Positions 1 through 46,027 of a stretch of DNA of 46,027 nucleotides are shown piece after piece. Both the position numbers and the translations under genes were made by a program. The notes under the pieces are model-generated. The model ran no database searches. It saw nothing but the letters and a program-made list of their open reading frames with translations, and was not told where the DNA came from. The stretch spans positions 1 to 46,027 of the IMG/VR virus record IMGVR_UViG_3300022223_000006. The stretch is one strand, 5' to 3'. This DNA is from a virus. Positions within the stretch are counted from its first letter, which is position 1; each line of letters begins with the position of its first letter.

Positions 1-253
1 GTCTCTATTTGTTCCTGTTTCGGAGCAAGTTATGGTTTTAGTCTGGTAAGATAAAGATTCATCATTCAAATAAAAATCAACATCAAAAGTGCATAGCTCG
101 TCTTTATCGACCAGAAAATCTATCCAACCCAAACACGCTTGTTTTCCTTCTTTAACAAAAGGGTTCAATTGACCACTTTCGGTCTCAAATGAAATATCTG
201 CTCCATCATCACTGCCGCCATCATTTAACTTATAAATATAACCAGTCCTGCAT
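1..253. repeat. Terminal direct repeat, left copy (circular overlap)
   Basis: These 253 bases match 45775-46027 except at 127, 181, 197, 199 and 228. The coding frame is uninterrupted across the join, so this is best read as a circular or permuted assembly overlap and not as a fixed packaging repeat. Four of the five differences are silent in the minus-strand gene and one changes Asp to Ala. Confidence 0.9.
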
Positions 254-1911
254 CCCATCAATGTCGTCGGATAGCCTGCCTGAAGGTCTTTATCATCGAA
301 AGAATAATCTATATCATCCAAGGCAATGCTTGCATCTATTTCATCGAGAATGAGGTCTGCACTAAGTTGCGAATAGCCTAAAACGTGAATTGGAAGCTCA
401 TAAGTCGAAAAGCAGTTTTCCTCGTAATTGATAATCAATGCGCTATCCGGTTTGTCCGCTGCAATCGAAGCATAAGAAATCCACGCCTGTTTCATTTCTT
501 CAAGGACTAATCCATAGCAATATCCAATCGCCGCCTGCGTCCATTCAAGCATAAAATCCGGTATTTTCTCATCCACATTGTATGCCTTGCGCCTATCGAA
601 TCCGACAATTTGCGTAGGGCCAACGGCCATAAGTTCATCGCTAAAAGATATGACCGACATAGTTGCATAGCATCCTTCCGTGCTTGCAACTTGCTCCCAT
701 TTGAACGGTTCTGTTGGGTCGTTTGTATAAGCAAAAATCCAGATAGTCCGCTCAAACCATACATAAAGCTCATCCCCGATAAAGTCTGCAGATATAATCC
801 AGTCCTCGGTTGGCGCATCTTTATATGAAGCGGCTTTCCAAATTGCGGGATTATTTATCTCACACCATCTTGCCCTTCGATTATGCGCACCATCCGTTTC
901 GTTTGTCCTGAAAAGAATAATACGATTATGATAAATAAAGATTAGAAGACAGGTATTCATATCATTATCAGGCCCGCCTTCCACAGCCAAATCTATTTGA
1001 AAAGGAACAGGTGTTAGAATACTTCCGGCGCCGTATCTTTGTATCTGGTCTATATAGTTTGTGAAATAGCCAACATCAAGCCAGTTTTGAAGCCAGAAAA
1101 AATTATTATCCTCACCTGTAAATTCGTTCTCTGTTTGCGTACCATCGGCATCACCGTAAATCTCAGCAGGTGTTCCTTGGTCTCGCAAATTTTCACCATC
1201 AAGAAAAGTACCAACAACTGTCGCATTCTTAAAAATAATCCAGCCATCGCCTGTTCCGAGAGGACAAGAGCCGTGGTCAACTATTACCGATTCAACCGTA
1301 CCATAAGCGCCGTTCGTAGCTCCTTCGCAGACATCGTTAGCAACTGGCAGATGATTTTGTGATGCGCCTGGCTTGAAATGGATTTTAAGTCGTGTTACAT
1401 CCTCAAAAGCGTGGCTTGTAGTATTGTATTTATTCACACGCTTGGTATCCATTGCCAAAAGCGTTTCTACATCTCCCTGATAATAGTTGTAAATCCCCAT
1501 TACAGCATTGCCAGGCACACTACTAACAATTCCAGTTGCATCATCAGCAACCCAAGTGGCTACAATCTTGAAAGTTGTTGCTGCCTTTTCTGAAATTACA
1601 AAAGTGCCGTTATAACTGGTCGTTCCGGTTTGAACGACTGTAGCGTCATTAGAAAGACCGTGTGCACTCGATGTTGTTACCGTAACCTTTCCACTTCCTG
1701 CATCTGCAAAATGTGTAATCACCGAGGCAGTTGTAGTCTCGGTTTTAACCATTTTCCCAAACTCTGTATAGCCTTTTCTCTTTTCGAGTACGCCGTGGTA
1801 AATATGCCCGTTACGCAGCTTCTTGAAGGCATCAGCGGGAATTAACCACGGCTCGCGCGCCGTAATTTGCCCCGATTTCAAATCATAAATTGGAAAAGAT
1901 TGAAATGGCAT
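1..1911 (-). CDS. Tail nozzle-like (beta-propeller) structural protein, N-terminal 637 residues
   Basis: The gene starts at 1911 and runs off the left edge. Across the circular join it continues to a stop at 45640, giving a protein of about 681 residues. It lies last in the head-to-tail series after the connectors and fibres. The sequence is beta-rich with short recurring blades such as NRIILFRTNET followed by RRARWCEINNPAIW. That pattern (a strand, then an Arg-rich 'RW...NP..W' turn) is typical of the propeller-like nozzle or stabilisation proteins of podoviruses (T7 gp12, P22 gp10 types). By analogy it would seal the tail below the connector. The family assignment is inferred from pattern and position; a receptor-binding propeller is the main alternative. 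Confidence 0.6.
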   Translation of the reverse strand, partial: MPFQSFPIYDLKSGQITAREPWLIPADAFKKLRNGHIYHGVLEKRKGYTEFGKMVKTETTTASVITHFADAGSGKVTVTTSSAHGLSNDATVVQTGTTSYNGTFVISEKAATTFKIVATWVADDATGIVSSVPGNAVMGIYNYYQGDVETLLAMDTKRVNKYNTTSHAFEDVTRLKIHFKPGASQNHLPVANDVCEGATNGAYGTVESVIVDHGSCPLGTGDGWIIFKNATVVGTFLDGENLRDQGTPAEIYGDADGTQTENEFTGEDNNFFWLQNWLDVGYFTNYIDQIQRYGAGSILTPVPFQIDLAVEGGPDNDMNTCLLIFIYHNRIILFRTNETDGAHNRRARWCEINNPAIWKAASYKDAPTEDWIISADFIGDELYVWFERTIWIFAYTNDPTEPFKWEQVASTEGCYATMSVISFSDELMAVGPTQIVGFDRRKAYNVDEKIPDFMLEWTQAAIGYCYGLVLEEMKQAWISYASIAADKPDSALIINYEENCFSTYELPIHVLGYSQLSADLILDEIDASIALDDIDYSFDDKDLQAGYPTTLMGCRTGYIYKLNDGGSDDGADISFETESGQLNPFVKEGKQACLGWIDFLVDKDELCTFDVDFYLNDESLSYQTKTITCSETGTNRD

Positions 1912-1914
1912 ATC

Positions 1915-2811
1915 TCACCAACCTTTTGCCTCCCAATAAGCTCCTGTTAAGGCACCTGCTCCCCAACTTATTATAAGAGTTGTCGTATTAAGAGTAGTGA
2001 TAACCGACTCCCAACCAACAGAAGCAGTATGTTGTGAGGTAAGAAATCCAGCGACAACTCCGTTAGGAAATGCCACAGCAAACGTAATCGTATCCGATGC
2101 TCCAGTTTTTGCTTTATAGCCTCTTTTTACAATCTCACCATTTGGATAAGTTACAGATTCCTCACCTGCATAAGTAGAAGGTGTCATCAAGCCTGATTTT
2201 AATGCAAGACCATCATCAACATATTTCTTATTGGCAAGTTGGGCATCGGCCACTGGTGCTCCACTTGTAGCAAGTGCGGAAGTATCCGGCAAAGTCGTAA
2301 CGGCGCCTAATGTAATACCATCACTCGTATTGACTTTGGCAATATCTACATTGCCATTACCGGCATTGTTTCGACCTTGAATGTAAGAATTATTTGCTAC
2401 AAGACCTAAAGTAAAGACCGGACTAACAGAGAACGTCTGAGCCAGTGCCCAAGTATTTATCTGGGCTACCAAAAAGGCGATTATCTCCGTTGAAACCGGA
2501 GTCCAAGTAACGGGGCCAATAGCAGTAAGAATATTGAATTGATTATCAGGACTACTATTAGAATCTATCCATAAAGAGCCAAAATCGGCGGAAGTAAAAG
2601 CCGTGCCGTCAATCCTCGTAGAAGGTGCAGCATCCTGAAAAAAACATCGGGCAGAACCTTGTGGATGACGTCCCGTTTGTGTCCCGCCAGTTGTAAAATC
2701 GTGTTCGTTATCAAAGGCAGTCTCCAGAGCAGCATTATTGGCTCTTATATCATCGTCAATATATCGGGCTTTCCTGCCCGCAATAGGCAATCCCTTGTCC
2801 CAAGCACACAT
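1915..2811 (-). CDS. Tail fibre protein with gp53-like C-terminus
   Basis: 298 residues. The middle carries the phage-fibre motif ADAQLANKKYVDDGLALKSG (about residues 188-207), common where fibre shafts meet their tips. The C-terminus is Gly/Thr/beta-rich and ends in YWEAKGW, the 'W.A.G' ending of gp53-like tail-fibre C-terminal domains. The N-terminus has a short 'RYIDDDIRANNAALETAF' segment seen in virion-attachment regions. It overlaps the collagen-like gene upstream by one base at 2811 (TAATG), so the two are probably translationally coupled and assemble together. Likely role: host recognition. Confidence 0.7.
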   Translation of the reverse strand: MCAWDKGLPIAGRKARYIDDDIRANNAALETAFDNEHDFTTGGTQTGRHPQGSARCFFQDAAPSTRIDGTAFTSADFGSLWIDSNSSPDNQFNILTAIGPVTWTPVSTEIIAFLVAQINTWALAQTFSVSPVFTLGLVANNSYIQGRNNAGNGNVDIAKVNTSDGITLGAVTTLPDTSALATSGAPVADAQLANKKYVDDGLALKSGLMTPSTYAGEESVTYPNGEIVKRGYKAKTGASDTITFAVAFPNGVVAGFLTSQHTASVGWESVITTLNTTTLIISWGAGALTGAYWEAKGW

Positions 2812-3521
2812 TATATTTTAACTCCTAAATTCTCTAATGCTCTCTCAAATCGGGCTATTTTATCCAATATAATATTCCAATCGTGTGGTGGTATTCCAGG
2901 TTCACCCTTATCGCCTTGTGAACCAGGAAATCCTTGTATTGATTCGCCCTTTTGACCAGGTTTACCATCTTTACCATCGTGGCCATCTTGACCAGACTCG
3001 CCCTTCAATTCAATATAAAGACCCCAAGAACCATCTGGATTTTGAAATCTCAATTTTGTGCCATCCCATTCGTGTATAGGCATATCACCTTTGTCGCCGT
3101 CATTTCCATCCTTGCCATTTTTGCCATCAACGCCAGCCTTGCCATCAATGCCAGGCTTACCATCGACGCCAGCCTTGCCATCAACGCCAGCCTTGCCATC
3201 CTGACCAGCAATTCCATTTTTGCCGTCCCTGCCAGGTTCACCATTTCTTCCATTTTTACCATCAATACCTGGATTACCAACTAATCCTTTTAAGTTAGTC
3301 CATTGTCCCCAACTTTCATCAGGATTTTCAAAGCGAATTTCCGTTCCTCTCCATTGATGTTTTGGTATATCACCTTTAATTCCTCTGTCTCCTTTCAATC
3401 CTTGTTCTCCCCTTTTGGCTACTTTAATTATTTCGGAACCTATACGGACTATGCCATTATCATCAATGGTAATGGATTTGATTATTTCTTCTTTTGAGCC
3501 GAAATCGTATTGACCGCCCAT
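2811..3521 (-). CDS. Collagen-like fibre protein with two flanking HxW modules
   Basis: 236 residues. The central region is a Gly-X-Y run (GKAGVDGKPGIDGKAGVDGK and similar) that would form a trimeric collagen-like stalk. It is flanked by two copies of a ~30-residue module: GDIPKHQWRGTEIRFENPDE and GDMPIHEWDGTKLRFQNPDG, each followed by 'SWG'. Such modules are common in phage fibres and probably cap or register the trimer. The short DNA repeats at about 3115-3260 are simply this Gly-X-Y coding. The N-terminal beta segment (about 1-45) probably docks on the virion and the C-terminus is helical. Confidence 0.75.
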   Translation of the reverse strand: MGGQYDFGSKEEIIKSITIDDNGIVRIGSEIIKVAKRGEQGLKGDRGIKGDIPKHQWRGTEIRFENPDESWGQWTNLKGLVGNPGIDGKNGRNGEPGRDGKNGIAGQDGKAGVDGKAGVDGKPGIDGKAGVDGKNGKDGNDGDKGDMPIHEWDGTKLRFQNPDGSWGLYIELKGESGQDGHDGKDGKPGQKGESIQGFPGSQGDKGEPGIPPHDWNIILDKIARFERALENLGVKI

Positions 3522-3523
3522 TA

Positions 3524-4408
3524 TTAGCCTCCATATTCAAAGTGAACATTTGCCCATCTGTTTTCTATCGAGAACGATGCAATTACCGCATTGGCCGTTT
3601 TGGTATCTATAACCGCACCCACAACAACTACAAAATAGTTCTTCTCTTTTGCATAAAAATTGTTTGCACTCAAATCTATCTTGCACTCGTGCAGACCAAC
3701 TACTGTATCGAATGCCCTCGTATCCGTTATTCCAGTCGGAGCCGTTACCTCGCCCGTACCATCATCTTTATAAACTCGAATAGTCCCCGCCGTTGAAGGT
3801 GCTGTTGCAGCACCCGAACGGTCGATGGTGTTCCAGAAGAAATGGACAATTCCTTTTTCCTTGCAATCTCCCACATCACCCGCTCCAAGAACTAAAGGAC
3901 TACCACGACCAGCTACCAGTAGTGCATCTAAATCTAATCCACCGGCATCGCTTATCGGCAATCCACCTGCGGCATTGGCTGCTGCTGCGGGCAAAGCCGT
4001 TCCCACAAGACCTCTTGTTGCACTGTATGCACTATCAATCAGCAAGTCATTCAATCCGGCCGCTCTAAATCCTATAATCGGCCCAGACCAGGGAAGAATC
4101 CCAGTAGCATATCCCGTAAACCATCCATAACCTTCAGTATCGTTATTGATTGTTCCACCACTTGCGGGAATCTCAATACTGTAAAGACCATTGCCCTGAT
4201 TTACCCAATCGTGAAGTCCTGCTGTCGTCGGCGTAACAGCAGTCTGTGTATAAACCCCTGCACTTGTTACAAAGTTCCAGACCAAATCCAGACCTGCCTG
4301 ATTATAAACAACAGATTCTTCTCTTGTCTTAAAATCGGTGTCATCAATGAGCGACACGACATTAACCGGAACTTCTGCAAGTGCTATATCTACGTCCATC
4401 CAAATCAT
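3524..4408 (-). CDS. Structural protein, Ala/Gly-rich, probable tail or fibre accessory
   Basis: 294 residues with the start chosen at 4408, where the ATG shares its A with the TAA stop of the preceding gene. A longer start at 4444 would overlap that gene. Not recognised as a named family. The first ~110 residues look like a beta-sandwich (alternating V/T/G/Y strands). A short Ala/Gly linker follows, then a C-terminal beta domain including RVYKDDGTGEVTAPTG. That domain resembles the small Ig-like or carbohydrate-binding domains found next to fibre proteins. It sits between a LamG-like protein and the collagen-like fibre, so a distal virion role is inferred. Confidence 0.55.
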   Translation of the reverse strand: MIWMDVDIALAEVPVNVVSLIDDTDFKTREESVVYNQAGLDLVWNFVTSAGVYTQTAVTPTTAGLHDWVNQGNGLYSIEIPASGGTINNDTEGYGWFTGYATGILPWSGPIIGFRAAGLNDLLIDSAYSATRGLVGTALPAAAANAAGGLPISDAGGLDLDALLVAGRGSPLVLGAGDVGDCKEKGIVHFFWNTIDRSGAATAPSTAGTIRVYKDDGTGEVTAPTGITDTRAFDTVVGLHECKIDLSANNFYAKEKNYFVVVVGAVIDTKTANAVIASFSIENRWANVHFEYGG

Positions 4409-5208
4409 TAGCTTGCTCTCATCATCATTTCTTGATAATACCACCAGGGTTTTACAGAAGGCGGAGCGCCGGATACAAAGAAATACGCCGGAGAAATCTT
4501 CTGCTCAAACATACAAAACGGCTCTCGATAGAGTTGGGCGATTTCGCTTGATGATAAGGCACGATTGAAAGCATAAGCCCATTTGTATATACAGTTGGTT
4601 TCATAGTTTATGCCATAAGTTGCACCAATTGATAAAACTTCACTATTTGCCCAAGCCGAGGCTGTCCAAGAGGCATCACCAGTTAATGAACCTGCTTCAA
4701 TACCATTAAGATAACCCTTAAGAATTGAGTTATTTCTCCAAACAGCAGCTACAACAACATCCATATTCAATGGGAAAATAGTCGAATAGTTGCCGTATGT
4801 CCAATAATCACTGGATGATTGGTCGCGATTAGGATAAAATTCTATTGGTTCAAGTATATTGTTTGACTTATAAAGAAGCATTTCGTTTGGTGAATTATTA
4901 GTTGCATTCTCGACATTAAAAATTGCTCCATACTCTGACCAGGCTGCTTGACGATTCAAACAGCAAATGAAAGTTCCTTGAGATTGTGAAAATATAGGAG
5001 TTGTTGCCAATAGTCTATCCGTTGCAGCGTCAACAAAAGCACCGTTTTGCAACCAATTACCAGAAAACGTCAATAATCTATTATTCCCGCTCAAATCAAA
5101 GACTGTATTGCCTGAGCCTTCATTGAAAAGCCAGCAGCCAACCAAGCCACGAGCAAGTGGATGGTTTCCAATAAGCCGTGAGCCTCTTATAGGTTTAAGT
5201 AGCGGCAT
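4408..5208 (-). CDS. LamG/concanavalin-like virion protein
   Basis: 266 residues. The pattern 'LARGLVGCWLFNEGSGNTVFD' (split here only for description: L-V-G-C-W-L-F-N-E-G) near residue 20 and 'WAYAFNRALSSSEIAQLYRE' near residue 210 are the opening and closing signatures of LamG/concanavalin-like jelly rolls. In such proteins the last helix reads 'RaLs..EI..LY..P'. These domains usually bind glycans or other surface polymers. The gene begins at 5208, sharing one base with the stop of the gene before it. Role inferred as an adhesin or decoration on the tail. Confidence 0.7.
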   Translation of the reverse strand: MPLLKPIRGSRLIGNHPLARGLVGCWLFNEGSGNTVFDLSGNNRLLTFSGNWLQNGAFVDAATDRLLATTPIFSQSQGTFICCLNRQAAWSEYGAIFNVENATNNSPNEMLLYKSNNILEPIEFYPNRDQSSSDYWTYGNYSTIFPLNMDVVVAAVWRNNSILKGYLNGIEAGSLTGDASWTASAWANSEVLSIGATYGINYETNCIYKWAYAFNRALSSSEIAQLYREPFCMFEQKISPAYFFVSGAPPSVKPWWYYQEMMMRAS

Positions 5209-5564
5209 TATATGTTCCTATCAAGTCCCCAGAAGCATAAAATCGCTCGTATTCGAGCCTGAATGAGCGGAACAAGTTGTGTATATCTTGCATCGCATAC
5301 GCCACGTTTTTGAGCCAGAGTAAAATTCCCGTTGTAGCATACAGTTTCAGTATATTCGTAAAGCTCGCCCGCTTTAAGTTGCGTAATCTCGACATCAGTA
5401 TCAGGAATCCAAGGTACAGCTGAAGCAGTAAAGGGCTGATATTGTTTTAATGCAGCCCGAAGATTTACATTTGCTCCGTTAGCCTCATTCGGCACGGCAA
5501 TATGAAAGGATACTCTAATTTCGTGCTGTTCCAGTGACGATTCTAGTATATGATAATCAGCCAT
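5208..5564 (-). CDS. Small structural protein, unrecognised
   Basis: 118 residues from the ATG at 5564, which has AAGGAG four bases upstream. The longer reading from 5594 would overlap the previous gene and has no ribosome-binding site. No family recognised. It contains 'IPDTDVEITQLKAGELYEYT', a compact beta region with 'NLRAALKQYQ' before it. Position between a beta-sandwich protein and the LamG protein suggests a virion component, possibly a tail completion protein. Confidence 0.55.
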   Translation of the reverse strand: MADYHILESSLEQHEIRVSFHIAVPNEANGANVNLRAALKQYQPFTASAVPWIPDTDVEITQLKAGELYEYTETVCYNGNFTLAQKRGVCDARYTQLVPLIQARIRAILCFWGLDRNI

Positions 5565-5572
5565 CTTTCTCC

Positions 5573-5974
5573 TTACGCCGAAGTATAATTCCAAGGTTGA
5601 TACTTAATCTGGTAATCAAAGGTATTAGTCGTGCCTGATGTCTTAACTCCAATTCTAAAATGAGCTACATCCTTGACAATGAAACTCACTTGCTCATCCG
5701 CCCCTGTCTTACTGCCGGATAACGTGCAAAGGGCTATATCATCATAATTTGTACCATCAAGCGAACCGAATATGTCGATTATGATATTATCTGTTGTCCC
5801 AGAGCCATCGTAATCGACTGTAACGTGAGCGCCTTCATAACCGTTCGTTTCTAAATCGACATCAGCAGTATAATCATAAGCCTGGTCTGCTGCCAAATCC
5901 GGTGTTGCACCACCATATCCATCAGTTTGCGCAAGTGTTACAGATGCGCCCCAGTTCTTACTTATTGTTGCCAT
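5573..5974 (-). CDS. Small beta-sandwich virion protein
   Basis: 133 residues, strongly acidic and Thr/Gly/Asp-rich. It includes 'GAHVTVDYDGSGTTDNIIID' and ends 'YQIKYQPWNYTSA'. The strand pattern is that of the small beta-sandwich proteins common in structural operons. It resembles the very C-terminus of the giant beta-helix protein at 8352-11771 (both end with an 'I.WQPLN/I.YQPWN'-type strand), so the two may share a domain. Exact role unknown. Confidence 0.55.
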   Translation of the reverse strand: MATISKNWGASVTLAQTDGYGGATPDLAADQAYDYTADVDLETNGYEGAHVTVDYDGSGTTDNIIIDIFGSLDGTNYDDIALCTLSGSKTGADEQVSFIVKDVAHFRIGVKTSGTTNTFDYQIKYQPWNYTSA

Positions 5975-5977
5975 TGC

Positions 5978-6526
5978 TTAAAATCTCCTTGCATCGAGGT
6001 AAAGATGTGTCGTGCCTGCGGCCTTCGTTGACATGATAAATGCAAACTTCTTGTAGCCGTGAATATTCAGAACATAAGAGGCGTAGTCATTACTACCATC
6101 CACGCCACAATCAATAGGCGGTGTCAACCAGGAATTATTCGTTACAGCAAGTTCGTCAGAGAAGAATATTGCCGCTGTATATTCGCCCGTCCCCTGGGTA
6201 AAAGTTAAAGTAGCAACTCGCCGGAATAAATATTCAGAAGTAATATCACCAGCCGCTGCGTACATCTCAACTACATTCACATCTCCATCACTGCCATCCG
6301 TTCTTACCCTTATTTCAAAAGCTACTTGACCATCTTCTGGCGAATATATCCCGCTTTTGGTCGTGCCTAAAGCATCTATGTATGTGGAATTTTTCTCATC
6401 TCCGGCCAAAGCCGCTTCCGCTACGGTTATATCCGCTATATTTACCCAAGGATATTGTGCTGCGTGCTCTACGCCTGGATTGATTACTCTGCCAAATATA
6501 TCGCAAGTATAAATTGGGTCAGGCAT
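5978..6526 (-). CDS. Structural protein, unrecognised
   Basis: 182 residues, beta-rich, with no named family visible. It contains 'YVLNIHGYKKFAFIMSTKAA' near the C-terminus and 'GIYSPEDGQVAFEIRVRTDG' in the middle, giving the look of a jelly-roll or carbohydrate-binding fold. It lies three bases upstream of the start of the next small beta protein and directly after the second connector-like protein, so it is probably part of the head-tail joint or tail. Confidence 0.5.
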   Translation of the reverse strand: MPDPIYTCDIFGRVINPGVEHAAQYPWVNIADITVAEAALAGDEKNSTYIDALGTTKSGIYSPEDGQVAFEIRVRTDGSDGDVNVVEMYAAAGDITSEYLFRRVATLTFTQGTGEYTAAIFFSDELAVTNNSWLTPPIDCGVDGSNDYASYVLNIHGYKKFAFIMSTKAAGTTHLYLDARRF

Positions 6527-6546
6527 TTTATTCTCCTTTCTATTTG

Positions 6547-7587
6547 TTAAAAGCTCGCACTTGCCCTTTGATTACCGGAAAAAAATTGTGATATATATCG
6601 GCGGTTAATCAGCGTTTTTTCGTAATCATAAATTGGAGCAAGCGCTGTAATTTTCTCCGTATTTCCCTTTTCTGTTAACATTTCTATCGCCGTACCGAGT
6701 GCAATCAAAATCCCCCACTCGACCGCAAGGGGAACGCTGGTATCCAAGGCAAGAACGGCGGGCTTGATTTTTGTATATGCCCTAAACGTATAAGTATCGT
6801 CCGGTTTGTCCCTGATATAGAGAGTGTCATCTTCGAGTAATGCCGCTTCCGGTATTCCTCTTATGCTATGATAGCCATCAGTATAAGTATCCGTAATTCC
6901 GGCGGCATCCAAAGCCGTAGTGCCAGGAATAAAAGTGCCTGCTGTATTGATTACGGTTACAAAACCCATACAGGCATTTTCACTGCTCTCGGCGGCAAGC
7001 CCCTGTATCGCTTGAGCGGCAGTAGGATAGCCAGTGTCATTATCATCGGCCTCCACTATTGATATTGTGCCATCTCCATTGACTTCAAGACGCCAAGCGC
7101 CATATTTGCTTTGAGGAACGGTATCACCGGATAAAGACGTCTCTCCCGCTGTTGCGAAGTAAGTATAATCCGAATCGTTTGTCCTGAACGTGAAGGCTGA
7201 ATTTTTAACTTTTGTGGTACTAACAGTCCCGATAGCAAGTTGAGGTGGTGTAATCCAGTAGGCTGCGCCGCTATCTATACGTGGATATGTCCTGAAGAAA
7301 CTGGCCGAATCCTGAAAGAGCTTAATTTCGTCCCCGTCTATAAAGGCGGGATTGTCCTGCTCGTTGCCGTATATCTTTAGTATGTCATCGGAAACATCAT
7401 AATCACCCGAATCGGTCGCATAAATTGTCAAATCGAACCATTCGTTAAGCTGTTTGTCGTCTATTTCCAAAGGAAAACGATTATGATAAAAATCGTTTAT
7501 CTTTTCGTTTAGGTCTGTATCTGAAGTTTGAAGGTCTCCCGTCAGATACCTTACTCTCTGCCGAATTTGCGATAAATTCCAATCCAT
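6547..7587 (-). CDS. Connector/adaptor-like protein, long paralogue
   Basis: 346 residues. The first ~50 residues (LSQIRQRVRYLTGDLQTSDT, then DLNEKINDFYHNRFPLEIDD) match the pattern of the neighbouring protein at 7598-8287: helix, 'TG....S...L...EIN.FY.N..PL.I.'. The two are therefore diverged paralogues. Each has a beta domain followed by a C-terminal helical region. Helical adaptors under the portal in podoviruses often have this size and gene position. Here the larger copy has an inserted beta-rich domain (about 110-250). The connector role is inferred from order and paralogy. Confidence 0.55.
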   Translation of the reverse strand: MDWNLSQIRQRVRYLTGDLQTSDTDLNEKINDFYHNRFPLEIDDKQLNEWFDLTIYATDSGDYDVSDDILKIYGNEQDNPAFIDGDEIKLFQDSASFFRTYPRIDSGAAYWITPPQLAIGTVSTTKVKNSAFTFRTNDSDYTYFATAGETSLSGDTVPQSKYGAWRLEVNGDGTISIVEADDNDTGYPTAAQAIQGLAAESSENACMGFVTVINTAGTFIPGTTALDAAGITDTYTDGYHSIRGIPEAALLEDDTLYIRDKPDDTYTFRAYTKIKPAVLALDTSVPLAVEWGILIALGTAIEMLTEKGNTEKITALAPIYDYEKTLINRRYISQFFSGNQRASASF

Positions 7588-7597
7588 TATTCAATCC

Positions 7598-8287
7598 TTA
7601 CGCTACCGGAACAACAGGGGCAGCAACTGTTTGCTGTTGGGAACCCTTGCTATGTGCATCGAGAAGCCTCTCGGTATCGGCAAAAATTCCTAATGTTTTA
7701 AGTGTTTGAACATATAACGGCAAAATCGGAATCAAATTAGCTTGTCCTTCGGTATCTCTTCTGCGCATCAAAAATGCCAAGGAGGTCGAAATGGCAATCA
7801 AATCTCTTAGTCTGTCCTGAACTATAAGCCCCGCCGCAATCAGCGTTGTAGGTTTTTCGATTGAAGAAAATACCAATTTGAATATTCCGCCAGCGGCAGG
7901 TTGGAACAATACAGTCCTTCCCTGCAAAAGAATATCGACAGGTGTTCCTTTAACTTCCGAGCCGTTATGCTTGGCGTAAAAATGAACCGGCTCATAATAG
8001 AATCCACCGATAGCATAGCTTGCCGGTACAGCGCCGCTTCCTATTCTGACCGGAGGATATATTTTTACTGTTTCATCTGGCAGCGGCAAACTTGAATTTG
8101 TATCCGCCGTAGTAAGAGTACAAGTCCCTTTTAACTCTGGCAATTCTATTTGCAAAGGCATTATGTTCTGGTAATAATTGTTAATCTCCGTTGTTATTTC
8201 CGCATCGCTAAGCTGGGAAGAATCGGGACTGCCCGTAAATTTCCTGACAAGAGCTATAATGTCCTCTAAAGTAACAGTAGCGGCCAT
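7598..8287 (-). CDS. Connector/adaptor-like protein, short paralogue
   Basis: 229 residues. It starts 'MAATVTLEDIIALVRKFTG' and continues 'AEITTEINNYYQNIMPLQIE', paralogous to the start of the following gene. A beta region (about 55-140) contains YYEPVHFYAKHNGSEV, and the last 80 residues are helical (LRDLIAISTSLAFLMRRRD). This resembles gp6/gp4-type head completion proteins in plan, but I cannot name a family with certainty. Its start follows the hairpin at 8308-8341. Confidence 0.55.
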   Translation of the reverse strand: MAATVTLEDIIALVRKFTGSPDSSQLSDAEITTEINNYYQNIMPLQIELPELKGTCTLTTADTNSSLPLPDETVKIYPPVRIGSGAVPASYAIGGFYYEPVHFYAKHNGSEVKGTPVDILLQGRTVLFQPAAGGIFKLVFSSIEKPTTLIAAGLIVQDRLRDLIAISTSLAFLMRRRDTEGQANLIPILPLYVQTLKTLGIFADTERLLDAHSKGSQQQTVAAPVVPVA

Positions 8288-8307
8288 ATTTCACCTTTCG
8301 ATTTATC

Positions 8308-8341
8308 AATAAGGGGCAGATAAAATTACCTGCCCCTTATT
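8308..8341 (-). terminator. Perfect 12-bp hairpin between late genes
   Basis: The arms aataaggggcag (8308-8319) and ctgccccttatt (8330-8341) are exact reverse complements with a 10-base loop. On the minus strand the 3' side is followed by only a weak U-tract. It may be a leaky terminator or an mRNA-stabilising stem separating the abundant upstream genes from the connector genes. It fills most of the 64-base gap. Confidence 0.6.
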
Positions 8342-8351
8342 AAATTAAACT

Positions 8352-11300
8352 TTACAGCACACCACCAGCACCGGCAGTAACTACACCAGCAGAATTTAAG
8401 GGTTGCCACCAGATATGAAAGTTAATCGAGCCGGTAGTTCCAGCATTTGTAGCAATGGTATAACCTATGTCCATACCATTTACGACCACTACATCAAACA
8501 AGCCGCCTGTAATAGTCGTAGATGTATTAGCCCCAGATGCGACAGATGTTCCAGCAGCACCATACACGGCAGTTAAAATATCATTAGTAAGACAGGCGTC
8601 TAATGCCTGTGCCGTGAAAATCGCTGTGGTATTGCCTTCATAACCTAATGCGATTGTCCCATTAGTGCCTACGGTTACAACCGTAGCAGTAACTTCTGCC
8701 AATATCTGTATTCTGCAATTACCAACTACGGCGGCTATCTCGTGTGTTGCGGCTGTATTCCAAGTGGCGCTTGTCATATCAGCCGTTACAACAAAATAGT
8801 TCGGATGATTGTAAGACGGTGAACCAGCTTGTTGTTGTGCCTCTAACCGTTCCAATATCGAACCATCTTTGTTGGGGACTATTGACGTTGTAACAGCATC
8901 GTTATTGGCGCTTTGTATTCCAATATAATTCGATGTCGAATCGCCCATTGCCGGAATCAAATAGCTGCCTTCATCAATGGCATCAACAAAGTAGTTTTCA
9001 ATACACTTTAACGAGCCAGGGTCAAGACCGGTCGCATAGGCATCAGTGTAAAGTATATTATTTACAAGGAAACCAGTGGCAGCAGCAGTCAATTCGATGG
9101 CGTGGACACCGGCAGCGATATTAGTAACTTTGTTACCTTCAATCAGCATATTGGTATTTATCTGGTCGCTTAAAATTCCAGCGGCAGTATAATCACCAAA
9201 GATTCTGTTTTCGATTAGCGAGCATCTATCAACAACACCGCTCGTAATCAGAATTGCTTCAGCAGCGGCAGCGCCGGAAGTTGAGACAAAATCACAATTC
9301 TTTATTATAATTCTGTCTGCGGCAGAGCCTAAACTAATAGCTGCGGTAAACTCAAATCCGCCAGTGTCGGTAAATTCACAACCTTCAAGTGTAACATCGT
9401 CTCCGGTAATATGAACGCCTATCGTTGTATCTGCCGTTGTTGAATAGAATCTGATGTTCTTTATAGTTACATTAGAGGCAGTTACATCTACTGAGGAAGC
9501 GATATTCGTCATTGTAATTGTAGGACGAATACTACCATTTCCGAGACCGATAATAGTTATTCCGGTTGTACTAACGTCAATTTGTGCAGCAGCAAGACTT
9601 TCAGCGTGAGTTGGAGCAACAAAGATAATATCGCCCTTATTGGCAGTACAGTCGCCTATTGCAGCAGCCAAACTTGCTTCCGCTAACGCCCAGGTCGTTC
9701 CGCTATCGGCATCAGAGCCAGTAACGCTGTCAACATAAAAAACATTGCCAACGCCAACACCTGTAGAACCAAGACTTGCCAGAATATCATCAGTTTTTAT
9801 CTGCAAAAACTCCAGCCGCTCGAATACCGAACCATCGCCATTTTCTACGATATTGGCTGATGTAACCAAATTATCCACATCAGTAGGAATGCCTATAATC
9901 CCTGCCAAACTTACAGCACCATCAGTAAGAGCTACACCATCTGAACCTAAGGCATCAACAAGAGACTTATCCGTTCCACAAGGTGTACCAAGTGCAGTAC
10001 TGGAAGCGCCACCAGAAATAAATGTGGCAAGAGAACCAGTTATAGGAGTTACCTTCAAAGTCAACATATCATTGGTAAAGAATTCTCTCCGCATTACCAT
10101 TGCCTTATCATTGGCAGTTAAAGCCTCTGTAAATGCAGAAGCAAGCGTGAATGTACCACTGGCGGTAACATAATTGCTAATATCCCTTATTTCTCCTTCA
10201 GGGGCAGTGCCAGCACCACTGGTGTTATAGGTGCAAATCATTACCCAATCAGTATTGAAATAGTCTTCACCAAACCCGATTAGATTGGCAATTATGGCCG
10301 TAGTGGTAACAGCATTAGTAGAACAATCACCGGTATAGTACAGACCGGTAAGGGCATCTATCCTGTCCCGTATAGCCTGAAGTGAATCAGTGGTATTATT
10401 ATACGAAGTAGTAACTGGGTCTGCCGATGAAGAAAGTATATAAGCAATAACCGATTCCTGTGCAACAGTGTCAGGATAAACATTAGTTCCGCCATCGGCA
10501 GTTTTTGATATATGGTCAAGTTTGGCATCCACAAGAGAAGCTGTTGCACCAGTTCCTAATGCAAGAGCAACAGAGATTGCCTCTAAAGAATCGGTCGTAT
10601 TGTCATAAGTTCCTACTGTAGCAGTCGCTCCAATTCCCATTATTTTGGCAAGTGTAGAATCGTCTTGGACTGTGGCTGGATAAGCATCTGTGCCATCGGC
10701 AACGTAATAGAGCTTTTTCAGAATGTCATCTGCCGAACCTGCTGTAACCGTAGCAATGGCAGGCAAAGCTGGAACACGAACCGCACTTAAATCAATGGCA
10801 TTAGTGCCATAATTTTCAAGGCACATCATCGAACCTGGGTCAAGTGTAGTAGCTGCTGCATTTGTGTACATTGAATTCCCAATACAAATACCTGTTGCCG
10901 CTCCTTGAAATTCAATTGCATATTGACCCGCAGATACATTACTGACGATATTATATCCAATAAGACAATTTGTCGGCACGGCAGCTCCCGCCCAGATACC
11001 AGCCTCTGCAAAAGTACCGTAAATCACATTATTTATTACGGTCGGATTTGCGATTGTGGCGGTAGATAAATCTACAAAGTTGTTGGCATTTGCACCCGTG
11101 CAGTAATACGTGCAATTTGCAATCGTAACATCAGTGGCGGTCGTGCCAATCTGTATACAATCAACAAATTCATCCGTTCCGGCAGTTTCTCCATCGAGGA
11201 AATAGCAGTTGTATATACAGGCGTAATCACCTGCGATTTCAACGTCAATTGCGTGCGTAACTATATTTACCGAAGGAAGAAACCGCAGATTATAGATTTT

Positions 11301-11771
11301 AACGTTTGCTGCCCCGATAACAAATTCCCCGTTTGCACCGTCATAATCAAAGGTAGGAGCATCAGTCCCATTGCCGAGTCCTATTACCGTAACTCCGGCA
11401 ACATCAATATCCACACCATCCGCTGCGGTAAGAGCTTCGTTGTGCCCCTGCATAACATAGATAACGTCCCCGTTATTGTCTGTGCATAGCGCAACGGCGG
11501 CGTCCAATGTGGCCTTAGCCCATTCCGGTTTTGTGCCGTCATAGGTATCACTGCCTACTCCACTATCGACATAAAAGATTTTGCCCGTGCCGAGATTGCT
11601 ATGCGATTTTAGATTTCGTATGTCGGTCTCTATCGAATCGAATTTATTGATAAGCAATGTTTGAAGCCGGATAGGGTCGCTTACATTCCCGTAATCTATC
11701 GTCCACTTTTCACCATAGGCAATCCCGCACAAAATCAATAAAATCATTGTAAAGTAAACTAATTTTTTCAT
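8352..11771 (-). CDS. Giant secreted-type right-handed beta-helix protein with internal duplication
   Basis: 1139 residues, the largest gene. Residues 1-20 are a clear signal peptide (MKKLVYFTMILLILCGIAYG, with cleavage likely after AYG). The -1 position before Cys15 is Leu, so this is not a lipobox. Two long homologous halves begin near residues 66 and 678: IFYVDSGVGSDTYDGT and VFYVDSVTGSDADSGT. Each is followed by parallel beta-helix rungs such as VTVIGLGNGT/ITIIGLGNGS and 'VKIYNLRF/VTIKNIRF', the pattern of pectate-lyase-like or DUF1565-type repeats. A C-terminal beta domain (about 1020-1139) follows. Its ATG overlaps the previous stop (ATGA). It could be a polysaccharide-binding or degrading virion protein. 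A Sec signal on a phage structural-operon product is odd. Confidence 0.75.
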   Translation of the reverse strand: MKKLVYFTMILLILCGIAYGEKWTIDYGNVSDPIRLQTLLINKFDSIETDIRNLKSHSNLGTGKIFYVDSGVGSDTYDGTKPEWAKATLDAAVALCTDNNGDVIYVMQGHNEALTAADGVDIDVAGVTVIGLGNGTDAPTFDYDGANGEFVIGAANVKIYNLRFLPSVNIVTHAIDVEIAGDYACIYNCYFLDGETAGTDEFVDCIQIGTTATDVTIANCTYYCTGANANNFVDLSTATIANPTVINNVIYGTFAEAGIWAGAAVPTNCLIGYNIVSNVSAGQYAIEFQGAATGICIGNSMYTNAAATTLDPGSMMCLENYGTNAIDLSAVRVPALPAIATVTAGSADDILKKLYYVADGTDAYPATVQDDSTLAKIMGIGATATVGTYDNTTDSLEAISVALALGTGATASLVDAKLDHISKTADGGTNVYPDTVAQESVIAYILSSSADPVTTSYNNTTDSLQAIRDRIDALTGLYYTGDCSTNAVTTTAIIANLIGFGEDYFNTDWVMICTYNTSGAGTAPEGEIRDISNYVTASGTFTLASAFTEALTANDKAMVMRREFFTNDMLTLKVTPITGSLATFISGGASSTALGTPCGTDKSLVDALGSDGVALTDGAVSLAGIIGIPTDVDNLVTSANIVENGDGSVFERLEFLQIKTDDILASLGSTGVGVGNVFYVDSVTGSDADSGTTWALAEASLAAAIGDCTANKGDIIFVAPTHAESLAAAQIDVSTTGITIIGLGNGSIRPTITMTNIASSVDVTASNVTIKNIRFYSTTADTTIGVHITGDDVTLEGCEFTDTGGFEFTAAISLGSAADRIIIKNCDFVSTSGAAAAEAILITSGVVDRCSLIENRIFGDYTAAGILSDQINTNMLIEGNKVTNIAAGVHAIELTAAATGFLVNNILYTDAYATGLDPGSLKCIENYFVDAIDEGSYLIPAMGDSTSNYIGIQSANNDAVTTSIVPNKDGSILERLEAQQQAGSPSYNHPNYFVVTADMTSATWNTAATHEIAAVVGNCRIQILAEVTATVVTVGTNGTIALGYEGNTTAIFTAQALDACLTNDILTAVYGAAGTSVASGANTSTTITGGLFDVVVVNGMDIGYTIATNAGTTGSINFHIWWQPLNSAGVVTAGAGGVL

Positions 11772-12115
11772 TGTTTATTCTCCTTAATCAGTTGTTTAGC
11801 GGCAATGATTGCGGCCGCCTTTTTTTCAGCTTCAGCCTTGGCCTTGTCCTTAGCTTTTTCCTCAGCCTCGGCTTGAGCAACCAATCTTATAGCAGCGGCA
11901 AGAGCTTGAGCTTTGGCTTCGGCTTCAATATTGACTTTGGCCTTAACTTCAAGTTCTTTACGCTTTTTGACTTCAACTTCAGCTTTTTCCTTGTCTCTTT
12001 TTTCTCTAAGCAAAACAATTATAGAGTTAATATCATTTATCTCATCTACAAGCCCGCTTAGAAAAGAAATCAAAGATAGAGAATTTGTAACAATAGAATA
12101 AGTTGGTTTTTCCAT
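11768..12115 (-). CDS. Highly charged coiled-coil protein
   Basis: 115 residues. After a short N-terminal segment the whole protein is Lys/Glu/Ala-rich (REKRDKEKAEVEVKKRKELE, then KAEAEKKAAAIIAAKQLIKE), predicting one long helix. Such proteins can act as scaffolding or spacer subunits, but no family is recognised. The stop overlaps the start of the beta-helix gene by four bases (ATGA), so the two are coupled. Confidence 0.5.
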   Translation of the reverse strand: MEKPTYSIVTNSLSLISFLSGLVDEINDINSIIVLLREKRDKEKAEVEVKKRKELEVKAKVNIEAEAKAQALAAAIRLVAQAEAEEKAKDKAKAEAEKKAAAIIAAKQLIKENKQ

Positions 12116-12148
12116 TGTGTAATCTCCACAAAATTATCTTCTTAAAAT

Positions 12149-12724
12149 TTAAGCGGTTTTTTGAAGTTTCAAAACTTCTTCTTTTGTTAATACCAGTTCA
12201 CAGTTGAAGCGTTTTTGCTGATATACAACGCTTTTCAGGCCGGAAGGCGCGCCGAGGTCTTCCACCCATTTAGACCTCGGTATGGTGCAGGTTTGTAGAA
12301 ATTCATAGATGCTGTAAGGCACATCATAAGTTTGACCGTGCATAAATGACCACTTTGGAATTACCCCGCCTTTTGCAACACCCCTTCCGCAATCATTGCA
12401 AAAATCAAAAGCAGGTGATTCATCGGGATTGAGAATGTCCATAATCATAAACTTCATACGAATCATCGGGTCAGTCTTAGTAACCATTTTATTGGTCGAT
12501 TCCTGCGTGATGTCTTTGGCCTCTTTAAGTCTCGACTTATAAACACCGATGAGTCCCTTCTTGATATTTTCCAATGTCATACGACTATCAATCGTAAGAC
12601 CGAGCTTTTCTGCAAGAGCAGCAAGTTCTTCCTTGTCTTTTGCGGCAGAAATCGTTTCCTTAAAGTTAGACGTTTCGCCTGTCTGCACCTCTTGCGGCGC
12701 ATCCAAAATTGATGTTTCCGGCAT
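12149..12724 (-). CDS. Virion-associated protein with possible Zn site
   Basis: 191 residues, not recognised. The N-terminal half is helical with a SAP-like stretch (ELAALAEKLGLTIDSRMTLE, then IKKGLIGVYKSR). The middle has FDFCNDCGRGVAKGG, a CxxC that could bind metal or cap a domain. The C-terminal half is mixed. It lies two genes after the capsid, where head-decoration or assembly proteins are usual. A role as head-associated protein is inferred only from position. Confidence 0.5.
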   Translation of the reverse strand: MPETSILDAPQEVQTGETSNFKETISAAKDKEELAALAEKLGLTIDSRMTLENIKKGLIGVYKSRLKEAKDITQESTNKMVTKTDPMIRMKFMIMDILNPDESPAFDFCNDCGRGVAKGGVIPKWSFMHGQTYDVPYSIYEFLQTCTIPRSKWVEDLGAPSGLKSVVYQQKRFNCELVLTKEEVLKLQKTA

Positions 12725-12746
12725 TTCGTTTCCCTTTCAATTTAGG

Positions 12747-13442
12747 TTATATTGGGTCATTATCCGCTGCATCGCCAGCGTCATAAATCTCATCGTGCAG
12801 TTCGGCTTCGATGTACCAAATCTCGCTATCAGTCGAAATGTCAGCTCCGATTGTGATTCCCTTTCCACCAATCTGGCAGAGGATTTCTTCGCGGCACAAA
12901 AAGACATTCGAGCCACCATCCGTAACGGTTTCACCTGGCTGAACGTTCCAAGTCGTAGGTTCAGACGTTCCAAGGCCAGTTCCGGTAATCAACTCAAAAA
13001 CTCTGCCATTATGAACCGGAGGACGGACGCACGTTCCAACTACTGTCGCGCTTCTATCCTGCCCGCCGCTTGCATAGTTTACCGTTGCCAGCCAATCTGA
13101 AATTGTGGGAGCCGCAGCAGCCGCAGCACCAGCCGGAACTTTTATATAACCATCGGGATTCGAGGCCGTAATGCCTTTCGGATGAGGTATTTTCACGCCG
13201 TCAACTTGCGTATTGTATTTGGCAAATCCGGCGGCAGCAGAGGCACAAACAGTTTTAGCACCCGCCGCATCACCTATACCATATTGACCGGAAGTTGCTT
13301 TTTCCGTCAAAATCCTGTGCCATTCCCAATAAAGTTCCGTGCCACCCAAAGCAGAAATGGCAAAAATCTTATCAGGTACAAAACCAAAATCGACATTGAT
13401 AGTATCGCCGTCTGCGATAAAATATTTTGATGTTTTTTGCAT
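12747..13442 (-). CDS. Probable capsid decoration or accessory protein
   Basis: 231 residues, immediately downstream of the capsid gene. It opens with a beta strand region (ADGDTINVDFGFVPDKIFAI) and contains 'DRSATVVGTCVRPPVHNGRV' and an Ala-rich linker. A 'phage-carbohydrate-binding' style stretch, 'FELITGTGLGTSEPTTW', follows the pattern '..Y....GTSG.TEP.WP' that recurs in phage decoration and tail proteins. Function not proven. Confidence 0.55.
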   Translation of the reverse strand: MQKTSKYFIADGDTINVDFGFVPDKIFAISALGGTELYWEWHRILTEKATSGQYGIGDAAGAKTVCASAAAGFAKYNTQVDGVKIPHPKGITASNPDGYIKVPAGAAAAAAPTISDWLATVNYASGGQDRSATVVGTCVRPPVHNGRVFELITGTGLGTSEPTTWNVQPGETVTDGGSNVFLCREEILCQIGGKGITIGADISTDSEIWYIEAELHDEIYDAGDAADNDPI

Positions 13443-13472
13443 AGTAATATCTCCTTTAACTTAGGTTAGTTA

Positions 13473-14405
13473 TTAACTTTTGGTTGACTTCAGGTTAATC
13501 AAGAACAAGTCCTGAATTATCCGCCAGCCAGACCACATTTTCCACGAAGCCGAGCCTCTTTGACGCAACTTATCGTCTCCGCTTCCTGGCGGGTCAACCC
13601 AGTTTTGCAGGGAGCCGCTCGATAGTTTTATCGCGGCATAAGCCTCTTTGCCGAAAATCAAGTTGCTATAAACACTGCTTGCCACAGGCGCCTGCGTTGA
13701 TTGAATCCAGCGAACTTCACCGACCGAACACCATTCGTTCTCATCAATGAAATTCTGCTGTGGATATTGTTGCGTTCCGATAGCCCCGCTTACCTTCATC
13801 AAATCTTCCCTTAGAAGATAATGAAATATCGCGGCATAAGCAGGACGCAAGGGCGCAGTGCCTGTGCCTGGCGATGCCTTGACATAACCGGTAATATGCT
13901 CCGCCAAATTGCCGTAAAGAGTCGTTGCAACCGTATCAATATCGGTTCTATTGAGAAGTGTTGCAGTACCAGTACCATGTGAGCAGGTAATTACGGAAGC
14001 CGTTGCGTTCATAGTATCGCGGCAAAGTTGGTCTCTGGTATTACGTATCTGGTCGGCCTGCATCTCAGCCCGCTTCGCCATTGCCATTCCATCCGTTGTC
14101 AACTCGACAACATCGGTAATCATTACCCAGGAGCCGAATTGGTCAACAGTTGCCAGTATGTCCACTTTGGACAATTTCTCGCCTTGCGGAGTAATTCCCT
14201 CGGCAAGTTTTGTTGTTGCAGCGGCAAGCCGGTTATAACGCCTGGCTTTCCAGGTCGTGCTGCTATTGGAGGGAAGGGTATATTCTTGCGCCCACTTTTC
14301 GTAGATGTATTTCGGAAATGGGGTGCTCAAAGCTGTTTTGTGAAAAAAAAGAGGCACGCCAGCATCAATCTGTGCTGTCGTGGTCATATTGTAAGTAGTT
14401 CCCAT
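13473..14405 (-). CDS. Major capsid protein, N4-gp56 family
   Basis: 310 residues. The core reads W-K-A-R-R-Y-N-R-L-A-A-A-T-T-K-L-A-E-G-I-T-P-Q-G-E-K-L, then VDILATVDQFGSWVMITDVV and 'RDQLCRDTMNATASVI'. This is the conserved backbone of N4-gp56-type major capsid proteins ('RR...LP.AT..L.EG.TP.G..L', 'Q.G....I.DV..L', 'RD.LN'). Its length is somewhat short for the family (about 300-400). It is expressed just after the scaffold gene, 16 bases away, and the intrinsic terminator lies upstream of both. The fold is HK97-like. Confidence 0.9.
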   Translation of the reverse strand: MGTTYNMTTTAQIDAGVPLFFHKTALSTPFPKYIYEKWAQEYTLPSNSSTTWKARRYNRLAAATTKLAEGITPQGEKLSKVDILATVDQFGSWVMITDVVELTTDGMAMAKRAEMQADQIRNTRDQLCRDTMNATASVITCSHGTGTATLLNRTDIDTVATTLYGNLAEHITGYVKASPGTGTAPLRPAYAAIFHYLLREDLMKVSGAIGTQQYPQQNFIDENEWCSVGEVRWIQSTQAPVASSVYSNLIFGKEAYAAIKLSSGSLQNWVDPPGSGDDKLRQRGSASWKMWSGWRIIQDLFLINLKSTKS

Positions 14406-14421
14406 AATGTAATTCCTTTCT

Positions 14422-15180
14422 TTATAATTTGGCTAAATCGACCGCACCGGACTTCAAATCATCTGCAAATCTGTTGAAATCTTCCGGCTTATCAAGCTCC
14501 ATCATCTTATCCAACAACGGAGAGCCGCTTGAACCGGCAGTTCCACCGCCTGCACCGAGGGCGCTTATGGATTGTGGTGTTTGTCTATTCTTGAGAAGCT
14601 CCTGAATTGCCGAATTTGTTTTCTCATTGTCCTGTTGTGTGGTCTTTATCTTGTTTTGTTGTTCCAGATAAGTTGAAGTTGTCTTAGCAAGACGATAAGC
14701 CGTAGCCCCCGCAAGAGCCGGATTAGTCTTGTATAGCTCCTGAAGATGAGCGAATACTGTCGGGTCAGACTTAACGATTTCCGGCAAATGCTCCGCAATG
14801 ACCGCTTGAAAATCCGTATGCTGCTGCTGTACTGCAAATTGGCCGGCCACATTATTGATATGACCCAAAACTCTATTCAAAGCCATCTCAAGTTGCTTCC
14901 GGTCAACAACCGTATCATCTTCAGCAAAAATACCATCCAAAATGTTCGGTTGTTTAGCTTCCGCCTTCGCTTGCGGCATATTAGCCCGCATTAGCTCCAT
15001 CTGTTCTTGAAACGTCTTCAGCATTGCATCTTTGGCCTTGCTCTCGGCAAGAACAGCATCCAAACGTTCTTTGGGAATCATTTCCGTTTGCTTGGCTTTT
15101 TCGGCGGCAGCGGCTAACTCTTCGTCAATTATTGCCTGACTTTCGGCATCCAACGTATCTGTTTCTTTTGGTTCTGGCAT
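14422..15180 (-). CDS. Scaffolding protein
   Basis: 252 residues from the ATG at 15180, which has AAAGGA about ten bases upstream. A longer frame reaching 15324 would read through the terminator hairpin and is rejected. The protein is acidic and helical (DEELAAAAEKAKQTEMIPKE) with a long coiled-coil region, a Gln/Ala-rich centre, a Gly-rich linker (GAGGGTAGSSGS) and a short C-terminal helix ending LKSGAVDLAKL. Position directly before the capsid, charge and helix content fit a scaffold that leaves during maturation. No protease was seen nearby. Confidence 0.75.
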   Translation of the reverse strand: MPEPKETDTLDAESQAIIDEELAAAAEKAKQTEMIPKERLDAVLAESKAKDAMLKTFQEQMELMRANMPQAKAEAKQPNILDGIFAEDDTVVDRKQLEMALNRVLGHINNVAGQFAVQQQHTDFQAVIAEHLPEIVKSDPTVFAHLQELYKTNPALAGATAYRLAKTTSTYLEQQNKIKTTQQDNEKTNSAIQELLKNRQTPQSISALGAGGGTAGSSGSPLLDKMMELDKPEDFNRFADDLKSGAVDLAKL

Positions 15181-15280
15181 AATAGTTATCCTTTTCTGGC
15201 TCGGCTTCAGCCAATTTTGCCGTGCGGCGGCCACGACTATTCTCAACGCCCGCAGCCCGTTTAAGTTTTTCGTAACAAAC

Positions 15281-15321
15281 AAAAAACCCCTGAAAGCAGT
15301 TTTTAAGCTGCTCGCAGGGGT
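15281..15321 (-). terminator. Intrinsic terminator before scaffold/capsid
   Basis: On the minus strand the arms ACCCCTG (15315-15321) and CAGGGGT (15286-15292), reinforced by AGCAG/CTGCT inside, are followed by TTTTTT (15281-15286). It lies within the late operon, upstream of the two most needed genes. It must therefore be partial, be bypassed by antitermination, or be followed by another promoter. Confidence 0.8.
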
Positions 15322-15398
15322 CATTTGTTGATTTACCCTAATTACTTATTCAGTTATCAAACTATCCACGACGTTTGATGTCTTATTTTTTCTTCAAA

Positions 15399-15569
15399 TT
15401 AAGATTGTTGTATAGCTCCTAATAATTGCTGTCCTATGCTCTTTTGTTGATAGGGTGCAATCAATTCATTAAGAATTTCTTGTTGCTTATATCTTGTCAA
15501 CTCTTTTCTCAATTGAGCATTTTCCTTTCTTAATGATTCCTTTTCAGTATCCACAAATAATCTAAACAT
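15399..15569 (-). CDS. Small coiled-coil protein (56 aa)
   Basis: The 56 residues start MFRLFVDTEKESLRKENAQL and continue as an uninterrupted charged helix (RKELTRYKQQ), then a helical tail. The leucine/asparagine spacing (L-x6-L) predicts a dimeric coiled coil. It has AGGAGAAAAG just before the ATG at 15569. Unknown function; it sits between portal-side genes and the scaffold. Confidence 0.6.
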   Translation of the reverse strand: MFRLFVDTEKESLRKENAQLRKELTRYKQQEILNELIAPYQQKSIGQQLLGAIQQS

Positions 15570-15580
15570 AATCTTTTCTC

Positions 15581-15820
15581 CTATTTGTTAGGTTCAAAAT
15601 ATTCGTCCGGTTGAATTATAACCGAATATTCTACATTACAATTAACCTTTTCCCGTTCAGGATGCAAGTTAAATTTTACATTTCCGCACATATCAGGGAA
15701 TATTTCCTTGACTAACTTGCAAGCCTGTATCAACTTTTTTTGCTGGCCGCAAATATCAGGAAATATTTCTTTAACTAATTTGCAAGCCTGTATTGACTTT
15801 TTTCGCTGGGATTCTGTCAT
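15581..15820 (-). CDS. Small protein with a 21-residue tandem duplication
   Basis: 79 residues. IQACKLVKEIFPDICG and IQACKLVKEIFPDMCG are successive copies 21 residues (63 bp) apart, so a recent in-frame duplication created the present gene. Each copy holds two Cys in a C-x11-C spacing. The C-terminal third is beta-rich and acidic. Its ATG shares one base with the preceding stop (TAATG). No family recognised. Confidence 0.65.
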   Translation of the reverse strand: MTESQRKKSIQACKLVKEIFPDICGQQKKLIQACKLVKEIFPDMCGNVKFNLHPEREKVNCNVEYSVIIQPDEYFEPNK

Positions 15821-15990
15821 TATTCCTTTTTCGTATGAACTTCGCTTCTATGGCTGCCTTTGTCGTCATAACAATAATTCACATATTGTCCAGATTGTAA
15901 ACCGTGCTCTTTGTTCGGCCCTGATACCCTGGCAACTCTTGCCTTGCCCTCTTTCGCCTTACGAACACAAGCTAAAAATGCCTCTGGCAT
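15820..15990 (-). CDS. Small basic protein (56 aa)
   Basis: It starts at 15990 (MPEAFLACVRKAKEGKARVA) and ends HRSEVHTKKE. 'VSGPNKEHGLQSGQYVNYCY' in the middle resembles a short beta-barrel like those of phage-encoded nucleic-acid-binding microproteins, but this is only an impression. It lies three bases after the 139-residue gene's stop and is coupled by TAATG to the next gene. Confidence 0.6.
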   Translation of the reverse strand: MPEAFLACVRKAKEGKARVARVSGPNKEHGLQSGQYVNYCYDDKGSHRSEVHTKKE

Positions 15991-15993
15991 AGT

Positions 15994-16413
15994 TTAATTC
16001 CTTGAAAATTTCAATGGTATTCCTCTCGCCGATTTGCCGACAAACTCACTTTCTCCGTCAAATTCCACTGGCTGCATAAGCGGGGCATCCACCGGAAGAA
16101 TGTAAATCCATTTCGCCTGCCCTTTCTTATTATCGACCTTCAAAAGTGCCGTTCCTAACTGTCTATGAGACGGCAACATAGATTCGTCCGGTATGATTAC
16201 AAGTGTCGTATTTATAATATTGCCATTTAATAAAACATCTTTAGTCTGTTCCACGCCCGACTTTGGCCCTGCATAACGAGTTTTGTTCACAACCATAATC
16301 CAGTAAGGATTTTCCCTATACTGATTGCGGTCGATAATCTTTGTAAGCTCCCTATCGAGAACTTCACCGCACCAATGACCTAAATCACCGAGTAACATCA
16401 TATTATCAATCAA
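15994..16413 (-). CDS. Conserved-type protein of unknown function near portal
   Basis: 139 residues, mixed alpha/beta, with 'NPYWIMVVNKTRYAGPKSGV' and 'TLVIIPDESMLPSHRQLGTA'. No catalytic motif recognised. The start at 16413 overlaps the previous gene's end by eight bases. It may be a portal- or head-associated accessory. Confidence 0.5.
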   Translation of the reverse strand: MIDNMMLLGDLGHWCGEVLDRELTKIIDRNQYRENPYWIMVVNKTRYAGPKSGVEQTKDVLLNGNIINTTLVIIPDESMLPSHRQLGTALLKVDNKKGQAKWIYILPVDAPLMQPVEFDGESEFVGKSARGIPLKFSRN

Positions 16414-16858
16414 TTCCTAACGCTTCTTTTACCGCCGCATCTGCTTTTTCTTTTCTCCAATTGGCCTTAATGCCTTTTAACCTTTTTTGAATATCAAGAA
16501 TATCCATTAAAGTTACATTCCCCGCACATTTCGTACGCAAAATTTCCAGGTCAGATAACGAAAGGAATTGTTCTATAGTTTTAACTGGCTTTCCTTCGCG
16601 TTCACGAATACGCAAAAATCTTCTGACGCGACTGTTAAAATCATCAATGGGCAAGGGAATACTATCAATTTGAGCCTCAAATTCTCCACACCACTCATCT
16701 TCAAAAGTATTTACTAAGCCGCCTTTTTCATTTTCAGGATTTTCATCTATTGTTCGATATACAGGAGGAAATCTTCTGCAAAATCCAAATTCTCCACAAA
16801 GCGGTCTATGATAGCTATGTTGTTCCCACCATTTACAATCTTTGCAAGTTTTTTTCAT
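16406..16858 (-). CDS. Cys-rich protein next to portal
   Basis: 150 residues. The N-terminus has CKDCKWWEQHSYHRPLCGEF and GFCRRFPPVY, four cysteines plus histidines in a metal-binding arrangement like those of the tiny early proteins of this phage (compare 29051-29269). The C-terminal half is helical and charged. The ATG at 16858 overlaps the portal stop by four bases. A structural Zn site is inferred. Confidence 0.55.
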   Translation of the reverse strand: MKKTCKDCKWWEQHSYHRPLCGEFGFCRRFPPVYRTIDENPENEKGGLVNTFEDEWCGEFEAQIDSIPLPIDDFNSRVRRFLRIREREGKPVKTIEQFLSLSDLEILRTKCAGNVTLMDILDIQKRLKGIKANWRKEKADAAVKEALGID

Positions 16859-18819
16859 CGTTTCACTATCGCCTCTCTTCTAAGCTTCCTGTCAGAAATC
16901 TCCTCGAACTGAACGAGTCTGTCAAGAACAGCGTTTATCTTCTCAAGCTGCATAGCTTGTAAATCTTTAGCAGCGTGAATACGCTCAACGGTTGTCTTGG
17001 CTTCATCAAGAGCAGCCGAAGCATCTGCATCTCTGGCAAAAGCAGCCTGCTGCTGTGCCTTTGTCATAGAAACAGCCACCTCCGCCTCCGCCCCCTTGAG
17101 TTGCGTCTGCAAAGCAATCTGTTGTAATTGTTGTTGCTGCGCCTGCTGCTGGGCGATGGCTTGCTTAAATCTCTGTGATAATTGTACTGGGGCAAGCTCT
17201 ATAATCAAATTATCCGGTATGGTAATTCCCATTTGCCTTAATTGCAGAACCTCAGAATAAGCCATTTGACGCTGCGTATCGGTCAATATGCCCTCCTGAA
17301 GCATACAATCATATTTTTCAAAATCAGGCTCATAGAAGCCAGGCGCAATGGGTTCTTTTGCCATTCTCTGAACCTTTTGCGGTGAAAATACCGCCTGGTG
17401 CATCTTGACTAACTTTCGGCCAGCTTGCCTTCGAGCATTGCGGTAATTATCGAAAGGCTCCTGAAATATTGTAAGCGAAGCCCCCTGCCGCATTGCCCAT
17501 AAGCCCATAGGTATATCCTTTTCGCCTGCTCCAAACGTCTCCTCGCTTATACCCATTAAAGACATCACCTTGTTAGCAACAACCTGCTCAAGACCCATAA
17601 AACCCATTGGAATATCTTTGGCTATAATCTCCTTAACTTCTTCAAGTGTATGGCCTTTTTTGATAGGTATAGGAACTCCCGTTCCTGCCATATAAAGAGA
17701 TTCTGGGTTTGCTACTGCATCCTCTACAAATTTCCAACCAGTTGTTATCTGCCGTTCGGCCATATCTAATATCTGCATCATTCGCCTGTTCTCGGCTCTC
17801 TGCGGGTCTCGCGTTGAACGAAGTAAAGACGCAATCTTGTATCTTGCATCATCCTCTTCAGGCTGCCAATCACCGGCAATAAGCACAAAAGGATAATCAC
17901 CTATATCGTAAGGGTCGTCATAAGTCTCCAATAATATCCCATTGTAAAATACCGCCATTTCAACACTGTCAATCTCGCCGTCCATTAACGAAAACTGCGG
18001 TTGGTTCATAATGGCAAACAATGTTTGTCTTTTCTCAAATTCATTCATCCAAGGCCGAAGTATGAACTTCAAGGGCGTAAAATTCATATTCGTCTTATTA
18101 AGAAGCAGTTTTTCCTTCTTTGTCGTCCGCCGCCAAAACTGCTCGAATCTTCGCAAATCGTCTTTGAAAGGCGTTATCTTCTTTGTCATAAAAGGCCATT
18201 TTGACAGACCATAATCACCCACGCCCGTACCCTTGATGAATGCCTTGTCTATCTCCTTGGCTAAATCAGGCTTAACCAGTCGCTTGGCCTGTTCCTTCGT
18301 TATCGCATCGCCCAATATTACATACTGGCAATCGGACAAATCGAGATTCGTGAAATTCGGGTCTAAAAGAAACTTGTTGTACGGACTCCGGCCAAAGTCT
18401 ATGTCGCCTTCGTGGTTAGGCCAAAAATTAACTATATTCCAGCCGCACATTAAACTTCCAAACTTAAAGGCATCTGAAAAGGTCTGATAAGCCTTAGATG
18501 CGCACCGATTCATTGTATGCATCAGAAGTTTAGTATGCTGAAAACAGGCGGCATCCCTGTCACCTTCTTCCGGCCCCACAATCATCGAAAGTCTTGTCTT
18601 GCGCTCGTAGCCTGTCAAGAGCCTGACAATCTTCTTTTGCAAATTAAAAATGTACGGCTGACGTTTTTGATTACGAAGGATTTGCTTTTCTTCCGGCGAA
18701 AGCTGGTCTCCCTCGACAAAACGCAAGTCCTTCTTCATCTCCGCCAATGCAGGCCGCCAAGCAGACTCAGCTTGTCTATAACACTCCTCAAAATCGGTTG
18801 TTATGTCTCGGTCAGGCAT
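16855..18819 (-). CDS. Portal protein, P22-like
   Basis: 654 residues. The start region (FEECYRQAESAWRPALAEMK, then LRFVEGDQLSPEEKQILRNQ, RQPYIFNLQKKIVRLLTGYE) has the 'W......N..F..G.QW....R..R...P.L..N.I...V....G..R' logic of P22-type portals. Later segments include the crown-side IGDYPFVLIAGDWQPEEDDA and the helical 'ENRRMMQILDMAERQI'. It ends with a Gln-rich helix (QAIAQQQAQQQQLQQIALQT), a barrel-like C-terminus. It forms the dodecameric DNA channel and terminase dock. Confidence 0.9.
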   Translation of the reverse strand: MPDRDITTDFEECYRQAESAWRPALAEMKKDLRFVEGDQLSPEEKQILRNQKRQPYIFNLQKKIVRLLTGYERKTRLSMIVGPEEGDRDAACFQHTKLLMHTMNRCASKAYQTFSDAFKFGSLMCGWNIVNFWPNHEGDIDFGRSPYNKFLLDPNFTNLDLSDCQYVILGDAITKEQAKRLVKPDLAKEIDKAFIKGTGVGDYGLSKWPFMTKKITPFKDDLRRFEQFWRRTTKKEKLLLNKTNMNFTPLKFILRPWMNEFEKRQTLFAIMNQPQFSLMDGEIDSVEMAVFYNGILLETYDDPYDIGDYPFVLIAGDWQPEEDDARYKIASLLRSTRDPQRAENRRMMQILDMAERQITTGWKFVEDAVANPESLYMAGTGVPIPIKKGHTLEEVKEIIAKDIPMGFMGLEQVVANKVMSLMGISEETFGAGEKDIPMGLWAMRQGASLTIFQEPFDNYRNARRQAGRKLVKMHQAVFSPQKVQRMAKEPIAPGFYEPDFEKYDCMLQEGILTDTQRQMAYSEVLQLRQMGITIPDNLIIELAPVQLSQRFKQAIAQQQAQQQQLQQIALQTQLKGAEAEVAVSMTKAQQQAAFARDADASAALDEAKTTVERIHAAKDLQAMQLEKINAVLDRLVQFEEISDRKLRREAIVKR

Positions 18820-19079
18820 ATCGACAATCGTAAAAATTCACAACCATATCCATCATTACATACGGGCAAATCATATCTTTCTTTATCTGAGTCAAATCTA
18901 ATCCAATGAGCAAATGATAAAGTTGGATGAAATAATCCTTCGATTTTATGAGCAGTTGACAATCGTTCAAGTAAAAGTGTTTGAGCGCATTCTTTATCCC
19001 AAGGTTCAGTACTGTTGCGTATCATAGATTCTATTATACTTCTATCAATAATATCGTTATCTTCGTATATCGTTTTCAT
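18801..19079 (-). CDS. Small protein between terminase and portal
   Basis: 92 residues, unrecognised. It begins at 19079 with an ATG overlapping the large-terminase stop (ATGA) and itself overlaps the portal start by 19 bases. This tight packing indicates translational coupling in the packaging module. The sequence is acidic and helical in the first half and has three Cys near the C-terminus. Confidence 0.5.
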   Translation of the reverse strand: MKTIYEDNDIIDRSIIESMIRNSTEPWDKECAQTLLLERLSTAHKIEGLFHPTLSFAHWIRFDSDKERYDLPVCNDGYGCEFLRLSICLTET

Positions 19080-20509
19080 ATCTGCACCGGCATTAAATAT
19101 TTTTTGTTAAGCTCGGCTATCGTTTCTTTTATGCCGACCGTTACTTTGTCGCTATATTCTATCATCGGCCAAGCCCATAAACCAATAACGTAAGTATCCG
19201 CCTCATCTGGGCTACACCCTAAACGCTTCTTAATCTCATCCTTGCCCTCAATCAACAGTTTTTCACCCCGATATTGATAAGTCGGAGCGCATAGCTGATT
19301 AAACAATGTAACATCCGCATAGTCATTTGCCAAGCATAAAATCACATTAGAATTAGGCATTACACCATTAGCCAAGCACTTCGCAGCTAAATCCCAAGCC
19401 TCTGCTCGACAGTTATAATAATGTTTTGGGTCGCTTGCAGCTCCGGCTGGATTGTATTGAATTGTATTTACGCCAAGTTGCGTAAGCTCATCGAGCACGC
19501 CTGCGCCAAGGTCTGCACCTATTGACTCCACCACACAGGTTATATCACCATTAGCCTTTGACATCCTTGCCATTCGATTACTTATCTCTGTTGTCCGACA
19601 GTAAGGTAATATCACTTTCTCGGCTATATCGCCGTTTTCCATAAGCATTATAACACATTTATCATCGCCAAATCTGGCAGGGTCACAGACCAAAAACCGC
19701 TTGACATAACCATATTTTGTTCGCTGTTTTGCGGCTTGCAACCATTTATATTTTATTTGCTGATTAGCTCCCTCAAAGGCTTCCCAAGAGCCATTAAGAT
19801 AAGCTTCGATAAGCTCCGGCTTGTGCCTGTAAGCTTCTCTAATAGTCTGATAGTATTCTGGAGGAGTGTAAGGATTGTCTTTTGGTAAGGCTTGTATAAA
19901 CTTTTGATTTGTCTGTGGATTCTGAATAAAGTCTTCTTTGAGCCAGCCCTGCGCAGGATTAGCCGTAAAAAGCATTTTGCCTTGAACTTTCTGTCCACCA
20001 ATAATCAAACGCCATCTTGTAGCAGTACGCAAAGCAGCAACATCTTCTCTATCCGTTTCTTCAGCCTGGTCAATGAAAACACGGGCAAAAGCAGCACCTT
20101 GAAACTTCTCCAAATCTTCTCGGCTATCAAGTCCCCCCGTTCGTATCGTTACACGACCACCAATTGTAAAGACGGGCGGGTCATCTTTGGCAGTAAACAT
20201 CTGCGCCGGTATAACCTGATACCAAGTATCGAGCGTTGTATCTTTGAAATGCTTGGCTATCTTTCTGCCCATCCAACCAACACAAACAGGCTTTACAGGA
20301 GCTTTATCAGGCCAAAACTTTCTTGCAAGCTCATAACATTCGAGATACATCCAAAGGCAACCGAATACAGATTTTCCGCCAAATTTAGCCCCCCCATATA
20401 ATAGCTCTTCGATTACTGGGTCCTGCAATGCGGTCCAAGCCAACCATTGCCGCCAAGTAAACTCTGGCTCTAAGCCAGCCACAAGATTTTGCTTATTTTG
20501 GTCTGACAT
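19076..20509 (-). CDS. terL: Terminase large subunit
   Basis: 477 residues from the ATG at 20509. The ATPase domain shows Walker A GGAKFGGKS (about 39-47) and Walker B ARVFIDQAEE (about 142-151), followed by coupling motif-like 'MLFTANPAQGW'. The C-terminal nuclease begins FLVCDPARFGDDKCVI with the first acidic residue in place, then CVVESIGADLGAGVLDEL and the final 'SPDEADTYVIGLWAW'. It cuts and pumps DNA through the portal. The preceding 61-residue gene ends 16 bases inside it. Canonical length for the family. Confidence 0.92.
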   Translation of the reverse strand: MSDQNKQNLVAGLEPEFTWRQWLAWTALQDPVIEELLYGGAKFGGKSVFGCLWMYLECYELARKFWPDKAPVKPVCVGWMGRKIAKHFKDTTLDTWYQVIPAQMFTAKDDPPVFTIGGRVTIRTGGLDSREDLEKFQGAAFARVFIDQAEETDREDVAALRTATRWRLIIGGQKVQGKMLFTANPAQGWLKEDFIQNPQTNQKFIQALPKDNPYTPPEYYQTIREAYRHKPELIEAYLNGSWEAFEGANQQIKYKWLQAAKQRTKYGYVKRFLVCDPARFGDDKCVIMLMENGDIAEKVILPYCRTTEISNRMARMSKANGDITCVVESIGADLGAGVLDELTQLGVNTIQYNPAGAASDPKHYYNCRAEAWDLAAKCLANGVMPNSNVILCLANDYADVTLFNQLCAPTYQYRGEKLLIEGKDEIKKRLGCSPDEADTYVIGLWAWPMIEYSDKVTVGIKETIAELNKKYLMPVQI

Positions 20510-20678
20510 AACCAATCATCATAGGATTATAAGATTGAGGTTTAGGTTTTGGCTGTTTGGGTATTACATCAGAAGGTATTACATCCTGAGGTATTACATT
20601 AGATTCCCTTTGCTTCGCTCTATATCTCTGAACCGCTAATTGAACCGCTTCTCTCTGCTTCTGCTTATCTTTATACAT
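20493..20678 (-). CDS. Small basic protein between terminase subunits
   Basis: 61 residues: an Arg/Lys/Gln helix (KQREAVQLAVQRYRAKQRES) followed by a Pro-Lys tail. The 'RYRAKQR' helix is often seen beside phage terminase genes as a short DNA-binding-like peptide. The ATG shares a base with the previous stop at 20678. Role unknown, perhaps packaging. Confidence 0.55.
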   Translation of the reverse strand: MYKDKQKQREAVQLAVQRYRAKQRESNVIPQDVIPSDVIPKQPKPKPQSYNPMMIGYVRPK

Positions 20679-21028
20679 TACTTCCCAGGTTCCGGTTGAT
20701 GCTTTATTATAATCGGTGGCATTGTACCTACTTCAACCTGCTGCTTATCCGTTTGTCCTAAGTGCTGCTTGCCCCACCAAATAAGCATTGTAGGATTCTG
20801 ATTGTTAAATTGCTGCTCCAACTTAATTATTTTACCCTCAGCTCTTTTTTGAACACATTTCTTGGCATAATGTCTTTTAAATGTTTTTACATCAATTCCT
20901 AAACATTCGGCAATAGTAGTATCTCTACACTGATGCAAAGCCATTTCCTCAATAGAGTTTAATATTTCACTCTCATTTGGAATTACTTTAGGTTTTCTAC
21001 CAAGTCTTGCTTTTTGTTTTTTGACCAT
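20678..21028 (-). CDS. terS: Probable terminase small subunit
   Basis: 116 residues. It contains a helix-turn-helix-like region, LNSIEEMALHQCRDTTIAEC, then LGIDVKTFKRHYAKKC, like the DNA-recognition half of small terminases. A later segment, PTMLIWWGKQHLGQTDKQQV, matches the common end 'p.m.if.lkn..pw.d'-style oligomerisation/C-tail of TerS proteins. It heads the packaging cluster directly before TerL. Start at 21028 with a weak ribosome site. Confidence 0.7.
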   Translation of the reverse strand: MVKKQKARLGRKPKVIPNESEILNSIEEMALHQCRDTTIAECLGIDVKTFKRHYAKKCVQKRAEGKIIKLEQQFNNQNPTMLIWWGKQHLGQTDKQQVEVGTMPPIIIKHQPEPGK

Positions 21029-21065
21029 ATATTTTTAATAATTGCCTTCTGCGCCTATCTTTAAG

Positions 21066-21233
21066 TTAATGGCCATTTAACAATTCTATACAAATTTCAC
21101 CACCACATTTACATTTCATCTTCGGTAAACATCTCAAACCTGGCAAATCACCAAACAGTTTTTTATAAGTGCCTTCCTTAGTTTTACCGCATTTTATGCA
21201 GGATAGCCTTATTATTTCGTTATCTTCATTCAT
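21066..21233 (-). CDS. Small zinc-ribbon protein (55 aa)
   Basis: Starts MNEDNEIIRLSCIKCGKTKE. The two halves CIKCG and CLPKMKCKCGG give two metal-binding knuckles. I chose the ATG at 21233 because it overlaps the stop of the 49-residue gene in another frame (ATGA). A longer reading from 21341 would cover that gene. Function unknown. Confidence 0.55.
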   Translation of the reverse strand: MNEDNEIIRLSCIKCGKTKEGTYKKLFGDLPGLRCLPKMKCKCGGEICIELLNGH

Positions 21234-21379
21234 AAATCTATCTTCTGTTCTTTTTTTACCCTTTTGCAATGCTCTTTTATTCTTTGCTCCCTTGCCGGGT
21301 CTTTGACGTTGTAATTTGTTTTGCGGTTTTTGAACGGCCATTCGTCAATTCTGAATCTTTTGGTCTTTTGAGCTTTCAT
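21230..21379 (-). CDS. Small basic protein (49 aa)
   Basis: Begins MKAQKTKRFRIDEWPFKNRK and ends EQRIKEHCKRVKKEQKIDL. It is strongly basic with no named family. It starts 14 bases after the preceding stop with AAGAAAG upstream, and its stop is coupled to the zinc-ribbon gene. A nucleic-acid-binding role is only a guess. Confidence 0.55.
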   Translation of the reverse strand: MKAQKTKRFRIDEWPFKNRKTNYNVKDPAREQRIKEHCKRVKKEQKIDL

Positions 21380-21393
21380 ACTTTCTTATGTGC

Positions 21394-21579
21394 TCAGCCA
21401 GCTCCAATAACTTTTTCTTTGTCCATTTCTTCCGCATCAAAGGCTTCCTTTAGCATCTTAAACTTGATAAATTCCAAAACCAGAACTACTTCGCCATAAC
21501 TAATATCAAACTCACGACGATAATAATTTATCTTGCCCTCAATCAACTCACATAAAGCGTTTTTGCTTTCTTCGCTCAT
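21394..21579 (-). CDS. Small acidic helical protein (61 aa), first late ORF
   Basis: MSEESKNALCELIEGKINYY and onwards is nearly all helix, ending EAFDAEEMDKEKVIGAG. A weak GAAAG precedes the ATG at 21579. It is the first reading frame after the promoter-terminator pair at 21.8-21.9 kb. No function recognised. Confidence 0.5.
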   Translation of the reverse strand: MSEESKNALCELIEGKINYYRREFDISYGEVVLVLEFIKFKMLKEAFDAEEMDKEKVIGAG

Positions 21580-21687
21580 CTTTCATTCATAAATCCATTG
21601 TCTCGCAATTTTGCAGAGCGCAACAAATAAGGCCAGAAGCTACTGGCATAGATAAGCAATTCGATAATTCACATCTTAACATATAAA

Positions 21688-21778
21688 CACAAATACGAAT
21701 AAAATGTGAAGTCATCAACAACTAATTTGCGCATTTTCCACATTTTGTTGAAAATATTTTTAGGAAGGGATTTTGGGC
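21688..21778 (-). repeat. Intergenic regulatory-like repeat, copy A
   Basis: About 90 bases, closely matching 22392-22479 (shared core cacaaatacgaataaaa, actaatt, attttgttgaaaatattttt and attttggg). It lies between the late terminator and the first late gene. On the minus strand it offers TTGATG then TATTTG 17 bases later, a weak promoter look. It also contains the inverted repeat ttttccacattttgttgaaaa (imperfect). The 21580-21936 stretch otherwise holds the terminator and promoter annotated here and no convincing gene. Confidence 0.6.
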
Positions 21779-21820
21779 TGGAAATGATTGTTTTAGACTA
21801 TTGAGAAAAGATGTTAAGCT

Positions 21821-21851
21821 AAAAAAAAGGGGGCTCATTAAATAAGGCCCC
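21821..21851 (-). terminator. Strong intrinsic terminator (tR'-like)
   Basis: On the minus strand GGGGC at the 5' arm (21847-21851 region) pairs with GCCCC (about 21829-21834) across an AU-rich loop, followed by eight T at 21821-21828. It lies about 45-70 nt downstream of the promoter at 21901-21928 and upstream of all late genes. Confidence 0.8.
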
Positions 21852-21893
21852 AAATATATTTATGCCCTTTATCAAAGTGTGGGCTATTCATTC
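21821..21893 (-). ncRNA. Predicted ~73-nt terminated transcript before the late genes
   Basis: Start predicted from the -10 box at 21901-21906 and end at the terminator U-tract. It contains a first hairpin (GCCC-ACA-CTTT-GAT-AAAG-GGC) and then the terminator hairpin, with no ORF. The organisation copies the lambda 6S RNA made from pR' and stopped at tR'. Antitermination would turn it into the late leader. Inference from sequence only. Confidence 0.45.
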
Positions 21894-21900
21894 TATTAAA

Positions 21901-21928
21901 ATTCTACGGTATATTTCGGCAAAGTCAA
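21901..21928 (-). promoter_or_regulatory. Sigma70-like promoter, candidate late promoter
   Basis: Minus strand: TTGACT (21923-21928), 16-base spacer, TAGAAT (21901-21906). Five of six matches to each consensus hexamer. Only eight bases separate it from the stop of the upstream gene. Confidence 0.7.
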
Positions 21929-21936
21929 GTTATTTT

Positions 21937-22107
21937 TTAAGAATTTGCTGGCCTCAACGATTGGTTCACAATCCGTTGTTCAGTTGGACTCAGGCTTCGT
22001 TTCATTGGGCCGACTAATGTCTGAGATATGATTTTCATTTCCTTCGGGCTGAGAGTCTTGTTCTGTTGTCGTGGGTATTCCAATATTTGTGCTTGAATCT
22101 TTCTCAT
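21937..22107 (-). CDS. Small repeat protein (56 aa) just upstream of the late promoter
   Basis: Starts MRKIQAQILEYPRQQ with AAGGTGG nine bases upstream of the ATG at 22107. The rest holds two imperfect repeats: LSPKEMKIISQTLVGPMKR and LSPTEQRIVNQSLRP. It is basic and helical. In lambdoid phages the antiterminator Q gene occupies this very place, but Q families are larger and no similarity is visible, so that role is only a positional suggestion. Confidence 0.55.
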   Translation of the reverse strand: MRKIQAQILEYPRQQNKTLSPKEMKIISQTLVGPMKRSLSPTEQRIVNQSLRPANS

Positions 22108-22146
22108 TATTATCCACCTTGCTTAGGTTTGTTTTAGGCTATTTCT

Positions 22147-22335
22147 CTAAAATTCAAGGATAAGCCGTGCTGGAGCCTCTCCAGTCCACTCTGCGATAAT
22201 TTCTTTATCTTCTAAACAAATCCAATTGCCATTTTTGGTATAAGAAACACAGGGTATACCTTCGTCAACCTTTGCGAAATGGTCTTCTAAACAAATGTTA
22301 TAATAATCACAGGTTTTACACTTTACTTTTATCAT
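22147..22335 (-). CDS. Small Cys-rich protein
   Basis: 62 residues from the ATG at 22335: MIKVKCKTCDYYNICLEDHF, with two further Cys (C28, C39). CxxC-x5-C is a probable zinc-binding opening, similar to other microproteins in this block. Longer starts (22383, 22422) run into the repeat at 22392-22479 and have no better ribosome site. Confidence 0.5.
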   Translation of the reverse strand: MIKVKCKTCDYYNICLEDHFAKVDEGIPCVSYTKNGNWICLEDKEIIAEWTGEAPARLILEF

Positions 22336-22391
22336 AATCTCGGCTGGGTTCCAAGACCAAAAGGAATAAAACCAATATTTCATATACCAAT

Positions 22392-22479
22392 CACAAATAC
22401 GAATAAAAGGTGAAGACGTCAAAGACTAATTCTGCAATTTGCAGATTTTGTTGAAAATATTTTTAGGGATGATTTTGGG
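22392..22479 (-). repeat. Intergenic regulatory-like repeat, copy B
   Basis: Second copy of the 21688-21778 element at roughly 80% identity. On the minus strand it has TTGACG then TATTTG after 17 bases. It also holds the perfect palindrome ctgcaaatTTGCAG-type core (tctgcaatttgcaga, 22431-22445), operator-like and absent from copy A. It lies upstream of the gene at 22147-22335 and overlaps the 3' end of the gene at 22463-22654. Confidence 0.6.
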
Positions 22480-22654
22480 TGTGATTTACTGAAAAATACC
22501 GAAAGGCTTTCATTTTATCTTTATACCACCGTGTAGGTTTGCGCTCTTTATAATAACCGCATTTTTCATAAATACAATTTTGGTAAGGACAAGCCTGTGG
22601 GTCATAAAATAAAAAATCCAACCATTTATTACTATTTGTGCAAAAGCCTGCCAA
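22463..22654 (-). CDS. Small aromatic/Cys-rich protein, TTG start
   Basis: 63 residues. The first codon appears to be TTG, preceded by AGAAAGGAAGTGG. It carries CPYQNCIYEKCGYY and another Cys near the N-terminus, so a metal site is likely. The frame is open for about 85 bases upstream but has no better start. The rest is basic and aromatic. Family unknown. Confidence 0.45.
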   Translation of the reverse strand: MAGFCTNSNKWLDFLFYDPQACPYQNCIYEKCGYYKERKPTRWYKDKMKAFRYFSVNHTQNHP

Positions 22655-22759
22655 ATACCACTTCCTTTCTAAAAATACTGATTTGAGGCTAATTCTATAA
22701 AATTCAAGGCTCTGGCTTGCCCCGGGTTCGATGAACTCAAAGGCGCGCTACCAATATGA
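22655..22759. other. Intergenic 105 bases with a partial duplication remnant
   Basis: Contains gctaattctataaaattcaagg, a near copy of the end of the gene at 22147 (aaattcaagg... near 22148-22160). It suggests a decayed duplicate of that 3' end. A tRNA-like GGGTTCGATGAAC motif is present but does not fold into a tRNA. No gene supported. Confidence 0.35.
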
Positions 22760-22894
22760 CTAATCCAAAAAACCAATAATCTCAACTACAAAACTTACTA
22801 TCTTATAATCGGATATACAGTAAGTTACTTTTGTGTCAATGCCCTCTTCGTGCATCCTTTTTAGTAAGTCATCAACTAATATTTCAATGTTCAT
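22760..22894 (-). CDS. Small protein (44 aa)
   Basis: MNIEILVDDLLKRMHEEGID followed by a beta hairpin (VTYCISDYKIVSFVVEIIGF). The ATG at 22894 overlaps the stop of the 57-residue gene (ATGA), so the pair is coupled. Function unknown; the plan (helix-beta-beta) recalls small phage inhibitors but nothing specific. Confidence 0.55.
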   Translation of the reverse strand: MNIEILVDDLLKRMHEEGIDTKVTYCISDYKIVSFVVEIIGFLD

Positions 22895-23064
22895 TTTCCT
22901 GCCCTTTCTATGGCTTCGTGAATTTCTTTGATACCCTCTGTTGCTCTTAATTCATGGATATATGTTTCCCGAACTTTACCATTCGGATATTGAATATCTA
23001 CTTCCCCGGTGTCTATATTGCCTCTGACAATTTTTATTTCTGAACCAAATCTTGTATATATCAT
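22891..23064 (-). CDS. Small beta-rich protein (57 aa)
   Basis: MIYTRFGSEIKIVRGNIDTG then EVDIQYPNGKVRETYIHELR and a C-terminal helix. It has GAAAGGGCAGGAAAA immediately upstream of the ATG at 23064. The 'V.YPNG....Y...L.A..G..EI..A' pattern is seen in many phage and plasmid microproteins of unknown role. Confidence 0.6.
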   Translation of the reverse strand: MIYTRFGSEIKIVRGNIDTGEVDIQYPNGKVRETYIHELRATEGIKEIHEAIERAGK

Positions 23065-23092
23065 TTTTCCTGCCCTTTCAAATATTAAACTA

Positions 23093-23359
23093 TTACAAAA
23101 TTAAGGCTTTGTCGTTTACAACCGAAATCAATACTTTACTTGCTGTTTCACCACAGACTCCTTCTTTATGGATTTGTTGGTGAATCCGATAAAGTCTATC
23201 GGCGTTCATTTTGGTTTTACTAACCCATTCCATTACAGCTTGCACACGCAGACATAGTTTTTCAGCTAAACTAACCGCAAGCAATTCGATAAAATCATCA
23301 CCTTTTGATTCGGTTGTAAGTTTAATTTTGTTGTGGTATTTACGATAATAGGTATTCAT
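23093..23359 (-). CDS. Helical protein (88 aa), unknown
   Basis: A basic beta start (MNTYYRKYHNKIKLTTESKG) then helices (DFIELLAVSLAEKLCLRVQA). GAGGTGATAAA precedes the ATG at 23359. It follows the Cys-rich gene by nine bases. No family recognised. Confidence 0.55.
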   Translation of the reverse strand: MNTYYRKYHNKIKLTTESKGDDFIELLAVSLAEKLCLRVQAVMEWVSKTKMNADRLYRIHQQIHKEGVCGETASKVLISVVNDKALIL

Positions 23360-23368
23360 TTTATCACC

Positions 23369-23548
23369 TCATAATAAAGCTTTACTGTATTTTATTTTGT
23401 TAGGATTCATAATCAAACTATTGTAATCTCTGAGCTTTGGGCACAAAAGACAAGATTGGCCTTGATAACATTTAGTAGCCTTTTTTTCGCGATTTGGGCA
23501 TTTTTGACAAGGCTCAATAAGTTCAATAATTTTGGATTTTGCTTTCAT
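23369..23548 (-). CDS. Cys-cluster microprotein (59 aa)
   Basis: MKAKSKIIELIEPCQKCPNR, then two more Cys and CLLCPKLRD: CxxC ... C ... C-x2-C, a likely two-knuckle zinc site. The ATG at 23548 follows the first pseudoknot-like leader with GAAAGGTGG as ribosome site. Its translation is probably what that leader controls. Confidence 0.6.
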   Translation of the reverse strand: MKAKSKIIELIEPCQKCPNREKKATKCYQGQSCLLCPKLRDYNSLIMNPNKIKYSKALL

Positions 23549-23570
23549 TTCGCACCACCTTTCATAATAA

Positions 23571-23661
23571 AGCCCTCAGCGGTCAGGACAATCGCTAAAT
23601 TGAACCTTGATATGAGCCGTTGAGGGCTTTTATGTTATTAAAGCGTTAAGCGATTGTCCTG
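23571..23661 (-). ncRNA. Pseudoknot-like leader, member 1
   Basis: Minus strand 5' to 3': A (23649-23661, 13 nt), 20 nt, B (23617-23628, 12 nt), 20 nt, A' (23584-23596), 1 nt, B' (23571-23582). A/A' pair perfectly. B/B' pair except for one A-C on this strand (a G-U on the other). Because the arms interleave, both stems can form only as an H-type pseudoknot with A' and B' adjacent for stacking. The ribosome site of the Cys-cluster gene begins a few bases downstream after TTTATTATGAAAGG. Confidence 0.6.
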
Positions 23662-23672
23662 CTTATTGAGTT

Positions 23673-23987
23673 TTAAGGTATAAAACCAAAAACCATTTTT
23701 CTTTGAAGTCCAAACAATGGCTTATAACCAGCTTCCCAAAGTTGTTTTTCAAAAGAAGGAAAAACATTGTTGCAATTCACAAAATAATATGGCTTATCGA
23801 AGCCATAAAATCTACGAGCTTCTGTGTGTCTTTTCATCTCGGCAGCTAATCTTTTAATTACATTTGTATTTTTTTGAGAGTGAAATCGCTCTCTCGCCCA
23901 AGTTAAAAATTCATCCCAATCTACACAATACGTGGAATTGCGGAAATTTTCTTGGGTCATTGCGATAATTTCTGTTCTGGTTTTCAT
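23673..23987 (-). CDS. Protein of unknown function (104 aa)
   Basis: Begins MKTRTEIIAMTQENFRNSTY, has WDEFLTWARERFHSQK and 'EMKRHTEARRFYGFDKPYYF'. The mixture of acidic and aromatic residues gives no family. The ribosome site AGGACAATCGCT immediately before the ATG is the exact complement of arm A' of the downstream leader (23585-23596). It follows member 2 of the leader family. Confidence 0.55.
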   Translation of the reverse strand: MKTRTEIIAMTQENFRNSTYCVDWDEFLTWARERFHSQKNTNVIKRLAAEMKRHTEARRFYGFDKPYYFVNCNNVFPSFEKQLWEAGYKPLFGLQRKMVFGFIP

Positions 23988-24009
23988 AGCGATTGTCCTT
24001 TCATAATAA

Positions 24010-24093
24010 AGCCCGCCGCAACGGCTCGGAACAGGCTATGTCCAGAATGACCGCCACAGCGGGCTAATGGTCTAATTTTAGTTGTGCCTGTCC
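24010..24093 (-). ncRNA. Pseudoknot-like leader, member 2
   Basis: Minus strand: A (24086-24093), 20 nt, B (24051-24065, 15 nt), 14 nt, A' (24028-24036), 3 nt, B' (24010-24024), then the same TTTATTATGAAAGG tail as member 1. B/B' is 15 consecutive pairs including four G-U wobbles on the minus strand. On the plus strand those four would be C-A or A-C mismatches, so the RNA is minus-sense. A/A' has one bulged base. Confidence 0.65.
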
Positions 24094-24096
24094 AAT

Positions 24097-24264
24097 TTAA
24101 CATTCAATATTTATATCTGACATTAAGCAAACATCAGTCTCGCCTACCAAGTCTGGGCTTATACAATTATCGACACATTCCAGATAAACAACATCATTTT
24201 CAATGCCGAGAACTTTCCATTCAGCACCCCATTCATCAGTTAGTATATCTTTCCGTTTTAACAT
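24097..24264 (-). CDS. Small protein (55 aa), acidic beta-rich
   Basis: Start taken at 24264 (MLKRKDILTDEWGAEWKVLG); the longer frame to 24369 overlaps the upstream gene. 'VVYLECVDNCISPDLVGETD' follows. The plan is a short SH3-like barrel as in many phage 'control of expression' microproteins; not identified. Confidence 0.5.
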   Translation of the reverse strand: MLKRKDILTDEWGAEWKVLGIENDVVYLECVDNCISPDLVGETDVCLMSDINIEC

Positions 24265-24307
24265 AAAGCCCTTGCCTGGCCTTGAACCAAGCTGGCTGCC
24301 GGTAGAG

Positions 24308-24496
24308 CTACTCCTCTGGAATGAAGTCGTAGAAAGCCCAAGGTGTTCGCAAGAAACTTTTACTCCCAACTTGGCAAATCATATCTACTGTGCCAGGTTC
24401 GTAATATCCCCGGCGTTCCAAATACTCGATAGCATCTTCTTTGGAAATTTCACGAGCTATAGCATTTGGCTCATTAAAAGTTTTTTCGATTTTCAT
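24308..24496 (-). CDS. Small acidic protein (62 aa)
   Basis: MKIEKTFNEPNAIAREISKE, a helix (DAIEYLERRGYY), then a beta tail. It is first in its operon after the promoter at 24548-24575. Its ribosome site GGAACAGGCT (24497-24506) is the exact complement of arm A' in leader member 2 (24028-24037), about 470 bases downstream. Function unknown. Confidence 0.55.
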   Translation of the reverse strand: MKIEKTFNEPNAIAREISKEDAIEYLERRGYYEPGTVDMICQVGSKSFLRTPWAFYDFIPEE

Positions 24497-24547
24497 AGCC
24501 TGTTCCTTTCATTTGAGTTTTGAATTTGTTTTATCTTATTATCGACC

Positions 24548-24575
24548 ATTGTATCAAATATCCTTAATATGTCAA
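24548..24575 (-). promoter_or_regulatory. Strong sigma70-like promoter
   Basis: Minus strand: TTGACA (24570-24575), 16-base spacer, TACAAT (24548-24553). Perfect -35 and 5/6 -10. It should start transcription near 24541, serving the genes from 24496 downward. Confidence 0.75.
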
Positions 24576-24588
24576 TATCAAATTATTG

Positions 24589-24807
24589 CTAACTTTTTGA
24601 ACTATTCTGCTTTTTGTTTTCCTTCGGCCTAAAGATAAACTGCCCAATATCGAACTCAAATTGAGCCTCTGGGTCGCCTTTAATATGAGCCTGCAGTTTA
24701 CGGCCTTCTATGCCATCACTGACTAACTCTAGGTCTTGAAAAACCTGTCGTGTTGCTTTCGCAAATACCTTAAATCTCTTGTTCTTCTTCGGAATGAATT
24801 TGCCCAT
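24589..24807 (-). CDS. Small protein (72 aa), unknown
   Basis: Start at 24807 (MGKFIPKKNKRFKVFAKATR); the frame to 24909 would overlap the Cys-rich gene at 24828-24986. A basic N-terminus is followed by an acidic beta part, PEAQFEFDIGQFIFRPKENK. Possibly nucleic-acid binding. Weak ribosome site. Confidence 0.45.
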   Translation of the reverse strand: MGKFIPKKNKRFKVFAKATRQVFQDLELVSDGIEGRKLQAHIKGDPEAQFEFDIGQFIFRPKENKKQNSSKS

Positions 24808-24827
24808 TTTTAGTTTTAGCTTTCTTG

Positions 24828-24986
24828 CTAACAAGGCAAATGTACGCCACAATGAAATTTGCCACAAATTTTGCAAATTTTTGTATAAAGCGGAGTTTTT
24901 CGTAAACAAGGACTTTTTTTATTATTAATCCAAAAACAACACGCCTTTCTTTTGGACCAGCATAAATATTTTTCTTCTTCTGTCAT
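24828..24986 (-). CDS. Cys-rich microprotein (52 aa)
   Basis: MTEEEKYLCWSKRKACCFWI and then KICKICGKFHCGVHLPC: eight cysteines with a CxxC core, consistent with a small zinc-binding fold. AAGGATG lies six bases upstream of the ATG at 24986, so the gene is likely real. It follows the hairpin at 25003-25038. Confidence 0.55.
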   Translation of the reverse strand: MTEEEKYLCWSKRKACCFWINNKKSPCLRKTPLYTKICKICGKFHCGVHLPC

Positions 24987-25002
24987 ATCATCCTTGATTT
25001 AT

Positions 25003-25038
25003 AGATGGGCGGCTAATACCCGTTTCAACCGCCCATCT
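25003..25038 (-). ncRNA. Hairpin leader
   Basis: AGATGGGCGG (minus, 25029-25038) pairs perfectly with CCGCCCATCT (25003-25012) across a 16-base loop. It ends 17 bases before the ATG at 24986. The GGCGG/CCGCC core recurs in the other leaders. Between here and the 30-residue gene nothing else is apparent. Confidence 0.5.
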
Positions 25039-25115
25039 GCCTGTTTTTACCTTCAATTGAGATATATATCTTTTACTTCATTGGCAATTCCCTTTCAAAA
25101 TATTATTATTGTTTC

Positions 25116-25208
25116 TTACCCGCCCGCCCTGCCACAAAACATTGTGTTACGAGAACAATTTGTTGTATGACCAACTGGTAAACCACATTCCATACAATTA
25201 TTGTTCAT
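25116..25208 (-). CDS. Tiny zinc-finger-like peptide (30 aa)
   Basis: MNNNCMECGLPVGHTTNCSR then NTMFCGRAGG: C-x2-C, H, C and C in the order of a compact Zn knuckle. It overlaps the end of the DUF5131 gene in another frame, whose final codons supply AAGGTGATG as a ribosome site. Short, so held tentatively. Confidence 0.4.
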   Translation of the reverse strand: MNNNCMECGLPVGHTTNCSRNTMFCGRAGG

Positions 25209-26049
25209 CATTTGGCATCACCTTACCTTTCGGATATTGCTGAATCTGTAAATCTTTAGGAAATTGTTTTATATCCCGAACAACTTTGCCGTTGATAGGT
25301 ATCTGCTTTACATACACAGGGACATCGTCGGCTTGGCATTGCTGGACTATACTTCGAGCGGCATCTATAAAACCATCCTGAAATCGTCCGGCCTTGCCAC
25401 CTGCAAGAGATTCGCAACCAACTACACACCATTGTAAAAATTGCCGTTCATAACAGCCCCCGTGCGTTCTTCTCCAAATAATATCTTTTCTCGAATCCGA
25501 TATATGCAAATCAATTTCTGATAATAAAGGTTCTATCGAAAGACCTCTAACAGTTGCTGGTATCTGCAAAAGTATCGGGATTTTCTCATCCGCCTCTTTT
25601 TGAGTTGAAAGTGATAATATAAGTTGGATATTTTTTAGGCCAAATTCGTGTTGTAATCCTTGAGTCCATTTGCTTGTCCAAAACAAATATGCTTCTTTAA
25701 TTCTTTTTGTGAAAATCAAATATGTATGGTGGTCTATTCCTGCCATTGTAAGAAAAATTCTTTGTTTATAAAAATCAGGAACATCTTGATGAAATAAATC
25801 GCTCATAGAGTTTACGAATATTCTGCGCGGCTTGCGCCATCTAAGAGGTTTGTCAAGATTCCAAGGTAGTAGCTCTATATGACCAGTCCAGCCATTTTTA
25901 TCAACGACTTTATCGTACCCTTGAACCCCTTTACCCTTGAGCCTTTTGGCGACTCTTTCAGCCCAATCATTCAAACATCCTGTTTCACACTTTGTACATC
26001 CTGCTGTTACAGCCCAGGTTTCATCACAGTATGGTATTTCGGTGGCCAT
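25198..26049 (-). CDS. Gp37/Gp68-family (DUF5131) protein, radical-SAM-like
   Basis: 283 residues from the ATG at 26049, which follows the methyltransferase stop by one base. The opening EIPYCDETWAVTAGC is that of the family ('.I.W.D.TWNPV.GC'), as are RRIFVNSMSDLFHQDVPDFY, HHTYLIFTKR and 'GLSIEPLLSEIDL'. The family is placed among radical-SAM-like proteins that bind Fe-S through a Cys cluster. Here the cluster reads C18-x2-C21-x3-C25-LNDWA. The usual 'GC..CYA' third Cys is Asp28, with Cys21 as a possible substitute. Substrate unknown. Confidence 0.8.
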   Translation of the reverse strand: MATEIPYCDETWAVTAGCTKCETGCLNDWAERVAKRLKGKGVQGYDKVVDKNGWTGHIELLPWNLDKPLRWRKPRRIFVNSMSDLFHQDVPDFYKQRIFLTMAGIDHHTYLIFTKRIKEAYLFWTSKWTQGLQHEFGLKNIQLILSLSTQKEADEKIPILLQIPATVRGLSIEPLLSEIDLHISDSRKDIIWRRTHGGCYERQFLQWCVVGCESLAGGKAGRFQDGFIDAARSIVQQCQADDVPVYVKQIPINGKVVRDIKQFPKDLQIQQYPKGKVMPNDEQ

Positions 26050-26050
26050 A

Positions 26051-27484
26051 TCATTCACCTTTCCATAAAGCCATCTGGCCTGCCTTCTGCTCTTGTTTTG
26101 AAATTCCCGTCTCACCTTCAGCCACTCGATATTCAGCTTGCTTTGTTATGTAATCAGGATTCAATTCACTTCCGAGATAATTCCGGCCTAATCTTGCAGC
26201 TACTTGAGCCACAGTACCGCTGCCCATAAATGGGTCATAGACAATACAAGGCGTTGTAGTTTCAATTCCACATTTGCACGTTGGACGCCAGCCGAGAGTA
26301 GTTGTATTTACACCGGCTACTGTATTGCCACAAGAATTGACTCCATTGCCCTGATTATGCCGGTCAGTCCTATCTGCCGGTCTTTCTCTTTTGATTTGTT
26401 TTGTATCAATTATCCTTGCATAAGGGCTACCGCATTTAGGACAGCAGCCCTTCTGTGATGTGCCGACTTTGATGCAGGGTTCGACAAGAGCCTCTGGAAA
26501 TGTAGCATAATGAGCGTCAGGATACGGACTGGGATTTATGCAGAAAACGTCCCGAAGATTGCGACCAGAAGATAAAAGACTTTCATTAACTTGCCACTCA
26601 TTAACTTTTGCAACACCATTATTTTTGTTAGATATATATTCTTTGGCTTTTGAAATTCGTCTAATATCATCTTGCGGGTCTAATTTTTCTTCTCTCACCG
26701 CCTCCATATCGCAAAAATAATTCGGGCTTTTAGCCAACAAAAATAAATACTCGTGCGCCCGGGTCGGGCGCCACGAACCTTTTCTCAATACCAGGCCGTC
26801 ATTAGGCTCGCACTTTTCGCAGCCTGGACAGTCTTGCCACATTCCTTCATTCGAATATCCTGACATACTGCCACCGCCAGTAAAAGCTCCTCTTTCCTCT
26901 GTTCTTGAAACACTATATTTTAAGTCTCTTAATTTTTTCGTTCTTATCTTATGCCTTTCCCACCGCCAACCGTTCACAGATTCTGGCATTGTCGAGCCGG
27001 AGTAAGTCAGGCAGAAACTCAAAGCCTTCGCCCAAATTATATCAGAACGGAGATACCAACCGTCCGCTTGTAATGCCAGGGCCAGCCGCCAGGCAAGGCC
27101 GATAAGGTCGCCAGGCTTGAGATTCTTGATTGGATATTTTCTAAAAGGATATGATTTACCATAGTCTTGATTTCTTCGTATATTTTCTCCTTGAAAACCT
27201 CCAACTTTTTGAGGGTCTCCTATATGCGAATTGTATTTATCCCCATAATTCAAAAACATCATCCCATCATCTCTCAAAATCCTGCGAAGCTCACGAAAAC
27301 CAATTACGAGCTTCTCGATGTGAATTTCTGGTGTGGGTTCAAGTCCCAACTGGCCTTCTACACCATAGTTGCGTTGTCCCCAATACGGCGGGCTGGTTAT
27401 AATACATTGCACCAAGCCCGCCGGTAATCCTTTCGCTACTTCTACCCAGTCCCCGCAGATAATAGTATTTAATGATGGATTCAT
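26051..27484 (-). CDS. DNA methyltransferase (N4-cytosine/N6-adenine, beta-type order)
   Basis: 477 residues from the ATG at 27484 (ATGA overlap with the replication gene). Catalytic motif IV is TSPPYW (about 30-35). The AdoMet-binding FxGxG motif is late (YDPFMGSGTVAQVAARLGRN), the circular order of beta-class N6/N4 methylases. An inserted domain carries several Cys pairs (CPGCEKC, CCPKCG, CKCG), probable zinc sites. No restriction partner is adjacent, so it is an orphan phage methylase likely protecting DNA from host restriction or regulating expression. Target unknown. Confidence 0.9.
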   Translation of the reverse strand: MNPSLNTIICGDWVEVAKGLPAGLVQCIITSPPYWGQRNYGVEGQLGLEPTPEIHIEKLVIGFRELRRILRDDGMMFLNYGDKYNSHIGDPQKVGGFQGENIRRNQDYGKSYPFRKYPIKNLKPGDLIGLAWRLALALQADGWYLRSDIIWAKALSFCLTYSGSTMPESVNGWRWERHKIRTKKLRDLKYSVSRTEERGAFTGGGSMSGYSNEGMWQDCPGCEKCEPNDGLVLRKGSWRPTRAHEYLFLLAKSPNYFCDMEAVREEKLDPQDDIRRISKAKEYISNKNNGVAKVNEWQVNESLLSSGRNLRDVFCINPSPYPDAHYATFPEALVEPCIKVGTSQKGCCPKCGSPYARIIDTKQIKRERPADRTDRHNQGNGVNSCGNTVAGVNTTTLGWRPTCKCGIETTTPCIVYDPFMGSGTVAQVAARLGRNYLGSELNPDYITKQAEYRVAEGETGISKQEQKAGQMALWKGE

Positions 27485-28287
27485 TGATATTTCTCTTTTA
27501 CTTTTTCCGGCAGATGTTTTGAGCAAGCCCAAAAATCATAACCAGAATTGCTCGACCATTTATAAACAGCAGGCATACCACAACCACGCTCTGAACAATG
27601 TTTGCCTGGTATTGGGAAAAGTTTTTGCTTTGCTTGAGATTTTTCAAATTGATAATTTTTATTGCGCCAACTTACCAACGCCGAGCGCAAATCTGTCAAT
27701 GGGATATTATTACCATCAACCCATCCTTTTTTGTTATAGTGATGATAAAAAATTAGGGATTGCTTTTCTGATATTGCTAAAGTAATTCCCATATCAATAA
27801 CTTCTTGTTCAGACGGATATATTTGTGATTTTCCCCTCATACTCCCCTTATTACCTTTACTTATACTTTTACCTTTACTTATACTTATGGAGCTACTAAG
27901 CTCCTTCAAAGGAGCTTCTACTTCCTTCCCTTCTAATATAAATAAGATATTATTTGAAAAAGACTTACGTTGTTCAAGAACCTTAATAATGCCTTTGTGT
28001 GCAGGATTATTAGGATTAAGAGGTAAGTTACCTTGATGTTTAATGAAGTTTCGTAACCAAATATGTCTTTCCTTTTTCTCATAGCCCCTTATAAGCTCCT
28101 CGAAAGCTCCTATTATAGTCTTTCGACTTATACCCGTGTCAAAAGAAGCGCGTTCCAAATCAATTTCCCAAAACCCCGCAACATCACATACGTCGCATAA
28201 ATAAACCCAAAGGAGTTTTGCTTTTATGCTTTTGCTATGTAACCAGGGGTCTTGCCATTTTTCAGTTATTGTGAATCTCTTCGGCAT
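27481..28287 (-). CDS. Replication initiation protein (phage replisome-organiser type)
   Basis: 268 residues. The N-terminus, TEKWQDPWLHSKSIKAKLLW then VYLCDVCDVAGFWEID, plus FEELIRGYEKKERHIWLRNF, is the winged-helix DNA-binding start of many phage replication organisers. A low-complexity Ser/Lys linker (about 130-150) leads to a helical domain and a C-terminal Cys/His knot (HCSERGCG ... ACSKH). It likely loads host helicase at the phage origin. No DnaC/DnaB gene was seen. Confidence 0.7.
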   Translation of the reverse strand: MPKRFTITEKWQDPWLHSKSIKAKLLWVYLCDVCDVAGFWEIDLERASFDTGISRKTIIGAFEELIRGYEKKERHIWLRNFIKHQGNLPLNPNNPAHKGIIKVLEQRKSFSNNILFILEGKEVEAPLKELSSSISISKGKSISKGNKGSMRGKSQIYPSEQEVIDMGITLAISEKQSLIFYHHYNKKGWVDGNNIPLTDLRSALVSWRNKNYQFEKSQAKQKLFPIPGKHCSERGCGMPAVYKWSSNSGYDFWACSKHLPEKVKEKYQ

Positions 28288-28296
28288 TCCTTGCCT

Positions 28297-28719
28297 TTAT
28301 ATCTTTTCGCAAAGCTCTTTATACATTTGTTTATACATCAAGCCGATACCAATTATTTTCTTCTTATATGACTGGTTTTTGTCGAGCCAGCGAAGCTCAT
28401 CAATGACTTCCTGACCATATTTTGCTTTCATAAATAGTTCATATATTTCAGGTCTTCCTCCTTCAAATCCATTACAGGGTTTGCATTGCGTATTTATGTT
28501 TCTTTCGTCAAAATAAACACCGCTCATTCCCCCTGAACCACGCCTTACAAAATGACCGGCATCAGCGTTTTTATCCCAAATGATTATTCTCTCACAAGTG
28601 CAGCATTGAACATAACCAAAGGGTGATTCGGGATTGTCTTTTTGATATTGAATGGCGTCTCGGAGTCTTATGTATTTTGAACACCATTCCCAAGCTTCTT
28701 TTTTAGCGGTTTTTGCCAT
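28297..28719 (-). CDS. ninG: NinG/Rap-like recombination nuclease
   Basis: 140 residues. The core VQCCTCERIIIWDKNADAGH followed by FVRRGSGG, YFDERNINTQCKPCNGFEGG and the Y/L-rich tail (YELFMKAKYGQEVIDELRWL) is the lambda NinG pattern: two CxxC zinc knuckles flanking a His/Asn HNH-like centre. In lambda this protein resolves recombination intermediates. It fits beside RecE- and RecT-like genes. Somewhat shorter than lambda's about 200 residues, lacking the N-terminal extension. Confidence 0.8.
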   Translation of the reverse strand: MAKTAKKEAWEWCSKYIRLRDAIQYQKDNPESPFGYVQCCTCERIIIWDKNADAGHFVRRGSGGMSGVYFDERNINTQCKPCNGFEGGRPEIYELFMKAKYGQEVIDELRWLDKNQSYKKKIIGIGLMYKQMYKELCEKI

Positions 28720-28947
28720 TTAAGCATCCTTGCCCCATTTAATCCAACCTTCGATGGCCAGAACAAAAAAGATAATGTCCCTTACAAATAAACTCCAAAC
28801 ATACATTTCGGCGTGAATGGCGGCAGACAAAGCATTAGATATAATCCACAGAATAAAGCAGAACCGCATCCGCCTGTTATTGAGAATCACGCCTACTACA
28901 GCCAATATCGTGGTGAGTATTCCTATGATTTCTATTATTGGTAGCAT
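28720..28947 (-). CDS. Small inner-membrane protein
   Basis: 75 residues from the ATG at 28947 with GAAAGGAAGG directly before it; the longer frame to 28995 would be inside the tRNA-like leader. Three hydrophobic helices (IIEIIGILTTILAVVGVILN, FCFILWIISNALSAAIHA, DIIFFVLAIEGWIKW). The W-I-S-N...W..R pattern recalls PnuC-like or YgjV-like membrane microproteins in phages. Transport role not proven. Confidence 0.6.
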   Translation of the reverse strand: MLPIIEIIGILTTILAVVGVILNNRRMRFCFILWIISNALSAAIHAEMYVWSLFVRDIIFFVLAIEGWIKWGKDA

Positions 28948-28961
28948 CCTTCCTTTCAAAT

Positions 28962-29047
28962 ATGCTGGCGGGCAGTTGGTGGGAATCGAATCCACCCTCC
29001 GGCTTAATGCCGGTGCTCTACCTTCGAGCTTCCACCGCCGCCAGCAT
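28962..29047 (-). ncRNA. tRNA-like cloverleaf leader, copy 1
   Basis: 86 nt. The outer 10-bp stem ATGCTGGCGG/CCGCCAGCAT encloses three hairpins: GCTC-GAAGGTA-GAGC (D-arm-like), CCGGC-ATTAA-GCCGG (anticodon-arm-like, loop only five bases), and GTGG...TTCGATT...CCAC (T-arm-like). The acceptor does not end normally and the total is shorter than a tRNA, so a functional tRNA is unlikely. The element ends just before the ribosome site of the membrane-protein gene. Confidence 0.6.
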
Positions 29048-29050
29048 TAT

Positions 29051-29269
29051 TTAGCTTTCAAAACAAGGCATTTCATTAGGATTTATACATTGAAATATTC
29101 CATTTATCCTGCCACGCAATTTGCAAAATTGAACATTTTCTGGATTAGTTCCGTTATCAGTCCATCTTTTTCCTCGCCTCCACCACTTCCAATTTTCAGG
29201 ACTTGTAATCAATTCACAATCCTCATAATTAGTTTCATAATCTAAATGTTTACAGCCAATATGACTCAT
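29051..29269 (-). CDS. Cys-rich microprotein (72 aa)
   Basis: MSHIGCKHLDYETNYEDCEL ... FCKLRGRINGIFQCINPNEM PCFES (read without the gap). Five cysteines and a His suggest a metal site. Two tryptophan-rich segments (WKWWRRGKRW) lie between. AAAGGGG before the ATG at 29269 follows a hairpin leader. Function unknown. Confidence 0.5.
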   Translation of the reverse strand: MSHIGCKHLDYETNYEDCELITSPENWKWWRRGKRWTDNGTNPENVQFCKLRGRINGIFQCINPNEMPCFES

Positions 29270-29280
29270 TTATTTTCCCC

Positions 29281-29338
29281 TTTCAAATATGCTGGCGGGC
29301 AGGATTACTCATTACTTGATAACTCTAAATCCTGCCCG
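29281..29338 (-). ncRNA. Hairpin leader sharing the tRNA-like element's 3' end
   Basis: tttcaaatatgctggcgggc (29281-29300) is identical to the ribosome-proximal end of both 86-nt tRNA-like leaders. Here it closes an 11-bp hairpin (cgggcaggatt 29296-29306 / aatcctgcccg 29328-29338) and the cloverleaf is absent. Looks like a modular exchange of the upper part of the leader. Confidence 0.5.
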
Positions 29339-29344
29339 TTATAT

Positions 29345-30103
29345 TTAATCTGTAAAAAACATCATTTGGTCATCTTTTGCTCTTTTACTGCTGTCTCTGC
29401 TTAACCACCATTGCCATAATTCTTCTGGCGTATTAAAAGAACTTATTTTAGAATTGAAAGTTGATTTTATTGATTTTTCCCACATTCTTGCTATCTGTGG
29501 CCATCGCTCAATGTCCCGTTGAGTATCTCGACTCATTGGGCATAATACACAACCAAGCCTTTTGAATCCTTCATCATACAAAGAGCAATATGATATATTT
29601 TGGCTTCTTAAATAATTCCAGACATCTGTTGTTGACCAATCGATGATAGGATTCAAAAATTGTTTTTCTTTGTGCCGATAGCAAGTCTCAATCATTCGGC
29701 GTTTTTTTCTTTGAGTTGATTCTTGCCAGCGAACGCCAGTAACAACCATTGCATCAATCCCGCCGCGTTCTTTCAAATGCTCACAACAAAAACGCAAATA
29801 TCTCGTAGGAGGCCCGTGTTTTTTTCTGATTAAAGTCCACATAGTGAACTTAGATTTTTCAAAAATAACATCTGATTGATTTCGGATATGCCTAATTATT
29901 TCCGGTGGGTCACAGGTCGTAACATTATAGTGGGCGGTATATTTGACGCCGCTTCTCCTGACTAAGTCTAAAATAACATCACTATCTTTGCCACCTGAAT
30001 AAGCTACATAATATCCTTCCGGTCTTTTGGTCAAAGCATTTGGCTCAAATATTTTGAGACGCTCTATTGCAATATCATCAAGTTTTCCAAATAGATGATT
30101 CAT
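29345..30103 (-). CDS. PAPS-reductase-like PP-loop protein
   Basis: 252 residues. The PP-loop YSGGKDSDVILDLVRRSG (about 35-52) binds ATP. FCCEHLKERGG and GCVLCPMSRDTQRD supply two Cys pairs in the place where phosphoadenosine-phosphosulfate-reductase-like phage proteins hold an Fe-S cluster. 'WSTTDVWNYLRSQNISYCSL' is the substrate-side helix of the family. True sulfate reduction is unlikely here. Such phage proteins may modify DNA or RNA (relatives of DndC) but no Dnd partners are present. It sits behind a tRNA-like leader. Confidence 0.8.
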   Translation of the reverse strand: MNHLFGKLDDIAIERLKIFEPNALTKRPEGYYVAYSGGKDSDVILDLVRRSGVKYTAHYNVTTCDPPEIIRHIRNQSDVIFEKSKFTMWTLIRKKHGPPTRYLRFCCEHLKERGGIDAMVVTGVRWQESTQRKKRRMIETCYRHKEKQFLNPIIDWSTTDVWNYLRSQNISYCSLYDEGFKRLGCVLCPMSRDTQRDIERWPQIARMWEKSIKSTFNSKISSFNTPEELWQWWLSRDSSKRAKDDQMMFFTD

Positions 30104-30118
30104 TATTTGCTTTCAAAT

Positions 30119-30204
30119 ATGCTGGCGGGCAGTTGGTGGGAATCGAATCCACCCTCCGGCTTAATGCCGGTGCTCTACCTTCGAGCTTCCACCGCCGCCA
30201 ACAT
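30119..30204 (-). ncRNA. tRNA-like cloverleaf leader, copy 2
   Basis: Identical to 28962-29047 except one base (plus-strand G to A at 30201). The change turns a C-G pair of the outer stem into a U-G wobble on the minus strand, whereas on the plus strand it would be a mismatch. Pairing is therefore preserved only for minus-sense RNA. It ends just upstream of the PAPS-reductase-like gene's start. Confidence 0.6.
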
Positions 30205-30315
30205 TATTCATTTTCAATTCCTGAATTTTTTAACAAGAGGCTTTTTTTGGTTACCCCTTTCGGAGCAGAGCCTGCGGAGAAGCCCCTAAACTCCTTGTTA
30301 CGAAAAGATTTTTAA
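30205..30315 (-). other. Intergenic structured stretch after recT
   Basis: Plus-strand arms aacaagaggctt (30232-30243) and aagcccctaaactccttgtt (30280-30299) can pair with one internal loop and a G-U (minus). A small GCAG/CTGC hairpin lies inside (30265-30275). No gene. Whether this is a terminator cannot be said; no U-tract is appropriately placed. Confidence 0.35.
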
Positions 30316-31272
30316 TCAATCCGCAACAAATTCCGTTATGTTTGAAGATAAACATTTAGGACAAAGAGATTTTTCACCTTGTCCGGCTGGTTCATCAAAT
30401 ACAAGTTCACAATCATTACATTTGAATTTGTATTCTCTTAGCATTTTCTCGGCATTTTGTTCGACCTCTTTTACTGTCAAGGGTTTTTTGTGCTTTTGTT
30501 TTTTGGGTTTTCTGGGTGCTGGAGGTATATCTGGGCTTATTTCAGGAGTTTGTGGCTCTGTGGACGTCGTAGGCGTTATTTCGGGCATATCTGCTGGTGG
30601 TTCATGTTCTTTAGGTTTTTCAAGCAATACTGCTGACTGAGGTTTGTCATTCAAAGATACTTCGCCAATTTCGATACCTTCGTATTCCTCGGCTATTGTC
30701 GCACCCCCCAAAGCATCAGGAAAACTATCCCGCAAACACAATGCTCTGGCTCGCATTTGCAACATTCTTTGTGGATAATTTGCCCAAACTGTATTAAAGC
30801 CCCTATCTGTTTTTTTATTCCACAATCCACCGAGTCTGGCTTGTCCTACCGTAAATTCTCTTTTTATAGATTCTGGGTCTCCTTTGCGCTTAACTTCACA
30901 AACTGCTTTTACATCATCAGAAGTTTTTGTAAGGTCTTTGCCAATTTCACCAACTATCCATTCTTTGATATACTCCATAAGCCCTGATTGCCTAACAAGA
31001 GCTAATGGTGTATCACCCCAAAGTCTGACATTACCTTTGACGACATATAGACTGCCAAGACTGCGTATTGGTGATAATCCAAGTTCTGCACCTGCTTGGA
31101 GGGCTACAAGTATTTGTTCAGGCGTTGTAAAGCTATCCGGGGCAAGGTGGGATAATTGTATTGATTTTGCAAATCTATACATATCATCATAAGTCTGTAA
31201 AACAATACCACGAGCATTCGCTCTGATTGCTAATTTTGTTTCTGTCTTTTGAGATTCGTTATTTTCAGACAT
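30316..31272 (-). CDS. recT: RecT-family single-strand annealing protein with C-terminal zinc ribbon
   Basis: 318 residues. TPEQILVALQAGAELGLSPI and RSLGSLYVVKGNVRLWGDTP plus ALVRQSGLMEYIKEW are the RecT/Bet-type core. 'NYPQRMLQMRARALCLRDSF' is the conserved DNA-binding 'K...RA...A.R..FP' helix. After a Pro/Lys linker (about 225-270) comes an unusual CNDCELVF ... CPKCLSSN zinc ribbon. It would anneal 3'-overhang DNA made by the nearby RecE-like exonuclease in phage recombination. Confidence 0.85.
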   Translation of the reverse strand: MSENNESQKTETKLAIRANARGIVLQTYDDMYRFAKSIQLSHLAPDSFTTPEQILVALQAGAELGLSPIRSLGSLYVVKGNVRLWGDTPLALVRQSGLMEYIKEWIVGEIGKDLTKTSDDVKAVCEVKRKGDPESIKREFTVGQARLGGLWNKKTDRGFNTVWANYPQRMLQMRARALCLRDSFPDALGGATIAEEYEGIEIGEVSLNDKPQSAVLLEKPKEHEPPADMPEITPTTSTEPQTPEISPDIPPAPRKPKKQKHKKPLTVKEVEQNAEKMLREYKFKCNDCELVFDEPAGQGEKSLCPKCLSSNITEFVAD

Positions 31273-31285
31273 TTTTTATCTCCTT

Positions 31286-31693
31286 TTACCAACTTATACA
31301 AAATGCTTTTTCGTTTTTATGTTTTTCTAAAAATTCCAACACACTTTTTCCGCTATCTATTGAATAATTGGTTTTATTGGGTAACAATAAAGCAGATTTA
31401 ATTTTGCTTATAAGCTCATCATCAATTAGAGGAAAATCTTCTCCAATTATTTCGTGGATTTTTTCAATAGTAGAAGGGACATAAGTTTCGGCATCATCAA
31501 ATAAGCTGGCTTTTAACCAAGATACTTCACCCACCCAAACTTGAGGCGTATTCCCACAAAGTTTATATAATTTATAATCAACCTGAACGTTAGGATTAAA
31601 ATACTTTGAACCTAATGTATGTGATTTTAATTGCTTATAATGTTCTTCTGTAAAATCTTTTGTCAAAGTATGTATGTGTAAATCTGCACTCAT
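31286..31693 (-). CDS. Protein of unknown function between recE and recT
   Basis: 135 residues: MSADLHIHTLTKDFTEEHYK, later WVGEVSWLKASLFDDAETYV. The His-x-His start (DLHIHT) resembles the metal-binding start of PHP phosphoesterases, but the remaining PHP motifs are absent and the length is far too short, so a PHP enzyme is not claimed. A recombination accessory role is suggested by position only. Confidence 0.55.
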   Translation of the reverse strand: MSADLHIHTLTKDFTEEHYKQLKSHTLGSKYFNPNVQVDYKLYKLCGNTPQVWVGEVSWLKASLFDDAETYVPSTIEKIHEIIGEDFPLIDDELISKIKSALLLPNKTNYSIDSGKSVLEFLEKHKNEKAFCISW

Positions 31694-31701
31694 TTTTTCT
31701 C

Positions 31702-32541
31702 CTATTCAAACACTTCATAATTTCCAATTCCCAGATTTCGCAAAGCCCACGATGGCATACCGAGAAATTCTACCGATTTTTGATAGCCAGGCCATTCATT
31801 TTTCTTTACACATTCGGCATAAATATTAAGAGCTTTCCTATAAGATTGACGACCTGCGTTAATATCAATTTCCGGCACTTCATAGCAAGCTACGGCATAA
31901 GGCGGAGTTTTTTCTACAGGCAAAAAAACAAAACAAGGCTCATCACCTGTTAGAATCTTCCAACCATCGCTATACCAAGCTGCTTGTTGAAAGTAACCAT
32001 AATTGTAAATTGCTTTTGAAAATTCATATTTAGAGGCATCAGTTGTCGATTTCAAATCAATTAAAATAGCGTGTTTACGATGAACATAATCAATTCTTGC
32101 CTTACAAAGTAAACCTGTTTTTTTATCTTCCCAAACTATACAAACTTCCGCTTCACCCTGCTGTATGTAACGATAAATAACTTGTTTCTTAATAGCATCA
32201 CCCATAACATCGAGTTGGTCGAAATCTTTTTGAGTCAGAATTTCTTTGCCATCATTATTTTGCTTAAATGCTTCATAAATTGTCTTACCTTCTTTAGTTC
32301 TACAGTCGCATAAGGGCATTATTGTGTATTGACGATTGAATTTACGTGGTTCTAATAAAAGAGTATGAAATGCTCGACCAATTCGGAAGGGTTCTGTTGG
32401 TTCAGGTGGATTATCCATTTGTTCTTTTGCGTGTAAAGGCGATTGAGAGATTAAAGTCCATAAAACAGAGTTGTTTATTGCTTCCCATTTCTCATAATCA
32501 CTGAAAAGAACGTCTATATATATGCCAGGTTTAGGTATCAT
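31702..32541 (-). CDS. recE: RecE-like exonuclease (PD-(D/E)XK)
   Basis: 279 residues. 'NNSVLWTLISQSPLHAKEQM' and 'RIGRAFHTLLLEP' mark the start of RecE/YqaJ-type viral exonucleases. The active-site run is R149-x-D151 (ARIDYVHRKHA), then IDLKSTTDAS with D162 and K164, and QQAAWY in the following helix: the PD-(D/E)XK order. It resects 5' strands for RecT annealing. The ATG at 32541 overlaps the preceding zinc-ribbon gene (ATGA). Confidence 0.85.
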   Translation of the reverse strand: MIPKPGIYIDVLFSDYEKWEAINNSVLWTLISQSPLHAKEQMDNPPEPTEPFRIGRAFHTLLLEPRKFNRQYTIMPLCDCRTKEGKTIYEAFKQNNDGKEILTQKDFDQLDVMGDAIKKQVIYRYIQQGEAEVCIVWEDKKTGLLCKARIDYVHRKHAILIDLKSTTDASKYEFSKAIYNYGYFQQAAWYSDGWKILTGDEPCFVFLPVEKTPPYAVACYEVPEIDINAGRQSYRKALNIYAECVKKNEWPGYQKSVEFLGMPSWALRNLGIGNYEVFE

Positions 32542-32711
32542 TCTGATTCCTTAGAATTTATTTGCATTGTCTCGTCATATTCTTGAATGGTTGTAATTTC
32601 ATCACTTTTACATTTTTTACGTGGACATCTTTTTGGCCTCTCGTGAAAAGGTGGTTCACTATTAAATGTGTGACCACAAGATTGGCAGATATATTCTTCA
32701 TCGCAACTCAT
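32538..32711 (-). CDS. Zinc-ribbon microprotein (57 aa)
   Basis: MSCDEEYICQSCGHTFNSEP, then RCPRKKCKSDEIT: CxxC ... C-x4-C, a zinc ribbon like the C-terminus of the RecT protein. It is coupled by ATGA to recE and, upstream, to the 95-residue gene. GAGGAGAAATT precedes the ATG at 32711. Perhaps a detached counterpart of the RecT ribbon. Confidence 0.6.
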   Translation of the reverse strand: MSCDEEYICQSCGHTFNSEPPFHERPKRCPRKKCKSDEITTIQEYDETMQINSKESE

Positions 32712-32995
32712 AAGTAATTTCTCCTCATTTTAAGATATTCTTGAAGGTCTTTTCGTTCGCCGGTTCTGGCGGCTTTCTTTTGAGCATTCTCAAGCTCAAT
32801 TCCTTTTTCTTCCTTTTCGTCAGATTTGTTCTCTAATTCTTCATCATATTTTTCGTATAAGCCTTTTATAGTTAAAGCGATACCTTGAGAATTGCATTTG
32901 GCGATAGGTGTTCTTAGATTATCACCCTCTTTTTGGCAGGTTACTATCCATTCAGTTATTACGTGCTTTTCTATTTGATAAATATATTTACTCAT
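32708..32995 (-). CDS. Charged helical protein (95 aa)
   Basis: A beta N-terminus (MSKYIYQIEKHVITEWIVTC) and a long charged coiled coil (DEELENKSDEKEEKGIELEN). Unknown function; coupled to the zinc-ribbon gene. The start follows the YopX-like gene by two bases. Confidence 0.55.
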   Translation of the reverse strand: MSKYIYQIEKHVITEWIVTCQKEGDNLRTPIAKCNSQGIALTIKGLYEKYDEELENKSDEKEEKGIELENAQKKAARTGERKDLQEYLKMRRNYL

Positions 32996-32997
32996 CT

Positions 32998-33393
32998 TTA
33001 ATTTTCCTTTTCAGTTGTGTCTTCGATTAGCTCAATGTCATGAACTGAATATAAAGACCATTTTTCATCTTTTTCTGATTCCAAAACAATCCATCCCATA
33101 AGTTTTTCGTACCAAGTAACTATGCCTTTGGTTGAACGCATCATTGTTGGCGTGAGAAATTTTATCTTATCTCCTGCAAACACATCCTTGTTGTTTTTGT
33201 CTTTGGTGACGAAAGGATGTACGGATGTTACCTTTTGTTCTTTCAGAAATCCTTGAAGATGATATGGCCATCCGGTATGCACCCAAGGGCAACTTGTTCT
33301 GTCATATTCCAAACGCACAATGCCATCTTGATATATTTCAAGATAACCAACTGTTTTTCCATTGTTCTTTAGCTTGAATAGATGTTTACTCAT
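32998..33393 (-). CDS. YopX-like phage protein
   Basis: 131 residues from the ATG at 33393 with GAGGAAAATC upstream; the longer start at 33414 would overlap the previous gene further. The middle, HPFVTKDKNNKDVFAGDKIK, and the later 'KGIVTWYEKLMGWIVLES', 'WSLYSVHDIELIED' follow the YopX barrel pattern ('T...D..G..I..GD.V', 'G.V.W......W.', 'IEVIGN'). YopX proteins are common in phage early regions; biochemical role unknown. Confidence 0.65.
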   Translation of the reverse strand: MSKHLFKLKNNGKTVGYLEIYQDGIVRLEYDRTSCPWVHTGWPYHLQGFLKEQKVTSVHPFVTKDKNNKDVFAGDKIKFLTPTMMRSTKGIVTWYEKLMGWIVLESEKDEKWSLYSVHDIELIEDTTEKEN

Positions 33394-33685
33394 CTTTGAT
33401 TTTCCTCGTTTCAAAAAATCCTTTATATTCTGGATATAGATTCACAAACTTTCGAGCATAATAGGCGGTAAGATTGTTGTTCAATTTGAAGTCGATGTCG
33501 TTTGTATATATCGTTCTGTGATAACGTATAATCTCGAATATAGCTTTTGCTCCATAATTCTTGCGTCCTTTATCGATTAGACTGAAAGCTATGCGCCTGA
33601 ATTCCGACCAGACCTCTGGATTCTCTCTGTCGAAGTTCTCAAAGTCCTGCTGCAATTTGGATTTCAAATCGAATAAGGTTCGCAT
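33386..33685 (-). CDS. Phage accessory protein (99 aa)
   Basis: The run KGRKNYGAKAIFEIIRYHRT then DFKLNNNLTAYYARKFVNLY is a motif recurrent in phage and integrative-element small proteins ('G...YG.k.I.E.iR.........FKlNn.....YaR.f'). The role is not known. The start overlaps the previous gene by 22 bases. Confidence 0.6.
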   Translation of the reverse strand: MRTLFDLKSKLQQDFENFDRENPEVWSEFRRIAFSLIDKGRKNYGAKAIFEIIRYHRTIYTNDIDFKLNNNLTAYYARKFVNLYPEYKGFFETRKIKDE

Positions 33686-33867
33686 TGTTTCTCCGCTTTT
33701 TCAATAGTTTGATTAACTTTGGCCATAAAAATCATCGCGGATTTGTGAAAGAATGGTGCGATTTTTTGTGACCAAATGGGGGAAATAAATATAGCGGAAA
33801 TATATTTTAGGTCTCTATATTCTTCTTCTTGTAAAGCTATAAATTCTTGTTTTGGGTCAATTATCAT
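33664..33867 (-). CDS. Small protein (67 aa)
   Basis: MIIDPKQEFIALQEEEYRDL and then helical segments with two short hydrophobic patches (ISAIFISPIW, SAMIFMAKVN). Could be peripheral membrane. GGAGAAAA precedes the ATG at 33867. No family. Confidence 0.5.
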   Translation of the reverse strand: MIIDPKQEFIALQEEEYRDLKYISAIFISPIWSQKIAPFFHKSAMIFMAKVNQTIEKAEKQCEPYSI

Positions 33868-33876
33868 TTTTTCTCC

Positions 33877-34089
33877 TTATGATTCCGGGGGGCTATTGTC
33901 AGCCCCCGATTTTTTTACTATCTCATCCTGCATCCAGTCGTATGTTGAATACTCATCAAAACAATTAAGATTATCTGCATAAAGTTGGAGTTCTTGGGCT
34001 ACAACACTATCAGCAAAATTCTTACCATATTTCTTTGTAGCTTCTTGGTAATGAATTTGCCTGCCCATCTCTATTTGTATTTCAATCAT
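33877..34089 (-). CDS. Small acidic protein (70 aa)
   Basis: Starts MIEIQIEMGRQIHYQEATKK and is helical and acidic throughout. AGGGAGAAATAGG ribosome site. No family or motif recognised. Confidence 0.5.
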   Translation of the reverse strand: MIEIQIEMGRQIHYQEATKKYGKNFADSVVAQELQLYADNLNCFDEYSTYDWMQDEIVKKSGADNSPPES

Positions 34090-34134
34090 TTCCTATTTCT
34101 CCCTATGATTACAGAGAGCACATAGCCCCCGACT

Positions 34135-34350
34135 TTATCTTTCTGTATCTTGCATTTCGTTCCATGGATTCTCTGAAGGAATAGGAACTGCCCCGTTATT
34201 ACGAATATCAGCCCAAGATATTCCTGGTTCTGCGCCACGAACAAGTAAGCGAAATTCAATTTCGCCTTCTGGTAGTTCAGGATGATTTGTTTCTCTCAAA
34301 ATAGTCTGCACTTTTTCTGCTATTTCCCTTTTTTGTCTGACTGAAAACAT
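34135..34350 (-). CDS. Small protein (71 aa)
   Basis: A helix (FSVRQKREIAEKVQTILRET) and a short beta segment ending 'FRLLVRGAEPGISWADIRNN'. The 'F.L.V.G...WSWADI.NN' end is common in phage microproteins and may be a protein-binding knob. GAGAAATAAAA precedes the start. Confidence 0.6.
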   Translation of the reverse strand: MFSVRQKREIAEKVQTILRETNHPELPEGEIEFRLLVRGAEPGISWADIRNNGAVPIPSENPWNEMQDTER

Positions 34351-34405
34351 TTTTTATTTCTCCTTTATCATTCCAAGGGGCTATGTTAAGCCCCCGACTT
34401 CTTAC

Positions 34406-34684
34406 TTATCTCGAAGATGATGAGGATTCTTGAAGATGCACACCGCCAGCAACTACGCCATCGCCGACACCTTCGATAATCCGGCCTGTTCCTTCCATTA
34501 CTTTTGCACAGCCGCCGATAGACAGAATTAAACAGGCCAGCAAAGAAACTTCGATGAACCATAATTTCCTTTTGGCAATCTCGGCGTACCTTGCAAAGTT
34601 TTTCCACCAACTTTCCTTCCGCTCGGCGGCATTCCGCAAAGTTATCTGTGCCGCTTTCAGTGTTGTGTAATCATACTTTTTCAT
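34406..34684 (-). CDS. Small lipoprotein, entericidin-like C-terminus
   Basis: 92 residues. After a 48-residue basic cytoplasmic-type leader comes a hydrophobic segment and a lipobox, LILSIGGCAKVMEGTGRIIE: G-G-C with Ser/Ile before it. The part after the Cys (C-x-K-V-M-E-G-x-G-R-x-I-E-G-x-G) resembles entericidin-type 'CxTVxGxGxDxxxxG'. A lipoprotein in the early region could act at the host envelope, for example in superinfection exclusion. The leader is unusually long for a signal peptide. Confidence 0.55.
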   Translation of the reverse strand: MKKYDYTTLKAAQITLRNAAERKESWWKNFARYAEIAKRKLWFIEVSLLACLILSIGGCAKVMEGTGRIIEGVGDGVVAGGVHLQESSSSSR

Positions 34685-34717
34685 AAATTGCCTTTCCTTC
34701 TCCCACTCACAAGGTCT

Positions 34718-34948
34718 CTAATTCAGATATTCATACTTTCCTGCAAACTTACCCTTTTTATAAATCAGTTCAGGATTCCGAACGTATGGACTTTGATATA
34801 TGTCACAGACTTGAGAGGATGGAAATACAGCAAACATTATTTTATTATTCATTGAATTTGTGTATTCCCAAGCGCTACCAATTTCTTCTCCTAATTCTTG
34901 CATCTCCTCAATTAGTTTCTGTACTACTTCGATACTGTTCACTGTCAT
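34718..34948 (-). CDS. Small protein (76 aa)
   Basis: Start chosen at 34948 (MTVNSIEVVQKLIEEMQELG) with AAAAGGACAAAAA before it. A helix then an aromatic tail (YVRNPELIYKKGKFAGKYEY). It overlaps the Cys-rich gene upstream by 41 bases in another frame. No family. Confidence 0.5.
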   Translation of the reverse strand: MTVNSIEVVQKLIEEMQELGEEIGSAWEYTNSMNNKIMFAVFPSSQVCDIYQSPYVRNPELIYKKGKFAGKYEYLN

Positions 34949-35129
34949 TTTTTGTCCTTTTAAGTTGATTGATGACATCACATTCTTTACCACATCTTGA
35001 GCAAATGAATTTTGGAGGTGGTAAGTTGAGGGGATTCCCTTTTATCCTTGGTAAAAGTGTCGAAGTAACATACAAGAAACCACTTCCACCAGACGGTTCA
35101 ACCCCACAACATTTCGATTTAATGCTCAT
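34908..35129 (-). CDS. Zinc-knuckle microprotein (73 aa)
   Basis: MSIKSKCCGVEPSGGSGFLY near the start and FICSRCGKECDVINQL in the middle: CC ... CxxCxxxC. Gives a probable zinc site. AGAGAGGACAAAAA precedes the ATG at 35129. One of about ten such proteins here. Confidence 0.55.
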   Translation of the reverse strand: MSIKSKCCGVEPSGGSGFLYVTSTLLPRIKGNPLNLPPPKFICSRCGKECDVINQLKRTKNDSEQYRSSTETN

Positions 35130-35159
35130 TTTTTGTCCTCTCTTCTCCCCGTAATCCGG

Positions 35160-35339
35160 CTACTTTTTCTTTATTTCTCTAATCTCAACGGGACGGACAT
35201 CTTGAAATCTTTTGTTGGCATCTTTTTTCCGCAAATAAACAGCAGGTATTGTTATATTTTCACCTTCATCACAAAAATCAAATTCTGAAGTTATAAACAA
35301 TCGGTCATCACAAAAACCCGCCCAGTATTTTTTAACCAT
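35160..35339 (-). CDS. Small beta protein (59 aa)
   Basis: MVKKYWAGFCDDRLFITSEF then a beta/basic second half ending EIREIKKK. It is the first gene after the structured block, whose last stem (35371-35446) ends about 30 bases upstream. AAAAGACAAAAA-type ribosome site, weak. Confidence 0.5.
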   Translation of the reverse strand: MVKKYWAGFCDDRLFITSEFDFCDEGENITIPAVYLRKKDANKRFQDVRPVEIREIKKK

Positions 35340-36065
35340 TTTTTGTCTTTTCTAAAGATTTATGATTCCTGGCGGCAAAGGCACGAACAAGCCTGCGTGA
35401 AAATTTAAGTTCTAACCCAATTCCCGTTTCATCGTTTTTTGCCGCCGTCTAATATTCCGTCCCTATCTTGGCCTTCAGGATATTTCAAGACACAGCATCT
35501 GGATAATAAACTTTGTCAGATAACTGGTTTTTTTCTGCCGTTTATGTACCAAGCGCAGAATAACTAAATTCTTTCTCTATTTATCAAATTTTCAAAGGTA
35601 CTGGTGGCGGAATGTTATGTTGCCTGTCCCCTGGGGACTCCCGCTGCGACCGCCAACTCAACCGCCGCCAACACCGAACGCTCAATAAAGAAATTGGGGC
35701 CAAGTCTTCCCTGACCCCAATTCTTAGGAGGAGGGGGGGCTTAATAATGGGCGGCTTTGCTCACTCCGGCGCACTCTCACATGAGTTTGGAGGCCCAGCC
35801 GCCCTGCGCGTAAGTTTCTAAAGATGAGCCTGCCGATTGATTTATTGAGAAAGGATTATCTGCTGTTTTCTACAGACGAAAGGAGAGAATCGACAGGCTC
35901 TCGGAGGCTTGAAAAAGGTGGATAGCGGGCAGGATTTTTACCTGCTTGATTGCCTTTTGTGCGTAGCCCCAATTGGTCTGACCTGCAATCTTACGCCATC
36001 AGCGTTTCAACACACGCCGCCGCCATCCATAAATTCTATGAATTTGTAAAAGAGCAAAATATTCT
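35340..36065 (-). ncRNA. Gene-free 0.7-kb block of nested inverted repeats
   Basis: No credible ORF on either strand. Long pairings (plus-strand arms): 35371-35379/35438-35446 (ggcggcaaa); 35626-35631/35633-35638 (gtcccc/ggggac); 35692-35699/35715-35722 (aattgggg); 35749-35756/35797-35804 (gggcggct); 35826-35838/35888-35900 (13 bp, one U-G on minus); 35920-35928/36020-36028 (one G-U on minus). The wobble pattern points to minus-strand RNA. Could be one large structured RNA or a row of separate elements. Confidence 0.5.
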
Positions 36066-36215
36066 TTAAGGGGTCTCCATATCCTCATTATAAGGATTAT
36101 ATTCATCATCATCTTTTATATGTAGAATACCATCATCATCTTCGTAAAGGTCATCTTGGCCGACCCCTACCGATTCTGCCGTAAAACCATATTTGCAACC
36201 GCAAAAATCACACAT
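36066..36215 (-). CDS. Acidic Cys microprotein (49 aa)
   Basis: MCDFCGCKYGFTAESVGVGQ then a strongly Asp/Glu-rich tail ending NEDMETP. Three Cys in the first seven residues may bind metal. The high negative charge could be DNA-mimic-like, but this is speculation. Preceded by GAGATAAAAAT. Confidence 0.5.
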   Translation of the reverse strand: MCDFCGCKYGFTAESVGVGQDDLYEDDDGILHIKDDDEYNPYNEDMETP

Positions 36216-36233
36216 ATTTTTATCTCTAATTTC

Positions 36234-36300
36234 TTTAGCCTCGGCCAGTGGCGTCCCTGCCCCTGGGTCATCCTTAACCTACTACTGGCCGAAAGCTAAA
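36234..36300 (-). ncRNA. Long-stem hairpin leader
   Basis: Arms TTTAGC + CGGCCAGT pair with ACTGGCCG + GCTAAA (36284-36300 with 36234-36249 on the plus map), 14 bp with a small internal loop. The apex is about 34 nt with a CCC/GGG-rich element. It ends about 20 bases before the ATG at 36215. Confidence 0.55.
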
Positions 36301-36308
36301 CTAATTGA

Positions 36309-36512
36309 TTATAATTTCTTGACTAAAGAATCCGTATTTTCTGGTATCATATTTTCTTCTTGCGTCCATTCAATACTATCTACCAAAACATCAGAACGGT
36401 CTATTTTTTCCAAAGCCAATTCAAGGATTTCCAAAAGTTCGTCTTTTACGATATAATCATCACAATATTTTTTGCCAATAAGCTTCACTATGAATGTTTC
36501 TCTCTTTAACAT
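36309..36512 (-). CDS. Small protein (67 aa) next to integrase promoter
   Basis: MLKRETFIVKLIGKKYCDDY then an acidic helix (ELLEILELALEKIDRSDVLV). AAGGAGAAAATT is an excellent ribosome site. It is divergent from int, 107 bases away; a regulator role is possible but no DNA-binding motif is seen. Confidence 0.6.
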   Translation of the reverse strand: MLKRETFIVKLIGKKYCDDYIVKDELLEILELALEKIDRSDVLVDSIEWTQEENMIPENTDSLVKKL

Positions 36513-36539
36513 AATTTTCTCCTTAAAATCATTTTTTCC

Positions 36540-36569
36540 TTGACAAAGCATGCTGACTATTGGTAATAT
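36540..36569 (+). promoter_or_regulatory. Sigma70-like promoter for integrase
   Basis: TTGACA (36540-36545), 18-base spacer, TAATAT (36564-36569). A palindrome (agcatgct, 36547-36554) sits in the spacer and could be an operator. Start predicted near 36576, 44 bases before the integrase ATG. Confidence 0.65.
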
Positions 36570-36619
36570 TGTATATATTTTTATGGTAAAAATAACATAG
36601 AAAGATTACTTAATATCTT

Positions 36620-37429
36620 ATGTTTTACGCCCTGTTACATCACAGGGCAAGGAAGCCAATCAAAGAAGCCATCGAAGAATGGCTAATCGATATAAATAAC
36701 CTCGCTTACAATACACAAAGGTATTACAAAAAAGCCATTTTCAACTTCACTATTGATTTGCCAAAGAAATATATCTCACAAATAACATCGGCAGATTTGC
36801 TCAAACACTTAAATAAATTTCGCTGGGAAAACCATAAAGCATCGACTACTAACACACAACTTATGGCCTTAAAATCGTTTTTTCACTACCTTTCGGACAA
36901 TTATGGTATTGAAAATATTGCTCTGCCAATAAAAAAATACAAAGAAGAACTGCCATATCAGCCCTTTATCAACCACGAACAATACCTTAAAATCCTTGAA
37001 TCTACCACTCAAAGAGAATCTGATATAATCAAGATGTTGGCTAATACCGGCTTGCGATGTTCAGAACTTGCCGGACTCAAACCGGAAAATATCAACCCTA
37101 ACTTATCAAGTATCACCATTCAAGGCAAAGGCGGCAAGGTTCGGACTATACCTTGCAACCAAACGGTTCGGGAGATTCTATCCCGCTCTATTAACTTTCC
37201 AAAGAATCGTAAAAGTATATATAACCATTGCAAAATGGCGGCAAAGAGAATAGGTTTGGAATTATCACCGCATCAACTTCGCCGGTTTTTCGCCACCGAA
37301 CTTCTACACAATGGAATTTCCCTTCTAATAATTTCTCGACTTCTTGGGCACTCGTCTGTTCGAACCACCGAGTTGTATCTTCATTTGGATTCATCTTATT
37401 TACAAGGTGTTACTGATGTTCTGGATTGA
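36620..37429 (+). CDS. int: Tyrosine recombinase/integrase
   Basis: 269 residues. A SAM-like core-binding domain (IEEWLIDINNLAYNTQRYYK, then VMALK-type helix LMALKSFFHYLSDN) precedes the catalytic domain. Active-site residues are complete: R146 (ANTGLRCSELAGLK), K173 (GGKVRTIP), H218 and R221 (SPHQLRRFFAT), H244 (RLLGHSSVRTT) and Y253 (ELYLH). Length is typical of a small XerC/D-like phage integrase. No weak ribosome site stands out (AGAAAGATTACTTAATATCTT). No excisionase or att site was recognised. It is the only sizeable plus-strand gene. Confidence 0.9.
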   Translation: MFYALLHHRARKPIKEAIEEWLIDINNLAYNTQRYYKKAIFNFTIDLPKKYISQITSADLLKHLNKFRWENHKASTTNTQLMALKSFFHYLSDNYGIENIALPIKKYKEELPYQPFINHEQYLKILESTTQRESDIIKMLANTGLRCSELAGLKPENINPNLSSITIQGKGGKVRTIPCNQTVREILSRSINFPKNRKSIYNHCKMAAKRIGLELSPHQLRRFFATELLHNGISLLIISRLLGHSSVRTTELYLHLDSSYLQGVTDVLD

Positions 37430-37551
37430 ACTTTGAACTTTTTGGTCTTTATATAGCTACCTTTGCCGCAACGATAACAAGTTATCCAAGTAAAACTTCT
37501 ATTGCTGGCAATAACTTCAGTATCATCTGATTTACATTTTGGACAAAGCAT
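37396..37551 (-). CDS. Zinc-ribbon microprotein antisense to the int 3' end
   Basis: 51 residues: MLCPKCKSDDTEVIASNRSF, then ITCYRCGKGSYIK, two CxxC knuckles. Its last codons overlap the end of the integrase on the opposite strand. It follows a 39-codon leader ORF by four bases and is driven by the promoter at 37725-37753. Such tiny zinc ribbons can be transcription regulators; not shown here. Confidence 0.6.
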   Translation of the reverse strand: MLCPKCKSDDTEVIASNRSFTWITCYRCGKGSYIKTKKFKVQSRTSVTPCK

Positions 37552-37555
37552 ATTC

Positions 37556-37675
37556 TTATCTCAATAAAAAAGGCAAAACGGGAGCAGCAATGCCGATGAA
37601 AGCACAGGATACTCCCGCTCGCCATTTTTTTAGGATTATATTTGAAGTTTTTGGAGTCTTGGTTATCATCGGCAT
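37556..37675 (-). CDS. Possible leader ORF (39 aa)
   Basis: AGGAG eight bases before an ATG at 37675, then MPMITKTPKTSNIILKKWRA followed by a hydrophobic, Ala/Ile/Pro-rich tail ending LPFLLR. The start codon and flanking bases form arm A of the third pseudoknot-like element. A leader peptide coupled to the zinc-ribbon gene is possible. Confidence 0.4.
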   Translation of the reverse strand: MPMITKTPKTSNIILKKWRAGVSCAFIGIAAPVLPFLLR

Positions 37676-37679
37676 TGCT
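37572..37679 (-). ncRNA. Pseudoknot-like leader, member 3
   Basis: Minus strand: A (37666-37679, 14 nt), 42 nt, B (37612-37623), 12 nt, A' (37586-37599), 1 nt, B' (37572-37584). A/A' is a perfect 14-bp match. B/B' is CGGGAG/CTCCCG plus GGCGAG pairing with TTTTGCC through G-U and one bulge. Same interleaved order and A'-B' adjacency as members 1 and 2. Arm A carries the start codon of the leader ORF, so A-A' pairing would hide it. Confidence 0.6.
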
Positions 37680-37724
37680 TTAGCTCCTGTTTAATTGTCA
37701 ATTCGTTCTATTCAATTATCGGCA

Positions 37725-37753
37725 ATTATACCCGATGGACTTTAGAAAGTCAA
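37725..37753 (-). promoter_or_regulatory. Very strong sigma70-like promoter, antisense to int
   Basis: TTGACT (37748-37753), 17-base spacer, TATAAT (37725-37730) on the minus strand. It directs transcription through leader member 3, the zinc-ribbon gene and the antisense of int. With no terminator seen before 36512, it could also reach the early operon. Confidence 0.8.
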
Positions 37754-37825
37754 ATAAAAAATTTCCATTTTTTGAAGATTTTTTATGTTCTAATTCTGCT
37801 GAAAAATAGCACAATTTTACTATAA

Positions 37826-37857
37826 GAAAAAATGGCCGGCGTGTGGATTCCGGCCAC
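37826..37857 (-). terminator. End-of-late-operon terminator
   Basis: Minus strand: TGGCCGG (37850-37856) pairs with CCGGCCA (37833-37839) over a 10-base loop, followed by six T (37827-37832). It directly follows the last lysis gene. Confidence 0.85.
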
Positions 37858-37873
37858 TCGGAGGAAATATGTG

Positions 37874-38224
37874 CTATTTAACTTTTGCTTGCATAACTTC
37901 TTTAATGTAGAATTCCGATAGAAAATAACCATCTTTTGGAGCTTCGTATGTTATTCCTTGCTTAACCTGCATAATATCGGCTTGCTCGATTGGATGCAGT
38001 ATAATTGATTTAGAACAACCAGAGAGAAACAGAAAAACTCCTATTATCAAAATACGATTGATTTTATCGAATGTCGAAGTAATAGAGCTTAGGTCATTCA
38101 TATCAGTTTTCTTAATAGTCTTTTTGTCCTCTGCTTCTTTAGACCATAATCTTTTGAATATCAAAATTACAAGCGAAGCTAAAATACCAAGTGCGCCGAT
38201 TGCCGATAGTATTAGCTTAGTCAT
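37874..38224 (-). CDS. Fused membrane/lipoprotein, spanin-like
   Basis: 116 residues. A first membrane segment (LILSAIGALGILASLVILIF) is followed by a basic loop, then a second hydrophobic run ending in a lipobox: LIIGVFLFLSGCSKS (L-S-G-C). The periplasmic tail (HPIEQADIMQVKQGITYEAP, then KDGYFLSEFYIKEVMQAKVK) is typical of phage lysis-cassette lipoproteins, usually encoded alone with an N-terminal signal. Here a holin-like segment precedes it. An internal start at Met42 could make a plain outer-membrane spanin. Last gene before the terminator. Confidence 0.65.
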   Translation of the reverse strand: MTKLILSAIGALGILASLVILIFKRLWSKEAEDKKTIKKTDMNDLSSITSTFDKINRILIIGVFLFLSGCSKSIILHPIEQADIMQVKQGITYEAPKDGYFLSEFYIKEVMQAKVK

Positions 38225-38363
38225 TTTTCATCTTCTTTAGCATCTCAAGCTCGGCATCTGCATCCAGTATGTAATCAGCTTTCGCCGTCACACTATCTGA
38301 CAGGCCATGCTTAATGAGCAATTCGATAATTTTTTCCAATCGTTTGCGATAAGATTTTTTCAT
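38217..38363 (-). CDS. Small lysis-cassette protein (48 aa)
   Basis: From the ATG at 38363, which overlaps the holin stop (ATGA): MKKSYRKRLEKIIELLIKHG and a second helix ending AELEMLKKMKND. It is amphipathic and charged with no membrane segment. Possibly a holin partner or antiholin-type regulator; unproven. Confidence 0.55.
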   Translation of the reverse strand: MKKSYRKRLEKIIELLIKHGLSDSVTAKADYILDADAELEMLKKMKND

Positions 38364-38581
38364 TTTGTCAATTTCTTTGCGGCACGAAAGCGCCCATAGA
38401 AAGCCATAAATCCACCAACAACTTCGCCTAAGGCGCCAAGCCAAGTTGTTATACCGGCTTGCTCCTCAGTAAGAAATTGTGCATATTCGGCCTTTCCAAT
38501 CAAAGGCAAAATGAGACCACAAAGACCCATTACTGCTACGCCCCAAATTGTTAAGCTGCTCCACCAAGGTTTTGTTTCCAT
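38360..38581 (-). CDS. Holin-like membrane protein
   Basis: 73 residues: METKPWWSSLTIWGVAVMGL begins with the KPWW..S.T.WG pattern of a common class of phage holin candidates. There are two membrane helices (about 10-28 and 40-62) and a short basic tail (GRFRAAKKLTK). Would form pores timing lysis. No endolysin gene is adjacent. Confidence 0.7.
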   Translation of the reverse strand: METKPWWSSLTIWGVAVMGLCGLILPLIGKAEYAQFLTEEQAGITTWLGALGEVVGGFMAFYGRFRAAKKLTK

Positions 38582-38603
38582 TGTTTGTTCTCCTTGTCAA
38601 AAA

Positions 38604-38756
38604 TTATTTCTTGTTCCTTAAATATTTATTGATTTCGTCCACTGCATTCCACAGTTTTTCCACGTTTCGTTTGAGGTGTCGGACATCGTTCCACAAAACG
38701 CCACTGTTAAAGACAAAACCGGCCAAAGCTATTCCTGCGATTATCCATTGAGCCAT
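38604..38756 (-). CDS. Small membrane-anchored coiled-coil protein (50 aa)
   Basis: MAQWIIAGIALAGFVFNSGV is an N-terminal membrane segment. The rest (LKRNVEKLWNAVDEINKYLR) is a coiled-coil tail, as in haemolysin-XhlA-like or spanin-like lysis accessories. First gene of the lysis set. Confidence 0.6.
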   Translation of the reverse strand: MAQWIIAGIALAGFVFNSGVLWNDVRHLKRNVEKLWNAVDEINKYLRNKK

Positions 38757-38801
38757 CGTAAATCCTTTTATATCAAAGACTTATGCAATAATATTTTCCC
38801 C

Positions 38802-38829
38802 TTGACTTTTACTCCAAAATGTGTATCAT
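38802..38829 (+). promoter_or_regulatory. Sigma70-like promoter on the plus strand
   Basis: TTGACT (38802-38807), 16-base spacer, TATCAT (38824-38829). Predicted start near 38836, exactly at the ATG of the small plus-strand ORF, so the message would be leaderless, or the promoter may serve antisense control of the ejection-protein gene. Confidence 0.55.
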
Positions 38830-38835
38830 AAAGTT

Positions 38836-38976
38836 ATGATTACTATCGGAAAATTCTTTATTTGTTTTATTATCATTGTTTTCATTTATTGCTGCTTTAT
38901 TCAGTTAATAATAAACGGGCAAAAACGTAGAGAAGATAAAGAAAATAAAAAACGCTTTCCACATCTTTACGATTAA
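38836..38976 (+). CDS. Small single-span membrane protein (46 aa), plus strand
   Basis: MITIGKFFICFIIIVFIYCC then a charged tail ending RFPHLYD. One hydrophobic helix, then basic residues. Convergent with the minus-strand gene, overlapping its stop by four bases. No ribosome site upstream of the ATG. Its promoter makes it credible. Confidence 0.5.
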   Translation: MITIGKFFICFIIIVFIYCCFIQLIINGQKRREDKENKKRFPHLYD

Positions 38977-41186
38977 AATCCTCTCGCGCCATATCCTCGA
39001 ATAATAGCCTTATCTTCAATATACCTTGATTGTTTTTTTCTTCTTTCTTTTAGAATCTCCTTTTGGTCATTTAACATATCTTTATTCAATATATTTATTA
39101 GTCTTGCAGCAATTGGTGCAACTTTTATTGAACCTCGTTTTGCAGTAAATCCTAACGTCAATAATTTTGTAGCTTCTGGATTCGTTGCAAGGGCAGCAAA
39201 TGTAGTTGGAGACATAGCCAAAGCATATTGACTCATTACTGATATACCACTACCACCTGCAAGTGCTGTAGCTGTGCCACTAACAATACCAAGCTCAAAA
39301 GTTTTGCCGAACATAGAAGTAAAACCTCTTTTACCAGGAGCAAGTATATTAAATAATTTCATTGTATCTTTTACGGCTTGACCTTTTGTGCCAGGAAACA
39401 TCAATTTGAAAGTCTCTGGAGGTATCTCCTTAAATGATTTATCTAATCTTTTCACATTTAATATGCCTGTAGAAGGGTCAAAAGCATTATTCACTTGTTC
39501 TCTAAACCAAGCAGCATTAAGTTGTTTCCACATAGCTCTGCCTTCGGCAGCATTTTCACTCAATAGTTCTATTGCTCTTTCTCCGCCTTTAATTTCTGGA
39601 AGACTTTTACGTAAGGTTCGTAATTCATTTGAAATATTTCTTTGCGTAGTTCCTACGCCTGTGGTCTTTTTAACGGGATTTACTAATATCTCTCTGATAC
39701 TCTTTAGTCTTTTAGGGTCGTAATCACTATATATAACATTTAGGACTTCAGTGGGACTATCTCCTACCTTGCTTATTGTTCTTTTAATAAACTTTTCATC
39801 AAACAATTCTTTGCCTGAACCATAAACGGCATTTACATTTCTTAATAATTTATTTGCTTCCGGTGTCATTCCTATAGAAGTAGTCGGGCTAAAAAGAGCA
39901 TCATCTGCTATATCTGCTAATTGTATAAAAACAGCTTCTGATTTATCCGCTCCAACAGCAAACTTACGAGCGTCTTTTAAGTAAGATGACCTCAAATCTA
40001 TAAACTGTTGTAAGGTGCGATTTGGTTCAAGATTTTTGAGAGCATATCTAAATTTAGAACGACCTTCTGTTGTTAATAACGCTCCACCTGATGCTAAATC
40101 TTCAGCAAGTTTCTTTTCCATAAATTTCTTTATAGGCTCTGTGGATATTACTGTATTTGGAGATAAATCCCCTACGTGTCTATATAATGGTTCAAAAAAT
40201 TCATCTAACAATGCTTGTCTTCGTCCTCGAAATTTCACTCCCTTTTCACCGCGCCTTACAAATATATCGAATAATTCATCACCTAATTTTGTAGTTGTTT
40301 TTAAGGAATCATCCGCTATTGAATTAGCAATTGCTGTAGCAGTTTCAACCGCCTGCAACTGTTGTGCTTTTTCAAATCCTTCAAATATTGCACCGCCACC
40401 AAAAGAGCCTCTGCTTAATTCTTCACCAGCTCTAACAAGTATGCGTCTATCTCTTTGTTTCGGAGTGAAAAAACCACCTTTTGATTTGAATATTTCCCTA
40501 ACTTGTGTGGGCGACATTTCTAATTCCATAAGTTCTTTTGCTGGCTTTTTGAAAAATGGAGTAGCTCTCAAAGCGGCAGAGGCATAGCGACCACCAATTT
40601 CATATAATCCTTGTCTTGTAGCAGACCTTAAAAAATCTCTTGCTGTCGGACTTTCATAAGGGTCTATTGCTTGTTGTATTGTTTTACCTGCCCCACCAAG
40701 CAATGCTGCTCCTGCTCCTGCCAATGCGGGTACAAGAACCGCTTCTTCTGGCAAGGCCGTAAATGGCGGGACTTGTCCTAATCCTAAAGCCAATGCGCCT
40801 CCACCTATACCACCAATTATCCCGCCTATATCCTCGCCCATAGTTTGTTTCATTTGTCCCAATATTCCTGGACTAACTCTTCTCTGTATATCTTGAACAG
40901 TTTGTATTTGTTCTTTCGTTATGCCTGATTGAATCAAAGTATCATAAGCCTTTTGTCTTTGAATGTTTTTAGGACTACGAAGCATCGGCGACATAATACC
41001 GCCAGGCAATTTATTTGGGTCAAGAGGTAAACTTCCTTCTAATAAATTTATTAAATCCAATTGTTGATTTTCATCTAAATTGAATTTTTCGGATGCTTTA
41101 TCCAATACAAATCCTTTGGGCAAATTCATATCCGATGGTTGGTCTAAGACAAATCCTTCGGGTAGTTTCATTTGATTGGCTGCCAC
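38973..41186 (-). CDS. Large internal virion (ejection) protein
   Basis: 737 residues. The N-terminus carries two LPxGFVLD repeats (LPEGFVLDQPS, LPKGFVLDKAS), recurrent at the start of phage DNA-ejection proteins. A Gly/Ala-rich hydrophobic stretch follows (about 120-170: GGIIGGIGGGALALGLG) and then a long helical body. No lytic or catalytic motif was seen. It overlaps the preceding internal protein by 19 bases. Expected to be packed in the head or portal and to line the channel through the host envelope. Confidence 0.65.
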   Translation of the reverse strand: MAANQMKLPEGFVLDQPSDMNLPKGFVLDKASEKFNLDENQQLDLINLLEGSLPLDPNKLPGGIMSPMLRSPKNIQRQKAYDTLIQSGITKEQIQTVQDIQRRVSPGILGQMKQTMGEDIGGIIGGIGGGALALGLGQVPPFTALPEEAVLVPALAGAGAALLGGAGKTIQQAIDPYESPTARDFLRSATRQGLYEIGGRYASAALRATPFFKKPAKELMELEMSPTQVREIFKSKGGFFTPKQRDRRILVRAGEELSRGSFGGGAIFEGFEKAQQLQAVETATAIANSIADDSLKTTTKLGDELFDIFVRRGEKGVKFRGRRQALLDEFFEPLYRHVGDLSPNTVISTEPIKKFMEKKLAEDLASGGALLTTEGRSKFRYALKNLEPNRTLQQFIDLRSSYLKDARKFAVGADKSEAVFIQLADIADDALFSPTTSIGMTPEANKLLRNVNAVYGSGKELFDEKFIKRTISKVGDSPTEVLNVIYSDYDPKRLKSIREILVNPVKKTTGVGTTQRNISNELRTLRKSLPEIKGGERAIELLSENAAEGRAMWKQLNAAWFREQVNNAFDPSTGILNVKRLDKSFKEIPPETFKLMFPGTKGQAVKDTMKLFNILAPGKRGFTSMFGKTFELGIVSGTATALAGGSGISVMSQYALAMSPTTFAALATNPEATKLLTLGFTAKRGSIKVAPIAARLINILNKDMLNDQKEILKERRKKQSRYIEDKAIIRGYGARGF

Positions 41187-42094
41187 GTTCTGCCTCCATC
41201 AAAAGATTGTATTTTTTCGCCTGTTGTAGGATTCGTAGCCGTAAGTCCTTGTTGCTGTGTTTGTGAACCATAACGAAAATAAGACGTTGGAGTTTTATTT
41301 AAACCGTTTTCTTCTCCTAATTCAAACTTCTTCATATCACCCAATACGAGAGAAGGTTCTACACCATATTTTTCAGCAAGTCCGGTATAACCGGCAATAT
41401 GTCGATTCATCGTTTCTTTGGAAACTGTCAATAATTTTTGTGCCATATTATAAATTGCTTTTCTATCTTCATCGGTAACTTGCAGACCACCTTGTTTAAG
41501 TTTCGGAATCCAAGCCTGAATATAATTCAATGCACTAATTCCTTCAGGCGTTCTTGCATATTCGCTTTCACGAACAACAGATGTAGGGTCAAGCATTTTT
41601 TGGAATAATACCGCAAGTGCCTGGTCGGAGGCCACTCTGCTTTTTGTCGAAGGATTTGTTACCGATTCATCGTAAGCCGCCTGCATTTTGCTGGCACTAT
41701 CCTGGACTACCAGATAATTTTTATATATAGGAGAATCTTGAAACTCCTTTCTTAAACCAGTTGCAGTCGTTTGGATTTTAGACACATCCGGTTGTCCAAG
41801 CATTTTTGTTTCTGCTCTTGTTTTTTCCGTCTCTGCTTCGTAAAGTCTTGCTTGTGTTGGATGTAGGTATTGTCCGGCAAATTGCAAAACTTCTTTTTGG
41901 GCTTCTGGCTCAGTCGGTAAATTGGTTATAGCACCCCCGCTCTTTATCTGGTTTATGAATTTAATCATATCCTGTTGCTGCTGCTGCTGTATCTGCTGTT
42001 GCTGCATACCGCCCAGCCAGTTTTGAAGAAAGCCCACGATTCCAGCGTAACGATTAGGTTGCTGAAGCACTGGTATATTTCCCATTCCATTCAT
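41168..42094 (-). CDS. Internal virion protein
   Basis: 308 residues. Poly-Gln near the start (QQQQIQQQQQQ), a helical body, and the segment MLDPTSVVRESEYARTPEGI common to podovirus ejection proteins. The C-terminus has TNPTTGEKIQSFDGGRTWQP, a short beta-hairpin motif used in virion interactions. Between the methyltransferase-like gene and the largest ejection protein. Confidence 0.6.
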   Translation of the reverse strand: MNGMGNIPVLQQPNRYAGIVGFLQNWLGGMQQQQIQQQQQQDMIKFINQIKSGGAITNLPTEPEAQKEVLQFAGQYLHPTQARLYEAETEKTRAETKMLGQPDVSKIQTTATGLRKEFQDSPIYKNYLVVQDSASKMQAAYDESVTNPSTKSRVASDQALAVLFQKMLDPTSVVRESEYARTPEGISALNYIQAWIPKLKQGGLQVTDEDRKAIYNMAQKLLTVSKETMNRHIAGYTGLAEKYGVEPSLVLGDMKKFELGEENGLNKTPTSYFRYGSQTQQQGLTATNPTTGEKIQSFDGGRTWQPIK

Positions 42095-42095
42095 A

Positions 42096-42374
42096 TCAAA
42101 CTCCTTCTTTCAAGAATTTGTTTTCCTCTACGATTCGAGAATAATAGAACGCCCAAGAAATCAGCATAATTCCCGCAATCGGATTTAATATGCTTGCTCC
42201 CAAAATTATCAATAGACTGCCCCAATAAGAGGGATGTTTCATATATCGGTAAATGCCCGACCGGATTATCTTTTTTGGCCTTTCTATTCTCAAATTAAAA
42301 TGTTCTCCGAGCGTGAATTTCGCCACAAGCCTTAGAATACTTCCAAATATAATTAAACAAATTGCTAAAATCAT
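42096..42374 (-). CDS. ICMT/PEMT-like membrane methyltransferase, minimal
   Basis: 92 residues with about three membrane segments. 'RSGIYRYMKHPSYWGSLLII' is the hallmark 'G.YRY.RHP.Y.G' of isoprenylcysteine/phospholipid methyltransferase-fold proteins, and the C-terminal 'RIVEENKFL' supplies the conserved EE...L that helps bind AdoMet. Family members are usually 150-200 residues, so this lacks the N-terminal helices. The ATG overlaps the stop of the internal virion gene (ATGA). Substrate unknown: a lipid or modified Cys of the host or virion. Confidence 0.7.
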   Translation of the reverse strand: MILAICLIIFGSILRLVAKFTLGEHFNLRIERPKKIIRSGIYRYMKHPSYWGSLLIILGASILNPIAGIMLISWAFYYSRIVEENKFLKEGV

Positions 42375-43546
42375 ATCATACTTGCCAACGCGCTTACTAA
42401 TGAACCTATTCCACTGGCTGCACCACTTGCCATTCCCCCTATTCCACCTAAAAGACCGCCACTACCTGGTATGAGACCTGCACCAGATATTCCTATCTGT
42501 GCCGAACCAGGAGTGCCAAATAACGTAGAACCTAAACTACCTAAAGCCCCACCTATTCCACTACCTAAGCCACCAAGTGAACCACCACCGCCCAGATAAC
42601 TACCTAATACTGGCAATAATTGTGAGCCTAATCCAGGAGCCGATTGAGTTACCATACTTTGCATAGGCTTCTGACCTAATATGGTTCCGAGAAAATTCTG
42701 CAAGTAAGGATTTTCGTAAGGTCTGCTGTATTGCCATTTCCGCCAGGGTTCTTGTAACTGTTCTCCTGTAATCCCTCTCTGCATAGTACCCATATTTAGA
42801 AGTTGACCTAATACATCCGTTCCCATCCCGCCTATCTGTCCAGCCTGGCCGACAATCTGTCCTGGCAAGCCTGCCATTTGCATTGCCTGACCGATTCCGG
42901 CCTGCTGACGGCCTAACTGTGCCTGTTGGCCGCTATAAAGAATATTCGCAAGCTGGCCGGCTAAATTAGTAGTCAAATCCCGACCGCTTCTGCCAAGCTC
43001 TTGACCTAACGCCCCGCCTATCCCACCTTCACCGTATCGCTCCATAATTGCCGGCATTACATCCTGCTGCCAGGTCTGCATTGCGGGAGATACAAATTGT
43101 TTTTGCCAGAGTTCTGTTTCAGCCTCTGGATTCCAGGGCTGCATAAGATTTTGTAAAGTTGTTCCGGCCAACTGCTGATATTGGTCGCCGCCTGCTGCCT
43201 GCTGGCCGAGAACATCCTGAAAATACTGCATAGCACCAGTAGCCATAGAAGGCATTTGCGCACCTGCTACTCCAAAACCCTGCTGCTGTAATGGTGAAAC
43301 ACCAGCTACCATTTGGCCTGGATAAGCCTCTACTCCCTGCCCAATTTGCGGACTTATCATAGCATTTAGTTGATTGAGAAGCTCACGGACGCCGGTTCCC
43401 GCGTAAGGGTCAACGGTCTGTATGCTTTGTCCGCCACCGCCGAAATATCGCCAGCTATCAGGTGCTCTCTGCCGAGGCCATAGATGGTACTGGTCGCTCG
43501 GAAGCTCTTGCATCTGTTGTATTGTTTTTGGTATCTTCCAAAACAT
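42371..43546 (-). CDS. Gln/Gly-rich internal virion protein
   Basis: 391 residues. Residues 50-270 are Gln/Gly/Met-rich helices (SPLQQQGFGVAGAQM etc.). 'PYENPYLQNFLGTILGQKPM' resembles a recurrent ejection-protein motif. The last ~80 are Gly/Ser/Leu-rich and hydrophobic (GSYLGGGGSLGGLGSG), membrane-active in character. GAGGTAAAAAAAG precedes the ATG at 43546. Starts 89 bases inside the upstream gene. Confidence 0.65.
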   Translation of the reverse strand: MFWKIPKTIQQMQELPSDQYHLWPRQRAPDSWRYFGGGGQSIQTVDPYAGTGVRELLNQLNAMISPQIGQGVEAYPGQMVAGVSPLQQQGFGVAGAQMPSMATGAMQYFQDVLGQQAAGGDQYQQLAGTTLQNLMQPWNPEAETELWQKQFVSPAMQTWQQDVMPAIMERYGEGGIGGALGQELGRSGRDLTTNLAGQLANILYSGQQAQLGRQQAGIGQAMQMAGLPGQIVGQAGQIGGMGTDVLGQLLNMGTMQRGITGEQLQEPWRKWQYSRPYENPYLQNFLGTILGQKPMQSMVTQSAPGLGSQLLPVLGSYLGGGGSLGGLGSGIGGALGSLGSTLFGTPGSAQIGISGAGLIPGSGGLLGGIGGMASGAASGIGSLVSALASMI

Positions 43547-44039
43547 CTTTTTTTACCTCATATTCCATCAAGACTTTCTTACTTCTTTTCCATCCACATC
43601 GTTCATATCCTTTGGGTCTCAAAGTAGCCGTTAGTATCTTTTGCTTGTACTCTTCGGAGATAGGTAATTCTGTCAGGTATTTTATGACGGCATCCGAAGC
43701 GGCTTGGGCAGAAGATTGATATTTCTTATCAAGACTGAAAGCATGAACGAATATGTGCTTTTCTACTATGTCTATTCCTGCCCATAAAAATCCCCGAAAT
43801 TTATTATCATCATCGACAAGGGCTACAATATGAACCAAAGGGTTTGGTATTCTTAAAAGCCGTCCGTTTTCTATTACGGTTGTTGTCAAAATAGATGAGC
43901 TAAACTTGCACAAAACATCTATTTTCTCATCATCCATATCCTCAATATTCCTGAAAAGCTGACGGCAAGAGCCTACAAGAATATTAAATACACTTGGGTC
44001 AATCACTCTAATAAATTTTAGCTCGCTAATATCGGGCAT
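43458..44039 (-). CDS. GNAT-like acyltransferase candidate
   Basis: 193 residues. The strand-loop-helix 'IFVHAFSLDKKYQSSAQAAS' followed by a helix and strand 'TATLRPKGYERCGWKRSKKV' follows the GNAT fold plan (beta4-alpha3, then the 'E..GF' end). Key CoA-binding 'R/Q-x-x-G-x-G/A' is not intact (YQSSAQAA), so catalysis is uncertain. The ATG at 44039 is coupled to the ATP-grasp stop (TAATG). Perhaps works with that enzyme. Confidence 0.5.
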   Translation of the reverse strand: MPDISELKFIRVIDPSVFNILVGSCRQLFRNIEDMDDEKIDVLCKFSSSILTTTVIENGRLLRIPNPLVHIVALVDDDNKFRGFLWAGIDIVEKHIFVHAFSLDKKYQSSAQAASDAVIKYLTELPISEEYKQKILTATLRPKGYERCGWKRSKKVLMEYEVKKDVLEDTKNNTTDARASERPVPSMASAEST

Positions 44040-45367
44040 TAAGCCGCCTCCAGTTTTTTATATCTTTTTAACGCTTCGCTTAGGCCGTCCATACGATATT
44101 GTGAACAAGCGCATATTTTAAGTTTTCCTATATTATGGTAACAACGTCCCCACGATTCCTCGATTGTCTTGCCCCAAGCCGTTACAACTCCGAGTATGCC
44201 ATCCGAACCGGCGCACTTGAGATTGCCATTATCGAGAAAAACATCCTCCGCCCAGAAAAACGGGTAATCTTTTAATGTGCCAAATAAAGGTACATTTTTA
44301 GCGAAAATTTTTCTCAATTCTGGAATACTATATGGATATGGTGGTATGCTTATCCTTTGGCTTGAAGCAAAGCCTTCCTGAAATTCAGTATCGAAATTTT
44401 CATTTAAAAGAAAATCAGATAACTTTCCTTTGAGAAGTGTCAATAGACAAAATAACGCATCATAACCAGCCCTCGGTGTATGTTCGAGAAAGTAAGGTTC
44501 TCCGTTTTTCACAATGCAATTCGCATCATAAGGTCCTCTGTATCCTTCCCTGTATAGATAATCCGCCATTTTAGACAGGCAAGGAATAATGGGGCAATTT
44601 TCCATTTCTTCTTTATTCATCAGCCAAACAGTATTCGATTGGCTGCCAATTGGAAGGCTAAGATTATTATCCATAAGTCGCTTATTCTCAATTGTATGAT
44701 TGTAATGGACAGGGCCTGCCTGCCCTATCCACGCTTCAGTTGAAATTTCAGCACCATCAATTTTCTTTTGAAGAACATATTCGATATTATCTTTGAGACG
44801 GACAGAATATTCGTTTTCCATTTTCGCCGCTAATTCACCCTTGAATTTCTCAACGTAAGTCAAATCTAAATCCTGATTGTCATCCGGCTTGAAAACCCAC
44901 AAATCCTCGTTATTTGCTTTCAAAAATTTAATGCCGTCCTTCAGTGTTTTGAACTCGTGCATTTCCGGCAGGATAAATCCCATTCTCTTTGCTATTTCCA
45001 TACCTTTTCTGCGGTCAAGCTCAAGCTTACTTGCCAAAGCTGATGCGCCAATAACTCGATGGTCTTTTTTAAGTAAATCTCCGAGCGGTCCAAAAACTTC
45101 GGGAACACTGTTTTTTAGACCGAATGTCTTGAGCAAAACAGCATCCTCTTTTTTCTTTTGATTTACCCTGACCATATCAAAGAAAACAATATCAGCTTTC
45201 TTCAAAGCAGATTTAAGCTGCTGTGAGGATAATTTCGTCAAAATCCCATCGTAGTTACTGCGGCAATTCGGAGTATGAACGTAAATATCAACGTCAATAC
45301 CTTCTTTGCGAAGCCTCATCGCGATTGGTAATCCTTCACCGGAATTTGAGATTATTACAAGTTTCAT
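44039..45367 (-). CDS. ATP-grasp enzyme, PurD (GARS)-like
   Basis: 442 residues. It opens with a Rossmann-type MKLVIISNSGEGLPIAMRLR, as GAR synthetase does. Then come ATP-grasp elements: KLELDRRKGMEIAKRMGFIL (adenine-side helix), WVFKPDDNQDLDL (lysine strand), EYVLQKKIDGAEISTEAWIG (base-binding E-x-x-x-x-E type strand) and GPYDANCIVKNGEPYFLEHT followed by PRAGYDA (Mg2+-binding E/N-R). Placed among virion genes, purine synthesis is unlikely; an amide ligase for a virion or host-surface target is more plausible. Starts three bases after the small gene upstream. Confidence 0.75.
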   Translation of the reverse strand: MKLVIISNSGEGLPIAMRLRKEGIDVDIYVHTPNCRSNYDGILTKLSSQQLKSALKKADIVFFDMVRVNQKKKEDAVLLKTFGLKNSVPEVFGPLGDLLKKDHRVIGASALASKLELDRRKGMEIAKRMGFILPEMHEFKTLKDGIKFLKANNEDLWVFKPDDNQDLDLTYVEKFKGELAAKMENEYSVRLKDNIEYVLQKKIDGAEISTEAWIGQAGPVHYNHTIENKRLMDNNLSLPIGSQSNTVWLMNKEEMENCPIIPCLSKMADYLYREGYRGPYDANCIVKNGEPYFLEHTPRAGYDALFCLLTLLKGKLSDFLLNENFDTEFQEGFASSQRISIPPYPYSIPELRKIFAKNVPLFGTLKDYPFFWAEDVFLDNGNLKCAGSDGILGVVTAWGKTIEESWGRCYHNIGKLKICACSQYRMDGLSEALKRYKKLEAA

Positions 45368-45370
45368 AAT

Positions 45371-45640
45371 TTAGTGCACGATGCAAACAGTATCAGGGTC
45401 GCCGTTTGTCCTATAGAAATCACCGGCGGTTAAACCACCTGCTATTGCTGCTGCATTATTCGCATAAGGTGGCAAATCTGGAATCGCAGCATTATTCAAA
45501 AGCCAGTTTACCCTTAAAGTAATCTCTGCATAAATTTTGCGCTCAATCCAACTTTGAAAATCAGCCATCCATTCTGCCAATTCTTCTTTTTGTTTTGGGT
45601 CGAAAGTCGGAAATTTTTGAGTTTCAGTTAAATTCTCCAT
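45371..45640 (-). CDS. Small tail/fibre-associated protein (89 aa)
   Basis: Start at 45640, coupled to the nozzle gene stop (TAATG). The helical first part (DPKQKEELAEWMADFQSWIE) is followed by NNAAAIAGGLTAGDFYRTNG, ending 'DPDTVCIVH'. The 'A..AGGL..GD.YRT......V.VVH' ending is a very common, unnamed signature of small phage virion proteins. Role inferred as tail assembly. Confidence 0.6.
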   Translation of the reverse strand: MENLTETQKFPTFDPKQKEELAEWMADFQSWIERKIYAEITLRVNWLLNNAAIPDLPPYANNAAAIAGGLTAGDFYRTNGDPDTVCIVH

Positions 45641-46027
45641 TAAATAATTGCTCCACATTTATCAAAATATAGATTGATACAATGAATCCTTGGCCTGTTG
45701 TTTATGGCATTATTGCCAATATCTATTCTGTGAAAATCCGCAATTGCGCCAGAATAGATTCGCTTCCAAACCTTGTCTCTATTTGTTCCTGTTTCGGAGC
45801 AAGTTATGGTTTTAGTCTGGTAAGATAAAGATTCATCATTCAAATAAAAATCAACATCAAAAGTGCATAGCTCGTCTTTATCGACCAGAAAATCTATCCA
45901 GCCCAAACACGCTTGTTTTCCTTCTTTAACAAAAGGGTTCAATTGACCACTTTCAGTCTCAAATGAAATAGCCGCTCCATCATCACTGCCGCCATCATTT
46001 AGCTTATAAATATAACCAGTCCTGCAT
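45640..46027 (-). CDS. Tail nozzle-like protein, C-terminal part
   Basis: Open from the right edge of the window; across the circular join it is the continuation of the gene at 1-1911. It ends GAIADFHRIDIGNNAINNRP followed by RIHCINLYFDKCGAII. Bases 45775-46027 duplicate 1-253. Read alone it contains an internal Met at 45942 that is not the start. Confidence 0.75.
   Translation of the reverse strand, partial: CRTGYIYKLNDGGSDDGAAISFETESGQLNPFVKEGKQACLGWIDFLVDKDELCTFDVDFYLNDESLSYQTKTITCSETGTNRDKVWKRIYSGAIADFHRIDIGNNAINNRPRIHCINLYFDKCGAII
45775..46027. repeat. Terminal direct repeat, right copy
   Basis: Counterpart of 1-253, differing at 45901, 45955, 45971, 45973 and 46002. These correspond to the five positions listed for the left copy. 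Confidence 0.9.

Follow-up and report, generated by a model that had tools for sequence, protein, structure and literature searches.

A predicted late promoter with an intrinsic terminator close behind it, and a further terminator ahead of the capsid genes, in a lambdoid-type virus genome

The window analysed here is the entire IMG/VR virus record IMGVR_UViG_3300022223_000006 (46,027 bases), and its genome arrangement, as read from the sequence, is that of a lambdoid, temperate phage. The minus strand carries a series of genes running from exonuclease VIII, RecT, NinG and a DNA methyltransferase through a block of small genes to the late genes, which follow in the order TerS, TerL, portal, scaffold, capsid and tail-type genes (Table 1). 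The scaffold-like protein was without a family match in the PHROG-type annotation. Provided that the genome is circular or circularly permuted, as the gene order suggests, the late unit would wrap to ejection-type and holin-like genes and end at the terminator following the latter. A GenBank search for near-identical phages found none, and single-sequence scans with the scaffold, capsid and 56-aa proteins gave no relatives. The early region also carries PAPS-reductase-like and PnuC-like genes (29345-30103 and 28720-28995, minus strand).

Table 1. Positions of the genes and sequence features discussed in the text
Feature	Position	Strand	Remarks
Integrase	36620-37429	+	
NinG/Rap	28297..28719	-	phrog_5034, PF05766; marks lambdoid early-late boundary region
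88-aa protein	23093..23359	-	weak YdaS/Cro-type helix-turn-helix similarity; PF15943 E=0.009, below curated cut-off
D-element copy 2	22389..22479	-	upstream of T1
56-aa ORF	21937..22107	-	doubled LSPxE motif, SD-preceded; candidate regulator by position only
Predicted late promoter, sigma-70-like, pR'-like	21901..21928	-	TTGACT-16-TAGAAT; score 9.84
Second TAGAAT	21890..21895	-	at about -1 to +5; may be a -10-like pause element
T1, intrinsic terminator, tR'-like	21821..21851	-	GC hairpin + T8
D-element copy 1	21685..21776	-	past T1, ahead of the first late ORF; alternative site of late control
Terminase small subunit (TerS)	20678..21028	-	phrog_309
Terminase large subunit (TerL)	19076..20515	-	phrog_2
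Portal protein	16855..18819	-	phrog_156
T2, strong intrinsic terminator	15281..15323	-	before scaffold and major capsid genes; dG -23.0, z -5.9
Scaffold-like protein	14422..15180	-	between T2 and capsid gene; first gene past T2
Major capsid protein	13473..14405	-	phrog_1357
Terminator closing late unit	37833..37860	-	3' of holin-like gene

A sigma-70-like promoter with an intrinsic terminator shortly after it stands upstream of the late operon, where an earlier note made from the DNA had described it. The promoter consists of TTGACT (21928-21923), a 16-nt spacer and TAGAAT (21906-21901), with an A-tract immediately upstream (21929-21946), and ranks eighth among all minus-strand sites and third among the intergenic ones. 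Promoter scores use E. coli values, which may not be those of the host; the choice is reasonable because the top three intergenic promoters all resemble TTGAC(A/T) with a TATAAT-like -10 element. The hairpin of the first terminator (T1), GGGGC...GCCCC from 21851, is followed by eight T at 21828-21821 (dG -10.2). It begins 43 nt downstream of the predicted start at about 21894, in agreement with the distance of about 45 nt given in the note, and the predicted RNA is about 74 nt long. The stretch from the start to T1 contains no ORF that has a ribosome site.

T1 has the highest T-tract score on the minus strand, and only T1 and the second terminator (T2) combine a T-tract score of 5 with -10 kcal/mol there. 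When pairs were defined as a promoter scoring at least 9.8 with a terminator of T score at least 5 and dG at most -10 within 130 nt, there was one pair on the minus strand and none in 100 dinucleotide shuffles. Given T1, the chance of an equally good promoter within 110 nt is about 2 % (8 sites per 46 kb). The intergenic stretch from T1 to the terminase genes holds no promoter comparable to 21928-21901; the best intergenic score was 5.2 between T1 and the first late ORF and 4.4 between T2 and the scaffold ATG, and the late genes are thus without a good intergenic sigma-70 promoter. The same had been claimed of the late genes as a whole, and it holds between genes, with one promoter-like site in coding sequence, inside TerS, scoring 8.65. 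The late promoter was shared by no close relative.

Q of lambdoid phages loads at a pause, which is brought about by a -10-like element within the initial transcribed region (PMC6606751). A second TAGAAT near the predicted start could be such an element, but comparable hexamers occur at about 8 % of the promoter-like sites in the window and the assignment is therefore suggestive only.

Several other repeats and control-like sites were observed. A weak third copy of the CCTTGAATTTTATAGAATTAGCC repeat (about 21880-21910, minus strand) covers the -10 region of the late promoter, the copies at 22682-22720 and 22132-22170 (minus strand) being 79 % identical to each other, and a TTTCATAATAAAGCCC-type repeat occurs in three copies (23560, 23999 and 24256) at the starts of small genes. 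The best promoter of the window (24575-24548, minus strand) is 74 % identical over 55 nt to positions 28-82 of relative L002, a stretch oriented away from TerS. The second-best, TTGACT-17-TATAAT, lies just past the end-of-late terminator in a second short promoter-terminator unit (37753-37566, minus strand) that also contains a 39-aa ORF with an SD sequence before it and a long-loop T6 hairpin (dG -27.2). The GC-rich region 35600-36300 (minus strand) has few ORFs and a strong hairpin-T site at 35724-35694 (dG -21.6).

A second terminator before the scaffold and capsid genes had also been proposed, as lying inside the late operon, and T2 is indeed present at 15323-15281. It probably sits in a gap of about 220 nt rather than inside a gene, since the scaffold start is more likely the SD-preceded ATG at 15180. 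The sequence supports a requirement for read-through of T2 in scaffold and capsid expression. Elsewhere in this part of the genome, a 63-nt tandem duplication (15684-15809) lies within a small ORF (15581-15820).

To place both terminators in a wider setting, 80 viral loci were collected from TerL-alignment searches (25-83 % identity). Terminators (T score at least 4.6, dG at most -12) were surveyed from TerL to 900 nt beyond the capsid start in the 21 loci with a mapped capsid gene, covering 122 kb. Seven strong terminators were found, six of them directly before a scaffold-like gene (the window, L007, L018, L022, L037 and L041) and 846-1102 nt from the capsid start, the L007 distance resting on an estimated start. 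This is an approximately 90-fold concentration in a 370-nt zone before scaffold and capsid; the binomial value of 6e-8 overstates the case because the zone was defined after the first cases had been seen. The six hairpins are unrelated in sequence and range from -23 to -29 kcal/mol, each with a long T run, which was itself a search criterion. L016 has a terminator at a similar distance, at the end of its contig. No good promoter was found 3' of any T2-type terminator in the relatives. T2 and the scaffold ATG are 22 nt apart in L018, so that the scaffold gene would be reached either by read-through or from a promoter overlying T2, where the best score was 5.0. The leaders past T2 showed no unusual conserved RNA structure (z +1.1 to -2.0). 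No description of a terminator upstream of scaffold genes was found in the open-licence literature, which is weak evidence of absence.

The layout before the terminase genes was more variable. In the closest relatives, L003, L002 and L013, the TerS region is immediately preceded by a sigma-70-like promoter that no terminator follows. Three more distant ones have a promoter, then a terminator 42-128 nt past the start, then the terminase genes. Among these, L071 has NinG and a 51-aa ORF overlapping the promoter, is without a pause-like hexamer and has its terminator 128 nt past the start; in L072 an ORF ends just before the -35 element and the terminator follows at 71 nt; and L076 has a TTGACA-16-TATAAT promoter with the terminator at 42 nt. 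The count of promoter-terminator pairs upstream of TerL was 6 in 124 kb across all loci. The opposite strand gave 4, late genes gave 3 (410 kb) and shuffled sequence gave 6 (620 kb), a modest enrichment. Two of the six, in L068 and L087, are not convincing, the L087 pair being a scan match only. The pairs in L068 and L055 were rejected as parallels, since minus-strand genes intervene in the former and a small ORF lies between promoter and terminator in the latter. L016 and L022 have a T2-type terminator and no recognized T1. The present analysis adds to the earlier observation the same layout in three divergent relatives and the T2 position in five other loci. T2 proved more general than T1, and of these additions the conserved terminator ahead of capsid is of the greatest interest.

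Neither of two tested Q families is represented in the window. Neither the window nor any of 12 related records matched PF06530 (Phage_antitermQ), whose control was over the cut-off in 1 of 14 genomes, or PF03589 (Antiterm), whose E. coli control was over the cut-off. PF06323 (Phage_antiter_Q) was also unmatched in the window, but its control was silent in all genomes. None of the 30 early and boundary proteins matched an antiterminator family, which bears out the earlier view that no recognizable Q is encoded here. That view had also pointed to a 56-residue repeat protein, unlike any Q family, in the position of Q. The ORF and its doubled LSPxE motif are present, its stop codon lies 9 nt before the -35 element of the late promoter, and it matches no family. 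With no homolog either, and a model of two short helices without a confident fold (pTM 0.27), the suggestion that it substitutes for Q gained no support, and nothing beyond its position points to it as a regulator. The only DNA-binding candidate detected near the late promoter is the 88-aa protein, and the structure models of both small proteins were too weak for a structure search. In L018, a sigma-factor-like protein (phrog_351, E 3.5e-7) is encoded just upstream of TerS (950-1507, plus strand). Given that a sigma-region-4-like fold is known from 21Q (PMC6606751) and a sigma-like helix-turn-helix from GafZ (PMC11150451), proteins of this kind would be reasonable antiterminator candidates in this group.

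There is precedent for proteins that act alike without sequence homology, namely lambda Q, 21Q (PMC6606751), AlpA (PMC7969949) and GafZ (PMC11150451). The window resembles the pR'/tR'-Q system of lambda and of phages 21, 82 and YA3 in having a late promoter, an immediate intrinsic terminator and the late operon downstream, with NinG and small genes upstream and a possible -10-like element near +1; in YA3 the terminator lies 224 nt past the late promoter (PMC7326022). It differs in that no Q homolog was found and in the additional terminator before scaffold and capsid. In the Caulobacter gene transfer agent (GTA) cluster, a strong terminator within a capsid-type gene cluster must likewise be bypassed, by GafZ, which is unrelated in sequence to lambda Q; that terminator, in contrast, consists of 150-bp repeats after the first gene (PMC11150451), and no protein resembling GafZ was noticed in the window. 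AlpA of Pseudomonas aeruginosa is an antiterminator that, once loaded at a promoter, enables polymerase to read past intrinsic terminators further along (PMC7969949), but no homolog was found among the Pfam and PHROG matches of the window's early proteins and the gene context differs. The put RNA of HK022 demonstrates that antitermination can be processive in the absence of any phage protein (PMC9378689); put, however, acts on early operons, and the window is without an Rfam match.

The anatomy of the promoter and T1, together with the lambdoid gene order, supports the earlier description of the site as lambda pR'/tR'-like, and we hold with moderate confidence that it also works like pR'/tR'. 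We consider it somewhat probable that late control here is processive, Q-like antitermination at promoter 21928-21901 by a putative phage factor. In favour of this are the uniqueness of the promoter-T1 pair on its strand, the lack of a comparable intergenic promoter past T1 or T2, the recurrence of each terminator position among relatives, the lambdoid gene order and the known precedents. Under this proposal, 21928-21901 would be the late promoter and would be used by the host RNA polymerase, which would normally halt at T1 and yield the RNA of about 74 nt. Late in infection, a phage factor, presumably a protein, would load onto polymerase at or near the promoter, perhaps while the enzyme is paused at the second TAGAAT, and the loaded polymerase would ignore intrinsic terminators. 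The modified polymerase would then pass T1 into the terminase and portal genes, and T2 into scaffold, capsid and the remaining late genes. Both terminators would be active, with read-through being regulated. Against antitermination stand the absence of PF06530 and PF03589, the lack of a terminator in the three closest relatives, the modest enrichment of the layout, the missing pause-like hexamer in L071, the occurrence of a T2-type terminator with no recognized T1 in L016 and L022, and the fact that T1 could equally mark where the operon of small genes upstream ends.

This last point leads to a reading that we regard as rather unlikely, in which T1 merely ends that operon, promoter 21928-21901 is incidental, and late transcripts begin further downstream, with D-element copy 1 as one candidate site, from a non-sigma-70 promoter dependent on a phage activator. 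The distance from the end of the last upstream ORF to T1 is 86 nt. A conserved direct repeat of about 93 nt, the D-element, is found in the gap before the first late ORF and has TTGAYG-17-TATTTG with A/T-rich sequence upstream; L003 and L002 carry TTGACG-17 promoters at the matching place, and L058 has a terminator and then a strong promoter. The element was rejected as an ordinary sigma-70 promoter on its score of 3.6-5.2, however, and it is not late-specific, since a second copy stands upstream of T1 before another small gene. The copies are 83-86 % identical, both lie in gaps before small ORFs, and no exact match was found in viral contigs. T2 is left unexplained by this reading, as it is if the promoter-terminator unit were a stand-alone gene for a regulatory small RNA of about 74 nt, separate from late expression. 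A promoter and terminator 70 nt apart are also the anatomy of a small RNA gene, and the RNA would form two hairpins; the lack of an Rfam match is still compatible with a new family. The fold is not unusual (z -1.2), though, and L071, L072 and L076 share the pre-terminase position although their RNA sequences are unrelated, making this very unlikely in our view.

The reading of T2 as a partial terminator, or as an mRNA-processing or stabilizing hairpin at the 5' end of the capsid mRNA, with no dedicated antitermination, is about as improbable. It would suit the position of T2 before the most highly needed genes, the long leaders past T2 in several relatives and the two loci with a T2-type terminator and no recognized T1. 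The strength of the hairpins and their long T runs (by which they were searched) argue against it, as do the leaders, which are not unusually structured, and a partial stop before capsid would reduce the most-needed protein. Least probable to us is T1 as an attenuator under translational control. A 17-codon ORF from about +4 (21891) has its stop codon in the T1 hairpin loop, where a ribosome would break the hairpin, and in L071 an SD-GTG ORF, its ribosome site being a good one, extends across the terminator. The mini-ORF of the window, however, is without a ribosome site, and ORFs of this kind often arise by chance; for L072, L076 and T2, no counterpart has been established.

Extended beyond the window, the antitermination reading becomes more tentative. 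It is possible, though doubtful, that a broad group of uncultured podovirus-like viruses uses processive antitermination by one or several antiterminators that are not related to known Q proteins, with the conserved terminator before scaffold and capsid as a second checkpoint. If so, this checkpoint would mean that capsid is made by modified polymerase alone. Few families of processive antiterminators are known, and what is common to them is the mechanism and not the sequence; new ones therefore cannot be found by homology. The recurrent promoter-terminator layout and the recurrent pre-capsid terminator offer a sequence-based route to phages that must encode new antiterminators, and both would also yield a short list of candidate genes for each phage.

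Follow-up and report, generated by a model that had tools for sequence, protein, structure and literature searches.

Interlocked leaders of one plan and unrelated sequence before phage genes: a candidate attenuator with a terminator-like stem

Introduction

The leaders of T4 gene 32 and rpsO and the preQ1 and SAM-II riboswitches are H-type leaders, in which two stems follow the order A-B-A'-B' before the ribosome site and a short connector joins B to A'. Leaders that control transcription, such as those of pT181, pIP501 and P4 CI, hold a terminator that forms or fails to form according to an upstream segment, and there terminator and antiterminator compete for one arm. The phage leaders described here have the A-B-A'-B' order of the H-type leaders, but B and A' are 10-20 nt apart in most of them, A' and B' abut, the stems measure 8-22 bp and no loop bases are conserved. 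Unlike the stems of the pT181, pIP501 and P4 CI attenuators, theirs have no arm in common and are only interlocked.

The c4 antisense RNA of P1 and P7 (RF01695) resembles these elements in belonging to an antirepressor operon leader, in its two pairs of short complementary segments and in a target just before the ribosome site. Its order, however, is the nested b'-a'-a-b, its segments are 7-8 nt long within a structured 77-nt RNA, and its target segments lie 22 nt apart; this topology rules out membership of the c4 family, and the Rfam C4 model found no match. In Gifsy-1, IsrK is a phage leader with a terminator, a small ORF and an antirepressor, and its target in trans is its own read-through mRNA (PMC4825925). 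It is like the present elements in its own promoter, terminator, small ORF, downstream antirepressor and alternative structures at a start site, and unlike them in acting in trans, in being a single prophage locus and in a pairing that is not interlocked, with no pseudoknot mentioned (PMC4825925). Leader pseudoknots can control translation, as in the type I toxin mRNAs timP and tisB (PMC11228461); the timP structure differs from those below in its 7-bp pairing between two stem-loops and its conservation within enterobacteria, and a U-tract attenuator is not reported for it (PMC11228461). Rfam gave no match at the gathering threshold and none of relevance at relaxed thresholds, in line with the remark of an earlier note on this DNA that no named phage element with this plan is known.

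Results

Three interlocked leaders on one strand of a phage genome

The DNA analysed here (the window) is a 46,027-base virus record from IMG/VR that carries a P22-like portal, terminase, RecT and integrase. ORFs and promoters were called mechanically. A distant blastn search against known phages matched no cultured phage DNA to the regions of interest. Two of the three leaders, members 2 and 1, lie in that order in one minus-strand operon:

24548-24575, minus strand: sigma-70-like promoter TTGACA-16-TACAAT with TG before the -10, 11/12 matches, heading the operon
24494-24506, minus strand: start region GGAACAGGCTATG of the 62-aa ORF, a 13-nt perfect complement of the member 2 A' region
24308-24496, minus strand: 62-aa ORF, the first gene past the promoter, no family match
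24086-24093, minus strand: member 2 arm A, a degenerate copy of the start region at 24506-24494, immediately preceded by a stop codon
24050-24065, minus strand: member 2 arm B, from the interlocked-stem scan
24028-24040, minus strand: member 2 arm A' with flank, CATAGCCTGTTCC (paired part 24036-24029), antisense of the upstream start region
24010-24025, minus strand: member 2 arm B', then TTTATTAT, from the interlocked-stem scan
23984-24103, minus strand: putative 39-codon ORF through member 2, its start overlapping the upstream stop and its stop overlapping the start of the 104-aa ORF
23987-23999, minus strand: start region AGGACAATCGCTA of the 104-aa ORF, a 13-nt perfect complement of member 1 A'
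23673-23987, minus strand: 104-aa ORF, 3' of member 2, no family match
23649-23661, minus strand: member 1 arm A, a 12-nt copy of the 104-aa ORF start region without its start codon, about 11 nt past the stop of that ORF
23617-23630, minus strand: member 1 arm B, from the interlocked-stem scan
23584-23597, minus strand: member 1 arm A' (paired part 23596-23584), antisense both to arm A and to the start region of the 104-aa ORF
23569-23582, minus strand: member 1 arm B', then ATTATGAAAGG, from the interlocked-stem scan
23369-23548, minus strand: 59-aa cysteine-rich ORF, 3' of member 1

Member 3 lies elsewhere on the same strand, behind a promoter of its own:

37725-37753, minus strand: promoter TTGACT-17-TATAAT of member 3
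37556-37675, minus strand: putative 39-aa leader ORF MPMITKTPKTSNIILKKWRAGVSCAFIGIAAPVLPFLLR with an AGGAG Shine-Dalgarno sequence, spanning member 3
37666-37679, minus strand: member 3 arm A, including the start codon of the leader ORF
about 37610-37630, minus strand: member 3 arm B, from the helix scan
37586-37599, minus strand: member 3 arm A', from the helix scan
37566-37584, minus strand: member 3 arm B' with a T6 tract, from the helix scan
37397-37551, minus strand: zinc-ribbon-like small ORF, 3' of member 3, every Pfam match under the cut-off

The 39-aa leader ORF has no family match; its predicted product has a hydrophobic C-terminal half and is the only such small ORF product. A transcript through member 3 would enter the 3' end of the plus-strand integrase gene antisense (37397-37551 against 36620-37429).

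The earlier note had described three minus-strand leaders of the order A-B-A'-B', and all three are present. In member 1, described with 13- and 12-bp stems and two 20-nt loops, A:A' has 13 perfect pairs, B:B' pairs at 13/14 positions with one A-C on the minus strand, and the loops are 18/20/1. In member 2, described as an 8-bp stem with one bulge and a 15-bp stem, A:A' has 8 pairs (one G-U), B:B' has 16 pairs, five of them G-U and none A-C, and the loops are 20/13/3. The 14-bp stem of member 3 is perfect; its second stem, with B at about 37630-37612, is interrupted, and its loops are about 35/12/1.

When both strands were scanned for helices, the interlocked score was 65 for member 1 and 63.5 for member 3, far above the best value (54) from 12 Markov shuffles of the window as a whole. 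With loops of up to 45 nt allowed, the members were the top three minus-strand matches (63, 60.5 and 54, member 2 third), and their arms rank among the strongest stems of the strand. By a rough Dirks-Pierce-like energy, the pseudoknot is favoured over the nested minimum free energy (MFE) fold by 10.5, 3.9 and 4.9 kcal/mol in members 1, 2 and 3; as a pseudoknot, member 2 is the weakest.

The members have no mutually alignable sequence. Members 1 and 2 do hold common duplicated sequence, namely a start-region copy and a ribosome-site tail, which is present as claimed but 18 nt long (GGGCTTTATTATGAAAGG) rather than 14. A search with the tail pattern GGCTTTATTATGAAAGG matched two unrelated contigs, both without interlocked structure. 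The claim of unrelated stem sequences stands in that the plan recurs with unrelated sequence, but has to be qualified for member 1, whose arm A copies the region where translation of the gene before it starts.

Leaders of the same plan in other phages

Terminase searches found two further contigs, L002 (4 kb) and L003 (a 31-kb record). By tblastn, what L003 has in common with the window is both terminase subunits, plus one long protein that matches in part. It carries two leaders of interlocked plan, 21 and 23 nt 5' of divergent early ORFs, each the best match of its strand; the nested-fold z-score of the plus-strand element is ordinary (-0.61). Relatives of the L003 replication-protein-O gene comprised 62 loci. 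One homologue, in contig L018, is directly preceded by the same plan, and L056 has an interlocked leader 5' of an antirepressor (ANT domain) gene. Coordinates of the L003 and L018 elements are as follows:

L003, 1553-1456, minus strand: leader, score 66.5, loops 20/11/11
L003, 2116-2205, plus strand: leader 5' of the replication-protein-O gene (Pfam PF04492), score 55, loops 21/11/0
L018, 5941-6066: leader directly 5' of a replication-protein-O homologue (46% identity), unrelated sequence, score 71, loops 18/17/11
L018, 1865-1966: leader 5' of an IS605 OrfB/TnpB-like gene, score 67, loops 18/16/0

At 1865-3090 of this phage contig, the IS605 OrfB/TnpB-like gene comes with an interlocked leader and a strong promoter of its own.

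Seven more replication-protein-O homologues (L014, L015, L016, L017, L019, L067 and L078), on inspection, lack a comparable element, so the element comes and goes. Searches through relatives of the 104-aa product, the integrase (in genomes), the portal and a DUF5131-like protein, and through the terminase in genome contigs, yielded no homologous leader. As no close homologous leader was found in the viral and genome collections, there is no covariation between close homologues. The earlier note had held that structure is kept while sequence drifts: recurrence before genes and an excess of G-U over A-C pairs (below) support this in part, but most replication homologues lack the element.

We chose a core set of eight elements after looking at the matches: members 1-3 and, as the clearest cases outside the window, two from L003, two from L018 and one from L056. 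Weaker candidates in L055, L046 and L073 were left out as their nested folds are more stable. A match in L072 was kept out for its mirrored loop lengths; these very strong interlocked repeats (9500-9601, score 73.5) lie 15 nt 5' of a 213-aa ORF.

The core elements agree with the H-type pseudoknot proposed in the earlier note in their interlocked order and in that both stems are able to form, but their geometry is not the classical one. The short connector is that between A' and B' (0-3 nt in the members), and B and A' are 10-20 nt apart in seven core cases (1 nt in L056), a distance at odds with classical coaxial stacking. The pseudoknot beats the nested MFE by 3.9-12.6 kcal/mol in the eight, with similar gains about as common in shuffled leaders. 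Shuffled leaders often gain 4-5 kcal/mol, so pseudoknot energy by itself is not evidence; as a genome-wide detector it was uninformative, and overall it failed to tell real leaders from shuffles.

Stem B:B' is terminator-like

In every one of the eight core cases a U-tract continues from B', which gives B:B' the look of an intrinsic terminator. Of the 8 nt that follow the final G-C pair of B', 5-7 are T in each element (mean 6.0, background 2.15), a mean reached by none of 20,000 random sets of eight; in members 1 and 2 the U-tract is imperfect (TTTATTAT). A stem containing G+C and followed at once by a U-tract, as in intrinsic terminators, is thus found in 8/8. The loop of B:B', 24-46 nt in seven cases and 11 nt in L056, is longer than the about 3-8 nt of a typical terminator. 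A sigma-70 promoter with 11-12/12 matches lies 6-47 nt upstream of A in four of the eight, and none of 1,200 random positions had a promoter match of at least 11. Directly upstream of members 1 and 2 no promoter was found.

A strong promoter, a terminator-like end, a small upstream ORF and a downstream antirepressor or replication gene are also what a trans-acting leader RNA of the P1 c4 or Gifsy-1 IsrK kind would have, IsrK being the documented precedent (PMC4825925). Short RNAs that end at B', or are processed, would then pair their arms with another copy of the leader, A and B with A' and B', giving self-specific control of replication or antirepressor genes; if specificity changed rapidly, the lack of relation among the stem sequences would be accounted for. 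We regard this as rather unlikely, given that c4 is nested with targets of 7-8 nt and 22 nt between them, whereas here the order is interlocked and pairing in cis is strong, that a promoter is missing just 5' of members 1 and 2, and that the Rfam C4 model found nothing.

A' is antisense to a translation start

A start codon linked to a Shine-Dalgarno sequence lies within arm A in 3/8 core elements (member 3, the L003 minus-strand leader and the first L018 leader), compared with a background rate of 0.10. In members 1 and 2 it lacks a start codon, yet copies the start region of the preceding gene, so that A is a start codon or a start-region copy in 5/8. A' in members 1-3 is complementary to an upstream translation start over 13-14 nt, which for member 3 is that of the 39-aa leader ORF. 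For member 1, A' is a perfect complement over 13 nt of AGGACAATCGCTA at 23999-23987 (104-aa ORF), 390 nt away; for member 2, of GGAACAGGCTATG at 24506-24494 (62-aa ORF), 456 nt away. We scanned the 122 Shine-Dalgarno-bearing minus-strand starts of the window (ORFs of at least 35 codons) for a complement 60-700 nt downstream. Only the two starts answered by A' of members 1 and 2 had one of at least 11 nt (2/122), compared with 1/2,440 shuffled trials; a wider start segment adds the start of the member 3 leader ORF.

A downstream segment complementary to a start region, as found for members 1-3, is a feature of long-distance anti-Shine-Dalgarno pairing, which is established in type I toxin mRNAs (PMC6733600). 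Such mRNAs encode a small hydrophobic toxin opposed by an antisense antitoxin RNA; hydrophobic character is here confined to the C-terminal half of the member 3 leader ORF product. A' might therefore fold back as a downstream anti-start element that silences the preceding ORF, with A as a local decoy and B:B' fixing or ending the transcript. The 13-nt perfect complements to the 62-aa and 104-aa ORF starts and the complement to the member 3 leader ORF start speak for such silencing. Nevertheless, no comparable far start site was found outside the window, and in member 1 A' pairs no less well with the nearby copy A than with the distant start, which would spare the upstream gene; we regard silencing by fold-back as unlikely. 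It is more improbable still that the stems serve RNA processing or stability, protecting the 5' end of the downstream message or serving as RNase III sites like those between T7 early genes: the intercistronic position and long helices would suit this, but the U-tracts, promoters, anti-start arms and interlocked order would be left unexplained.

A and B are separated by at least 17 nt in all 11 listed elements, and hence a ribosome on A would leave B free. An HDV-like ribozyme was considered and rejected, since this connector does not fit one.

Background rates and strand bias

The background set comprised 61 non-redundant phage contigs (980 kb, 1,692 leaders), including the window and its relatives. 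At a score of at least 54, the forward plan occurred in 8 leaders, compared with 0.25 per set in dinucleotide shuffles. At the same threshold, mirrored loop order gave 3 and the antisense strand 3 (one of them member 2 itself), and the excess outside the core phages is therefore modest.

Natural DNA thus exceeds shuffles in interlocked repeats for the mirrored and antisense controls too, and members 1 and 2 hold duplicated sequence in common (the 18-nt tail and the start copy). Both would be expected if the elements had no common function, being inverted repeats without relation to one another and remnants of local duplication that the eye had singled out in AT-rich leaders. We consider this very unlikely, because the strongest stems, U-tract, promoter and anti-start arm occur jointly and the plan recurs in independent phages.

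On the sense strand, the 11 listed elements contain 285 Watson-Crick, 41 G-U and 4 A-C pairs, under a scoring that favoured G-U. A symmetric re-scan gave G-U:A-C ratios, for cleanly recovered elements, of 3:0 (L003 minus strand), 5:1 (L055), 5:0 (L056), 6:3 (first L018 leader), 3:1 (member 3) and 4:2 (L046), with G-U and A-C about even in random matches. This lean towards G-U points to an RNA of the sense strand.

Discussion

We propose that the element acts in cis as a leader attenuator, with a ribosome-gated stem A:A' and a terminator-like stem B:B' that interlock, a reading to which we give a probability of roughly 45%. Arm A, a translation start or a copy of one, would lie just past a promoter or a stop codon and be occupied by a ribosome that is initiating or, in members 1 and 2, finishing the upstream ORF. 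A', placed in the loop of B:B' directly 5' of B', would pair with A only when A is free of ribosomes, and would in this way read whether A is free. B:B' and its U-tract would act as an intrinsic-terminator-like stem just 5' of the Shine-Dalgarno sequence of the downstream gene. Owing to the order A-B-A'-B', the two stems would be interlocked and not compete for bases; A:A', once formed, would alter the ease with which B:B' zips up behind RNA polymerase, and that it hinders B:B' is our guess at the sign of the effect. The start or finish of the upstream ORF would thereby govern either read-through to the downstream early gene or the translation of that gene.

As the plan recurs with unrelated sequence in at least three other phages, before replication, antirepressor and other genes, the elements have, judging from sequence, the look of a phage RNA switch of a kind not recognised before. 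That it marks a widespread class of phage attenuator, with sensor and terminator stems interlocked without common bases and gated by a ribosome on a real or decoy start mirrored antisense in the terminator loop, we find doubtful. RNA families defined by sequence miss elements that keep their architecture while every base changes. If confirmed, the attenuator would represent a leader-control design new to the early and lysis-lysogeny genes of phages. It also raises a physical question: does a preformed hairpin whose loop holds the 5' arm of a terminator block or help intrinsic termination?

The minus strand of the window has further structured regions. At 24986-25039, a simple strong hairpin (AGATGGGCGG...CCGCCCATCT) lies about 20 nt 5' of a small ORF, a nested counterpart of the interlocked leaders in the same region. 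At 36230-36300, a long hairpin leader (TTTAGCTTTCGGCCAGT...ACTGGCCGAGGCTAAAG, z -3.74) stands just 5' of a small ORF starting at about 36222. The roughly 700 nt at 35370-36065 have no convincing ORF and no Rfam family but several long stems (z -4.05 against shuffles), and may be a large structured phage RNA. Two non-coding repeats of about 90 nt (21685-21776 and 22389-22479 of the window), 704 nt apart and 83-86% identical, are possibly promoters or regulatory sites.
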